NCBI RefSeq assembly: GCF_015207655.1
Contig: NZ_JADEWN010000045.1
Coordinates: forward strand, 1-49,572
DNA length: 49,572 bases
Source: Gloeocapsopsis crepidinum LEGE 06123
Lineage (GTDB): Bacteria > Cyanobacteriota > Cyanobacteriia > Cyanobacteriales > Chroococcidiopsidaceae
Direction: 5' to 3'
In this document: positions 1-49,572 of the stretch, one piece after another
How the letters are laid out: each line of letters starts with the position of its first letter
Numbering within the stretch: position 1 is the stretch's first letter
The notes under the pieces: model-generated
What the model was told of the DNA's origin: nothing
Databases searched by the model: none
Seen by the model: the letters and a program-made list of their open reading frames with translations, nothing else
Position numbers and translations under genes: made by a program

Positions 1-53
1 GGTGAGTAATTAGTGATTAGTGGCTAGAAATATTGCTCTAAATAGACTTAAGT

Positions 54-1043
54 TTAAATGTGCAACAAAAGCAAGGGAATCGCAACACCCAGCCAGATCA
101 AAAAGCAATATCGCGTCAATTGCAATGCTTGATAAACTTTGACTGCAGTAACCGAATGAATGTCATCTCCAAGTAGAGGCTTGTGTTTGGCAACTCCTCT
201 ATACCAATTTGTTCCTCCCACTTGTACGCCAAGTACAGCCGCATAAGCGCATTCACTCCAACCTGAATTAGGACTAGGATCTTGCACCGCATCTCGACAG
301 CAAATGCGCCAAATATAGCGAGGCTTACCTGATAAAATTGCTAAAGTTAACACGGTCAAACGACACGGTAGCCACGTTAAGGCATCTTCCCAGCGAGCGC
401 TAAACCAACCTAAGTAAGTATAAGGTGCTTCGCGATAGCCCACCATTGAATCTAAAGTACTTGCCGCTTTGTAAGCTAAAGCAACCGGAACACTACCAAT
501 AAATGGTATGAAAGCACCAGCGATCGCATAAAATAAAGGTGCCATTACGCCATCTGTAGCATTTTCACTGACAGTCTCTAAAACTGCCCGCAAAATTTCA
601 GTCTCAGAAAGATTTGCTGTATCTCTCCCAACATATTTACTAAGGCTAGAACGTGCTTGCGTGATGTTCCCAATGCTGAGTGGCTGTAAGACTTCTTGTG
701 CAGCTAATCTGAGGCTTCTTGCAGCAAAACAACTTGCCAAGAGAATGCTTTCGACAACAATTCCAAGACTAGGGTGAAGTAATTTAGTAGTTTGTACAAT
801 TAACCATCCGACTAAACCACTGCCAGCCACTAATCCGATGCTTAAAATGATACCAGCTAAGCGTTGTGTCCATTGACTATTAAAGTATTTCCAAGCAATT
901 TTATTAAAGCGGGCGATCGCCCAACCCATAACGCGCACTGGATGAGGAAAACCCCAAGGATCGGCAATCAGGTAATCTAAAAAAGCAGCGAAAACTAAAA
1001 CAACAATTGAGTTGATATTGATGAGAAATTGGCTCAAAAGCAA
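54..1043 (-). CDS. cobD: Adenosylcobinamide-phosphate synthase (CbiB/CobD)
   Basis: This integral membrane enzyme attaches aminopropanol (or its phosphate) to adenosylcobyric acid late in cobamide synthesis. The family signature is visible near the N terminus: D28-P29 followed by H34-P35-V and MG. A second conserved block, SENATDGVMAPLFYA, lies near residue 160. Several hydrophobic segments are present, and 329 residues is normal for the family. The start is TTG at 1043; there is no ATG before the conserved DP motif, so an alternative start (for example TTG at 1037) would change only a few residues. No cobalamin riboswitch is apparent upstream and no other cobalamin gene is in the window. Function is confident; the exact start is not. 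Confidence 0.93.
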   Translation of the reverse strand: MLLSQFLININSIVVLVFAAFLDYLIADPWGFPHPVRVMGWAIARFNKIAWKYFNSQWTQRLAGIILSIGLVAGSGLVGWLIVQTTKLLHPSLGIVVESILLASCFAARSLRLAAQEVLQPLSIGNITQARSSLSKYVGRDTANLSETEILRAVLETVSENATDGVMAPLFYAIAGAFIPFIGSVPVALAYKAASTLDSMVGYREAPYTYLGWFSARWEDALTWLPCRLTVLTLAILSGKPRYIWRICCRDAVQDPSPNSGWSECAYAAVLGVQVGGTNWYRGVAKHKPLLGDDIHSVTAVKVYQALQLTRYCFLIWLGVAIPLLLLHI

Positions 1044-1198
1044 GGTAATAATCGTAAGTCAAAATTTAATCTTAAGTCAGTCAGTGCAAAGAAATGTCAC
1101 TTACTGCTAGTCATTCGGGCATGGGCAAGCAAGATGCCTACCCTACCTTTAATGTTTATTTAATCCAGTTAATCTACTAATAGCTGAGTCATCAGTCA

Positions 1199-1642
1199 CT
1201 AAACAACAAAGCTTGTTGCTTCTCCTTGGGCTGCTTGCCAACTGCGAGCATCATAGTAAAGGTCTGCAAGAGTAATAGTATAGAGTGCTTCTTTGAGTTT
1301 TTGGTGTAATCGCTGCCACAAGGTAAAAGTTACCCAATCTTCCGCTTGAGTTGGCGCTGGACTATGGCGAGGTAAAGGTTCAATTGTTTCGCCAACAGAT
1401 TCTAGTATTTGTCCTAGAGAAATTTGCGCAGGCGATCGCGCTAATTTGTATCCACCCTGAACACCGCGAATTGATTCTACTATTCCGGCACGGCGCATTT
1501 CAATCAGTAATTTTTCCAAGTAAGGAGCGGGGATATCTTGGCGTTGAGCGATCGCTTTTACTGATACAGGTCTATTCTTGGGCTGTAAACTCAAATCAAG
1601 TAATGCTTTAACGCTGTAATGTCCGCGAGTTGTTAGCTTCAT
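1199..1642 (-). CDS. Rrf2-family transcriptional regulator lacking cluster cysteines
   Basis: A 147-residue winged-helix protein. The N terminus (MKLTTRGHYSVKALLDL) and the GVQGGYKLAR wing are diagnostic of the Rrf2/IscR family, whose members usually repress genes for Fe-S biogenesis, cysteine metabolism or stress. IscR-type proteins bind a [2Fe-2S] cluster through three cysteines in the second half. This protein contains no cysteine at all, so it cannot bind a cluster that way and must sense something else or be constitutive. It stands alone, separated by a long gap from the divergent cyAbrB gene, so its target cannot be read from context. Confidence 0.92.
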   Translation of the reverse strand: MKLTTRGHYSVKALLDLSLQPKNRPVSVKAIAQRQDIPAPYLEKLLIEMRRAGIVESIRGVQGGYKLARSPAQISLGQILESVGETIEPLPRHSPAPTQAEDWVTFTLWQRLHQKLKEALYTITLADLYYDARSWQAAQGEATSFVV

Positions 1643-2378
1643 GCTGTCAAGTTAGACCTCATGTTAAATTTTTTACGATTTTCAATTATCAAAAAAATAT
1701 TTGCTAGACTCAAATATCATTCGTTGAACGAGCAATACTCAATAAGACGACGCTCTTCACTTTTTGTGCAATCCCAATTCATAAGTTTGTCATCCTAAGG
1801 AAGCTCAATTTATTTCCTTATTCTTGAATACCAGACTCGATTACTAGAGTTTTGAGTACAACCAAAATAAATATGATGTGTGGATTAGTTATCTTGCCCA
1901 CCTACACTCGATAGTCGATACAGCTATTTTACATTTAATTAAATTGACAGATAGATGTCAGAATTGTTGTCTTTCTCTGACTTTAAGGAAGCTTATCAGG
2001 TTAACAAGTATCTATGTAGTAGAAGTTATACTCCAACTTATTCGCCTACTCAGTTTCTACCTTAGCATTGCCTCCTTACCTTATCAGTAACTTGAGATAG
2101 TTGCTGTATTCATTCTTTTTTAGTGTGCTTCAGTTAGCGTCAAGAACTTAAGTGGATCAAGGTATGAACAACACTTAGATAGTTATCATGAATACCAACA
2201 GTGTTTATAACTGATTAACTTAACAGTAAGGTAACTACATAAGCGCAAATATTGATTAAATTCAGTGTAAGATATTTTATTGAGCTGATATAAATCTAAG
2301 TGTTACTCCTATTAAGCGTTAGTAAGCTAAGATCAAACTCAGTTATTTACTTCATTCATTCGTTTTAGTACTAAGTTG
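1643..2378. other. Long divergent intergenic region, no gene supported
   Basis: About 735 bp separate the Rrf2 gene (minus) from the cyAbrB gene (plus). The stretch is AT-rich. It contains one 70-codon open frame (1878-2090, plus) whose translation is Leu/Ile/Tyr-rich without recognisable domains; I do not believe it is a gene. The region presumably carries promoters for both regulators and possibly a long 5' leader for the AbrB-type gene. No obvious terminator or riboswitch fold was seen. Confidence 0.5.
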
Positions 2379-2786
2379 ATGAGTAAAAAGAAAAAAATCG
2401 AGCCACTAACTGGTGAAGAACTCCTGAAGAAAGTCAAGGAGCTAGAAAACCTAAGTAAAGAAGAAAAGGCTAAAGCCTGTGGCTATTATACCGTTACTAA
2501 AAATGGTATTGAGCGTGTTAACATGATGAAATTTCTTAATGCCTTAATTGATGCAGAAGGCATTGAGTTAGACAGTACAGCACATGCTAATGGACGCGGC
2601 GGACGGAGTGCTAGCTATAGAATCAGCGTGCAGTCAAATGGTAACTTACTAATAGGCTCTGCTTATACAAAACAAATGGGTTTAAAACCAGGAGATGAAT
2701 TTGAAATTACCCTAGGTCGCAAGCACATTCGTTTAAAGCAACTTGACGAAGATGGCGAATTTGATGAAGTCGAAGTTGCATCCTAA
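2379..2786 (+). CDS. cyAbrB-family transcriptional regulator
   Basis: A 135-residue basic protein of the cyanobacterial AbrB-like group (CalA/CalB-type), in which the AbrB/SpoVT DNA-binding fold sits at the C terminus. The region from about residue 75 (GRSASYRISVQSNGNLLIG) through PGDEFEITLGRKHIRLKQL is that domain. The N-terminal lysine-rich stretch (MSKKKKIEPLTGEELL) is typical. The family acts broadly on carbon/nitrogen balance, hydrogenase and carbon-uptake genes. I place the start at ATG 2379; the frame also has TTG at 2376. It converges on clcA. Confidence 0.9.
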   Translation: MSKKKKIEPLTGEELLKKVKELENLSKEEKAKACGYYTVTKNGIERVNMMKFLNALIDAEGIELDSTAHANGRGGRSASYRISVQSNGNLLIGSAYTKQMGLKPGDEFEITLGRKHIRLKQLDEDGEFDEVEVAS

Positions 2787-2806
2787 GCAATTTTATATAT
2801 GATTTT

Positions 2807-2844
2807 GAGAGGAGAATTGAGGTATTTGCCATTATTCTCCCTCT
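2807..2844. terminator. Possible hairpin between convergent cyAbrB and clcA
   Basis: GAGAGGAGAAT and ATTCTCCCTCT can pair, with one bulge, across a 16-base loop in the 85 bp between two convergent stop codons. There is no strong T-run on either side, so this is only a weak candidate for a bidirectional terminator. Confidence 0.3.
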
Positions 2845-2871
2845 ACTCGAACTTCCTTATTTAGGCAAGAC

Positions 2872-4848
2872 TCATTGCTGCAAACTAGCCAAGGATAAGT
2901 CCTTAGATTGTGGTGATGCTGGCAAGACTTGGTGCAGTGCTTGACGCATCAACTCTAAGTTGCAAGTTAATCCAATTTGTTCTCGTTCTAGTAAACCTAA
3001 AATATGCTCGTGGTTGTTGCGTTCAACTACAGGTAACTGATGTAAACCTCGTGCTGCCATACGGGCTAAAGCATCAGATAAAAGTTCATCGGGGTAAGTG
3101 TAAAGTAGCTCAGTTGTACAAATGTCAAAGAGTTGAGATAAAGAAAAATTCGGCTCATTAGATGGATGTACCAAACTGGAGTTACTAACACTTATTCTGT
3201 GCTGTTCCCAGAGAGAAATTGCGCGGGAAATGTCTTCTGAAGTGACGATACCAACCAATCTTTGAGTTTCATCAATAACCAACGCACTCCGGCGGCGATC
3301 GCGAGTCATTGCCAAGCCTGCTTCCCAAATAGGCAGTGTTGCAGATAATATCAACGGAGTTTGATGCATCGCCTCGGCGACAGAGATTTGTTGTAAAATT
3401 TCTTGTTCGCGATCTGTCTCCACACTCAAATTCAACTGTTGTAGATGCGCGTCAGAAGTTGCACTAGGCTTCATGCGCTCAACAAGCCATACACTTAAAC
3501 CTACCGCTGCCATCAACGGTAAAACAATGCGATAATCTCGTGTCAGTTCAAATAACAATAGAATAGCCGTCAAAGGTGCTCGCGCACTTGCTGCTAATAC
3601 TGCTGCCATACCTACCATTGCATAAGCTGGAGGTGCTGCCATATAAGGAGTCATCCCTGGTAAGACAATTGCCAAAATTTTGGCATAGGCTCCTCCTAAT
3701 GAAGCGCCGAGAAACATTGCTGGAGCGAATATACCCCCGACTAAACCACTCCCTAAACTAATTGCAGTTACGACTAACTTTACTACCAATAACACCACAA
3801 GCAATTGCAAAGAGAATTCCACATCCTGCAACATTGCTTCTACAGTTTCATAACCGATACCCAAGATTTGGGGATACTGTAGTGCGACTAAACCAACACA
3901 AGCACCGCCAATAACAGGATGAATTGCTAAAGGAATTTTTGCCAACCAAGCGAAACCAGGAACTTGTCCTTGAAAGCAAGCTCGCAGTAACTGTAGAGAT
4001 TGGGTGTAAGTTATTGAAACAAGACTAGCACCTAAGCCCAAACCAACGTATAAGGGAAATTCTAACGGACTGCGAACTTCGTAAACTGGCAGTGTAAAAG
4101 CAGGTTGTCCTCCTAAGCCAATTTGAGCAATTAATGCTGCTACGACTGCTGCTAGCAGCACAACACTCACAGCAGAAGTAGCGAATGTAGTTCCTAAAAC
4201 AACTTCTAACGCAAAAAAAACACCTGCGATCGGAGCGTTAAACCCTGCTGCTAACCCTGCTGCTGCTCCAGCCCCTAACAACAAGCGACGTCGCTCTTGC
4301 GACATCTGTAGGGTATGACCCAGCCGTAAACTAAAATTAGCACCAATCTCCACGCTAGGTCCCTCTGGTCCCAATGAAGCCCCACTGCCCAATGAAACTG
4401 CAGCAGCAAACATCTTAATAATTGGTTGTAATTCTTTACAAGTAACATGAGGAGCATGACTACCTTGCGTTGCGGCAATTAAAGAAGAAAGCCCTAGACC
4501 AAAATCTTGTTTAGCACCGCGCATTAAACCAACAACCAATCCACCTAATAATGGGACACACGCAAGTGTCCAAGCTCCCCAACGAGAAATAATTCCCATC
4601 AAATCTTCTAGCATTAAATGGTGGATTAGCTCGATTAAAAAGTGAAAGAAAACGACAGCTAAACCAGTGCTCCCGCCGATCAGCACAGCTAACATGAGCA
4701 CAACGCTTTCTGGGGATAGCTGAAAACGGTTCAGTAAATGAGTTAAGCCAGTAGAAGGTGTTGATACTGCAGGCTGTATCGGCACCTTCCGTAATTCAAC
4801 AGGGAGACTTGGTGCCTCCTCTGGGGATTGGGGAGAAAGGGCAGTCAT
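2872..4848 (-). CDS. CLC-family chloride channel/transporter with C-terminal CBS pair
   Basis: A 658-residue membrane protein. The CLC filter motifs are clear: GSGASLGPEGP at about 154-164 (E162 is the gating glutamate of the GxEGP loop) and GSGLVGGIFAPAMFLG near 370. About the first 460 residues form the multi-helix channel. The C-terminal 170 residues, starting near SVAEAM, form two CBS domains that usually bind adenine nucleotides and tune CLC activity. The family conducts Cl- or exchanges Cl-/H+; I cannot tell which here. The N-terminal extension of about 40 residues is polar and cytoplasmic. The gene is monocistronic, convergent with cyAbrB, with a divergent neighbour about 500 bp away. 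Confidence 0.93.
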   Translation of the reverse strand: MTALSPQSPEEAPSLPVELRKVPIQPAVSTPSTGLTHLLNRFQLSPESVVLMLAVLIGGSTGLAVVFFHFLIELIHHLMLEDLMGIISRWGAWTLACVPLLGGLVVGLMRGAKQDFGLGLSSLIAATQGSHAPHVTCKELQPIIKMFAAAVSLGSGASLGPEGPSVEIGANFSLRLGHTLQMSQERRRLLLGAGAAAGLAAGFNAPIAGVFFALEVVLGTTFATSAVSVVLLAAVVAALIAQIGLGGQPAFTLPVYEVRSPLEFPLYVGLGLGASLVSITYTQSLQLLRACFQGQVPGFAWLAKIPLAIHPVIGGACVGLVALQYPQILGIGYETVEAMLQDVEFSLQLLVVLLVVKLVVTAISLGSGLVGGIFAPAMFLGASLGGAYAKILAIVLPGMTPYMAAPPAYAMVGMAAVLAASARAPLTAILLLFELTRDYRIVLPLMAAVGLSVWLVERMKPSATSDAHLQQLNLSVETDREQEILQQISVAEAMHQTPLILSATLPIWEAGLAMTRDRRRSALVIDETQRLVGIVTSEDISRAISLWEQHRISVSNSSLVHPSNEPNFSLSQLFDICTTELLYTYPDELLSDALARMAARGLHQLPVVERNNHEHILGLLEREQIGLTCNLELMRQALHQVLPASPQSKDLSLASLQQ

Positions 4849-5365
4849 GAAAAATGTGAGGAAATGTGATAAAAGCTTTAATTTTTATTGCTTACTTTTC
4901 ATTTTGATTGATCTTTTGGCTCGCCGACAAGTATGTCTTGCCTGAGTGCAAGAGGATTTGATTCATAATTGTAATTACTGAGAAAAGTTCATTTCTACCT
5001 CATTTAGATGAGTTACAGCATTGGTCAATGCGCTAGCGTTGTGACAAGTTAGAGATAGAGAGGAGCGCAGTAGCTCGTAAATGAGTGATTAGTGGATAGT
5101 GGCTAGTTTTGAATTTTGAATTGAAGAATTTTCTTAACTCAACACTTCACGACTCAACACTCAACACTTATAACTTCTAGTCTTCCCCAGGTTTCTCTGC
5201 TCTGTTTGTGCTACAAGCCCTTCTTAAATGTTCATAAATATATGTACTGCGAGTATGGCTATCTATCACAAAAATGGGCAGACTAAGATTTGGGGCGTAT
5301 AGAAAATACAACTCAGACTGATGGCACTCCGCTGTAAAGCGAGAAAAGAACTGATTCGACGCGCT
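4849..5365. other. Divergent intergenic region with low-complexity repeat words
   Basis: This lies between clcA (minus) and the zinc-ribbon gene (plus). Positions 5081-5175 hold the recurring low-complexity words seen elsewhere in the window (gattagtggatagtggctag; aactcaacacttcacgactcaacactcaacact). The rest is AT-rich and presumably holds the two promoters. No open frame here looks real. Confidence 0.5.
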
Positions 5366-5758
5366 ATGAACACTCACACCTTTGATCACCACTCCGTAAC
5401 CTGTCCAATTTGCCAACGTGCTGGCAATCTCAAACAAATCAAAAAGTGTAATGGACTATTTACATGTCCTCATTGTCAAGAGCGATTGGTAGTGAGTTGG
5501 AGCGGGCACTATGTACGCGATCCGCATAGCTCTAAGCAAGTTGAGATGACTCATTTACTTCGTCGTCAAAGTCGTCCTTGGGCAAGAATTCTACGAGATT
5601 TTAGCTTCATTAAGCGTACCGCAGCGATCGCTGCAATTGGTAGTGCCATTCTTTTAGGTATTAGTGTTGTTACCTTAGAAACATTGAAATCAGGACAGGA
5701 ATCAAATTCAGAACCATCAAAGGAAATTGTTGTCGATCCCCCACAGGAGTCATCATAA
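5366..5758 (+). CDS. Small zinc-ribbon protein with one membrane helix
   Basis: A 130-residue protein if translation starts at ATG 5366 (an in-frame ATG at 5321 adds 15 residues). Two CxxC pairs, CPICQ and CPHCQ, about 20 residues apart near the N terminus, form a probable zinc ribbon. A basic linker follows, then one hydrophobic helix (AAIAAIGSAILLGISVVTL), then a short acidic tail with many Ser/Glu/Pro. The topology suggests a cytoplasmic zinc knuckle with the C terminus outside. I do not recognise the family and assign no function; CxxC ribbons of this kind bind nucleic acid or protein partners. The start is uncertain because neither ATG has a strong ribosome-binding site. Confidence 0.65.
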   Translation: MNTHTFDHHSVTCPICQRAGNLKQIKKCNGLFTCPHCQERLVVSWSGHYVRDPHSSKQVEMTHLLRRQSRPWARILRDFSFIKRTAAIAAIGSAILLGISVVTLETLKSGQESNSEPSKEIVVDPPQESS

Positions 5759-5773
5759 GAAAGCTGGGGAGTT

Positions 5774-5890
5774 TTGAGTTTAAGAGAGTTATGAGTGTTG
5801 AGTGTTGAGTTCTGAATTAGAAGATTCAACTCAAAACTCAAAACTCAAAATTCAAAACTTTTGAGAACTCACGTATTCAAAACTAATTAC
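5774..5890. repeat. Low-complexity heptamer-type repeat tract
   Basis: Includes gagtgttgagtgttgag and a run of the heptamer CTCAAAA (about four copies, the last degenerate) at 5830-5858. The 40 bp at 5807-5846 recurs at 11481-11520 with two mismatches. Variants also occur near 16740 and 33160. Confidence 0.75.
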
Positions 5891-5894
5891 TCTT

Positions 5895-7520
5895 TCACTC
5901 GCCCCTCACTCCTCGCTCCTCGCCCCTTCTCAGTAGCGTCAAACCTTGAGTGCTTCCTAACTGCTGTGCTGCAGGAAGTTGGAGATTTTTAAGTGTTGGG
6001 GTATCGAGGAGCAAATAGGATGGCGAATGTTGTTGCCATTGCTGCTGAAGCTGGTTGTGAGTAGCAGTAACAATTTGGCGATCGCTATAAAAATTTAGCG
6101 AAGGACGATCGTAAGGAAAGGATGTATAAACAATCTGTCCTGTGGGTGTCGTCTTTTGGATCATCGCAGCAACAGGTTTTACAGAATAAGCTTCGGCAAG
6201 TTCCCAAACCCAGTGGGAAGAAGTCATAAATAGTACAAGCGAGACATACATTCCCCAAATTAAAATTATCAAAAACTGGCGATCGCCTCGTCTAGCTAAG
6301 ATATTTGCCAAAATCATTGTGCCTGCAACTGCAGCTAAAATCATTTGTAATGCGCCATCTTGCGCAGGACTCCAAGGACTAAAGTAGAAGCTGCCAATAG
6401 TGGCTCCTACAGCAAGTAGCCCCAAACAGACAACGACAGGGCGCGGATATGATGCATCAGATGTACACCAGTAATCAGCCAGCTGCGCTCCCACTGCTAA
6501 AGAAATAGCTGGATATATCGGCAAAACATACCAAGGAAGCTTGGTTTGCATCACAGAAATTATTACGAAATAAAAGCTAATCCACACAAGGATCAGTTTT
6601 GCCCAGCTCCAGTTGCGATTTTCCCATGCTTTACGCAAACCTTGTGGTAAAAATATCAGCCAAGGAAAGCTGTACTTTAAGATTTCTAATAAATAATACC
6701 AAGGTGGTTCGGCGTGATTTTCTACACTTGCCCAAACACGACTCAAAGATTGAGCCATAATTGCTGTATTGGTGAAAGTGTTACCGTATTCCAACCATTG
6801 AGCCAAGTACCACCAAGCTACAGGCGCAGCACCAACAAAAACACCTGCCCACAGGTAAGGACTCGTTAGTAAGCGGGGCGTATCCCAAAACAAAAATAAC
6901 AGTGCGATCGCCAGCAGCAATAATCCAATGATTCCTTTAGTCAGACAAACTAAGGCAAACCCAATACCAACACCTAAGCAGTAACGCAAATTACGACGCG
7001 ATCGCAGTACACACAACATCATCAACAGAAAAAAACACACTACTGCCCCATCCAACATTGCTAATCGCCCATGACGCACCATCGGTAGCAGTGTGAGGTA
7101 AACTAACGCAGCAAAAATCGCAGGCGATCTCCTAGGAAAAATTTCCCGCCCGACACAATATAGTAGAGGTACAGAAACTGCACTCAGCATCGCTCCTGGC
7201 AAACGTGATGTCCATTCATTAACTCCACCAAGCGAGTATGCCCCAGCTATTAATAAATGCATGAGTGGCGGCTTATTGAGATAAGGTGCGTTTCCTAATG
7301 TAGGATGCAGCCAACGCCATGAATTGACAGGCGATCGCCAAATTTCGCGGGCAACTTGGGCGATAGTACCTTCATCCCAATCGCGTAATGGTAATCCTCC
7401 TAGATTGATGCTGTAAACTAGCACTGCGGCTAACAATAACGCTAGAATCCACGACCAATCAACCTTACTGTTGCGTCGGTAATCAAATTTTGAAAACTCC
7501 CAATGAAAGCGATCGCGCAT
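5895..7520 (-). CDS. ArnT/PMT-like glycosyltransferase (GT39/GT83 type)
   Basis: A 541-residue polytopic membrane protein that transfers a sugar from a polyprenyl-phosphate donor to a lipid or protein acceptor on the periplasmic face. The first periplasmic loop carries the catalytic pattern RDWDEGTIAQVAREIW (D47, D49, E50), followed by the conserved NKPPL motif. About 11-12 hydrophobic helices follow, with a soluble C-terminal domain. Substrate cannot be inferred. The last residues (RRGEERGVRGE) are encoded by the low-complexity intergenic repeat at 5895-5930, so the original stop may have lain upstream. The neighbouring PhyH-like gene is divergent. Confidence 0.85.
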   Translation of the reverse strand: MRDRFHWEFSKFDYRRNSKVDWSWILALLLAAVLVYSINLGGLPLRDWDEGTIAQVAREIWRSPVNSWRWLHPTLGNAPYLNKPPLMHLLIAGAYSLGGVNEWTSRLPGAMLSAVSVPLLYCVGREIFPRRSPAIFAALVYLTLLPMVRHGRLAMLDGAVVCFFLLMMLCVLRSRRNLRYCLGVGIGFALVCLTKGIIGLLLLAIALLFLFWDTPRLLTSPYLWAGVFVGAAPVAWWYLAQWLEYGNTFTNTAIMAQSLSRVWASVENHAEPPWYYLLEILKYSFPWLIFLPQGLRKAWENRNWSWAKLILVWISFYFVIISVMQTKLPWYVLPIYPAISLAVGAQLADYWCTSDASYPRPVVVCLGLLAVGATIGSFYFSPWSPAQDGALQMILAAVAGTMILANILARRGDRQFLIILIWGMYVSLVLFMTSSHWVWELAEAYSVKPVAAMIQKTTPTGQIVYTSFPYDRPSLNFYSDRQIVTATHNQLQQQWQQHSPSYLLLDTPTLKNLQLPAAQQLGSTQGLTLLRRGEERGVRGE

Positions 7521-7872
7521 ATCTTAGAATACTTGATAATTCTGATTTTCAAGTCTAGCTTCAACCAAATATTGATGGTCAGTTTATTTACTTTTTTGCT
7601 GTTCTACTACCTACTTAAATCTGCTACGAAGCATTGGAGCGTTGTATCAGGAATTTTGCTCTAATTCCCTGATCTCTGATTCTTGACCCTTCTTCAATCA
7701 AATTTTCTAAAAAATAACTATAGTTTAAGGATTATGAGGATTTTCTTATCTTTTTTACGATTGGCTCACAAAATCTCTTGATTTATCAATTTTATTCAAA
7801 GATTTACCTGAAAGTATTGTAATTTAAGAAGAATTACTTAGGCTAAACTACGTAAGTATTTTTTCTATACAT
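7521..7872. other. Divergent intergenic region
   Basis: An AT-rich 352 bp between the glycosyltransferase (minus) and the PhyH-like gene (plus). It should hold both promoters. I see no hairpin, repeat or open frame that I can support. Confidence 0.4.
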
Positions 7873-8796
7873 ATGCTACTGATACAGAATAGACTCGAGT
7901 ACAGTCGTAGTAGACTGCGACATCTGTTGGTAAGGATTAGTCTTAAAGTCAAACCTTACTATAAATATGCCGTTCAAAATCCGAAGTGGCTTTTGATGTT
8001 TTTGTTCTCGCGGTTTCAGATAGTTCGTTCTCTAATCGACATTTTTTATCCAAAAGTAGAACTTGAGCAATATTCAGAAGTATCTATATTTGAAGATCTT
8101 GATGTAGAAAATGTCATTCAAGTATTACAAGAGGATGGCTTATATCTCGGTATTCAACTTCCGCAAGCAATTGTAGAAGAGATTTTAGAATTTACAGAGC
8201 GCGAGCAGTGTTATGCCAATCTCAACCCACAACTTATGTTTCATACAAATAGTAAAGAAGTTTGGCAAGAAAAGTATGGTTCTCTTGTCGTTAGCGACTA
8301 TGTAGATCCTGAGAAAAATTGCCGCGCAATCGAGAGAATTATTCAAGATCCTAAGTTACTCACAATAGCAGCTACTTACTTAAATGCAAAACCAGTGTTT
8401 ACAGGATCGCGGCTGTGGTGGAGTTTTGCAACAAATACCAGTTTTGAGGAAAGATTAAATTTTGCCCAAGAGTTATTTCATTACGATCCAATTGACTATC
8501 GTTCTCTAAAATTCTTTTTCTACTTAACTAATGTAGACTCTAGTAGTGGACCTCATGTTTGCGTTCGTGGAAGTCACAAAAACAAAAAGATTACTCATCA
8601 ATTGACTTTATTTATTGGTCGTAGCGATCGCGATATCAGTCAATATTATCAACAAAAAGATATCCTAACAATCTGCGGAAATGTAGGTTTTGGTTTTGCC
8701 GAAGATCCCTTTTGCTTTCATAAAGGAACTCCACCCCAACAATGCGATCGCCTGATGTTACAAATCGAATTTTGTTTAAACAACTACCATTTTTAA
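7873..8796 (+). CDS. Phytanoyl-CoA dioxygenase (PhyH)-like protein
   Basis: A 307-residue protein with the Fe(II)/2-oxoglutarate oxygenase fold of the PhyH superfamily. Candidate iron ligands are visible: H203-x-D205 (FHYDPIDYRSLKFF) and H283 (FCFHKGTPP), with R293 ten residues on as the likely 2-oxoglutarate-binding arginine. The segment SSGPHVCVRGSHK matches the family's conserved core. The first 80 residues, basic and aromatic, are an extra N-terminal region without recognised domain. Such enzymes hydroxylate or halogenate small molecules and lipids; the substrate is unknown. It lies between a divergent glycosyltransferase and a convergent LysR gene, so context does not help. Confidence 0.75.
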   Translation: MLLIQNRLEYSRSRLRHLLVRISLKVKPYYKYAVQNPKWLLMFLFSRFQIVRSLIDIFYPKVELEQYSEVSIFEDLDVENVIQVLQEDGLYLGIQLPQAIVEEILEFTEREQCYANLNPQLMFHTNSKEVWQEKYGSLVVSDYVDPEKNCRAIERIIQDPKLLTIAATYLNAKPVFTGSRLWWSFATNTSFEERLNFAQELFHYDPIDYRSLKFFFYLTNVDSSSGPHVCVRGSHKNKKITHQLTLFIGRSDRDISQYYQQKDILTICGNVGFGFAEDPFCFHKGTPPQQCDRLMLQIEFCLNNYHF

Positions 8797-8827
8797 ATTG
8801 CTCGGCACATAACCACTTGGGCAAGTC

Positions 8828-9739
8828 TTAAACTGCAGCTTTAAGTACAAATTGCTTTGACTTCATGAGAACATCTAAAAAGGCAAAAACTGCAGGGCTT
8901 TGTAGTGCATCTGCTAACACAGCTACTCCAATGATCCTTTCGAGAGGAATTGGTAGAGTAAACGCTTGCAACCCTAGTGGTACTGGTTCGGCAGCTAATC
9001 GGGGAAGAATGGCTGCACCTAAGCCTTGAACAACCATGCTGACAATTGTTGAATCTTCCCTGACTTCATAGGCAATATTCAAGGGACAATCAGAGAATCT
9101 CAAATGATTGCGAATTCTAATTGAGCAAGTATTTGTCGATGGAACAATTAAAGGATATGCAGCTAATTGCTTCCAGTTGAGTTTTTGAGTAGTGGTTGAA
9201 GCAGTTGGAGGTAGTAATACAATGTAATCATCGCGCAATAACTCCCAAGTTTCAAATTCATCACTAGCAGGAAGATAAGTGAAGCCCAGGTCGGCATGAC
9301 CTTCACGCAAAGCTTGTTCTACATTGATGTAATCGTAATGCTCTGTAATTGTGACTGCAATTTTAGGAAAGTCACTGCGAAACTGGGCAATCACTGCCGG
9401 TAGAATATGCGTTGCCACACTACGAAAACAGGCAATTTGCACTTGTCCTCCATCTAAGCCTTTTTCGAGGTTTGCTTCTTTAGCCATTGTGTCGAGTAAC
9501 TGTAGTACATGCTGGGCATGAGCAATAATTCGTTTTCCTACGGGTGTAGGACGCGCACCATGACGTCCACGCGCAAGTAAGACAACGCCTAAGTCTTCCT
9601 CTAAAGCAGCGATCGCATGACTCACTGCAGACTGTGATATTTCCAAATGCAATGCAGCCGTACTGAAGTTTTCATGTTCTGCGACTGCAACTAATGCCCG
9701 CAACTGCGAGATCTTGATTTTGTTAGTCATGTCACTCAT
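8828..9739 (-). CDS. LysR-family transcriptional regulator
   Basis: A 303-residue protein. The N-terminal helix-turn-helix covers about residues 8-65 (SQLRALVAVAEHENFSTAALHLEISQSAVSHAI is the classic LysR signature). The rest is the periplasmic-binding-like effector domain. It starts at ATG 9739, with a second ATG three codons later. LysR regulators commonly control a divergent neighbour; here that is the small-gene pair beginning at 9929, and the 190-bp gap contains a 17-bp palindrome. The effector is unknown. Confidence 0.93.
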   Translation of the reverse strand: MSDMTNKIKISQLRALVAVAEHENFSTAALHLEISQSAVSHAIAALEEDLGVVLLARGRHGARPTPVGKRIIAHAQHVLQLLDTMAKEANLEKGLDGGQVQIACFRSVATHILPAVIAQFRSDFPKIAVTITEHYDYINVEQALREGHADLGFTYLPASDEFETWELLRDDYIVLLPPTASTTTQKLNWKQLAAYPLIVPSTNTCSIRIRNHLRFSDCPLNIAYEVREDSTIVSMVVQGLGAAILPRLAAEPVPLGLQAFTLPIPLERIIGVAVLADALQSPAVFAFLDVLMKSKQFVLKAAV

Positions 9740-9811
9740 AGCACTTTCAAAGCAATTAGTTAAACCCTTCGGATAAAACTCAAGGCTTCTTCATCGTGGC
9801 ATTCCTTGACA

Positions 9812-9828
9812 TATGAATTCTATTCATA
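9812..9828. promoter_or_regulatory. Candidate LysR operator palindrome
   Basis: TATGAAT-TCT-ATTCATA is a perfect 7-bp inverted repeat with a 3-base spacer. It lies in the gap between the LysR gene and the divergent small genes, about 75 bp from the regulator start. Size and T/A ends fit the T-N11-A type of site bound by LysR proteins. Assignment is from position and symmetry only. Confidence 0.5.
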
Positions 9829-9928
9829 CATTCCATGCATAGTTTACTTGGATTGTCAAGAAGAACATTGTTAAAGTGGATTTATTAAGAGAAGTAAACG
9901 ATGTGATGTGAGGTCATCAAGATTTGGT

Positions 9929-10210
9929 ATGAAGTATTCGATTAGTACCTTTGAGCGAGAAAAATTAGAGTTTCTCTATCATCAACCACCAAAAAAAGCA
10001 AAACGTACTGACGTTTTTGCACCCATAAAAAGCATTTGGCAACAAGTAGTGAACTATCTGAACGCCAAGAATGAACTACAAGTTTGGCAAAGTTCAGATC
10101 GCAATGGTCGTACATGGTGGAATGCTTACGATCCAATAACAGGACGCAAGACAAAACGCGATTCCGAATCTGAAATGCGTACTTGGATTGAAAAGCGATA
10201 TTACCAATAA
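9929..10210 (+). CDS. Conserved-looking small basic protein, function unknown
   Basis: A 93-residue protein if it begins at ATG 9929; a GTG at 9908 would add seven residues. It is basic, with a lysine-rich middle (PPKKAKRTD) and an aromatic C-terminal half containing WQSSDRNGRTWWNAYDP and a terminal WIEKRYY. No signal peptide or membrane helix is seen. I do not recognise the family. It lies divergent to the LysR gene and 33 bp before the 51-codon gene, with a terminator after the second, so the two probably form one transcript. Confidence 0.65.
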   Translation: MKYSISTFEREKLEFLYHQPPKKAKRTDVFAPIKSIWQQVVNYLNAKNELQVWQSSDRNGRTWWNAYDPITGRKTKRDSESEMRTWIEKRYYQ

Positions 10211-10243
10211 CTAAAGTTCACTATTAAGTTAGGAGGAATAAGA

Positions 10244-10399
10244 ATGATTTTCTCTAATCGCAATCAAGAATCTATCTCGGTCAATCAAGCTAGCAATAAG
10301 CAAAAATCTTTCCATCCATTGCTGCGTCCGCTAGTTAATTTCTGGAAGTTTAGCTGTTACTATGCAGATTACAAAGCACGTGTTTGGGATCTCAAATAA
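10244..10399 (+). CDS. 51-residue small protein with strong ribosome-binding site
   Basis: An open frame of 51 codons plus stop, starting ATG at 10244 and ending TAA at 10397-10399. A near-perfect Shine-Dalgarno, AGGAGG at 10231-10236, lies seven bases before the ATG, the best one I noticed in the window. The N-terminal half is polar (Asn/Gln/Ser). The C-terminal half, HPLLRPLVNFWKFSCYYADY followed by KARVWDLK, is aromatic and basic and could form an amphipathic helix. A Rho-independent terminator begins 20 bp after the stop. I know no family. Support is ribosome-binding site, position and terminator rather than homology. Confidence 0.6.
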   Translation: MIFSNRNQESISVNQASNKQKSFHPLLRPLVNFWKFSCYYADYKARVWDLK

Positions 10400-10419
10400 A
10401 TTTATAACAGCAACCAAAT

Positions 10420-10447
10420 CCCTAGTCCGCACTGGGGGTTTTTATTT
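10420..10447 (+). terminator. Rho-independent terminator after the small-gene pair
   Basis: A 7-bp stem (CCCTAGT with ACTGGGG, one G-T pair) with loop CCGC is followed directly by TTTTTATTT. It sits 20 bp after the 51-codon gene and 105 bp before the next gene, separating the two transcription units. Confidence 0.8.
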
Positions 10448-10551
10448 ATGGTGTGCCACGCCTTGTTACTATAGTTACATTTATTTACCTTGATTTGCGA
10501 GAAAATGAAGCTTCGGATGATGAAGACATAATTTATAAATTGGGGTAGTAA

Positions 10552-11370
10552 ATGACGTTAAGTAGCTGGGTATTAACTAAAGGAGATGGACCTATTGTTG
10601 CTGTTGCGCTACATGATGGTCATGATATCCGCGAAGAAGTTGCCCCACTACTCAGCGTCACCGAAGCAGATCGCTGGCGAGAAGAAGATCCTTATACTGC
10701 ACACTGGACAACAATTGGCGATACCAGAATTGTTGCACGGCGATCGCGTTTTGAATTTGACCTCAATCGTCGCCGCGATCAAGCTGTTTATATTAAGCCT
10801 GAAGATGCATGGGGATTAAAAGTGTGGAAAAAAAGACCACCCCGTGCTATCATCGAGCGTTCTTTGGCAGAACATGACGCCTTTTATGCAACGTTAGAAG
10901 GAGTCTTGAGCGATCTTGAACGTCGTCACGGTCGCTTTATTGTATTTGAGTTGCATACCTACAATCACTTACGTTTTGGACCTGACTCATTACCAGCCGA
11001 TCCGCGATACAATCCTGAAATTAACATTGGGACAGGAACACTCGATCGCCAACGGTGGGCACCTGTCATCAACCGTTTTACCAAGGATTTACAAGCATTC
11101 AACTTTTTGGGTAGACATTTAGATGTCCGCGAAAATATTAACTTCTCTGGCGGTTACTTTCCTCGTTGGGTGCATCAAACTTTTCCCGACTCAGCATGTG
11201 TTTTATCAATTGAAGTCAAGAAGTTTTTTATGAATGAATGGACGAATGAAGTAGACATCGTGCAGTTAGATGCAATTCGTCAAGCACTGCAATCGACTGT
11301 TCCAGGTATCATTGAAGCTTTAAATCAAGTTGATGCAGGTGTTACCAGTAACGCGTATCAATTAGTTTGA
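10552..11370 (+). CDS. N-formylglutamate amidohydrolase-family protein
   Basis: A 272-residue zinc-dependent hydrolase-like protein. Family motifs are visible: HDGHD at 21-25 (first metal-binding block), RFEFDLNR at 66-73 (the conserved DLNR block) and FELHTYNH at 132-139. True HutG enzymes release formate and glutamate from N-formylglutamate in histidine degradation, but no hut genes are nearby. The next gene is a GCS2-type carboxylate-amine ligase. Amidohydrolases of this family beside GCS2 ligases were described in a comparative study of amidoligase gene neighbourhoods, where the pair was proposed to make and process small peptide-like amides. I favour that context over histidine catabolism. 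Confidence 0.85.
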   Translation: MTLSSWVLTKGDGPIVAVALHDGHDIREEVAPLLSVTEADRWREEDPYTAHWTTIGDTRIVARRSRFEFDLNRRRDQAVYIKPEDAWGLKVWKKRPPRAIIERSLAEHDAFYATLEGVLSDLERRHGRFIVFELHTYNHLRFGPDSLPADPRYNPEINIGTGTLDRQRWAPVINRFTKDLQAFNFLGRHLDVRENINFSGGYFPRWVHQTFPDSACVLSIEVKKFFMNEWTNEVDIVQLDAIRQALQSTVPGIIEALNQVDAGVTSNAYQLV

Positions 11371-11480
11371 GTAAAAATATTGATGTGCGAGGATTGAAGA
11401 GTAAAATTAAAATAGCACCACGTGGATGAAATCGTGGAGACAATAAAGAGGGTTGAGGAAGCGAGAGACAAAGAGACAAG

Positions 11481-11545
11481 GAGTTCTGAACTAGAAGATT
11501 CAACTCAAAACTCAAAACTAGTCACTAGCCACTAGTTACTGGCTT
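11481..11545. repeat. Copy of the CTCAAAA-type intergenic repeat
   Basis: The 40 bp at 11481-11520 matches 5807-5846 except at two positions. The following gtcactagccactagttactgg is the other recurrent low-complexity word. The repeat fills the space between the amidohydrolase and GCS2 genes. Confidence 0.7.
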
Positions 11546-11612
11546 CTCTTCGGCTACCAACAGTAAGTTATACCTTCTACCCTCTATATTTGCTTGCTTT
11601 GAGGTTTAAAGC

Positions 11613-12938
11613 ATGAGTGTAGAAGATCGGCGGATAGGGCTTGAACAAGAGTTTTTTTTAGTAGATGAACAAGGTGTTATTTCGCAGCGCGGTGATGAGT
11701 ACTTGCAGCGTTGTCAAGAAGTAGCAACATCAGAAGGACGAAATCCGCAGCATTTTGCCCCTGAATGGGTAAAAAGTATGGTGGAGATTAATACACCGCC
11801 TGCGTATAGCGTAACAGAGCTAGCAACAGAGTATTTAAGTAATCTTAAGGTAGCACTTAAGGTAGCCAAGGAAATGAGTCTTAGGCTCTATCCTTTATCT
11901 ACCTATCCATTGCACGTTATGCCGACAATTCGTAACAAGCCGTGGTATCACATTCAAGTCCGCACTATAGGCTTTGATCGCTTTATGCACGCGGCACGAT
12001 GCACGGGAACGCACATTCATTTAGATCTTCCTGAAGGAATTATCGATCGACGTGTAGGTGTATCTTACGACTCTACGCTAGAGGCACGCACTGAACTACT
12101 TAATATATATAACTTAGCAACAGCTTTAGATCCATCACTGATTGTATTATCGCGGGCGTGTCCTTTTTACGAAGGACGAGTTATGAAATTTGCGGCGCAT
12201 ACCGTACGTTATCGCGGTAGTGAGGTTTTTGGCTGGGAAGGAGTGTATACCCATTTGCAATCGGTGGGTGGATTACAGCCTTATGCAGCAGACACGGAAG
12301 AATTGGTCGAGTTACAGTTTGCGCGGTACTACTCTTGGTTAGCAGCGATGGATAAAGCAGGAGTAGAACGACATTTGTTTAAAGAAGCTGGGGGAAACCT
12401 GCTTAAAGCAGCGTGGAATCGCGTGCGACTCAACAGTATTGGTACAGTAGAAATGCGCGGTACTGATAGTAATTATCCTCAGGTCATTTTAGCGATCGCA
12501 ACAATACTCTATCACGCAGCACATCGCGTGCGAACTGAGCAATTGACAGTGAAACCAACTGAGGGAGTTCGTACATTTGAATTACATGGCAATATCCTTG
12601 CTGTACCAGATTTCCACTATCTTGATGGGGAATTATTGTATGCTGCTGTTACTGAGGGTGTTAACAGTGCTGAAGTTGTTGCCTACTTAGATTCGATTCT
12701 TGATTTTGCTGTGCAAGAAGGTGGTGAAGGATCGCACTATCTAAAAACTTTGAGATCTTCATTAGGGCAATACCAGACTACTGAAGCCGAAATTTTGCAA
12801 GACTTTTTCCCAACTACTGAAGAAATCTCGCAAGAAAATGGGTTGTGCTTAGTACGTCAATGCTGCGACAAGTTGGAACAGCAAGTCGCATTTCTAGAAC
12901 AATCACATTTAGAGATGCTTGCGGAGTCCTCCGACTGA
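11613..12938 (+). CDS. GCS2-type carboxylate-amine ligase (glutamate-cysteine ligase-like)
   Basis: A 441-residue ATP-dependent ligase of the GCS2/YbdK superfamily, with the glutamine-synthetase-like fold. Motifs include GLEQEFFLVD near the N terminus, the metal-binding THIHLDLP, and VEMRGTDSN in the second half. The family joins a carboxylate, usually glutamate's gamma-carboxyl, to an amine. It is probably not the main GshA of the cell; the preceding amidohydrolase suggests a dedicated amide-forming pathway. The stop codon (12936-12938) lies within a dispersed double-hairpin element, so the last residues (about ESSD) come from the repeat. Confidence 0.85.
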   Translation: MSVEDRRIGLEQEFFLVDEQGVISQRGDEYLQRCQEVATSEGRNPQHFAPEWVKSMVEINTPPAYSVTELATEYLSNLKVALKVAKEMSLRLYPLSTYPLHVMPTIRNKPWYHIQVRTIGFDRFMHAARCTGTHIHLDLPEGIIDRRVGVSYDSTLEARTELLNIYNLATALDPSLIVLSRACPFYEGRVMKFAAHTVRYRGSEVFGWEGVYTHLQSVGGLQPYAADTEELVELQFARYYSWLAAMDKAGVERHLFKEAGGNLLKAAWNRVRLNSIGTVEMRGTDSNYPQVILAIATILYHAAHRVRTEQLTVKPTEGVRTFELHGNILAVPDFHYLDGELLYAAVTEGVNSAEVVAYLDSILDFAVQEGGEGSHYLKTLRSSLGQYQTTEAEILQDFFPTTEEISQENGLCLVRQCCDKLEQQVAFLEQSHLEMLAESSD

Positions 12939-12975
12939 AGTTGGGGCTACATAGGCAAAGTGTACCTTCATACAC
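12932..12975 (-). repeat. Double-hairpin dispersed element, copy 1 (inverted)
   Basis: Read on the minus strand: a degenerate first hairpin (GTGTATGAAGGTACAC), the T-rich linker, then GCC and a degenerate second arm ending CAACTTCAGTCG. It is head-to-head with copy 2. It overlaps the stop codon of the GCS2 gene. Confidence 0.6.
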
Positions 12976-12995
12976 TAAAACAAAACTTCTACAGT

Positions 12996-13046
12996 CAGTC
13001 CACGGAGGTGAATATGGTTTGTTTAGTAGCGAATTTATGCGCCTTC
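12996..13046 (+). repeat. Double-hairpin dispersed element, copy 2
   Basis: Begins AGTCCACGGAGGTG, then the linker GGTTTGTTTAGTA and the second arm GCGAATTTATGCGC. Same order and spacing as the copies at 22151 and 39141, but more diverged in the first stem. Confidence 0.65.
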
Positions 13047-13159
13047 GCGTTCAGGCAGGAAGTCTAATGAATCAAAAACTACCACAAAGCCGATACAATC
13101 TCTGATGGGGCAGTAGGGAGTGTGACTACTGTAGGTTAATTCAAGATAGGCAGATTGTT

Positions 13160-13555
13160 ATGGTGCGTTGGTTGATGGCGATCGCTTTATTTGTGTTACT
13201 CACAGCTTGTAGTGGTGAAGTCGAACCAAGTAATAAACTTGTACAACAGGCGATCGCACTTCAGCTAGAACAAACACAACAGCAATTAAGTCAACAACTC
13301 GGCGTACATCTCCAAGGAATAGAAATTCAACACGTCACCGTTACACAGCGCGAACTAGTAGAAATTCAAAGCTTACCTGTCTCTCATGTTCGTGGTACAT
13401 ACGATTTAACGCTCAAATTACCGCGCAAAGTCACTCAAAAGCACAATTCCTTTGATGTCTACTTGCAACGTCAGCAAGAAGGTAAAACATGGCGGCTTTT
13501 GATTCCGCAAGCAGAAAAAGATAAATTGACCTGGTTGAGTTATTTGATTCGATAA
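13160..13555 (+). CDS. Small predicted lipoprotein
   Basis: A 131-residue exported protein. A short hydrophobic signal ends in the lipobox LLTAC, with C17 as the lipidated cysteine, so it should be membrane-anchored. The mature part has a Gln-rich helical stretch (EQTQQQLSQQLG) followed by a region with beta character (VRGTYDLTLKLP). I recognise no catalytic motif. It is 125 bp upstream of dnaG on the same strand, separated by low-complexity ggtaatcggtaatcggtaatg repeats, so cotranscription is possible but not shown. Confidence 0.7.
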   Translation: MVRWLMAIALFVLLTACSGEVEPSNKLVQQAIALQLEQTQQQLSQQLGVHLQGIEIQHVTVTQRELVEIQSLPVSHVRGTYDLTLKLPRKVTQKHNSFDVYLQRQQEGKTWRLLIPQAEKDKLTWLSYLIR

Positions 13556-13680
13556 TAGTATTTAGGGCAATGGTAATGGGTAATCGGTAATCGGTAATGA
13601 GAAACAAAAAGATATTTACCAATGACCAGTTACCAGCCTAACACTCACGCTCAAACACTACTGAATCACCAGTTAATTCA

Positions 13681-15594
13681 ATGCAAATCCCGCGCCTGCA
13701 CCCAGACACAATCGAGGAAGTTAAGCAACGAGTTGATATCGTCGATGTGGTATCAGAACACGTTGTTTTACGCAAGCGGGGAAAAGATCATGTTGGTTTA
13801 TGTCCATTCCACGACGAGAAAACTCCAAGTTTTAGTGTTAGCCCTAGTAAACAAATATATTACTGCTTTGGCTGTAATGCTGGGGGAAACGCTATCAAGT
13901 TCTTGATGGAAGTCGGGAAAAGTTCATTTAGTGAAGTTGTCTTAGATTTAGCGCGGCGCTACCAGGTACCCGTACAAACTCTAGAACCTGCACAACGACA
14001 AGAATTACAGCGTCAGTTATCGCTACGAGAACAACTCTACGAGATTTTAGCGATCGCCTGTCAATTCTATCAACATACTTTGCGCCAACCACAAGGAGAA
14101 ATTGCATTAGAGTATCTCCAATCCTCGCGGAAACTAAATTTAGAAACCATTCAGCAGTTTGGTTTAGGTTACGCACCCACAAGTTGGGAAACTCTTTACC
14201 GCTATTTGGTAGAACAAAAGCACTACCCTGTGCAACTTCTCGAACAAGCGGGATTAATTCGTCAACGACAATCAAAAGATAGTTATTACGATTACTTTCG
14301 CGATCGCTTAATGATTCCCATTCACGATATCCAAGGGCGCGTGATTGGTTTTGGCGGAAGAACATTAGGGGAAGAACAACCGAAGTATCTTAACTCACCA
14401 GACACTCAATTATTCAATAAAGGGAAAATACTGTTTGCACTAGATAAGGCAAAATCAACAATTTCTCACCTCGATCAAGCTGTTGTTGTCGAAGGCTATT
14501 TTGATGCGATCGCACTTCATGCCGCCGGAATCACGAATGTTGTTGCTTCCCTGGGCACTGCTTTGAGTTTAGATCAAGTTCGCCAACTGTTGCGCTACAC
14601 CGAATCAAAACAACTCATTCTCAACTTTGATGCTGACGCCGCCGGAACTCAAGCAGCAGAAAGGGCAATCGGTGAAATTGCCAATCTTGCATATCGTGGT
14701 GAAGTTAGTTTGCGGATTCTCAACTTACCCGAAGGCAAAGACGCTGATGAATACTTACACACTTACACGCCCGAACACTATCGCGAACTGCTACAAAACG
14801 CCCCATTGTGGTTAGACTGGCAAATTCAACAAATCGTGGCAAACCGTGACTTGAAACAAGCAGATCAATTTCAGCAAGTTGCTCAAAAAATGGTTAAATT
14901 ACTCAAGCTAATTGATAATAGCGATACAAGAAATCATTACATTTTTCGCTGTGCCGAGTTACTCAGTTTGGGTGATACCCGCCTAATACCTATCCAAGCC
15001 GAAAGTCTACTATCACAAGTCGCACCCGTTCACAACAACCGCACGCCCCAACCATTTAAAAAGCAACAGCAGCAAAAATCTTCAGCATTTCCCCTGACAA
15101 GCGATCGCAGTCTCCTTGAACAAGCCGAAGCCTTACTCTTACGCATCTACTTACATTGTCCCGAACATCGTCAAGCAATTACCGAAGCTTTACAAACACG
15201 AGTCCAATTTAGCCTCTCGCACCATCGGTTTTTGTGGCAGCAAATATTAACAGATGCTGACGACAATCTTGCTAATTCTTTGGTTTCTCGTTTGCAAACT
15301 CGATACTTGCAATTGGATTGCGAGATGACTTCGGTATCGCACCTGTTTTACTTAGATGAGAAAACCGAACGCGATTTATTACGTGCTAGCCAGGGAGTAC
15401 AAGCAGCAATTGCGTGTATGGAACGTGTCATGTGTGAAAAGCGCTATCGCTTGTATCTTGAACTATGGCAAGACACTGATCCGCAAATTGATTTTGAGCG
15501 ATCGCAGTCTTATTATGAATTACTTTATACCGAACAGCGACGCTTACAAGAATTAGATCGGCAACGGCAATTTTCGCTGACTGATTTGATTTAG
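13681..15594 (+). CDS. dnaG: DNA primase
   Basis: Synthesises RNA primers at the replication fork. The 637-residue protein has the full bacterial layout. The N-terminal CHC2 zinc finger has ligands C41, H44, C62 and C65 (CPFHDEKTPSF and YYCFGC). The RNA polymerase core includes the RDRLMIPIHD block. The TOPRIM segment follows, with the VVEGYFDAIAL glutamate near 271 and FDADAAG near 315-321. The C-terminal helicase-binding domain from about 470 is glutamine-rich at its linker, as is common in cyanobacteria. The ATG at 13681 places the zinc finger at the usual distance. Confidence 0.98.
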   Translation: MQIPRLHPDTIEEVKQRVDIVDVVSEHVVLRKRGKDHVGLCPFHDEKTPSFSVSPSKQIYYCFGCNAGGNAIKFLMEVGKSSFSEVVLDLARRYQVPVQTLEPAQRQELQRQLSLREQLYEILAIACQFYQHTLRQPQGEIALEYLQSSRKLNLETIQQFGLGYAPTSWETLYRYLVEQKHYPVQLLEQAGLIRQRQSKDSYYDYFRDRLMIPIHDIQGRVIGFGGRTLGEEQPKYLNSPDTQLFNKGKILFALDKAKSTISHLDQAVVVEGYFDAIALHAAGITNVVASLGTALSLDQVRQLLRYTESKQLILNFDADAAGTQAAERAIGEIANLAYRGEVSLRILNLPEGKDADEYLHTYTPEHYRELLQNAPLWLDWQIQQIVANRDLKQADQFQQVAQKMVKLLKLIDNSDTRNHYIFRCAELLSLGDTRLIPIQAESLLSQVAPVHNNRTPQPFKKQQQQKSSAFPLTSDRSLLEQAEALLLRIYLHCPEHRQAITEALQTRVQFSLSHHRFLWQQILTDADDNLANSLVSRLQTRYLQLDCEMTSVSHLFYLDEKTERDLLRASQGVQAAIACMERVMCEKRYRLYLELWQDTDPQIDFERSQSYYELLYTEQRRLQELDRQRQFSLTDLI

Positions 15595-15662
15595 TCAAAT
15601 CGAATCCAGTGAATTATTTACGATTTAAGTAGCTAGTGGCTAGTGGCTAGTTACTCAACTGC

Positions 15663-16193
15663 TTAAAAACACATCAAAGTTTCCCGTGTTTCTCGTCCTG
15701 TCATAGGATTAGTTCCTTTTGCGACCTTACACAATTTATCTTGTTCATCGCGACGCAATAGTACGTCAGTAAAATCAGCCCCATCAATCACTGCCTTATC
15801 AAACTTGGCATTTGCGGCAAATGCACCTTCTAATACAGCATCTTTTAAATTGGCATTACTCAACCGTGCTGAATCTAATGTGGCATTTGTCAAGTTTGCG
15901 CCTTCTAAATTAGCTGATTCTAAATTAGCAGCAAACAAACTGACTCCTGCTAAATTTGCGTGACTGAAATTGCTGTTTCGTAGATTAGCATGATTAAAAC
16001 TTGAGTCTGTTAAATCGCGCCCTGAAAAATCATAGTTCAATAGATTTTCTTTGTTGTAATCTAACGCTAACGCTGGGGGAATACTCAGATAAAGCGGAGA
16101 CGCGATCGCACTGACAACTAATACAAAGATCGCTATCTGGCGGCATAACCTAAATATATTCTCAATCATCCAACACTCTTGCCTGTGAACCAT
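15663..16193 (-). CDS. Exported pentapeptide-repeat protein
   Basis: A 176-residue protein with an N-terminal signal (hydrophobic IAIFVLVVSAIASPLYL, then PPALALDY as probable cleavage region). Tandem pentapeptides of the A(N/D)LxN type run from about residue 55 to 145 (for example ANLRNSNFSHANLAG), forming a right-handed beta helix. The C-terminal part has two cysteines (LCKVAKG and LMCF) that could form a disulfide, as in lumenal pentapeptide proteins of chloroplasts and cyanobacteria. Location is probably the thylakoid lumen or periplasm; role unknown. The alternative start ATG at 16169 (MIENIF) gives a more normal signal peptide and may be the true one. Confidence 0.85.
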   Translation of the reverse strand: MVHRQECWMIENIFRLCRQIAIFVLVVSAIASPLYLSIPPALALDYNKENLLNYDFSGRDLTDSSFNHANLRNSNFSHANLAGVSLFAANLESANLEGANLTNATLDSARLSNANLKDAVLEGAFAANAKFDKAVIDGADFTDVLLRRDEQDKLCKVAKGTNPMTGRETRETLMCF

Positions 16194-16194
16194 T

Positions 16195-16656
16195 ATGACA
16201 AACCCTCCTTCCTCCTATTATCCCGATATTGGTGTATTAGGAGAAGATCTCGTTGCACAATGGTTACAATCACAAAGTTGGCAAATTCTGCATTGTCGCT
16301 GGCGCTGTCGTTGGGGAGAACTTGATATTGTTGCTCACCACACTAGCACATCACTACTAGCCTTCGTTGAAGTTAAAACTCGCAGCAGTGGCAATTGGGA
16401 TCAAGGAGGATTGCTATCTTTAACACCACAAAAGCAAGCTAAACTTTGGCGCACAGCTAATTTCTATTTGACACAATACCCACACTTAAACGATCTTCCA
16501 TGTCGTTTTGATGTCGCTTTAGTCTATTCTCAACGCTTTGCTACTCATGCGCCACAAACAAAAAAGCCTGCGATTTTTAAGTCGCAAGCAATACAAGTTG
16601 GTAATGCTAGATTTCAATTGCTACTACAAGAATACATTCCTGCTGCATTTGGATAA
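16195..16656 (+). CDS. YraN/UPF0102-family nuclease-like protein
   Basis: A 153-residue protein with the restriction-endonuclease-like fold of the YraN family. The PD-(D/E)xK core is visible as WGELDIVAHH followed by FVEVKTRSS (E-x-K). The opening GVLGEDLVAQWLQSQSW matches the conserved GxxGExxAxxyL helix. The biological role of YraN is not settled; a link to DNA processing is inferred from the fold. Its ATG lies one base from the ATG of the longest form of the divergent pentapeptide gene, so leaders or promoters of the two must overlap. Confidence 0.92.
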   Translation: MTNPPSSYYPDIGVLGEDLVAQWLQSQSWQILHCRWRCRWGELDIVAHHTSTSLLAFVEVKTRSSGNWDQGGLLSLTPQKQAKLWRTANFYLTQYPHLNDLPCRFDVALVYSQRFATHAPQTKKPAIFKSQAIQVGNARFQLLLQEYIPAAFG

Positions 16657-16732
16657 GATTTAGTGGTTAGTGACTAGTGAAAAAGTTTTGGAAAGCGAAG
16701 AAAGGTGCCGGAGGCAATTATTTTAACCTATA

Positions 16733-16790
16733 AGTTTTGAATCCTAAAGATTTTCTCAACTCAAAACTTATAACTCAACACTCAACACTC
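16733..16790. repeat. Low-complexity intergenic repeat tract
   Basis: Contains aactcaaaacttataactcaacactcaacact, a variant of the tracts at 5120-5175 and 5807-5860. It lies between convergent stop codons of the YraN gene and the next gene. Confidence 0.6.
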
Positions 16791-16791
16791 T

Positions 16792-17259
16792 CTAAGCCAG
16801 AGTTTCTGGGCAGTAGCCTAAGCCTCGCACAAACTGTTGGCGAAAAGCTTCAATTTCTTCACGCTCTGGGCTACCATGAGAAACGATCGCAACTTGATAG
16901 CGACGCATCACATCAATAGGAGATTGTCCAGCCTCTAAACTCCAGAGTGCCATATTTACTCGCATGGGAGGTTCGTAGGGAATTCCCAATTCATTTAAAA
17001 ATGCCCTAAAATCTCCATCATCTTGAGGATTTAAAGGCGAGTTCATCTTAACTTTTACCACCCAACCATCAATCTGATGGATCACAGTTATAAACCTGAC
17101 CGATAGATGCTGTACTTTGTGTAGATATTCAACAATCCTCAAGGTGAGGCTGGCATTTGCAAGGTAGTAAAGATATTCCATTTCCGTGGTTGGGAGACGC
17201 ACCAATCCGACACTTCTATTGTGCCGAAGGTTTGCACTCCTTTCATAGGGGAAAATCAC
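16792..17259 (-). CDS. Hypothetical protein, unknown family
   Basis: A 155-residue soluble protein; an internal ATG at 17181 (MEYLYYLANASL) would give 129 residues and may be the real start, since the preceding 26 residues look unordered. Its composition is globular with mixed alpha/beta character: a beta-like block (VRFITVIHQIDGWVVKVKM), then DDGDFRAFLNELGIPYEPP, and a C-terminal helix EREEIEAFRQQFVRGLGYCPE. I do not recognise the family and see no catalytic motif, signal or membrane helix. It is monocistronic, divergent from queA. Confidence 0.7.
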   Translation of the reverse strand: MIFPYERSANLRHNRSVGLVRLPTTEMEYLYYLANASLTLRIVEYLHKVQHLSVRFITVIHQIDGWVVKVKMNSPLNPQDDGDFRAFLNELGIPYEPPMRVNMALWSLEAGQSPIDVMRRYQVAIVSHGSPEREEIEAFRQQFVRGLGYCPETLA

Positions 17260-17376
17260 CCAATTTAACCTGGGTAGATTTACCCAATTAAATATGTAAG
17301 TATGAATTGTTATAAATTATCAAAAAATCTGTATAAGTACGGTGTTTAAAAACAACAAAATATGACTTAAGGACAA

Positions 17377-17428
17377 TATAAAAGATGCGATGACGTAGCG
17401 AAATCCGTAATAACACGGATTTTTGCTT
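17377..17428 (+). promoter_or_regulatory. Candidate promoter and leader hairpin before queA
   Basis: A TATAAA box (17377-17382) is followed by a hairpin with an 8-bp perfect stem, AAATCCGT with ACGGATTT (17401-17422, loop AATAAC), running into TTG. It ends about 20 bases before the queA ATG. The form is terminator-like, so it may be an attenuator or the end of a small RNA. It does not match the preQ1 riboswitch pattern I know. Confidence 0.4.
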
Positions 17429-17447
17429 CAAAAATGGCAATGCTGCA

Positions 17448-18575
17448 ATGTTGACACTTAAGACTATGTATAGTAGACCGTTATCTTCTCAAGCACAAGA
17501 CCGCTTATTATCTGCATACGATTATGAGTTACCCCAAGAGTTAATTGCTCAAAATCCTCTAGTCCCTAGAGATAGTGCGCAATTACTAGTTGTTGCTGCT
17601 ACGCACCATAGCCATCATCGATTTTTTGAATTGCCTCAACTACTGCAACCAGGTGATTTACTCGTGATGAACAATACCAAAGTCATACCCGCACGGTTGT
17701 ATGGGCGAAAGTTGAGTGGTGCATTTATTGAGGTATTGCTGCTAGAAGAACGCCAGCACAATCAATGGCTAGCTTTAGTAAAACCAGGAAAACGTTTACC
17801 AGCAGGGGCAACAATAGTATTTGAAGGAAACGCCTCTTATCCTTTAAAGGCAACCGTACTAGCAACAGATGCAGCAACTGGAGGAAGATTACTGCAATTT
17901 GATGTTCCTCAAGAAATGTCTTTAATTCAAGTATTAGATAAATATGGGCAAGTACCTTTGCCGCCTTATATTACTGATTCTCAAGCAGCAGGCGAACAAT
18001 ATCAAACAGTATACGCCAAGCAACCTGGTGCTGTAGCGGCTCCGACAGCAGGGCTGCACTTTACTTCAGATTTACTCACACGCCTACAAGACAAAGGAAT
18101 TAATACAGCTTTTGTCACCCTACACGTTGGTGTGGGAACCTTTCGCCCTGTTGAAGTCGAAGATATTACAACACACAAGATGCACGGAGAATGGGTAGAA
18201 GTGAGTGCAGATACTGTGGATCAGATTCATAAAACGCAAGCTCAAGGAGGGAGAGTTATTGCAGTAGGAACTACTGTGGTACGCTCGTTAGAAGGTGCTG
18301 CGGTTTCTTGTGGGCAATTACAACCTTTTTGTGGCAAGACAGACTTATTTATTTATCCTGGTTATCAATGGCGTGTTGTTGAAGGATTGATTACTAACTT
18401 TCATTTGCCTAAATCGAGTTTACTGATGCTGGTGAGTGCCTTGATCGGTCGTCAGCGCCTGCTGGCGTTGTACCAAGAAGCGATCGCACATCGTTATCGC
18501 TTTTACTCGTTTGGTGATGCCATGTTGCTGTTACCAGTTGATTTATCGACAATTGAGCGTAAAGATCGAAAATAG
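17448..18575 (+). CDS. queA: tRNA preQ1(34) S-adenosylmethionine ribosyltransferase-isomerase
   Basis: Transfers and rearranges the ribosyl group of SAM onto preQ1 at the wobble position of tRNA, giving epoxyqueuosine. The 375-residue protein shows the typical opening [25 protein letters not shown], the block [23 protein letters not shown] (the most conserved QueA motif) and [10 protein letters not shown]. The first 20 residues before the family start are extra; ATG 17466 is an alternative to ATG 17448. No other queuosine gene is in the window. The gap to the next gene on the same strand is 68 bp. Confidence 0.97.
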
Positions 18576-18643
18576 ACGTCAATTTTGATTACCCTGGAAA
18601 GGATATCGCTATATCTTTTCCTGATCAGCAGGCAAAAGGAACT

Positions 18644-21600
18644 ATGAAGCGCAAGCACAAACAGATTCTAGGCTTTTTATCACACGGCAGTGGTTTTTTG
18701 CTGTCTACTCTGTTACTGTCAGTTGGTGCTGTTGCTCATGCCGAGGTGACACCTAATGCTTCTGAATCAAGGTTGGCGCAAGCAAATACTTTAGAGCGAT
18801 CGCCTCAACTAGCCCAAGTACAGCCACAAGCGCCTACTACAGCATTTGGTACGCAGTCGATAACGTTGTTTAATATCTTATTAGCAACTTTAGTTGTACT
18901 ATTCGGTGCGACATTGCTAGCACTATTTTTCTTACGTAAGTCAGTCATTCGTGGTGTCGCTGATATTGTGATGATGCGGCTTAAAGAAGTTGAAGATATT
19001 CAAAATGAAATTGCTAACGCCGATCGCAAAGTTCAGAATATTTTGCAAGATGCTGAAGAAATCTTAGACGAGATTAACCAAGAAGCAGAAGAGTTACAAC
19101 AGGAAATTGCAGCGCAACGCGAAAACTTATCGCAGATAACGCATCTCTCACAAACACAACAACAACAAGTAGTTACAAAACTTGAAAATCAATTCATAAA
19201 CTCAGAACAATCGCTAAAGAAATTAGCAAGTGAATTTGGAAATGAAATAGTCGGCTTAAAACAACAAACAAAACAGCAGCAAGCTTTAGTTTTACAAAAC
19301 CTTGAACAATTAAAAGAAGAATTTTCTCCACATCTTTTAAAGATTCGAGCGGAAGTTCAAGAAAGAAAAGATACAGTACTGCAAAACTTAGAACAATTTC
19401 AAACAGAAGTAGCCAGCCAAATCAATCAAATTCACCAACAAGCTCAGCAGCAAAGCGATACAATTTTACAAAATATTGAACAACTGACATCTGACTTTAC
19501 TCCTCAACTTTCTACACTATACGCAGAAGTTGAAGCACAAAAGGATAGAATTATTCAAAACTTACAACGCTCGGAAAGTGATTTCGCGGAACAAGTCGAG
19601 CAAATTCAACAACAGTTAACAACACAACGCATTAGTGTTTCACAAGAATTTGAGCGAGTACTAACAGTTTTAAGCCCACAAATATCAGAGATGCAAGCTG
19701 ATATTCAAGCGCAAAAAGAGGCAGTATTACAAAACATTAGACAATCAGAAATAGAATTAGCTGCACAATTAGTACAGATTCAACGACAAGCGCAACAAGA
19801 ATATGATGCCACATTAGATAACTTGAAACAACTAGCATTAGGCTTTGACCCAGATGCAACAGAAATTCAAGCTGATATTCAAGCGCAAAAAGAGGCAGTA
19901 TTACAAAACATTAGACAATCAGAAATAGAATTAGCTGCACAATTAGTACAGATTCAACGGCAAGCGCAGCAAGAATACGATGCCACATTAGATAACTTGA
20001 AACAACTAGCATTAGGCTTTGACCCAGATGCAACAGAAATTCAAGCTAATATTCAATCACAAAAAGAAGCAGTATTACAAAATATTAGGCAATTAGAAAT
20101 AGACTTATCTGCACAATTAGCACAGATTCAACAGCAAGCGCAGCAGGAGTATAATACAACACTAGATAACTTGAAACAGCTAGCACTAGGCTTTAACCCA
20201 GACACAACAGAGATTCAAGCTGATATTCAAGCAGAAAAAGAAGCCATATTACAAAATATACAACAATCTAGAAAAGAATTTGCGGTTCAGCTGGCACAAC
20301 TGCAACAACAAGCGCAAAAACAGCGAGATTTCTTGTTGAAAAATTTAAATCAACTTGTCTCAGAACTAGCTCCACAATTGACAGAACTACAGTCTGATGT
20401 TCAAAATCAGAAAAATGCAGCCATCCAAAATATTAGACAAACAGAAACTGAATTTGTAGCACAAGTTTCTGAGTTGCAAGCAGAAATACAAACACAAAAG
20501 GGTGAAGCTGTCTATCAGCTAGAAGATATAAAAACCGAGCTAGAAAAACGAATTACAGCATTGCAAGCTGAAGTGCAAAAGCAACAAAATACCCTACAAG
20601 AAAGCTTACAACAGCTAGAGACTGATTTAACACCGCATCTTGCAAAAATTCAAACTGAAGCTATAGCAAGACTGCAACAACAAAAAGATGTCACAGTAGA
20701 AAGTTTACAACAGATTCAAAGAGAAGTAACCGCGCAGATTCAAGAGTTTCAATCGCAAACACAAGCGCAACTAGAACAAGAAATTCAAAATTTGCGATCG
20801 CAAGTAGCAGAATTTACGATTCAACTTAGCAATTCTCAAACGGGAATTCAATCGCAACAAGACACTACAATTGAAAATCTGAAAACACTAGCATCCGAGT
20901 GGTCAAATCAACTTGCAGCATTTCAGTCAGAAATTACAAATCGTAAGGAATTAACACTGGAAAATCTAGAGAAACTAGAAAACAGACTAGAAACAGAACT
21001 GGCTGAAGTAAAATCAGATGCTCAAGCCCGTAAAGAACAAATTCTCAAGCAAATAGCAGAAATAACGCCAGCAACAATTGCTCAAGAGGCATTCTCTGAA
21101 GTATCCCAGCAAATTCAAGCCTTATCCGAACAAATAGAACTGTTGAAATCAAACTATCCACAGTTATTTATGCGTCCAGATGATTATATCAATCAGGGAA
21201 ATGCGTTATTTTCTGAAGGACGTTATCAAGAAGCGATCGCATCCTACGAACAGGCACTCGAAATTCAACCTAATAACCCTGATGTCTGCTATCAGCAGGG
21301 CTTGGCGCTGTGGGAATTACAGCAATACGAGTCAGCAATTGCTGCATTTGATAAAGTACTGGAAATCAAACCAGAAGATGCAGCAAGTTGGTATCATCGT
21401 GGACTCGCCTTGAAAGAACTAAAACGCTATGAAGGTGCATTTGCTGCTTTTAGCCAAGTGATTCAAATTCAGCCAGATCATAGCGATGCTTGGTTTAATC
21501 GCGGTATTGTATTAGGAAGACTAAAACGTTATAAAGATGCGATCGCATCGTATGATAAAGCCATTGAACTTAAGCCGGAACACCATCTAGCGTGGGTAGA

Positions 21601-22069
21601 TCGCGGCGTAGCATTAGGTAAATTACAAAACCACGAAGAAGCTTTTCAATCGTTTGATCGCGCAGTACAAGTCAAACCAGATGATGCTGTAGCTTGGATG
21701 AATCGGGGTATGGCATTAGAGGTTCTTGAAAGAATAGAAGATGCGATCGCATCGTACGATAAAGCAATTGAACTCAATCCTGACTACTATAAAGCTTGGA
21801 ACGCTAAAGGATATTTACTCATTCAACTAGAACGAGATCCTGAAGCACTTGAAAGCTTTGATCGAGCTTTACAAATTCAGCCAGATTATCCTAATGCTTA
21901 CTACAATAAAGCAATTTGCTACACTTTCCAAGGAGACGTCAAATTAGCACTAGAGAACTTACAAAAGGCGATTGAATTAAATCCGAAGTATCGCGCTGAA
22001 GCTAGCATTGATCCAGATTTTGAAAGTCTTGCTAACAATCGACGTTTTCGCCAGTTAGTAGAAGAGTAG
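18644..22069 (+). CDS. Giant membrane-anchored coiled-coil protein with C-terminal TPRs
   Basis: A 1141-residue protein. Residues 1-34 resemble a signal sequence, and a strong helix at about 74-97 (NILLATLVVLFGATLLALFF) anchors it. Residues 110-215 are a charged coiled coil. From V216 to about 800 the chain is built of about twenty units of 29 residues, starting VLQNL/ILQNI and alternating between two types, so the higher-order period is 58. Two adjacent 58-residue blocks (nt 19697-19870 and 19871-20044) differ at only three bases. Residues from about 845 form eight 34-residue TPRs (GNALFSEGRYQEAIASYEQALEIQP and following). It is probably a scaffold holding a protein-binding TPR array on a long stalk; no enzymatic motif is seen. 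Confidence 0.88.
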   Translation: MKRKHKQILGFLSHGSGFLLSTLLLSVGAVAHAEVTPNASESRLAQANTLERSPQLAQVQPQAPTTAFGTQSITLFNILLATLVVLFGATLLALFFLRKSVIRGVADIVMMRLKEVEDIQNEIANADRKVQNILQDAEEILDEINQEAEELQQEIAAQRENLSQITHLSQTQQQQVVTKLENQFINSEQSLKKLASEFGNEIVGLKQQTKQQQALVLQNLEQLKEEFSPHLLKIRAEVQERKDTVLQNLEQFQTEVASQINQIHQQAQQQSDTILQNIEQLTSDFTPQLSTLYAEVEAQKDRIIQNLQRSESDFAEQVEQIQQQLTTQRISVSQEFERVLTVLSPQISEMQADIQAQKEAVLQNIRQSEIELAAQLVQIQRQAQQEYDATLDNLKQLALGFDPDATEIQADIQAQKEAVLQNIRQSEIELAAQLVQIQRQAQQEYDATLDNLKQLALGFDPDATEIQANIQSQKEAVLQNIRQLEIDLSAQLAQIQQQAQQEYNTTLDNLKQLALGFNPDTTEIQADIQAEKEAILQNIQQSRKEFAVQLAQLQQQAQKQRDFLLKNLNQLVSELAPQLTELQSDVQNQKNAAIQNIRQTETEFVAQVSELQAEIQTQKGEAVYQLEDIKTELEKRITALQAEVQKQQNTLQESLQQLETDLTPHLAKIQTEAIARLQQQKDVTVESLQQIQREVTAQIQEFQSQTQAQLEQEIQNLRSQVAEFTIQLSNSQTGIQSQQDTTIENLKTLASEWSNQLAAFQSEITNRKELTLENLEKLENRLETELAEVKSDAQARKEQILKQIAEITPATIAQEAFSEVSQQIQALSEQIELLKSNYPQLFMRPDDYINQGNALFSEGRYQEAIASYEQALEIQPNNPDVCYQQGLALWELQQYESAIAAFDKVLEIKPEDAASWYHRGLALKELKRYEGAFAAFSQVIQIQPDHSDAWFNRGIVLGRLKRYKDAIASYDKAIELKPEHHLAWVDRGVALGKLQNHEEAFQSFDRAVQVKPDDAVAWMNRGMALEVLERIEDAIASYDKAIELNPDYYKAWNAKGYLLIQLERDPEALESFDRALQIQPDYPNAYYNKAICYTFQGDVKLALENLQKAIELNPKYRAEASIDPDFESLANNRRFRQLVEE
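19697..20392 (+). repeat. 174-bp tandem repeats inside the coiled-coil gene
   Basis: Units begin at 19697, 19871, 20045 and 20219, exactly 174 bp (58 codons) apart. Units one and two differ at three positions, all third-codon and synonymous. Unit three is more diverged and unit four drifts off. The graded divergence indicates recent unequal crossover or slippage inside an older repeat. Confidence 0.9.
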
Positions 22070-22150
22070 GGAAAGCTGATTCAGTTGAAACCGCAGCTAT
22101 GAACACAAAAACCTGTCTTCACAAGTTTCTCTCAGCCTTATTCTTGTATT

Positions 22151-22196
22151 AGTCCACGGAGGTGGACTTTGTTTGTTAAGCCGCGACTAAAGTCGC
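22151..22196 (+). repeat. Double-hairpin dispersed element, copy 3 (best preserved)
   Basis: First hairpin AGTCCAC-GGAG-GTGGACT (7-bp perfect stem), linker TTGTTTGTTAAGCC, second hairpin GCGACT-AA-AGTCGC (6-bp perfect stem). It lies between the TPR gene and the small membrane-protein gene and could act as a terminator or RNA-processing site for the former. Confidence 0.75.
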
Positions 22197-22223
22197 TAGG
22201 CGTCTTTCATTGAGGTTAACAAA

Positions 22224-22445
22224 ATGCAGCGAGACAAAATGTTGTGGTTCGTTAAAGGAGTTGCTGGTTTACTATGTGTTGGCTTTGGCTTGAGTGTCTT
22301 TGGTGAGGCTTTAAGCCGCAAAATGAGTGGTGAAGGATGGTTTTGGATTGGAACACTGAGTCTTGTACTCTTTAACTTTGGTTTATGTCTCATGTTTGAT
22401 AGTCATAACCATCAACTCCGAATGAAGCAACCTAGAGGCAATTGA
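22224..22445 (+). CDS. Small two-helix membrane protein
   Basis: A 73-residue protein with two hydrophobic segments (LWFVKGVAGLLCVGFGLSVFG and FWIGTLSLVLFNFGLCLMF) joined by a short basic/polar loop, and a polar C-terminal tail with His and Arg. A GAGG box 8-12 bases before the ATG supports the start. I recognise no family. It follows the double-hairpin element and converges on the SPL-like gene. Confidence 0.65.
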   Translation: MQRDKMLWFVKGVAGLLCVGFGLSVFGEALSRKMSGEGWFWIGTLSLVLFNFGLCLMFDSHNHQLRMKQPRGN

Positions 22446-22544
22446 TGTAACAGCAACTATAAGGACACAAAGGAAAGAGATTAGGATAGCTATAGCAATC
22501 AGTAATTAGAGCTAATCGCTAATTGCTAACAGCCAATTGCTCTT

Positions 22545-23618
22545 CTACGTCCAATACAGTATACGTGCTTCAGGAAAACGTCTGGTAATCTCGCATTCAA
22601 AGAAGCGACGTAGCGCTTTCATGTGGTCGGTATCATAGACATACTTTGTTCCACCAAACTTATTACGCTTGATGCTGCGGTTGTCTTCTTCCATGTCAAG
22701 TTTTGAGTGCGGATACCATGTTTGCAATACTTCTTTTGACTTGGGCGTGAAGCGATGAGAAATTAGCTCAAAGGTCAAGTCGCAACTAAAATCTAAAGTA
22801 GCACTGATTTCATCAAAAAGTCGCGTGTAGTGCAATTCCCAATCATCAATTAACATAATTGGTGCAATGACAATACCCACAGGATAACCGCCACCGCCTT
22901 GATTGCGTGGCAAAGCTAAGCGTCGTAATGCTTGTAAGCGAGAAGATACTGCTGCAGTACCACCTTCAAATCGCCCTGAAACAGGTGCAGCATTGATACT
23001 GACACGGCAACGAGTGTGTCCATTGTGTGGTAAGTCGAGTAAATCATCAACAGCATCAAATTTAGACACCCAACGCAGGTGGGCATTGCTGCGAGTACCA
23101 AAGTAACGAATGCACTCAGCTAAGCTACCTGTAAGATGTTCAATACCAAGTGGATCAGTATAGCAACTGACTTCAAATGTCGTTGCAGAGTCAGGACGTT
23201 CATAGGTTGCCAAATTTTCCAGAATTTGGGGTAAATTAGCAAAGACACGAATAACTGGTGGACCTTGTAAACTACCTGCAAGATAACAATATTGGCAGTG
23301 CGCTGGACAACCTTCTGCAAGATGAAATTGCCAATCTGCGGAAGGAGGAATCGGACTCAACTTAAAATGACTTGGTGGCGCGGTGACAACTGCAAGAGTG
23401 CGTTTAGCGATTTGATACGTCTCCCGTTCAGAATCACCACGTAAACCTGAAAGGCGATTTTGAGAAAGTTCTTCGATGGGTAAATCAAGTGCTTGAATGC
23501 GTGATAGAATCTTTTGTCCCCACGGCTGATCGAGTGCAGCAGGTGTAAATAACACGCGTTCTGGCATCCACAAACGAGAAGAGGAGGTTTGTGTTGCTGA
23601 TTTAGTTAAAATCGTCAT
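22545..23618 (-). CDS. Spore-photoproduct-lyase-like radical SAM protein
   Basis: A 357-residue radical SAM protein. The cluster motif is CPAHCQYCYL with C104, C108 and C111 (Cx3Cx2C), which reductively cleaves SAM. The order of N-terminal region, cluster and the later segments CYTDPLGIEHLTGSLAE and WVSKFDAVDDLLDLPHNGHTR matches the SPL family. Bacillus SplB repairs the thymine spore photoproduct with UV-damaged DNA as substrate. Cyanobacteria make no endospores, so a role in DNA photoproduct repair under desiccation or UV is a guess. The gene is monocistronic, transcribed in the same direction as the ThDP enzyme upstream. Confidence 0.88.
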   Translation of the reverse strand: MTILTKSATQTSSSRLWMPERVLFTPAALDQPWGQKILSRIQALDLPIEELSQNRLSGLRGDSERETYQIAKRTLAVVTAPPSHFKLSPIPPSADWQFHLAEGCPAHCQYCYLAGSLQGPPVIRVFANLPQILENLATYERPDSATTFEVSCYTDPLGIEHLTGSLAECIRYFGTRSNAHLRWVSKFDAVDDLLDLPHNGHTRCRVSINAAPVSGRFEGGTAAVSSRLQALRRLALPRNQGGGGYPVGIVIAPIMLIDDWELHYTRLFDEISATLDFSCDLTFELISHRFTPKSKEVLQTWYPHSKLDMEEDNRSIKRNKFGGTKYVYDTDHMKALRRFFECEITRRFPEARILYWT

Positions 23619-23764
23619 TAAGAAGCTTATTGCTGTGATTGACCAACTTATCTGATCGTAACGATCGCAAATTAGAGTTGTCAGTCAATCTAGAGAGCGG
23701 ATTTTACACTGCTTTTTGTAGCGATCGCTTCCTAGATTTTGGCGATCGCTACCTGAATCAACAC

Positions 23765-25987
23765 CTATTGGTCAATTAGTGCCATTGCACGGTTGACGAG
23801 ATTTTCAGCAGTTAACCCATTAAGTGCCATTAATTGTGCAGGGCTAGCGGTTGTTTCTCCTCGTTTCCAAGCGAAGGTGTCGCGTTTGGCGGTACTGCGT
23901 AGCATGATTGGTTCTAGCATACCACTCGCCCCAGCGGTGACTCCAATTAAAGCATCGCCACCAAATAACTGGTCGAATTCCGCATCATCTAAGAAATCAC
24001 CATCAGGTTCTGCACAGCTATCCCACGCTACATCTGTAGGACGATACAAGCGACGAGGATTAACAACAGAGACAACCCGAACGCCAACTTCTTGAACAGC
24101 TAGTGCAGATGCAGCTTCTAGTACTGGTAACAACACCATGTCACCCACAACCGCAAACACAACTGTTTTATTGCCAGAGGCTTCTTGCAATACAATTGCG
24201 CCATCTGCAAGTGCTTTTCTATCTTGTTCAAATGTTGTGCGAATTGGTAGTGGCGACTTACTAGCAGTAATCACAATACCTTTATTCTTAGTTGTCAACG
24301 CCCACTCATAAGCAACTTGAATGCAGTTGGCATCTGGGGGAAAGAGTGGAAAGACGTTGCCATTGCGCATCATGGCGGCAAAATATGCTTCAACTTCTGG
24401 GCGTTGGTGCGTCCACCCGTTACGACCTTGTTCTAATGCCCCAGCAGTGAATAAAGTGACAGTAGAAGGAGTAGGACGGCGTAATTCTGCCATTGCTTGC
24501 GTGACTGTTTGCCAAATTGGTAAACCATTAATGGCAAATGATTCATAAGAACACCATAAAGTCCGGCTGCCCATGAGGGCGGAACCTGCGGCTAAACCGG
24601 CACAAGCATCTTCGCTGAGTGGTTCATAAACTTGTCCGCCAGGTTTTTGGTTATACAGCGGATCTTCGACTGGGTGAATAATTTTGAGGGCTTGGTTGAT
24701 ATTGGCAATTCCTGAGGCTTCGTTTCCATCGGCATTTGTGACTAAGAAACTGCGATCGCACTCTCCAACTTTACCTACCAGTCGTCCCATTGCTGTTGTT
24801 GCAACTTTAGGATCGCCACCTACTGCGTATTCTTCTAATGGTAAATCCTTAATTTCTGGTAATTCTAAGACAGATTCTGTTACAGCAACACGACTCGCTG
24901 GACCACCACCTGCACGTTCAAAGTTTGTCCGAACGAGTTGCCAAGCTTCTGGGGCTAATGCACGGGCTTTGAGTGCATTCACGATATCTGGATTATCTAG
25001 CGTATGCATGGCATAGAGGTTATGCGATTTTGCTCCTCTAGCGTGTACTCCAGCGCCTTTTAATTGTTTAATAATCAATACTGTGCGCGTTCCACTTAAC
25101 GCAGATTTTGTCGCTTCATCAGCGGCGATTAAGACAGCTTCTGTAAATGCCAAGCGTTGCTCGAAGGAAAAAGCCGTACTATCGACAAAGTTGCCCTGCT
25201 GATCTCGATCGTCAAAATCTTTGGCATCGACTAAGACAACTTCTTCAAAGCCGTTACCGTGCCAATATGCCATCATTTGCTCATTTGATTGCGTAGAAAC
25301 CATACTATGATGCTCTTGGCTAAAGCCGTTCCACACTAGCACTGGTAAAAAATTAGTCATTCCTGGATAGGCGGTGTGAAAATGCGCCATACTGCTCATA
25401 ATGTATGGTTCGCCTAAACCACCATCACCAATTGTCACAGGAAACAGTTTATCAGGGTTTAACCTGGCAGCTGACATAGCAAAGTGCTGCCCTTGCCCTA
25501 AAGGACCCGCAGGTGAGAGAATTCCTGGGATGTAGCCGGATAAGTGACCGAGTAAGCCGTGATGTTCGCGGAAGCGATCGCGTAGTTGCTGTACGGTTTC
25601 AATTCCCATATCCTCTAGAGAACGATCGAGAAACATCGCACTGTAAAATCCTGGTGCGTGATGCCCTACTTCAGTAACGATGTTTTTATGCCCTAGCATG
25701 ACTAATGCGGCATAGGCTTCGACTTGGCTAGCAAATCCGCCTGGATGACCTGAAGCTTTGCTGGCAGTAACTTGTAATGTCAGGTAGCGCAATGCATCAG
25801 CAGCTAGTAGCGTTTGGAAGACGACAGCCGGATCTTTAGGATCGCTAATTGAGGTACTACCAGAGGCGATCGCAGCTTCTTTGCTATACTTCTCAAACTC
25901 TGGCAGCATTTCTCCAAAATATTGAATTCCTTGACAGAAGTCTGGAGTTGCTAACTTTGCCGCTTGGGTCGATGCCGTCATGCTCAA
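23765..25987 (-). CDS. Transketolase/phosphoketolase-like ThDP-dependent enzyme
   Basis: A 740-residue thiamine-diphosphate enzyme. It has HPGG at 81-84, AGPLGQG near 160-166 and the ThDP-binding motif GDG (187-189) ending with N220-G in FLPVLVWNG. That ending resembles the LPILHLNG form in phosphoketolases rather than the classical transketolase form. The pyrimidine-binding and C-terminal domains follow. In cyanobacteria a group of about 740 residues is annotated either as transketolase or as a second phosphoketolase; I cannot decide between them, since standard Xfp proteins are about 800 residues. Carbon-flux enzymes of either kind would act on xylulose-5-P or fructose-6-P. Confidence 0.8.
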   Translation of the reverse strand: MSMTASTQAAKLATPDFCQGIQYFGEMLPEFEKYSKEAAIASGSTSISDPKDPAVVFQTLLAADALRYLTLQVTASKASGHPGGFASQVEAYAALVMLGHKNIVTEVGHHAPGFYSAMFLDRSLEDMGIETVQQLRDRFREHHGLLGHLSGYIPGILSPAGPLGQGQHFAMSAARLNPDKLFPVTIGDGGLGEPYIMSSMAHFHTAYPGMTNFLPVLVWNGFSQEHHSMVSTQSNEQMMAYWHGNGFEEVVLVDAKDFDDRDQQGNFVDSTAFSFEQRLAFTEAVLIAADEATKSALSGTRTVLIIKQLKGAGVHARGAKSHNLYAMHTLDNPDIVNALKARALAPEAWQLVRTNFERAGGGPASRVAVTESVLELPEIKDLPLEEYAVGGDPKVATTAMGRLVGKVGECDRSFLVTNADGNEASGIANINQALKIIHPVEDPLYNQKPGGQVYEPLSEDACAGLAAGSALMGSRTLWCSYESFAINGLPIWQTVTQAMAELRRPTPSTVTLFTAGALEQGRNGWTHQRPEVEAYFAAMMRNGNVFPLFPPDANCIQVAYEWALTTKNKGIVITASKSPLPIRTTFEQDRKALADGAIVLQEASGNKTVVFAVVGDMVLLPVLEAASALAVQEVGVRVVSVVNPRRLYRPTDVAWDSCAEPDGDFLDDAEFDQLFGGDALIGVTAGASGMLEPIMLRSTAKRDTFAWKRGETTASPAQLMALNGLTAENLVNRAMALIDQ

Positions 25988-26157
25988 TTTCCTCTGTAAT
26001 TACAGTACTGTTACTCTTGAAGTGCCTTATCTAACGATTCTACAGTTTCCCTCTTTCCGAAATCATTACTTCTACTTCTCACAAAAATCAAATATGGCAA
26101 TCTAATCTGGCAAAATTGTTACACTTCTGTGGTTTGCATAGAAAAAAATAAATATTT

Positions 26158-26639
26158 ATGATGCGTCGCCTGCTATCTTCCTCAAAATATATTATGATTT
26201 TGCCTGCTTTGTCTAATGTCATAGCAGCTTTAGTCTTGATGATTTATAGTATTATATAAACCTGTGTTGCTGTTGTTAATCTGCTGAGAATAAGTTTTAC
26301 TGGTACTTTATCTAAAGATGTTTTTTTGATGCTGCTATTGGCTTTCTAGAAAATGCTGATATTGTACTTTTAGTAACTGTTATTTTAGTTATTAGTCTTG
26401 GTCTATACGAACTATTTATTAATTAGCTTAACTTACCAGGCTGGTTATTAATTCGTAACCTTGACGATCTTAAAGATAAACTTATTGGGACTGTAGTTGC
26501 TGTAATATCTATTCTGTTTCTTGGCGCAGTTGTTAATAATATTCCTAATTTATTACCTTTCGGCGCATTGGTAGCTTTGGTTATTGTTGCTTTGGCAATT
26601 TTTACTAATTGGGTTCCTAATTTCAAGCAGGATTCGTGA
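26158..26639 (+). pseudogene. Decayed YqhA/UPF0114-family membrane protein
   Basis: Translating in two frames recovers a small membrane protein. It begins MMRRLLSSSKYIMILPALSN, stops at TAA 26257-26259, continues in the same frame to about 26345, then shifts frame to FLENADIVLLVTVILVISLG with LYELFI. A TAG at 26424-26426 interrupts, then LPGWLLIRNLDDLKDKLIG continues through a final hydrophobic segment to TGA 26637-26639. The LGLYELFI and LDDLKDKLIG blocks are the hallmark of the YqhA/UPF0114 family. Two in-frame stops plus one frameshift mean it is dead. No obvious IS insertion is present, so decay was by point mutation. Confidence 0.75.
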
Positions 26640-26699
26640 GAATAACAAATAGCTACAGTAAGTTGCATCTGCTGTTTTTTACAAGCCTTACTAGGTACA

Positions 26700-26760
26700 G
26701 AGGAGCCAGTGCGTTGCGGGTGATTCCAACTGGCGTAACACAGAAAGTGGAATCGAGAGA
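26700..26760. repeat. Inverted-repeat remnant upstream of CYP110
   Basis: GCCAGT (26705-26710) and ACTGGC (26729-26734) flank gcgttgcgggtgattcca. It resembles a dispersed sequence common in cyanobacterial intergenic regions, but only one copy was seen in this window. Confidence 0.35.
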
Positions 26761-26840
26761 GTACTATAAAATGAGTGAAAATCGCTATAGCATTTTCAAA
26801 TATCAGTTACTAAAATGAATGAATATAAAAGTAACTTAAA

Positions 26841-28211
26841 GTGGAAATGCAAGTAAATTTTCAAAACAAAAATCCTGCACTTTGGCAAACTTTGCAATTA
26901 ATCTCTCAACCAACAAAGTTTTTAGAAAATTGTATAGAGCGATATGGAGATCCATTTACTGTCAGAGTGCTTGGCTTAAATTCTCCTCCAGTTGTATTTT
27001 TCAGCGATCCACAGGCAATTAAAGAAATTTTCACTTTACCAGGTGAGAAGTTTGATTTTAAAAAAGCTACCCATGTTTTTAAACCGTTGATGGGTGATAA
27101 ATCAATTATCTTACAAGAAGGTCGCAGTCATCAACGACAGAAGCAATTAATGATGCCTGCGTTTCATGGCGATCGCATGAAAACTTACGGAGAAATTATC
27201 TGTCAAATTACTACAGAAGTTATCCAAAATTGGACTCCAGGGAAAGTTATTTCACTGCAACAAGAAATGTCAAATATTACTTTGCAAATTATTTTACAGG
27301 TTGTATTTGGTATTAGTCCTGGATCTCGTTATAACAAAATCAAAGAATTACTCAGTTCTTTATTAGATGATGTGACTAAACCCTGGTACTCTAGTTTATT
27401 TTTCTTTCCACCTTTACAAAAAGATTTGGGTGCGTGGAGTCCTTGGGGACAGTTCTTACGTCGCAGACAAGAAATTGATGAGTTGATTTATAGCGAAATT
27501 TACCAACGGCGGCAAGAGCAATTTCGGACTGATATTCTTTCACTACTCATGTCGGCACAAGATGAAGATGGGCAACAGATGACAGATGTAGAACTGCGCG
27601 ATCAGTTAGTTTCACTGTTGTTATTAGGATATGAAACAACAGCAGCCGCTTTATCTTGGGCTTTGTACTTGACTCATTCTGCCCCACAAGTGCTAGCGAA
27701 CTTGTCATCAGAATTAGCACAAACTTCTTTGGAAAATCCTGAAAAAATTACAGCGCTTCCTTATTTAACAGCAGTTTGTCAAGAAACTTTGCGAATTTAT
27801 CCTATAGGCTTAATTTGTACGCCGCGCATGGTAAAAGAGACAGTACAAATCAATGGGGAAAGTTTTGGTATTGGAACAATTATCGTGCCCTGTATTTATT
27901 TAGCTCATCGTCGCCGAGAAACTTATTCACAACCCGACAAATTTTTACCAGAAAGATTTTTAAATCATCGATTCTCTCCTTATGAGTATTTGCCTTTTGG
28001 GGGAGGTATTCGTGGCTGTATAGGAGTAGCTTTTTCAATGTATGAAATGAAACTTGTACTTGCGACAATTCTCTCAAACTTTGAACTTACTCTTGCGGAT
28101 TCTCGTCTAGCACATCCAGTACGTCGTGGTATTACTATTGTGCCTTCTGCTAGTGGGATGAAGATGATAGTTACAGCCCAAAGGCAGTTTGCTAAAGTTC
28201 CAGTACTGTGA
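26841..28211 (+). CDS. Cytochrome P450, CYP110-like
   Basis: A 456-residue haem monooxygenase. The haem-binding loop is FGGGIRGCIG with C393 as thiolate ligand, the ExxR helix motif is E315-R318, and the I-helix oxygen-binding segment is LLLGYETTAAAL. The opening and overall form match CYP110, a family nearly confined to cyanobacteria, where members act on fatty acids, alkanes and terpenoids. No terpene cyclase or ferredoxin partner is adjacent, so the substrate is unknown. The frame starts at GTG 26841; ATG 26847 is an equally plausible start. A pseudogene lies upstream. Confidence 0.92.
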   Translation: MEMQVNFQNKNPALWQTLQLISQPTKFLENCIERYGDPFTVRVLGLNSPPVVFFSDPQAIKEIFTLPGEKFDFKKATHVFKPLMGDKSIILQEGRSHQRQKQLMMPAFHGDRMKTYGEIICQITTEVIQNWTPGKVISLQQEMSNITLQIILQVVFGISPGSRYNKIKELLSSLLDDVTKPWYSSLFFFPPLQKDLGAWSPWGQFLRRRQEIDELIYSEIYQRRQEQFRTDILSLLMSAQDEDGQQMTDVELRDQLVSLLLLGYETTAAALSWALYLTHSAPQVLANLSSELAQTSLENPEKITALPYLTAVCQETLRIYPIGLICTPRMVKETVQINGESFGIGTIIVPCIYLAHRRRETYSQPDKFLPERFLNHRFSPYEYLPFGGGIRGCIGVAFSMYEMKLVLATILSNFELTLADSRLAHPVRRGITIVPSASGMKMIVTAQRQFAKVPVL

Positions 28212-28382
28212 TTTTTTCTACTAAAGTTTTATTCCGTAATATAGATTTTTGTTCCTGGTTCAGCTTATAAAGTAACTATTATAGGGCTTACTTTTCTAGT
28301 TCTGTGAGGCTGAGAAACAAGCTAAGCAGTTTAATGTACCGCATAAGTCCTAAATTAAGCAGCACCCAAGACAATCGCGATT

Positions 28383-29126
28383 ATGTTAGACGACGAACCA
28401 AGAATTGAAGAACAGGCAATTAGCAAAGCCGCTGAGATTGGGCTTTCTAGTAAATTGGAGCAAGCAGAAGTCATTGAGGTTGATGTTAAGACTGATTTGT
28501 TTAAGATTGTCCAAGGGCAAGTAGATTCAGTTGCGATCGCAGGTGAAGGCGTGGTACTGCAGAAAGATATCCGCGTTCAGCGTATGGAACTGTCTACTGA
28601 TAAAATTGACATCAATCCTTTTAGTGCTTTACTAGGGCAGGTCGAACTTAAGCAGCCGGTACAAGCTAATGCCCGACTTGTGATGATTCAAGAAGATCTC
28701 AACCACGCGCTAAATAGCGATTATGTTCTTAATCAAGCGCAATTTGATTTAGATGTGGATGGAGAAAACGTTAACTTGCAGATGCAGCAAATGCAACTGA
28801 CGTTACCAGGTGGCAACAAAATGGTATTCAATGGCAAAGCTGTGTTGCATGAACAAAATACTACCCGCCAACTTGCTTTTCATGCGACAGTACGTCCACG
28901 TACGCAAACTGAACCAGTGATGCTAGAAGGATTTACCTGTACTGAAGGCGATGGTATCTCTTTAGAATTTACAGTTGCTTTGATGCAGAAAGTCAAGGAA
29001 CTTGTCAATTCAGCTTACATCGATTTAGACACAATAGCATTGCGTGTTAGCAATATGGTAGTACAGCAAGGCAGGATTTTACTCCAAGCCCAAGCTTTTA
29101 TCCGAGAACTGCCAACGATGGAATAA
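28383..29126 (+). CDS. DUF2993-domain protein
   Basis: A 247-residue protein of the DUF2993 (LmeA-like) family common in cyanobacteria and actinobacteria. The opening DEPRIEEQAISKAAEIGLSSKLEQAEVIEVDVKTD and the KIVQGQVDSVAI block are typical. The family has a beta-rich, lipid-binding-like fold; in mycobacteria LmeA is a periplasmic protein bound to phospholipids. No signal peptide is visible in this copy, so location is uncertain. No adjacent gene suggests a partner. Confidence 0.85.
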   Translation: MLDDEPRIEEQAISKAAEIGLSSKLEQAEVIEVDVKTDLFKIVQGQVDSVAIAGEGVVLQKDIRVQRMELSTDKIDINPFSALLGQVELKQPVQANARLVMIQEDLNHALNSDYVLNQAQFDLDVDGENVNLQMQQMQLTLPGGNKMVFNGKAVLHEQNTTRQLAFHATVRPRTQTEPVMLEGFTCTEGDGISLEFTVALMQKVKELVNSAYIDLDTIALRVSNMVVQQGRILLQAQAFIRELPTME

Positions 29127-29243
29127 TAATATTGCCAGCGATCGCCCGTACACTATTGATAGAATCTTCCTAAATAAGTAGGATAAATTCTCAATAAGGC
29201 TAACGCATAAACTGTGGCAGCCTGTTAATAACGCCACTTAAAA

Positions 29244-29492
29244 ATGGCGATCGCACTCTCAGAAGCAAGTTGGGATCAACTATGGACAGATTGGCATCAT
29301 GCATACCGTGCTGAGGCAACAGACGAAAGTGATTGGATTATTGAATGTCTCTCGCAACTTGCACAAGGTTATCAGCGAAACATTAAGTTGCGTCATGGTA
29401 TTACTCTAACGCAACACAATTATCAATTTCACGATGATTTGATGGTTATTAACACGCAACCTCAAGCCACAAGTGTTCATCGAAGACTTTAA
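29244..29492 (+). CDS. Small hypothetical protein
   Basis: An 82-residue soluble protein rich in Trp, His and Asp/Glu (SWDQLWTDWHHAYRAEATDESDW). A HIP1 octamer overlaps the start codon (ATGGCGATCGC), encoding MAIA. No domain is recognised. It is a plausible gene from composition and position (118 bp after the DUF2993 gene, same strand) but without family evidence. Confidence 0.5.
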   Translation: MAIALSEASWDQLWTDWHHAYRAEATDESDWIIECLSQLAQGYQRNIKLRHGITLTQHNYQFHDDLMVINTQPQATSVHRRL

Positions 29493-29541
29493 AAGATCGC
29501 CTTGTCGATCCCGATTCTGCTTGGATCAGTTAACCACCAAC

Positions 29542-30339
29542 TTACTTATCACGCAATGGCCACCAATATACTTTGTCTCTAGTTGCACTGTAGGTTTCTT
29601 TCAACCCTTCAGCATCAATTACTTTTACACTATCAGTTGAAGGATCGCTTGACTTTGCAGCTGCAAGTAACTTAACTTGCCGCATTCCCTTAAGTACCTG
29701 CTCGACAGTACGATGGTTAAGCTGACTAGCGCGGGCAATCACATCTATAGGCAAGTCAAACACATAAGTCCCATTAGATGGTTGATTACCCAGTTCTCGT
29801 TCTTGATACACCAGCGCTCGTAATAAAGCTGCAACTGCTTGTGGTGGATATGTGCTGCAATTAAGTAAATGGTACTGAAATTTTTGTTGTAGTTCAAATA
29901 AGCGATCGTAGCGTTGGCGAAATACTTCGCTATCTTCGTAAAGTGCTTGCACCGCTTCTACTGGAATTTTAACAACATCTGTTGTCTTATAAGCTTCTAC
30001 CAAGCTAGGAAACGCTTTACCTATCAATCCGTAGCTAAAAGGTAGACTTTGCATACCAAAGCAACTGCCTGGATAACTTACACTAATGACTCGATCTAAA
30101 GGAGTGCTGCGGATGACTACAGGTCCACCACCCACGATCGCATACAAAACATCTAGCGGTTCTCCTTTCTGAAAAGCCGTATAAATTGGACGACTAGCAT
30201 ATAACTTAACTTGCTGTACGTCTTCAACAGGTAAATAGCTGGTTAACCAGGCTTCATCCAAGTCTCGAAACAGATAGTTGCTTTGAGTTAACACCTTTAC
30301 GGTGTCAGATTCTGTTAAATGCCTTGCTTGTGTTGCCAT
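29542..30339 (-). CDS. Crp/Fnr-family transcriptional regulator
   Basis: A 265-residue regulator starting at ATG 30339 (MATQARHL). The frame extends to ATG 30414, but the extra 25 residues (cysteine- and lysine-rich) do not look like protein sequence of this family. The N-terminal half is the cyclic-nucleotide-like beta-barrel (VVGGGPVVIRSTPLDRVISV region). The C-terminal part is a winged helix (DVIARASQLNHRTVEQVLKGMRQ). The residues that bind cAMP in Crp are not recognisable, so the signal is unknown. The divergent neighbour is cysC, about 165 bp away, so it could be a target. Confidence 0.8.
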   Translation of the reverse strand: MATQARHLTESDTVKVLTQSNYLFRDLDEAWLTSYLPVEDVQQVKLYASRPIYTAFQKGEPLDVLYAIVGGGPVVIRSTPLDRVISVSYPGSCFGMQSLPFSYGLIGKAFPSLVEAYKTTDVVKIPVEAVQALYEDSEVFRQRYDRLFELQQKFQYHLLNCSTYPPQAVAALLRALVYQERELGNQPSNGTYVFDLPIDVIARASQLNHRTVEQVLKGMRQVKLLAAAKSSDPSTDSVKVIDAEGLKETYSATRDKVYWWPLRDK

Positions 30340-30484
30340 GCGGAAATATAAACAGGCGGCCTTTTTATTTTGACATGAAACACAAATCAATCTCAAAATA
30401 AATTTGTACTTCATTTGTTTTGAAATTAGATTGCGTTTTTATTGAGTTATAGATATGATTAAATTTCACTAAAACTAAGTTCTA

Positions 30485-30500
30485 ACTCCATTAAAGGAGT
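30485..30500 (+). promoter_or_regulatory. Hairpin overlapping the cysC ribosome-binding site
   Basis: ACTCC and GGAGT form a 5-bp stem around ATTAAA, ending six bases before the ATG at 30506. The AGGAG Shine-Dalgarno sits in the 3' arm. The position supports the long form of CysC and could reduce its translation if the hairpin forms. Confidence 0.45.
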
Positions 30501-30505
30501 CTTCT

Positions 30506-31216
30506 ATGGTTTTTGCGCAAAGTCTTCAGTGGCAATCGCCTGTATTAGAATTATTAGCAATGTTTTCTGTGGGGCGTAAGATGCAAGAGTGGATTCGTTC
30601 CGAAGTCGTTGATGATGCACCAGTAGACAACGAAGAAATTCTTACTGAGAGAAAGTACCCAACTAATCAAGGCTTTGTTCTCTGGTTAACAGGATTGAGT
30701 GGTTCAGGTAAAAGTTCGATTGCTAAGAAACTCGCACAAGAACTGAAAGAACGCAGTTGTTTAGTAGAAGTCCTTGATGGTGATGTTGTCAGAACCAACC
30801 TTTCTAAAGGTTTGAGTTATAGCAGAGAGGATCGCAATACTAATATTCGGCGCATCGGTTTTGTCGCTAATCTCCTCAGTCGCAATGGAGTCGCAACAAT
30901 AGTAGCGGCTATCAGCCCTTACCAAGAGACACGAGAAAACCTGCGAACAACAACAACAAACTTTATCGAAGTGTTTGTGAATGCACCGCTTGAGGTGTGC
31001 GAAGCACGGGATGTTAAAGGATTATATGCAATGGCACGTGCAGGCGAAATCAGAGCTTTCACAGGCATTGACGATCCTTACGAAGCACCTCAAAATCCAG
31101 ATATTACTTGCTATACCTCCGAAGAATCTTTAGAAGAAAGCGTAGCAAAGATTCTCGCTGAACTAGAACAACGCGATTACATTCCACCTCAGCCACAGAT
31201 AGAATTCTTTATTTAA
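30506..31216 (+). CDS. cysC: Adenylyl-sulfate kinase
   Basis: Phosphorylates APS to PAPS in sulfate assimilation. The 236-residue protein carries the P-loop GLSGSGKS at 63-70, DGDVVRTNL at 91-99 and the conserved [16 protein letters not shown] and ISPYQETRE blocks. A typical CysC is about 180-200 residues; this one has about 50 extra N-terminal residues of no recognised domain. The start is supported by AGGAG six bases upstream of the ATG. The last residues ([10 protein letters not shown]) are also longer than in many homologues. It is divergent from a Crp-like regulator; no other sulfur gene is in the window. Confidence 0.95.
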
Positions 31217-31396
31217 AATTAAGTTTCACCAAAGTAAAGAAGGGTCTTTATTCCCTGTTTCTCGCTTCCAGTATGGTATTCCTGATTTTGGCTAACTCAA
31301 CTGCCAACAGGAATAAGCTCTCTAACTCGCGAATGATTCTATATCATTTAACTTATTTCTAATATCGGGAAGGTACCCGATCGCTGGAGTTCGTGC

Positions 31397-33091
31397 ATGG
31401 AAGCTTATGATGTTGTCATTATTGGCGCTGGACATAATGGTCTAGTATGCGCCGCGTATTTGCTAAAAGCTGGTTATAGCGTTTTGTTGCTAGAGAAACG
31501 TTCGATTCCAGGTGGTGCAGCGACTACTGAAGAATCGCTACCGCAAGAAGCACCTGGTTTTAAGTTCAACTTGTGTGCGATTGACCACGAGTTTATTCAC
31601 TTAGGACCAGTTGTGGAGGAACTTGAACTAGAAAAGTATGGCTTAGAGTACCTAGAGTGCGATCCTGTTGTTTTCTGTCCGCATCCAGACGGCAAATACT
31701 TTTTAGGTCACAAATCACTCGAAAAAACCTGTGCAGAGATTGCGCGTTACAGTGAGCGTGATGCTAAAAAATATGCTGAGTATACAGACTACTGGCAACG
31801 AGCGCTAGGTGCAATGATCCCTATGTTCAACGCACCACCTAAATCTGTTATTGATATTCTCGGCAACTACGATATTAAAAAAATTAGAGACTTATTCTCG
31901 GTGATTGGTGCGCCGTCTAAAACTTTAGACTTTATCCGCACAATGCTAACAAGTGCTGAGGATCTCCTCAATGAGTGGTTCGATTCTGAATTTCTTAAAG
32001 CACCACTCTCTCGATTAGCTGCTGAACTTGGTGCGCCACCTTCGCAAAAAACGATCGCTGTCGGTGCAATTATGATGGCAATGCGTCACGATCCTGGTAT
32101 GGCAAGACCGCGTGGTGGAACTGGGGCACTAGTACAAGCCTTACTTAACTTAATCAAAAGTAAAGGTGGTGTTGTGCTGTGCGATCAGCAAGTTGAGAAA
32201 GTTTTGATTGATGATGGTAAAGCTGTTGGCGTTCGCGTTGCCGGTGGTCGAGAATACCGTGCTAACAAAGGTGTGATTTCTAATATTGACGCGAAGCGAG
32301 TCTTCTTGCAACTCGTAGATAATAATGAAATCGATCAAGTCGATCCTCATTTACGCGAACGATTAGAACGCCGGATTGTCAACAACAATGAAACTATCCT
32401 CAAAATTGACTTAGCGTTAAATGAAGCACCACGCTTTGAACGATTTGACCACAAAGATGAATATCTTATCGGTTCAGTCCTAATTGCTGATTCGGTCAGT
32501 CATGTGGAGAAAGCTCATAGTGAATGTACGTTAGGTAAAATACCTGATGACGATCCATCGATGTATCTTGTTGTTCCCACAGTGCGCGATCCTTCGATGG
32601 CACCTCCTGGAAAGCATACTGCATGGATTGAGTTTTTTGCACCATATCAAATTGCAGGTGCAGAAGGAACTGGGTTAAAGGGTACAGGTTGGACAGATGA
32701 ACTGAAAAATAAAGTTGCCGATCGCGTCATTGATAAATTGGCAGACTATGCACCAAATGTCAAAAACGCCATTATTGCCCGCCAAGTAGAAAGCCCTGCG
32801 GAACTCAGCGAACGTCTCGGTGCATATAAAGGTAACTATTACCACGTTGATATGACGTTAGATCAAATGGTATTTTTCCGCCCATTACCAGAAATTGCTA
32901 ACTACCGCACGCCAATTGATAATTTATACCTGACTGGTGCAGGAACCCATCCTGGTGGTTCAATTTCCGGAATGCCAGGGCGCAACTGTGCGCGGATATT
33001 TCTGCAAACACAACAACCATTTGCACAAACACTAAGAGATGCACGAGACTCAATCAAATCTACTGTCGAATCAGTATTTAAGACTAACTAA
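31397..33091 (+). CDS. crtO: CrtO-type beta-carotene ketolase
   Basis: A 564-residue FAD-dependent carotenoid oxidoreductase. The N-terminal dinucleotide-binding motif is VVIIGAGHNGLVCAAYLLKAG. The C-terminal block ending LYLTGAGTHPGGSISGMPG is the phytoene-desaturase-family signature. Length and sequence resemble the Synechocystis CrtO form rather than CrtI or CrtP; it introduces a 4-keto group on beta-carotene to give echinenone. The carotenoid would sit in thylakoid or cytoplasmic membranes, or serve OCP. No other carotenoid gene is adjacent. Confidence 0.88.
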   Translation: MEAYDVVIIGAGHNGLVCAAYLLKAGYSVLLLEKRSIPGGAATTEESLPQEAPGFKFNLCAIDHEFIHLGPVVEELELEKYGLEYLECDPVVFCPHPDGKYFLGHKSLEKTCAEIARYSERDAKKYAEYTDYWQRALGAMIPMFNAPPKSVIDILGNYDIKKIRDLFSVIGAPSKTLDFIRTMLTSAEDLLNEWFDSEFLKAPLSRLAAELGAPPSQKTIAVGAIMMAMRHDPGMARPRGGTGALVQALLNLIKSKGGVVLCDQQVEKVLIDDGKAVGVRVAGGREYRANKGVISNIDAKRVFLQLVDNNEIDQVDPHLRERLERRIVNNNETILKIDLALNEAPRFERFDHKDEYLIGSVLIADSVSHVEKAHSECTLGKIPDDDPSMYLVVPTVRDPSMAPPGKHTAWIEFFAPYQIAGAEGTGLKGTGWTDELKNKVADRVIDKLADYAPNVKNAIIARQVESPAELSERLGAYKGNYYHVDMTLDQMVFFRPLPEIANYRTPIDNLYLTGAGTHPGGSISGMPGRNCARIFLQTQQPFAQTLRDARDSIKSTVESVFKTN

Positions 33092-33139
33092 ATTCTTGAT
33101 GCTGCATTTTTAGTGTAAGAGGGGCAGAGGAAGCAGAGG

Positions 33140-33250
33140 AGTTACTCGTAATCAGTGTTGAATGTTGAGTTCAGAAAACTCTTTTAATTCAAAACTATTC
33201 ACTAGCCAAAGCGCACTAATCACTCTTTCCCTCACTCCTCGCCCCTCATT
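33140..33250. repeat. Low-complexity intergenic repeat tract
   Basis: Contains gtgttgaatgttgagttcag, attcaaaactattcactagcc and ccctcactcctcgcccctc, the same word set as the tract at 5770-5935. It fills most of the gap between crtO and the next gene. Confidence 0.6.
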
Positions 33251-33324
33251 TAATACTTAATACAGAGGTAAACAAACTACAAATTTGTTGGAATAATTAC
33301 TATGATGTGACCAACTCATAACCA

Positions 33325-34431
33325 ATGACGGCTAGGGTGCTAATTTTGGGAGGTCGGGGGCGGATTGGCAGTAGTATTGCTCAAGATATTGCCACTCATA
33401 CTCAAGCAAATATTACGATTACAAGTAGAAATGTAGCGGCGGCTACAGCAGTTAGTCAGCGTATTGGCTCACAAGTAGATATTTTAATTCTTGATTTGGC
33501 TGATACTGAAGCAATAAATCAGGCGATCGCATCAGCTGATCTTGTCATTCACAGTGCAGGACCTTTTCATTACCGCGACGCTAGTGTTCTCAAGTCTTGT
33601 ATCGAACAAGGTGTCAATTATCTTGATGTCAGCGATCATCCGTCTTTTACTCGGAAAGTTTTAGCCTACAAGTCAGCAGCCGAGGAAGCAGGAATTACGG
33701 CAATTGTTAATACAGGCATTTTTCCTGGAATTTCTAATAGTATGGTACGTGAAGGGGTTGAGCAGTTTGACCAAGCCGAACGCATTCATCTAAGTTATCT
33801 CGTGTCAGGTTCTGGTGGTGCTGGAGTGACAGTTATGCGCACTACCTTTCTTGGATTACAAAAGCCTTTTGATGCTTGGATTAATGGCAAGTGGCAAGAA
33901 GTGAAACCGTATAGCGATCGCGAAACAATTGAGTTTCCAGATCCTTACAGGCGATCGCACGTCTACTGGTTTAATATGCCTGAGGCTTTTACGCTACCAG
34001 AAGCTTTTCCTACTGTTAAAACTGTCATGACTAAATTTGGTTCCAAACCTGATTTTTACAATCATCTTACCTGGATTGCTGCGCATTGGTTTCCCAAACC
34101 TTTAATGCAACAACACAATGCGATCGAATTTTTAGCTCATGTCAGTCATGCAATGACAGATGTCACTAACCGTTTTAGTGGTATTGGTGTTGTGATTCGT
34201 TCTGAGGTTAATGGTATCAAACAAGGAAAACAAGCCAGCTACTGTTCGACTTTAATGCATGAAAATACAGCGATCGCTGCCGGTTGTGGAACTGGTAGTT
34301 TAGCTCAATTTCTCCTAGAAAGAAAGCTAAAAAAACCTGGAGTTTGGACCGTAGAACAAGCTTTATCAACAGATTTATTCCACCAAGCTTTAAAGCAGCG
34401 TCATCTTAAATTACATCAACAATGGTTATAA
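33325..34431 (+). CDS. Saccharopine-dehydrogenase-like NAD(P)-binding protein
   Basis: A 368-residue protein with an N-terminal Rossmann fold (VLILGGRGRIGSSIAQDIA) and a continuing saccharopine-dehydrogenase-type domain (VIHSAGPFHYRDASVLKSCIEQGVNYLDVSDHPSF). Family members are oxidoreductases with diverse or unknown substrates; lysine metabolism should not be assumed. No signal peptide. It follows crtO by 230 bp on the same strand, separated by repeats, so independent transcription is likely. Confidence 0.85.
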   Translation: MTARVLILGGRGRIGSSIAQDIATHTQANITITSRNVAAATAVSQRIGSQVDILILDLADTEAINQAIASADLVIHSAGPFHYRDASVLKSCIEQGVNYLDVSDHPSFTRKVLAYKSAAEEAGITAIVNTGIFPGISNSMVREGVEQFDQAERIHLSYLVSGSGGAGVTVMRTTFLGLQKPFDAWINGKWQEVKPYSDRETIEFPDPYRRSHVYWFNMPEAFTLPEAFPTVKTVMTKFGSKPDFYNHLTWIAAHWFPKPLMQQHNAIEFLAHVSHAMTDVTNRFSGIGVVIRSEVNGIKQGKQASYCSTLMHENTAIAAGCGTGSLAQFLLERKLKKPGVWTVEQALSTDLFHQALKQRHLKLHQQWL

Positions 34432-34580
34432 AACTTCAAGTGGACAAAACACAAGTTTAGCTAATTAATCTATCCCTAGACAGTAGGCAGCCATAATTTT
34501 ATCAAAGTACGATGCAAATCTACTTATAATTAACGTTGGTATTAATATATACTTACGTTAAACAATCAGAGGAAAACTTT

Positions 34581-34946
34581 ATGCACCGAATTCTCAACTT
34601 ATGGCAAGTATCTGCACAAAAAGTTTTTACCACTGCTTTAATCGCAATTGTTATATCTTTAGCAATACTGACTACTGCACCTAGTTACGCTGCTACATAT
34701 GCAGAACAAAAATTAGTACCGCCATCAGAAAGAATATTGACACCAGAAGAAAAAATTGAACGCGCCTACGAATTTGGCGAAGGTGCTGGATTACTTGAGG
34801 AAAGCAAGCAAAAATCGCCCAATGCGAATACACTCACAAAACCTGGAGAAAAAATGAATGTGAAAAATGTGACAACTTCTAAGTCAGAACAAGGTTTAGT
34901 AGAAAAAGCAAAAGAATTAGTAGAAAAAGTAAAAGGTAACGAGTAA
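34581..34946 (+). CDS. Secreted small protein, function unknown
   Basis: A 121-residue protein from ATG 34581, which has AGAGGA about eight bases upstream (the frame is open for 15 more codons). The signal peptide covers about residues 1-37 (hydrophobic FTTALIAIVISLAILTTA, cleavage probable after SYA). The mature protein is highly charged and helix-prone, ending in near-repeats LVEKAKELVEKVKG. I recognise no family. Probably periplasmic or lumenal. Confidence 0.7.
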   Translation: MHRILNLWQVSAQKVFTTALIAIVISLAILTTAPSYAATYAEQKLVPPSERILTPEEKIERAYEFGEGAGLLEESKQKSPNANTLTKPGEKMNVKNVTTSKSEQGLVEKAKELVEKVKGNE

Positions 34947-35186
34947 AAAAGGCTTCGTACAATCAGCCGAAGTCAAAGTTATTTAAAGTTGGGCAATTGG
35001 TAGTTAGAGATTAGTTCTAGCAGAATTATTTAGCAATAACTACCAAGAAAATATTATCTTTCCAATTATTAAAGTCATTCTTTCTTACCTAGGGATGATT
35101 ATTTTTTCTAATTGAGTTGACACGATAAAACCAAATCTAATGTATGGGTCAACTATAACAATTTAGCTACCACCCTAGATAGGAAA

Positions 35187-35660
35187 ATGCTTAAACCTTG
35201 GATGATTATTGGTATTATAACTTTGTTAGTTGCCCTAGCGAGTCTTTTTTTTAGACCACGAGATACTCAATGGGCAAAAAATTTAAATAGACCAAAGTGG
35301 TTATTTTTTGAACCCTTAATTCCAGTTTTTTGGACAATTGTTTTCACAGGAGGAGCACTATCTGCTGCTAATATTTGGGAAAACGAGCCTGGTACATTGC
35401 CAACTTGGCTGTTGATGGGGCTTTATTTGGTGTTAGAAATCATAACTGTGTCTTACATTCCTGCTACATTGCGATCGCGCAATCTCAAAGTAGGGACAAT
35501 ATTAGGGGGCAGTGGAGTCATTCTAGGGATAGTCCTCACACTTATCGTTTGGAATATTTCAGGTGTAGCAGCTTTGCTGCTTTTGCCATATCTGCTTTGG
35601 AGTCCGGTTGGTACTTACACCACTTGGGAAATGATGCAGCTTAACCCAGAAGCAGTGTAA
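35187..35660 (+). CDS. TspO/MBR-family membrane protein
   Basis: A 157-residue protein with five predicted membrane helices. The segment NLNRPKWLFFEPLIPVFWTIVF matches the TspO signature (P-W-x(7)-P-x(3)-W region). TspO proteins bind tetrapyrroles and have stress-linked roles. Helix number and length fit the family, though the sequence is divergent. Confidence 0.8.
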   Translation: MLKPWMIIGIITLLVALASLFFRPRDTQWAKNLNRPKWLFFEPLIPVFWTIVFTGGALSAANIWENEPGTLPTWLLMGLYLVLEIITVSYIPATLRSRNLKVGTILGGSGVILGIVLTLIVWNISGVAALLLLPYLLWSPVGTYTTWEMMQLNPEAV

Positions 35661-35682
35661 TTAAAAACTATTGGTTCTTGTG

Positions 35683-35712
35683 AGGGTGAGCTGAAATGCC
35701 CACCCTTTTGAT
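35683..35712. terminator. Terminator between convergent TspO and WGxxGxxG genes
   Basis: AGGGTG (35683-35688) pairs with CACCCT (35701-35706) and is followed by TTTTGATTTT. It lies just after the TspO stop and just before the opposing stop codon. Good shape for the plus strand. Confidence 0.6.
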
Positions 35713-35713
35713 T

Positions 35714-36136
35714 TTAGTATCTGGTAGTTCCTGTACCTGTATTCACTGTATTGGGATCGCGATATACTGGTTCAGCTGGTTTGCGAAATAAGTTAGCTAA
35801 GCCAAGTAAACCAAGTAAACCGAGTAAACCCCAAGAACCTCCACCTGTTATTCCTTCAGTTTGTGTTTCTGTAGTAGTTGTTGTCCCGCCGTAGGTGGGT
35901 TCTCCAGGAATTGTATCACCTGTCGTTGTGTCACTATCCGGTGTAGTTGTAGTACCTGGGGCTGTCCCTCCTGGAGTTGTACCAGGGGCAGTAGTAGTGC
36001 CTGTAGTACCACCTAAGCCTGTGTCTGTACCAGTAGTACCAGTAGCTTGCGCGATCGCAGGAACACTTACAGGCAGAATAGCTAAACTAAAAGCGACACT
36101 TGCCAAAATGAGTTGGTTTAAATAAAAACGTTTCAT
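35714..36136 (-). CDS. WGxxGxxG-family exported protein
   Basis: A 140-residue protein with an N-terminal signal (LILASVAFSLAILPVSVPAIAQA). The long central region is of low complexity, Thr/Gly/Pro-rich (GTTPGGTAPGTTTTPD). The C-terminal sequence WGLLGLLGLLGLANLFRK followed by basic residues is the WGxxGxxG-type membrane segment seen in many cyanobacterial and bacterial surface proteins. It is probably anchored through that segment with the Thr-rich part outside. No function is known. Confidence 0.8.
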   Translation of the reverse strand: MKRFYLNQLILASVAFSLAILPVSVPAIAQATGTTGTDTGLGGTTGTTTAPGTTPGGTAPGTTTTPDSDTTTGDTIPGEPTYGGTTTTTETQTEGITGGGSWGLLGLLGLLGLANLFRKPAEPVYRDPNTVNTGTGTTRY

Positions 36137-36504
36137 CAGTCAGTTTCCCCTAGAGTGATAGTTTTTTCAACAGTAAATTTCAAAGCCAGTATCAGTTAGC
36201 TCTTGTATTGCTGACTCAGAATCTTTTGTATTTTTCTAGATGAGAAATGAGTTGTAGCAAATGCTTGTTTAGATGTAACGCTTCAAGAGGCAATAAAGTT
36301 ACTCAACTTTGATAGACAAAAACGCGATCGCTATTTCAACTTGCATGCACACCCCTTGTTTGATTACTACTTGTTTTGACAGCTGTTACTCTTATAAAAG
36401 TTAACTGCTTCAATTCAAAGTCACTTCTACCAGAGGATCAAGCTATTGTTAAGCGAGGTAGTATTCATTAATACAAAATAAGCGAGGTGTGAGGCTTGAA
36501 TGAA
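36137..36504. other. Intergenic region, no gene seen
   Basis: An AT-rich 368 bp between the WGxxGxxG gene and the antiporter gene, both minus strand. It must carry the promoter of the WGxxGxxG gene. One HIP1 octamer near 36325; nothing else supported. Confidence 0.4.
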
Positions 36505-37752
36505 TTAGGTAGAGGCATTAATCTTTCTACTACGATTTTTGTATCGGTTATATATACTCATCAATGGTGTGGTACTAATTCCATGCAAAATGACAGACAG
36601 CACAATTGTGATGTAGGTAATCCAAGCAATTTGCTCTCCCAATTCACCTTGTAATCCATGACCAAAGGCATAGGTCAGATAATAGATAGAACCAATACCA
36701 CGAACGCCAAACCATCCAAATAACCAACGAGTTCCCTGACGGTAGCCACCGCCAATCGTACTTAACCAAGCTCCCAAAGGACGAATAATAAATAGTAGGG
36801 AACCTCCAACGATGAGAGCAGCGATCGCGTGTTCTTGAATTGCAGCTACTCGTAACATTGAACCTAAAATTAAGATTGTTGCTATTTCGAGTAGTTTCTC
36901 GATACGCTCAGTAAATTCTCGTTGGGAAAAAGGCTTATCCTCATTCTCATAGCGCCGTTGGGCTACTATTCCGGCAACAAAGACTGCGAGAAATCCATAC
37001 CCATTGACAACTTCAGTCAAGGAGTAAGTGAGAAGGATTATGCTCAGTGCAACAAAATCCTCCATCAAATCATCAGCTTTAGTATGTTTCTGAACTTTTT
37101 GGTCGATTGCAACGATCGCCCAGGAAACCACAATTCCCATGACTAAACCAATTGCTACCGCCCAGAGTAAATCAACTGCAACCCATTCCTGGAACCACTC
37201 TTGCCAGTTGTTACCATCTTCAAACCAATGAATGCCAAAATACACAAATGGAAAGGCTAAGGCATCATTTAAGCCACCTTCTGAAGTTAAACCAAACCGT
37301 AACTCATCGCGATCCTCAGTATGTGTTAGTTGAACTTCTGAGGCGAGTACTGGGTCAGTAGGTGCGAGAATTGCTCCTAGTAAAATTGCGGGTCCCCATT
37401 CCATGCGCAGAAACCAATGTGCGACTGCGGCGATCGCAAAGATTGATAATGGCATTAAAAAGCCGATTAAGCGAATAGTAGAACGCCAAGCACCTGTATT
37501 GAGAGGACGATTCATTTTCAAGCCACAACTAAACAGTGAGACAATGACAACGAATTCGGTTAGCCGTTCTAAAAACTGTGCATCAGGGCGTAGCTGAACG
37601 ATATTGAGTGCATAAGGACCTAGAAAGATACCTACTACCAAATAAATCAAGGCAAAGGAAATTGGTAGACGGGAAATCCATCCTGAACCTAGAGTGACGC
37701 ACAATAAGAGTAGACCGATCACGAGTAGGTCTAGGATATAAATCTCTACCAT
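36505..37752 (-). CDS. Na+/H+ (cation:proton) antiporter, CPA1/NhaP type
   Basis: A 415-residue protein with about 11-12 membrane helices. The ion-binding region carries GAILAPTDPVLASEVQ (the TDP motif) and GLTSEGGLNDALAFPFVYFG (the ND motif); both are diagnostic of CPA1/NhaP electroneutral antiporters. The C-terminal segment RWLFGWFGVRGIGSIYYL is also conserved. Exports Na+ (or K+) in exchange for protons for salt and pH homeostasis. It lacks a large cytoplasmic tail. Confidence 0.93.
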   Translation of the reverse strand: MVEIYILDLLVIGLLLLCVTLGSGWISRLPISFALIYLVVGIFLGPYALNIVQLRPDAQFLERLTEFVVIVSLFSCGLKMNRPLNTGAWRSTIRLIGFLMPLSIFAIAAVAHWFLRMEWGPAILLGAILAPTDPVLASEVQLTHTEDRDELRFGLTSEGGLNDALAFPFVYFGIHWFEDGNNWQEWFQEWVAVDLLWAVAIGLVMGIVVSWAIVAIDQKVQKHTKADDLMEDFVALSIILLTYSLTEVVNGYGFLAVFVAGIVAQRRYENEDKPFSQREFTERIEKLLEIATILILGSMLRVAAIQEHAIAALIVGGSLLFIIRPLGAWLSTIGGGYRQGTRWLFGWFGVRGIGSIYYLTYAFGHGLQGELGEQIAWITYITIVLSVILHGISTTPLMSIYNRYKNRSRKINAST

Positions 37753-37873
37753 TGCTACAAATTTGATTGAGGGATGTGTTTTGAAAGTCTAATGCGATCG
37801 CCTTAAGCTCTCAATCAGCTTATAGGGGTATTTACTGTTTGGTAAATGATAATAAGTAATTGTTCTGTAGTCA

Positions 37874-38824
37874 CTAAACTTTTTGCACAAACCGTCGCCC
37901 TAATAATCCTTGGGGTCGGACTAATAGCATGATAAATAAGATACCAAAAGCAACAGCATCTTTATATGCAGAGTAATCTGCAGGAACAAACGCTTCAACT
38001 AAACCAATCAATAAACCACCCAATACTGCACCAGGAATACTCCCCAACCCACCAAGCACAATCACTGCCAAACCTTTTAAACCGAAAGCAATTCCAAAAT
38101 AAGGTCCTGCAATACTGACACTTGATGCAACCAAAGTTCCTGCCAAACCTGCTAGAAAACTGCTGATAAAGAAGGTGAGGACAATAAAGCGATCGGTGTT
38201 AATTCCCAGTAAACTTGCAGTTGTTGGATCTTCTGCAACTGCTTGCATTGCTTTGCCATATTTGGTGCGATTGATAAACAATGTCAAAATTGCCAAAATG
38301 ACAACAGAGACACAGAAAATGACTACCTGTACGCTACGAATTGGCACAGGCTGTTCTGCTGTTCCAAAGTTGATTGCAGCAGGTAAGTTACCATACGTAC
38401 CTGCAGGAAAAGTGTAACTTTCTGCGCCAACTAAGTATTGAATAACGTTCACAATCACTACTGCTACACCCAAACTAGAAACAACCGTTAATAGTGGATC
38501 AGCACCACGACGGCGTAACGGACGAAAAGCAATACGTTCGACTGCGACTCCTACTAAACCTGCAAGTGTACTTCCTAAAATCAAAGCTATAGCAAAAGGA
38601 AGTTGCAGAGGCAATACAGCATTAGCAAGCAAACCATTAAATCCAAACGCACCACCCATAAGTGCATAAGTAAAGTATGCACCTAAGGTAAAAATTGCGC
38701 CGTGTGCGAAGTTAATAATACCTAAAATAGAAAATATGAGAGTATATCCTAAAGCAAAAATGGCATAAGCGCTACCAATTGATAAACCGTTGAGAACTTG
38801 TTGTAAAAACAGCGTAATATTCAT
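37874..38824 (-). CDS. Branched-chain/neutral amino acid ABC permease (LivH/NatD-like)
   Basis: A 316-residue integral membrane subunit. It has eight or so hydrophobic segments and the LivH core sequence GYTLIFSILGIINFAHGAIFTLGAY. The cytoplasmic loop contains AVAEDPTTASLLGINTDR, the site that contacts the ATPase. In cyanobacteria such permeases belong to the N-I neutral amino-acid system (NatABCDE) or the urea system (UrtBC). The adjacent NatB-like binding protein favours amino acids. LivM-like and ATPase partners are not in the window; scattered nat genes are known in cyanobacteria. Confidence 0.9.
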   Translation of the reverse strand: MNITLFLQQVLNGLSIGSAYAIFALGYTLIFSILGIINFAHGAIFTLGAYFTYALMGGAFGFNGLLANAVLPLQLPFAIALILGSTLAGLVGVAVERIAFRPLRRRGADPLLTVVSSLGVAVVIVNVIQYLVGAESYTFPAGTYGNLPAAINFGTAEQPVPIRSVQVVIFCVSVVILAILTLFINRTKYGKAMQAVAEDPTTASLLGINTDRFIVLTFFISSFLAGLAGTLVASSVSIAGPYFGIAFGLKGLAVIVLGGLGSIPGAVLGGLLIGLVEAFVPADYSAYKDAVAFGILFIMLLVRPQGLLGRRFVQKV

Positions 38825-39215
38825 TTTTTGTACTTAATCTTCTAATTAAAACTTTAAATTCGAGGTATTCATTGCTAATTTTTAATAGAAGAATTGCAAC
38901 TTACTATAACTGAATAGGTGTTGCTTATGCTTAATTTTTTATTCCATACATTAACTATGCAAATTCTATCTTATCATGAGCGCTATATATTAAGTGAAAC
39001 TAAAGTAAAAAATTCAAGCCGCTTAGTAAAGAATAACCAAGTTAATAGATTATTTTATGTTTTTTTGTGATTAGTATGATGTGCAAAGCATTTTCTGATG
39101 TTCAGGTAGCATCACACACGACGAGACTAATTGATTGAATAAGTCCACTTCGTGGACTTAGTTTTTTTAGCTGTGAATTTATTCACCAAGCTAAACAAAT
39201 ATGAGTTTTATATCA
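38825..39215. other. Intergenic region holding a double-hairpin element
   Basis: Lies between the natD-like and natB-like genes (both minus strand). Apart from the repeat at 39140-39192 I find nothing but AT-rich sequence. Because of its length and the repeat, the two genes are probably separately transcribed. Confidence 0.5.
39140..39192 (+). repeat. Double-hairpin dispersed element, copy 4
   Basis: First hairpin AAGTCCAC-TTC-GTGGACTT (8-bp perfect stem), linker AGTTTTTTTAGCT, second hairpin GTGAAT-TT-ATTCAC. The stems differ in sequence from copy 3 but are compensated, so structure is conserved. It starts 24 bp beyond the natB-like stop codon. The T-run after the first hairpin is on the strand opposite to natB. 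Confidence 0.75.
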
Positions 39216-40439
39216 TTATTTTAGAAAGGCAAATTGACCGCTATTACCATTGTTATTCATCTTAATTTGAGCAACATAAAATTCTTTTTGTACTACCTCA
39301 CCTTCAGGGGTAAAAGAAATTTCACCCAAGGGCGTTTGATAGCTTCCTGCTAATATTTGCTTGTTGAGTTCTGTTCTTAGTTGTGGTAAGGATAAGGTAC
39401 TAATGTCAGTTTTACTATCTAAAGCTTTGAGTGCTTCTACATAAACTTGCACAGCGGTATAAGCTTGAGCGCTGAACTGAGGTGGTTCTTTTTTGTATTG
39501 ACTGCTATAAGCATTACGAAAAGCCGCATTAATTTCACCTGGATGTTCAGGACTATAAGCTTGAGCAATTAATACACCGTTGCAATGTTCTTGACACACA
39601 CTAAACACATTTGATGTATTTAAACCGTTACCACCAATAATTGAGCCTTGATAACCTAATTCTCGTAACTGCTTGACTAAGTTTCCTCCATCTGCAGCTA
39701 GCCCAGAAATAATGACTAAGTCGGGTTTTAGGTTTAATGCATTAGTTGCTTGTGTTTGAAAATCTGTATCAGTTGTCTGAAACTTTTGAACAGTGACTAA
39801 TTCAAGTCCTTGTTCTTTAACTGTTTGTTGAAAAACTTCTGTTTCTGACTTGCTAAAAGCATCATTTTGTGCGTAAAAAACAGCAACTCGTTTAATGTTA
39901 GGATTACTCTTTAGTGCCGCCTGAACTGAATTTGGTGCAACAACCGTCACTGGCGCAGAAACTCGCGCTACATAATCCCCAATTTGAGGAATCCCTTTAG
40001 CGGTATTTGATGGTCCTATAACTGGAACTTTAGCTCTTTCTGCAATTGGGTCAGCACTAAATGCTTGTTGTGACAAAGTAGGTCCCACAATACCAACAAC
40101 TCGATCGTTATTAATCAAAGTTTGGAAAGCGTTGATCGTTCCAGCTTCATCACCACCAGTATCTTGAAATACCAACTTAATAGGCGTACCATCGATACCA
40201 CCTTGTTCATTAAAATACTTTTCAGCAATTTTAGCCCCTGCAACTTGTTCTTGACCAAGTAAGGCAACATTACTAGTTTGTGCTAATGCAACACCAATAG
40301 GAATGGCACTCGGAGATGTGGAGGCTGTATTTGTTGCAGTATTAGTTGTATTTGTACCTGTATTAGCTCCACCACAAGCAGATAGTAATAGAGTTAAAGT
40401 AGTAAGAAAAGCAGAAGTACGTATAGTAGATTTATACAT
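39216..40439 (-). CDS. Amino-acid ABC transporter substrate-binding lipoprotein (NatB/LivK-like)
   Basis: A 407-residue periplasmic binding protein. The signal ends in the lipobox LLLSAC with C22, followed by an Asn/Thr-rich tether. The type-1 periplasmic-binding fold starts at PIGVALAQTSNVALLGQEQVAGAKIAEKYFNEQGGI, the LivK/NatB consensus. It captures neutral or branched amino acids and delivers them to the permease encoded downstream (37874-38824). Confidence 0.9.
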   Translation of the reverse strand: MYKSTIRTSAFLTTLTLLLSACGGANTGTNTTNTATNTASTSPSAIPIGVALAQTSNVALLGQEQVAGAKIAEKYFNEQGGIDGTPIKLVFQDTGGDEAGTINAFQTLINNDRVVGIVGPTLSQQAFSADPIAERAKVPVIGPSNTAKGIPQIGDYVARVSAPVTVVAPNSVQAALKSNPNIKRVAVFYAQNDAFSKSETEVFQQTVKEQGLELVTVQKFQTTDTDFQTQATNALNLKPDLVIISGLAADGGNLVKQLRELGYQGSIIGGNGLNTSNVFSVCQEHCNGVLIAQAYSPEHPGEINAAFRNAYSSQYKKEPPQFSAQAYTAVQVYVEALKALDSKTDISTLSLPQLRTELNKQILAGSYQTPLGEISFTPEGEVVQKEFYVAQIKMNNNGNSGQFAFLK

Positions 40440-40688
40440 AGTATGGTATCTACGTTATAGCTATATGTGGACGATCTTAATTTGACCATGCATAGGCGAC
40501 CGCGCCAAGTATTTGTTAGCTATTATTTATTTACTATTTATTGCTGTTGTAGTTCTTAATTTTTAGAAAAGTTAAAAAACAGGAAACGCGCTCTATCCTG
40601 CAATACCTACTAAAGTAATTAAAGCCCAAAGCTGCTAGTCAGGGGTTTTCTCTACGGTTTACTTGCATAAACTGCCAAATACTTACTT

Positions 40689-41006
40689 TTAGCGACGATT
40701 TTTGAGTAAGCTACAGCTCAAGTCACCAGGATCGTTGTCACCAAAAGGTAAAACTTTTTTGCCTTGTTGTATGAGGCGATCGCGACAATTATAGATCTCC
40801 ACTGGTCTGGTCACACCATCTACGCTAATTGCTACTCTATATTCCCAATAATTTTTGGCACTCCGCTCTATACTGATAATACAAATTTGACGATCGTCAT
40901 AGTTGCGACATACAGAAGCCCAAGCTGGCTGTATGAATAACAAAGTCAGTAGTAATAGCAACACAAAGGCTATGCTACTTTGAATTAACAAAATTGCTTT
41001 TCGCAC
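40689..41006 (-). CDS. Small exported protein with four cysteines
   Basis: A 105-residue protein with a clear signal peptide (AILLIQSSIAFVLLLLLTLLF, cleavage after ASV or so). The mature part has four cysteines (VCRNYDDRQICIISIERS, NCRDRLIQQ and SCSLLKNRR), likely two disulfides, and a beta-rich middle (YWEYRVAISVDGVTRPVEIY). No known family. It precedes nothing obvious; the P450 gene upstream on the same strand is 66 bp away and may be cotranscribed. Confidence 0.65.
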   Translation of the reverse strand: MRKAILLIQSSIAFVLLLLLTLLFIQPAWASVCRNYDDRQICIISIERSAKNYWEYRVAISVDGVTRPVEIYNCRDRLIQQGKKVLPFGDNDPGDLSCSLLKNRR

Positions 41007-41072
41007 AATACTTAATAAATTGATGAGTTACAGCTATTGATTGAAAAGTAACCAACATTTTAAATATATTAT

Positions 41073-42410
41073 TTACCTTGAATCTCTACGCCAAAACTTG
41101 ACCTTTAAACCATCACGAGGATGCGGTGTAGGAAGCATTACCATATCTACATTTTGTCCTGGAAGCAATTCCCAATCGTAATCGCGAACTAATAAGGCTG
41201 CAAATAGCTTCATTTCTAGCTTGGCAAACTCTCTACCAAGACATTCTCTTACTCCACCACCAAAAGGAATATAACTCATTGATTTTTGCTTATCTTCAGA
41301 TCTAGGGGGTGCAAAGCGTTCTGGATCAAAGTCTTCTGGCTGAGTGTAAATGCTACTATCTTGATGTGTTGCAGCAGGGTGATAGAAAACTTGCCAACCT
41401 TGAGGAATCAAGTAACCATTAAACTCACATGACTTAATAACTTTTCTAGGTCCACTTGCTGGAGAATAAAGGCGGAGTACTTCTTTTAAGACTTGTTCTA
41501 AATAAGTCATTTGCTTAAGCACTAATGTCAGTGGTTGGTTTAACCCTAATTGCATTTGTTCTGCACGCACAGCCTCTTTCACTTGCGGATTTTGAGCTAA
41601 TAGTAAACATAGTGCAGTTAAAGATGAGGATAAAGTATCATGACCTGCAAATAGTAATATCAGCAGTTGTTCTTTAAGTTCCTCTAAGTTGAAACTATTT
41701 CCATTTTCGTCTCGTGCTTGCAACAATAGTCCTAAAACATCTTGTTTTGTGGTAGATTCTTGCTGACGTTCTAAAATAATAGCTTCAATTTTTGCTAGTA
41801 ATAATTTGCGACTGCGGAGGGCTTTACTAAATTTTGTCCAAGGTAAGGGAATAGGAAATGAAAGTAAGCCTTTACCCCAAGTTTCATAAAGCTTACCAAA
41901 ATCATTATCTACATCAATTCCTACTAATAACTTGCAAGCAACATCTAGCGTATATTTGCGAATTTCTAGATACCAATTTAAGTTTCCCGTGCGCTCCCAA
42001 GTTTCAATGTAATTATATGTAGTTGCTGTCATAATATCAACATATCCTGCTAAAGCTCGTGGCTGGAAAGCTTGAGCAAGAAGTTTACGTTGTTGGAGAT
42101 GTTTATCTCCTGTTTGCATAATAATTGCGCCAGTTCCCATTAATAATTTTGCCTGTGGCGGCGCACTCTGAGAAACTCCATCAGCAAAGTAGCGATTTTC
42201 ATTACTAAATAGAAAGCGATTCGCCTCAGCACCAATTATGACGACGGTGGGACAGCCAAACACATGAGTTTTGTAAATTTGTCCGTATTGTTGCTGTCGC
42301 TGTTGTACAAAATTTGGATTGCGTAAAAAACTGAAAGTTTCACCAATAACGGGTAAACCAAAACTTCCAGGAGGTAAGGGAAGCGATCGCAAATCATCAG
42401 TAATTGTCAT
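41073..42410 (-). CDS. Cytochrome P450, CYP120-like
   Basis: A 445-residue P450. The haem loop is FGGGVRECLG with C390, the ExxR motif is E310-R313 and the oxygen-binding helix is AGHDT (255-259). The opening LPLPPGSFGLPVIGETFSFL is typical of CYP26/CYP120 relatives. Synechocystis CYP120A1 hydroxylates retinoic acid, which suggests a cleaved-carotenoid (apocarotenoid) substrate, but this is family inference. It is divergent from the Uma2 gene. Confidence 0.9.
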   Translation of the reverse strand: MTITDDLRSLPLPPGSFGLPVIGETFSFLRNPNFVQQRQQQYGQIYKTHVFGCPTVVIIGAEANRFLFSNENRYFADGVSQSAPPQAKLLMGTGAIIMQTGDKHLQQRKLLAQAFQPRALAGYVDIMTATTYNYIETWERTGNLNWYLEIRKYTLDVACKLLVGIDVDNDFGKLYETWGKGLLSFPIPLPWTKFSKALRSRKLLLAKIEAIILERQQESTTKQDVLGLLLQARDENGNSFNLEELKEQLLILLFAGHDTLSSSLTALCLLLAQNPQVKEAVRAEQMQLGLNQPLTLVLKQMTYLEQVLKEVLRLYSPASGPRKVIKSCEFNGYLIPQGWQVFYHPAATHQDSSIYTQPEDFDPERFAPPRSEDKQKSMSYIPFGGGVRECLGREFAKLEMKLFAALLVRDYDWELLPGQNVDMVMLPTPHPRDGLKVKFWRRDSR

Positions 42411-42491
42411 AAATTCCCTCTTGGAGCTTTATAGCAAGCAGGTTACTACAATTAATTCGCTAAAATACGTCTATCTAAAAGCTACAGCAAT

Positions 42492-43139
42492 ATGGTGACA
42501 CTGCAACTCAAGCAAATTCGAGTTCCGCCAGGCGATCGCGTGATATTAGAGGATATTAGTTGGCAAGAGTTTGAAACAATTCTTATTGAGTTAGGAGAAC
42601 ATCGTGGCAGTCGAGTTGCATATACTCAGGGCTTATTAGAAATAATGGTTCCATTGCCAGAGCATGAAAAGGCTAAAGTCATCATTGGGGACTTAGTAAA
42701 AATTTTACTGGATGAACTAGATTTAGACTGGGAACCTCTCGGATCAACCACCTTTAAGCGTGAAGATATGGCTGCAGGGGTAGAACCAGATGATTGTTTT
42801 TATATTCAAAACTATAAGTTAATGATAGGAAAAGAACGGATCGATTTAAGTGTCGATCCTCCTCCTGATTTAGCACTTGAAATTGATGTTACCTCTAAAA
42901 CTAAACTAACTGCCTATCAAGCATTACAAGTGCCAGAAATTTGGCGTTATGAAGATGGTGTTTTAGAAATAAATTTACTTCAAGGAGATGTTTACATCAA
43001 GTCAGAGACAAGTTCCATTTTTTCAAATTTTCCAGTTAAAGATGAAATTCCTCGATTTGTACAAATGGCAATGACAACAGGAACAACTCTGGCAATTAAA
43101 GCATTCCGTAAGAGGGTGCGAGAATATATTGAATCATAA
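42492..43139 (+). CDS. Uma2-family endonuclease-like protein
   Basis: A 215-residue protein of the Uma2 (formerly DUF820) group, very abundant in cyanobacteria. The restriction-endonuclease-like core is visible as GVEPDDCFYIQN and the PDLALEIDVTSKTK block (D-x-E-x-D-x-x-x-K). Biological role unknown, though high copy number and movement in genomes suggest a selfish or defence link. The wrecked gene just downstream is a second, diverged member. Confidence 0.9.
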   Translation: MVTLQLKQIRVPPGDRVILEDISWQEFETILIELGEHRGSRVAYTQGLLEIMVPLPEHEKAKVIIGDLVKILLDELDLDWEPLGSTTFKREDMAAGVEPDDCFYIQNYKLMIGKERIDLSVDPPPDLALEIDVTSKTKLTAYQALQVPEIWRYEDGVLEINLLQGDVYIKSETSSIFSNFPVKDEIPRFVQMAMTTGTTLAIKAFRKRVREYIES

Positions 43140-43221
43140 GTTTGTTTTAAATACGATCGCAACATCCAAATTAAAATAGCAATAAGCACAAGATTGGTAA
43201 CTCACTGTTTCACAATCAATA

Positions 43222-43778
43222 GTGAATGTCTTTTCCTCAGAACAAGTTGAGTGGGTGGAAGAACCTGATATTAGCCATTTGGTGACAGAAGACGATACTC
43301 TTGTCAACCTGCTTGCAGAAAAACAGCAACGACTTTTAACGAGTTGTTTATATAGTTCGTGGAAACCAGGTGTTCCTTTTTTAGCTACCGCCGGAAGTTG
43401 TTATCGAAATTGTCTCTAACACAGTAGGCAACGAACTGGGGAGTAAAATGAAAGACTATGCCCGCATTGGTGTGGCTTACTACGTTGTTTACGATCCTTT
43501 GCAGCAATTAGGCAATCGCTTATTACGAGTTCACGAGTTAAGAGGTACGAATGACACCGAGTTAGTAAACGACTTGGATGGAACCAGTAGGTTTAGGATT
43601 GACTTTATAGAACGGAATCTTTGAAGGAAATCAAGAAACATAGTTGCGTTGGTGCGATCGCGATGGTAATTTAATTGCAACAGGTGATGAGCGTGCTGAA
43701 ATTGAACGTCAACGTGCTGAACGCCTAACAGAAATCTTACGTTCTCAAGGTATCGATCCTGATGAGTTATTAATTTGA
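43222..43778 (+). pseudogene. Decayed Uma2-family gene
   Basis: Three frames are needed to read it. Frame 1 from GTG 43222 gives VEWVEEPDISHL to KPGVPFLA. Frame 2 from about 43391 gives PEVVIEIVSNTVGNELGSKM and KDYARIGVAYYVVYDPL. Frame 3 from about 43575 gives WMEPVGLGLTL, TAG (43608-43610), NGIFEGNQET, TAG (43641-43643), then LRWCDRDGNLIATGDERAEI to TGA 43776-43778. The VEIVSN and WCDRDGN segments are Uma2 hallmarks. Compared with the family, about 40 residues between VPFLA and PEVV appear deleted. Two amber codons and two frameshifts: clearly dead. Confidence 0.85.
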
Positions 43779-43779
43779 A

Positions 43780-44160
43780 ATTGACCTCTTCCTCGATCGC
43801 CATCAACAATTAATTTTCCTCTTAAAAGACTTTTTCCCCTTTACCTGTAACAAAGCGACCTTCAAATAAGGTCAATATGTGAGTGTGGAATCATCACAAA
43901 TTTCGCTAATACCGCGATCGCGTTCCAGTTTCGTACGTATCGCAAGTTTCAGCAACACCCAATAGTACTTCTATATGTGTGCGAACATCTACACCACCAG
44001 GAAAAATTAGTAATCCTGTAGCATCATATTTTTGGGCAGATGGTACTTGTAATTCACACGCGATCGCTTCTATCTTGCCATCTCGAATTAAAATTATCTG
44101 CTATGTAGTCATCAACAGCAGTAACAATTCTTCCTTGAGTAATCACAACTTCTGTGATAT
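43780..44160 (-). pseudogene. Collapsed hydantoinase/dihydropyrimidinase gene
   Basis: On the minus strand, from 44158, it reads ITEVVITQGRIVTAVDDYIAD, then after a one-base shift ILIRDGKIEAIACELQVPSA, QKYDATGLLIFPGGVDVRTH and IEVLLGVAETCDTYETGTR. This is the N terminus of a hydantoinase-type amidohydrolase. The metal-binding HxH has become R-T-H. The sequence then jumps to a C-terminal part TLFEGRFVTGKGEKVF, another frameshift, and LRGKLIVDGDRGRGQF. Most of the catalytic domain (some 350-400 residues) is missing. It sits beside the purine-oxidation operon, consistent with a former salvage locus. Confidence 0.8.
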
Positions 44161-44388
44161 TTAAAAACTAACTTTTTAGTAAATGAGTGGAAATCAACGT
44201 AGCATAAAGGCTAGTAATTGATCGTTGGTAATCGAGAAATATTCATCAACAATTGCCCGTTACCTATTACCCAACATGAAATTTGAGTCAGCAAACTGTA
44301 TAAAATTATCCAAATAAATCACAGCTTTTGCTGTACAGTCAAACCTTGAATGTCAAAAGATCGCTGAGACGTATCGGGGTTGTTGTGA

Positions 44389-44892
44389 ATGAAACATTCA
44401 CTATCTGAGTTAAATCAGATGAATCAGGATGACTTTGTAGCAGTGTTGGGGTGGATATTTGAAGATTCTCCCTGGATAGCACAGAAGGCGTGGGCTAGAA
44501 AACCGTTTGCAGATGTGTTATCTCTGCATCAAAGTATGGTAGATGTTGTTTGTGAGGCGAGTGACGTTGAAAAACTTGCCCTTATTTGCGCTCATCCTGA
44601 CTTAGGTGCTAAAGCTAAAATGGCTGAAGCCTCTGTTAAAGAGCAAGCTGGAGTTGGTTTAGACCGACTTAATCCAGAAGAGTACGATAAATTTAACTAC
44701 CTTAACCAAGCATATAAAAAAAAATTTAACTTTCCTTTTATTATTGCTGTCAAAAATCACACCAAAGAAAGCATTTTAGCAAGCTTTTCTCAAAGGTTAG
44801 AAAATTCAAAAGAAACAGAACTACAAACAGTTTTAGCAGAGATAGAAAAAATAGCTTTGTTTCGCTTACAGGAAGTTATTGATGATAAGTAA
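44389..44892 (+). CDS. uraD: OHCU decarboxylase
   Basis: Converts 2-oxo-4-hydroxy-4-carboxy-5-ureidoimidazoline to S-allantoin, the last step of urate breakdown. The 167-residue protein shows the family core: AHPDLG with H69 as the likely catalytic histidine, EQAGVGLDRL, FNYLNQAYKKKFNFPFI and VKNHTKESIL. It is the first gene of the operon; the FAD subunit begins 4 bp after its stop. No urate oxidase or HIU hydrolase gene is present here, so these must lie elsewhere or have been lost. Confidence 0.95.
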   Translation: MKHSLSELNQMNQDDFVAVLGWIFEDSPWIAQKAWARKPFADVLSLHQSMVDVVCEASDVEKLALICAHPDLGAKAKMAEASVKEQAGVGLDRLNPEEYDKFNYLNQAYKKKFNFPFIIAVKNHTKESILASFSQRLENSKETELQTVLAEIEKIALFRLQEVIDDK

Positions 44893-44896
44893 TTAA

Positions 44897-45706
44897 ATGG
44901 ATTTAAACAATATTCAAACTTACTTACGTCCTCAAAGTTTAGAAACAGTTGAAAACTGGTCGCTAGGATGGTCTTGGCTAGCTGGTGGAACATGGGTATT
45001 TAGTCAATCACAACCTGATTTAAAAGTATTAGTAGATTTAGAAAAATTCGATTGGTCTGAAATTGAAGTTACCACTGAAGGATTAGTAATTGGTGCAACT
45101 TGCATAATGACAAAGTTGCGTCAGTGGAATTTTCCAGAACATTGGACAGGCGTTAAAGCGTTGTTTCGTGCAGTTGACGAACTGGCTTCTTTTAAAGTTA
45201 CCAACATGGCAACAGTAGGAGGCAATATTTGTTTAGCAATACCAGCAAGTACGTTTGCTCCTGCAATGGTAGCACTAGACGCAAGCTATGAAATTTGGCA
45301 TCCTCAAGCTGCGCCGCGTTTTGTTGCTGCTAGGGATTTTCAAATTGGGGTACAGCAAACAGTTTTACAGCCAGGCGAAGTTTTACGCAGAATCTCAATT
45401 CCGCAAGAGAGTCTAACATGGCGTATTAGTTATCAACGAGTTTGTATCGCAACCGCAGGAATTGCAATATCGATAATAGTTGCAGCTTGTAACCCGCAAA
45501 CATCACAAGTAAGATTTGGTTTAGGTGCTTGCGTACCGACACCGCGTGTTGTGGAATTTTCCCATATTCCTACATTAGATGAAATCGAGGAAGCCCTTAA
45601 CGCACAAGTACCATTGAATGATTTTATCGAAGACTATGCCGCAAGTGCAGCTTATCGGCAACACATTACCAAAGTTTTGATGCAGCGATCGCTTTTGGAA
45701 TTTTAG
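44897..45706 (+). CDS. Xanthine dehydrogenase FAD-binding subunit
   Basis: A 269-residue FAD subunit of the molybdenum hydroxylase family. The FAD-binding motif region is SWLAGGTWVFSQSQPDLKVLVDL, and the second pyrophosphate-binding block is NMATVGGNICLAIPASTFAPAM. It passes electrons from the Fe-S centres to NAD+ or oxygen. The C-terminal CO-dehydrogenase-type domain is shorter than in canonical enzymes. Start codon is 4 bp after uraD and the next gene starts 4 bp after its stop, so translation is probably coupled. Confidence 0.93.
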   Translation: MDLNNIQTYLRPQSLETVENWSLGWSWLAGGTWVFSQSQPDLKVLVDLEKFDWSEIEVTTEGLVIGATCIMTKLRQWNFPEHWTGVKALFRAVDELASFKVTNMATVGGNICLAIPASTFAPAMVALDASYEIWHPQAAPRFVAARDFQIGVQQTVLQPGEVLRRISIPQESLTWRISYQRVCIATAGIAISIIVAACNPQTSQVRFGLGACVPTPRVVEFSHIPTLDEIEEALNAQVPLNDFIEDYAASAAYRQHITKVLMQRSLLEF

Positions 45707-45710
45707 ATTT

Positions 45711-48431
45711 ATGCAAGAACCACTAACTTTTCAAGTTAATGGCAAAACATACACTGAAAGTTGTTCTCCAGGGACAAGCTTATTAACTTTATTACGCGAT
45801 CTTGGGTGGGTTGGCGTACACCGTGTTTGTGAATCAGGTGATTGTGGAAGTTGTACGGTATGGGTTGATGACAAACCTGTTCATAGCTGTATCTATCCAG
45901 TCATGAAGCTAGAGGGACACGACGTCACAACCATTGAAGGACTAGCAGTAGATGAATTAGCACCAATCCAGCAAGCTTTTCTCGAAAAACAAGGTTTTCA
46001 GTGTGGATTCTGCACTCCAGGAATGATTATGAGTGCAGCAAAATTGCAATTTAACTCACTAGCTGAACTACGCAAAGCTTTAGACGGTAATTTATGTCGC
46101 TGTACAGGATACGAGGCAATTCTGGAAAGTATTCTCGCAGCTAAAGAACAACGATCAGAATCTTGCTTAATGCAAAATCCTGTCGGCAAAAGTGTTCCCA
46201 AACAAGATGGATCAGCAATTGTTAGAGGTACAGCAAATTATACAGCAGATTGGTCGCCACCTGGGTTACTACACATTAAAGTGGTGCGATCGCCCCATCC
46301 CCACGCCCGTATTCGTAAAATTGACACCGAAAAAGCCAAAGCCCTTCCTGGCGTTCATGCAGTTTTTACCTATGAAGACGTTCAGCGTAAACCTTATACA
46401 ACGGCGGGACACGCCGATCCGGTACCCGATCCACTCGATCATTATTTATTAGATAATAAAGTCCGATTTATTGGCGATCGCGTTGCGGCAGTTGTTGCAG
46501 AATCGGTAGCGATCGCAATTCAAGCGAGTCAACTTATTGAAGTTGATTACGAAATTCTTCCTCATGTTATTGACCCTGTCAAAGCAATCAATGACTGTGG
46601 AGTTGTCATCCACGATGAACCAGAGTCATCGCAAATTTACGATCCTCAACGCAACATTGCAGCTAAAGTCACACTGGGAACGCATGATATTGAACAAGGC
46701 TTTGCTGAAGCTGATTTAATTGTTGAAAATACCTACTACTTACCAGCCGTTCAACACGTTCATTTAGAACCCCATATCAGCACAAGTTGGTTAGAAGCAG
46801 ACGGAACCTTGGTAGTGCGTTCGAGTACGCAAGTTCCATTTCACACGCAAAGAGTTCTATCACAGCTATTTGATTTACCAAAAGACAAAGTTCGCGTTTT
46901 CAAAACTCAAATCGGCGGAGGATTCGGTAATAAACAAGAAATTCTCACTGAAGATTTATGTGTTTTAGCAACGTTGCACACCAAAAAGCCTGTGCAATGG
47001 GAATTTACACGCGAAGAGGAATTTACAGCCACCAATAGCCGCCATGCGATGCAGGTGAGAGTAAGAACCGGAGTCAAAGCTGATGGTACGTTAGTCGCGC
47101 AAGAAATGGAAGCGATCGCCAATACAGGGGCTTATGGCAATCATGCACCTACAGTTGTCTTCTTGACAGGTTGCTATCCTCTAGGTTTATATCGATGTCC
47201 GCATCAGCGTTTTCTAGGATTATCAGTTTACACGAATACAATGCCTGCTGGTGCTTTTCGCGGCTATGGTGCAACACAGGGAACGTTTGCCGTTGAGTCG
47301 CAAATGGACGAAATTGCAGAGAAACTGGGAATTGATCCGATAGAACTGCGTCAGAAAAATATTATTCAACCTCACGATATCATTCGCCTCGGACGCGAAG
47401 GAGCGCATGACCATTTTCACTTGATTGGTAGTTATGGCGTACCCGAATGTTTTGCCAAAGTGACGCAAGCATTCAATTATGTTCCTGGAACGAAACCTAC
47501 TGTCAACAAACATCTACGGCGCGGTGTCGGATTTGCAGTGTCGATGCAAGGAAGTGGTTTAGCAAAAATTCATAGCGCAGGAGTGAAGTTATCGCTCAAA
47601 AGCGACGGAAAATACGAATTAAGAACTGGGGCGATTGACGTTGGTACAGGTGCTGATACATCATTGCGACAAATTGCCGCACACGTACTTGGTGTTACGG
47701 TTGCAGATATTGAACTGATTGCGGGTGATACGCACAATACCCCTTTTGATGCAGGTTCGTATGCATCAGCAACGACTTATATATCGGGTAAAGCCGTCAA
47801 TAAAGCCGCCGTTGCCATGCGATCGCAGATCTTAGAATTTGCAGCTAAAGTTCTCGCTACTCAACCAGAAAACATTACACTTACGCCAGATAAAGCGATC
47901 GCCGCCCAACAAGAAATTACACTACAAGAACTTGTCTCTCGTAATCAGCAATCTTTTGTTGTCGAAGTCGAACACGCCGCGAACGAATCATCTTTAACCT
48001 TTGCAGTGCAAGGTGCAGAAGTCGAAGTTGACACCGAAACGGGTAGAATCAATGTTCTGCGTTGCGTGCAAGCCATTGATGTTGGTACAGCAATCAATCC
48101 CAGAATCTGTCACGGACAAGCAACAGGAGGAATTGTGATGGGCTTGGGCTATGCGTTGTCTGAGGAGTTACTCATTAATGATTCAGGACGAATTTTGAAT
48201 CCTGCATTGCGGACATATCGCCTACCTACTGCCAAAGATACGCCGCAGATGGAAATTATTTTAGTCGAACAGCCCGATCCTTATGGTCCTTTTGGTGCGA
48301 AGGGTATTGGAGAAATTGGCACGAACTGTACTGCTGCCGCGATCGCCAATGCTGTTGCCCACGCAACAGGTGTTCGACTGACACAAATTCCGATGACGCC
48401 CGAACGAGTTTGGCAAGCCTTAAATGCTTGA
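45711..48431 (+). CDS. Xanthine dehydrogenase, fused 2Fe-2S and molybdopterin subunit
   Basis: A 906-residue enzyme. Residues 1-150 form the two [2Fe-2S] domains: C40, C45, C48, C60 (CESGDCGSC) and C98, C101, C129, C131 (CGFC, CRC). From about 165 on is the Mo-binding large domain, with FRGYG near 516-520 and the catalytic glutamate E868 in GIGE. Fusion of Fe-S to Mo, with FAD as a separate protein, is the layout of the Desulfovibrio aldehyde oxidoreductase (907 residues), not of the common XdhA/XdhB pairs. uraD and xdhC context favours xanthine or hypoxanthine as substrate; sequence alone does not exclude aldehydes. Confidence 0.92.
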   Translation: MQEPLTFQVNGKTYTESCSPGTSLLTLLRDLGWVGVHRVCESGDCGSCTVWVDDKPVHSCIYPVMKLEGHDVTTIEGLAVDELAPIQQAFLEKQGFQCGFCTPGMIMSAAKLQFNSLAELRKALDGNLCRCTGYEAILESILAAKEQRSESCLMQNPVGKSVPKQDGSAIVRGTANYTADWSPPGLLHIKVVRSPHPHARIRKIDTEKAKALPGVHAVFTYEDVQRKPYTTAGHADPVPDPLDHYLLDNKVRFIGDRVAAVVAESVAIAIQASQLIEVDYEILPHVIDPVKAINDCGVVIHDEPESSQIYDPQRNIAAKVTLGTHDIEQGFAEADLIVENTYYLPAVQHVHLEPHISTSWLEADGTLVVRSSTQVPFHTQRVLSQLFDLPKDKVRVFKTQIGGGFGNKQEILTEDLCVLATLHTKKPVQWEFTREEEFTATNSRHAMQVRVRTGVKADGTLVAQEMEAIANTGAYGNHAPTVVFLTGCYPLGLYRCPHQRFLGLSVYTNTMPAGAFRGYGATQGTFAVESQMDEIAEKLGIDPIELRQKNIIQPHDIIRLGREGAHDHFHLIGSYGVPECFAKVTQAFNYVPGTKPTVNKHLRRGVGFAVSMQGSGLAKIHSAGVKLSLKSDGKYELRTGAIDVGTGADTSLRQIAAHVLGVTVADIELIAGDTHNTPFDAGSYASATTYISGKAVNKAAVAMRSQILEFAAKVLATQPENITLTPDKAIAAQQEITLQELVSRNQQSFVVEVEHAANESSLTFAVQGAEVEVDTETGRINVLRCVQAIDVGTAINPRICHGQATGGIVMGLGYALSEELLINDSGRILNPALRTYRLPTAKDTPQMEIILVEQPDPYGPFGAKGIGEIGTNCTAAAIANAVAHATGVRLTQIPMTPERVWQALNA

Positions 48432-49401
48432 ATTTTATCAACAGATGGCGCAAACCTTACAACAAGGTTCGGCAGTTCTTGCCACGGTTGTGAATGTTAC
48501 AGGTTCAGTTCCGCGTGAGGTGGGGGCAAAAATGTTAGTGTGTCGCGATCGCGCGATTGGAACGATTGGCGGTGGGGCTGGGGAAGCTAAAGTCATTCGC
48601 CAAGCTTTGGAAGTTTTGGCAACTGGTGAGAAGCAGTTTGTGGAAATCGATCTATCTGGGGCGTTGCAGCGCGAAACTCAGGGGGTTTGTGGTGGTGCAA
48701 TGCAAGTTTGGCTGGAACGTTGGAGTGGAGATAAAGCAATCAAGTTATTAGAGCAAATTATTGATATTTTGTCAAGTGGCAAGTGTGGTACTTTAGTAAC
48801 GCCGTTTTTAGGAGACTCGCAGCCCTATTTGGAAATTGGAGATAACAAACCACAGAGGCACAGAGAAGCAGCTTTTAGAGAGATTTTGATGCCGTTACCA
48901 ACGTTATTAATTGTGGGGGCAGGTCATGTTGCTGTCCCTTTGGCAGCGATGGCGGCGATGATTGGTTTTCGGGTAACTGTTGTAGACGATCGCCACGAGT
49001 TTGCTTCTCAGGAAAGATTTCCCCAAGCAACTGCAGTAATTGCTCAACCCTTGACATTAGCGTTAAAATGTGCTTTAAATTCACAATATATCGCGTTAGT
49101 GACGCGGGGAATTCAGCATGATTTGGAGGCTTTACGGTTTCTACTGAAAACACCCGCTCAGTACATTGGAATGATTGGTTCGCGCAAGCGCGTACGCCTA
49201 GTGTGTCAGCAGTTGCAACAAGAAGGATATCCTCCAGAGGTTTTAGCATCACTCTACGCACCCATCGGGTTAGATATCGGTGCTTTGACACCCGAAGAAA
49301 TTGCGGTAAGTATTTGTGCCGAATTAATCAAAGTGCGGCGTGGTGGTACAGGTAAATCTTTATCTAATGCAGTCGCTAGGAGTATGACAAACTATGTGTA
49401 G
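48424..49401 (+). CDS. xdhC: XdhC-family molybdenum cofactor insertion protein
   Basis: A 325-residue chaperone that sulfurates and inserts Mo cofactor into xanthine dehydrogenase. It has the N-terminal XdhC domain (VTGSVPREVGAKMLVCRD, IGTIGGGAGEAKVIRQAL, GVCGGAMQVW) and the C-terminal Rossmann domain (LLIVGAGHVAVPLAAMAAMIG, YIGMIGSRKRVRLV). It overlaps the preceding gene by 8 bp, so it is translationally coupled and belongs to the same operon. The IS-like sequence begins about 50-70 bp after its stop. Confidence 0.95.
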   Translation: MLEFYQQMAQTLQQGSAVLATVVNVTGSVPREVGAKMLVCRDRAIGTIGGGAGEAKVIRQALEVLATGEKQFVEIDLSGALQRETQGVCGGAMQVWLERWSGDKAIKLLEQIIDILSSGKCGTLVTPFLGDSQPYLEIGDNKPQRHREAAFREILMPLPTLLIVGAGHVAVPLAAMAAMIGFRVTVVDDRHEFASQERFPQATAVIAQPLTLALKCALNSQYIALVTRGIQHDLEALRFLLKTPAQYIGMIGSRKRVRLVCQQLQQEGYPPEVLASLYAPIGLDIGALTPEEIAVSICAELIKVRRGGTGKSLSNAVARSMTNYV

Positions 49402-49469
49402 AAAGGGACGCGTTATAAAGTTTGCTAAGTTACTTCTGAGTACTTAGAGGATGTCTGAAAAGTCAAAGA

Positions 49470-49572
49470 CTATACCAATCGTCTCAACATAAGACGAATC
49501 ATCGCAACTTGAATCATCGCCTCAGAAGTGGCAGGTAAAACCTCATAATCTTTGCTCAGTCTCCGACACCAG
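49470..49572 (-). mobile_element. 3' end of an IS5-like transposase (cut by window edge)
   Basis: On the minus strand the last 33 codons read WCRRLSKDYEVLPATSEAMI then QVAMIRLMLRRLV and stop at 49470-49472. RRLSKDYExLPxTSEAxIxxAMIRLMLRRL is the conserved C terminus of IS5-type DDE transposases common in cyanobacteria. The bases just outside (gaggatgtctgaaaagtc, about 49448-49465) are likely the element's terminal inverted repeat, but the other end is out of view. It borders the xdhC gene. Confidence 0.8.

Follow-up and report, generated by a model that had tools for sequence, protein, structure and literature searches.

The gene at 18644..22069 on the forward strand of the window (the whole analyzed stretch of 49,572 nucleotides from Gloeocapsopsis crepidinum LEGE 06123) encodes a protein of 1141 residues in which a signal-peptide-like start and a membrane helix are followed by a long coil with a 29-residue period and by a TPR head. 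The protein belongs to a widespread and apparently unstudied cyanobacterial family, whose coils often lengthen or shorten by entire 29-residue modules, with the helical register kept. The architecture is well supported, and from it we infer, at a probability of about 0.5, that the protein acts as a membrane tether or scaffold: a nearly straight, oligomeric rod facing the cytoplasm, about 105 nm long, with a TPR head to which a partner binds. The features are as follows:

18644..22069, forward strand: whole gene, 1141 residues (signal peptide, membrane helix, 29-residue coil, TPR head)
18644..18742, forward strand: signal-peptide-like start, residues 1-33 (MKRK..., ...VAHA/E), read from the sequence
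18863..18934, forward strand: membrane helix, residues ~74-97, then basic residues (family charge pattern; helix from residue 74 in the model)
18935..19288, forward strand: membrane-proximal coil, residues 98-215; part of profile A1, which also spans the membrane helix
19289..20680, forward strand: 16 coil units of 29 residues each (216-679), types alternating over units 1-13
19724..20245, forward strand: three tandem modules of 58 residues (174 bp), residues 361-534
20681..20692, forward strand: 4-residue insert, residues 680-683
20693..21040, forward strand: final four coil units, residues 684-799
21041..21184, forward strand: coil end and linker, residues 800-847, outside the repeat; L801 is the C-side anchor for measuring
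21185..22063, forward strand: eight TPRs and C-terminal TPR_END_plus domain, residues 848-1140 (Pfam/NCBIfam, model)

The periodicity of the coil was determined by autocorrelation over residues 206-815, which peaked at lags 58 (2.07), 116 (1.56), 29 (1.20) and 87 (0.93). Lags 28 (-1.05) and 30 (-0.92) both lay under the shuffled mean, and in the shuffled control lag 29 had a mean of -0.38 with a standard deviation of 0.08. Cutting at 29 residues from V216 gave 16 in-frame units up to residue 679 and, after the 4-residue insert, four further units up to residue 799, i.e. the twenty or so units with one 4-residue insertion that the initial annotation had described. The same annotation had proposed two alternating unit types with a 58-residue super-period. 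This alternation is regular in units 1-13 (residues 216-592), where identity is 0.48 between units of the same parity vs 0.27 between units of different parity, and is lost afterwards; when recently duplicated units were left out, the values were 0.39 (9 pairs) and 0.28 (12 pairs), respectively. The units had been placed from residue 216 onward; the coil itself begins further N-terminal, directly after the membrane helix (helix from residue 74 in the predicted model). Seven prolines are spaced by 58 residues (229, 287, 345, 403, 461, 519 and 577), each placed two positions after a hydrophobic residue, and an eighth coil proline is found at position 664.

A 28-residue heptad coil was rejected, since lag 28 is negative, lags 29 and 58 dominate and a heptad a/d frame captures 0.30 hydrophobics vs 0.28 overall in the window protein. 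The hydrophobic Fourier peak of the coil is at 3.625 residues. An even 11+11+7 frame reached 0.76 hydrophobics, compared with 0.68 and 0.71 for the frames of heptads plus a skip residue and 0.78 for a free choice of spacing. PMC9858780, in the sections drawn on here, gives 3.63 residues per turn for a helix without distortion and describes the supercoil of hendecads as very slight. By arithmetic, the period of 3.625 lies within 0.01 of this value (PMC9858780, same sections), hence a nearly straight rod is expected. The earlier suggestion of a hendecad-rich, near-straight coil is supported as regards the non-heptad spacing and the period. As to hendecads, the window protein favors the even 11+11+7 frame, and over the family the two layouts balance: of 97 proteins, 41 fit the even frame better and 42 the heptad-plus-skip frames, with 14 ties. 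The hydrophobic stripe is narrow (positions at least 0.55 hydrophobic cover about 125 degrees of the helical wheel), and the proline position lies opposite to it, at -179 degrees. In the proposed working of the protein, several copies of the coil would associate to form a rod with almost no supercoil. Two units of 29 residues, 58 residues together, would be its building block, and one unit corresponds to eight whole helical turns; the distance between the two anchors amounts to about 105 nm if the helix is continuous.

The membrane anchor at one end and the eight TPRs at the other were both recovered, as initially annotated. The C-side flank of the membrane helix carries more positive charge than the N-side flank in 91 of the 97 family proteins (mean net charges over the family of +2.1 and +0.06, respectively), and a signal-like hydrophobic stretch with two or more K/R before it lies N-terminal of this helix in 92 of the 97. 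The positive-inside rule states that the basic flank of a membrane helix is on the cytoplasmic side. Applied to the C-side charge and taken together with the signal-peptide pattern, this rule would place the coil and the TPR head in the cytoplasm, and a periplasmic coil was rejected by inference from the same pattern. The signal peptide and the membrane helix would thereby leave the remaining chain in the cytoplasm.

PF00515 (TPR_1), the model for the 34-residue helix-turn-helix repeat, matched eight stretches with 234.4 bits, above the Pfam cut-off, and the TPR end domain TPR_END_plus was found by NCBIfam. An AF2 model was built as a single chain with 8 sequences. The predicted TPR head (848-1140) has pLDDT values mostly above 90, its closest structures are consensus TPR superhelices (TM-score 0.92 by target length) and it also resembles the TPR of O-GlcNAc transferase. 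The coil is predicted to be helical with low confidence (pLDDT 35-59 per 10-residue block). In this model, helix breaks fall on prolines 403, 461, 519 and 664, half of the eight in the coil (the other four lie inside helices), so that a continuous rod is not assured. A search with residues 216-679 found no solved structure matching by sequence at E <= 0.01. Oligomerization and an extended form of the coil, whose model is a single chain of low pLDDT, are therefore expected rather than observed, and it is at the distal end of the rod, some 105 nm from the anchor (again for a continuous helix), that the TPR head would dock a partner protein.

To define the family, profile A1 was used, whose 150 positions cover the membrane helix and the proximal coil. 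At E <= 0.001, 153 of the order's 291 genomes had a match, representing 67 of 121 genera; 104 of the 153 matches were strong (E <= 1.2e-17) and the remainder weak, including a shorter second class. Phylum-wide, 53 of 386 genomes had matches at E <= 1e-15, and four of these 53 belong to other orders. The G. crepidinum genome contains one strong match, i.e. the protein is single-copy there and a paralogue in its own genome was rejected. Full-length orthologues comprise 16 proteins including that of the window, all from the window genome's own family (f1), and lag 29 was found at z >= 9.8 in all 16. For the wider comparison, proteins were taken from 104 genomes (101 of the 104 with strong matches plus three with weak ones), yielding 106 proteins. 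Both anchors were found in 102; five were dropped before counting, three belonging to the short-coil class and two being cut by contig ends, which left 97. The initial annotation had suggested a search for homologues with a 29-residue period, and these exist: lag 29 is among the top three lags in 95 of the 97 proteins and lag 58 in 91; only 53 of the 97 show a higher value at lag 58 than at lag 29. The Fourier peak falls at 3.61-3.64 in 92 of the 97 and below 3.55 in none; one genus of f1 (g6) carries one-turn deletions and has a period of 3.64-3.66. A comparison of 51 loci, some with flanks ending at contig ends, revealed no conserved operon or partner gene. The commonest neighbor cluster occurred in 11 of the 51 and queA preceded the gene in 6, and a conserved operon was rejected on these counts.

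The same annotation had suggested comparing unit number between strains. Coil length was measured from R98, the arginine after the membrane helix, to L801, the leucine at the coil end, and ranged from 322 to 703 residues among the 97 proteins. Fifty-three of these coils (that of the window included) fall in the class of the window protein modulo 29 (class 0) and take twelve different values between 355 and 703; when each genus-length pair was counted once, 31 of 57 did so. Shared ancestry was removed by pairing tree tips with non-overlapping paths, which gave 29 sister pairs unequal in length. Seventeen of them differ by exact multiples of 29, 14 of these 17 by multiples of 58 (binomial p 5e-18 for 17/29 against a chance of 1 in 29, a crude null because DNA repeat slippage alone also gives whole-unit steps). 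The other twelve pairs differ by 1, 3, 7, 11 (three times), 33, 50, 62, 65, 94 and 131 residues and cluster in helical phase (Rayleigh p ~0.0025, n=12), 11 of the 12 lying within 0.21 turn, where 45% would be expected for a bound that was chosen after seeing the data. With an alternative C-side anchor in the first TPR, mapped in 45 of the 106 proteins, 33 of the 45 were exact multiples of 29 (relatives kept in). The phase of the prolines modulo 58 was also compared across the 53 proteins of class 0 (relatives kept in): counted from the membrane side, a single phase holds 151 of 199, while counted from the coil end they split 99/81. The quantum is not universal: one of 16 distinct lengths falls in class 0 in family f33, which above all departs from it, and none does so in f2 (0/3), f13 (0/2) and f24 (0/1); in f1, two of eight distinct lengths lie outside class 0. 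Length changes of this kind would alter the reach of the rod largely by whole modules while keeping the helical register from membrane to head, and the gain or loss of a 58-residue module may leave the orientation of the head towards the anchor as it was.

At the DNA level, a 174-bp tandem repeat was found inside the coding array at 19686-20280. Copies 1 and 2 differ in 7 of 174 bases, and copy 3 differs from them in 25 and 24, respectively; alignment places the 58-residue difference from proteins of the same genus at residues 361-534. Such near-identical copies, together with the wide span of anchor-to-anchor lengths, would also be expected if length had no function and arose by repeat slippage, with selection removing only those changes that break the frame or the register. 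This explanation is compatible with a tether and, as an account in its own right, we consider it rather doubtful. Slippage combined with register-keeping selection may nevertheless be the whole cause of the length series. Because the phase tends to persist even when a change is not a multiple of 29, at least the register appears to be selected. In a different reading, the coil would fold back on itself as spectrin-like or hairpin bundles. The prolines spaced by 58 residues would then break the helix, resulting in a shorter elastic arm. The recurring hydrophobic-x-proline pattern may mark helix starts, in line with the four predicted breaks, but the remaining four prolines sit within helices of a model of low confidence, the proline position faces away from the hydrophobic stripe and the forward coil has no Spectrin match, a match of 20 bits being obtained with the reversed control alone. 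We regard such bundles as improbable.

Profile matches in the coil bear on two further readings. SF-assemblin forms 2-nm striated filaments, and its model PF06705 is the best Pfam match in the coil, with 49.6 bits for the whole protein (cut-off 30.6) and 53.1 bits for residues 216-679, spanning 140 protein residues and 140 profile positions; it matches 11 of 16 family members at E <= 0.01. The match was lost when one residue per unit was removed (two positions tried), when the chain was reversed and when it was fully shuffled, and fell to 18.6 bits when surface residues were shuffled within units (one version of each control), indicating that the likeness lies in period, direction and surface pattern beyond composition. 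The main rival to a tether is a cytoskeletal filament former of the SF-assemblin kind: owing to their 29-residue units, rods would pack side by side with a stagger into fibers beneath the membrane, cross-linked by the TPRs. That a cyanobacterial TPR protein, All4981, forms filaments (as stated in the text of PMC7002697 drawn on here) is in keeping with this reading. Against it, axial charge banding was sought in the coil and nothing strong was found, the best charge periods (14.75 and 18.25 residues) being weak, and the membrane anchor and the long TPR head would be extra parts. Moreover, SF-assemblin is described from eukaryotes in the consulted part of the review PMC8435291, and All4981 was compared by description only. 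We consider a filament former unlikely. Amphipathic repeats lying flat on the membrane, as in apolipoproteins, were rejected and seem highly improbable: the Apolipoprotein profile (PF01442) does match and prolines do lie between helices, but its scores of 30.6, 35.7 and 32.9 bits are all under the 90-bit cut-off and the hydrophobic stripe is narrow. Since the reversed (36.3 bits) and surface-shuffled (37.9 bits) controls outscore the native coil, the PF01442 matches reflect composition only.

The family offers a natural series in which a single rod varies in length, largely stepwise, over the stretch from R98 to L801, and with which one can ask whether bacteria gauge distance from the membrane with coils. 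It also provides a test case for the design of straight non-heptad coils, as its period matches that of an undistorted alpha helix. If the rods pack laterally like SF-assemblin, they would constitute a new membrane-linked cytoskeletal element. The analysis defines a widespread, apparently uncharacterized cyanobacterial family with an unusual length quantum.

The initial annotation knew of no described family with this layout. In agreement with this, profile searches with Pfam and NCBIfam gave no model that extends over the full 1141 residues, and no paper on it was recognized in the literature on bacterial and cyanobacterial coiled coils, hendecads, 29-residue repeats and TPR. The 29-residue coil itself, however, is not new. 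The review PMC8435291, in the part drawn on here, describes SF-assemblin as a non-helical head plus a rod of consecutive 29-residue motifs, each consisting of four heptads and a skip residue, and the SF-assemblin/beta-giardin rod thus resembles the coil described here in its motif length, as well as through the PF06705 match above cut-off. In contrast, the protein analyzed here is cyanobacterial, has a signal peptide, a membrane helix and eight TPRs, and its coil shows a 58-residue alternation with prolines. As the architecture differs, the core spacing over the family fits heptads plus a skip and an even 11+11+7 about equally often, and any common descent would be putative, we do not file the protein with SF-assemblin. 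All4981 and other cyanobacterial coiled-coil-rich proteins likewise contain TPRs and/or coiled coils; in the portions of PMC7002697 and PMC7766704 used here, All4981 has about 650 residues, its COILS-predicted coils are TPRs and a membrane helix is not mentioned. FilP and Scy are long non-heptad bacterial coils which, like the present one, grow by repeat expansion, but they carry a DivIVA-like N-terminal motif and hendecads (PMC9858780, in the sections cited above). A DivIVA model was absent from the Pfam and NCBIfam matches of the 1141-residue protein at E <= 0.1. Golgins are eukaryotic membrane-anchored long coils that hold a binding site away from the membrane, and the analogy to them is purely functional, the likeness being that of a membrane-anchored long coil with a distant binding site. 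Tentatively, and at less than even odds, we propose that the family is a bacterial counterpart of such long membrane tethers, namely an anchored, unsupercoiled 29/8 rod that carries a TPR docking head, changes its reach in steps of 58 residues (~8.6 nm) and, starting from the membrane, keeps both its helical phase and its lattice of prolines constant; it would at the same time represent an independent or anciently related solution sharing the 29-residue rod logic of SF-assemblin.

In genus g6, a genus within the window's own family, the coils of four homologues (L048-L051, and weakly a fifth, L047) have a super-period of 55 residues, not 58, which results from about one helical turn missing from some of the coil units. 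The gene for the cyanobacterial coil-TPR protein is also present on a contig deposited as Tatlockia (a MAG; homologue L089 / L048); this contig is identical in length (9353) to that of genome G017 of the window's family and is probably from a mislabelled bin.

Other genes noted in the window, all on the minus strand:

15663-16193, minus strand, short protein of pentapeptide repeats whose N-terminus resembles a signal peptide (highest-scoring model HetL, 57 bits, cut-off 260)
22545-23618, minus strand, protein matching TIGR04070, a model for spore photoproduct lyase (321 bits, cut-off 400)
23765-25987, minus strand, phosphoketolase/transketolase-like protein

The TIGR04070 match, which is below the cut-off, comes from a cyanobacterium. 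The phosphoketolase/transketolase-like protein scored far under the cut-off for all 10 of the models among the matches listed.

A second, shorter class of proteins (L124, L125, L126 and L127; open frames of 619-717 aa) begins with a membrane helix weakly similar to that of the main coil-TPR protein. The coil of this class spans only about 130-170 residues and its TPR array is longer than in the main family, to which the class may be paralogous.
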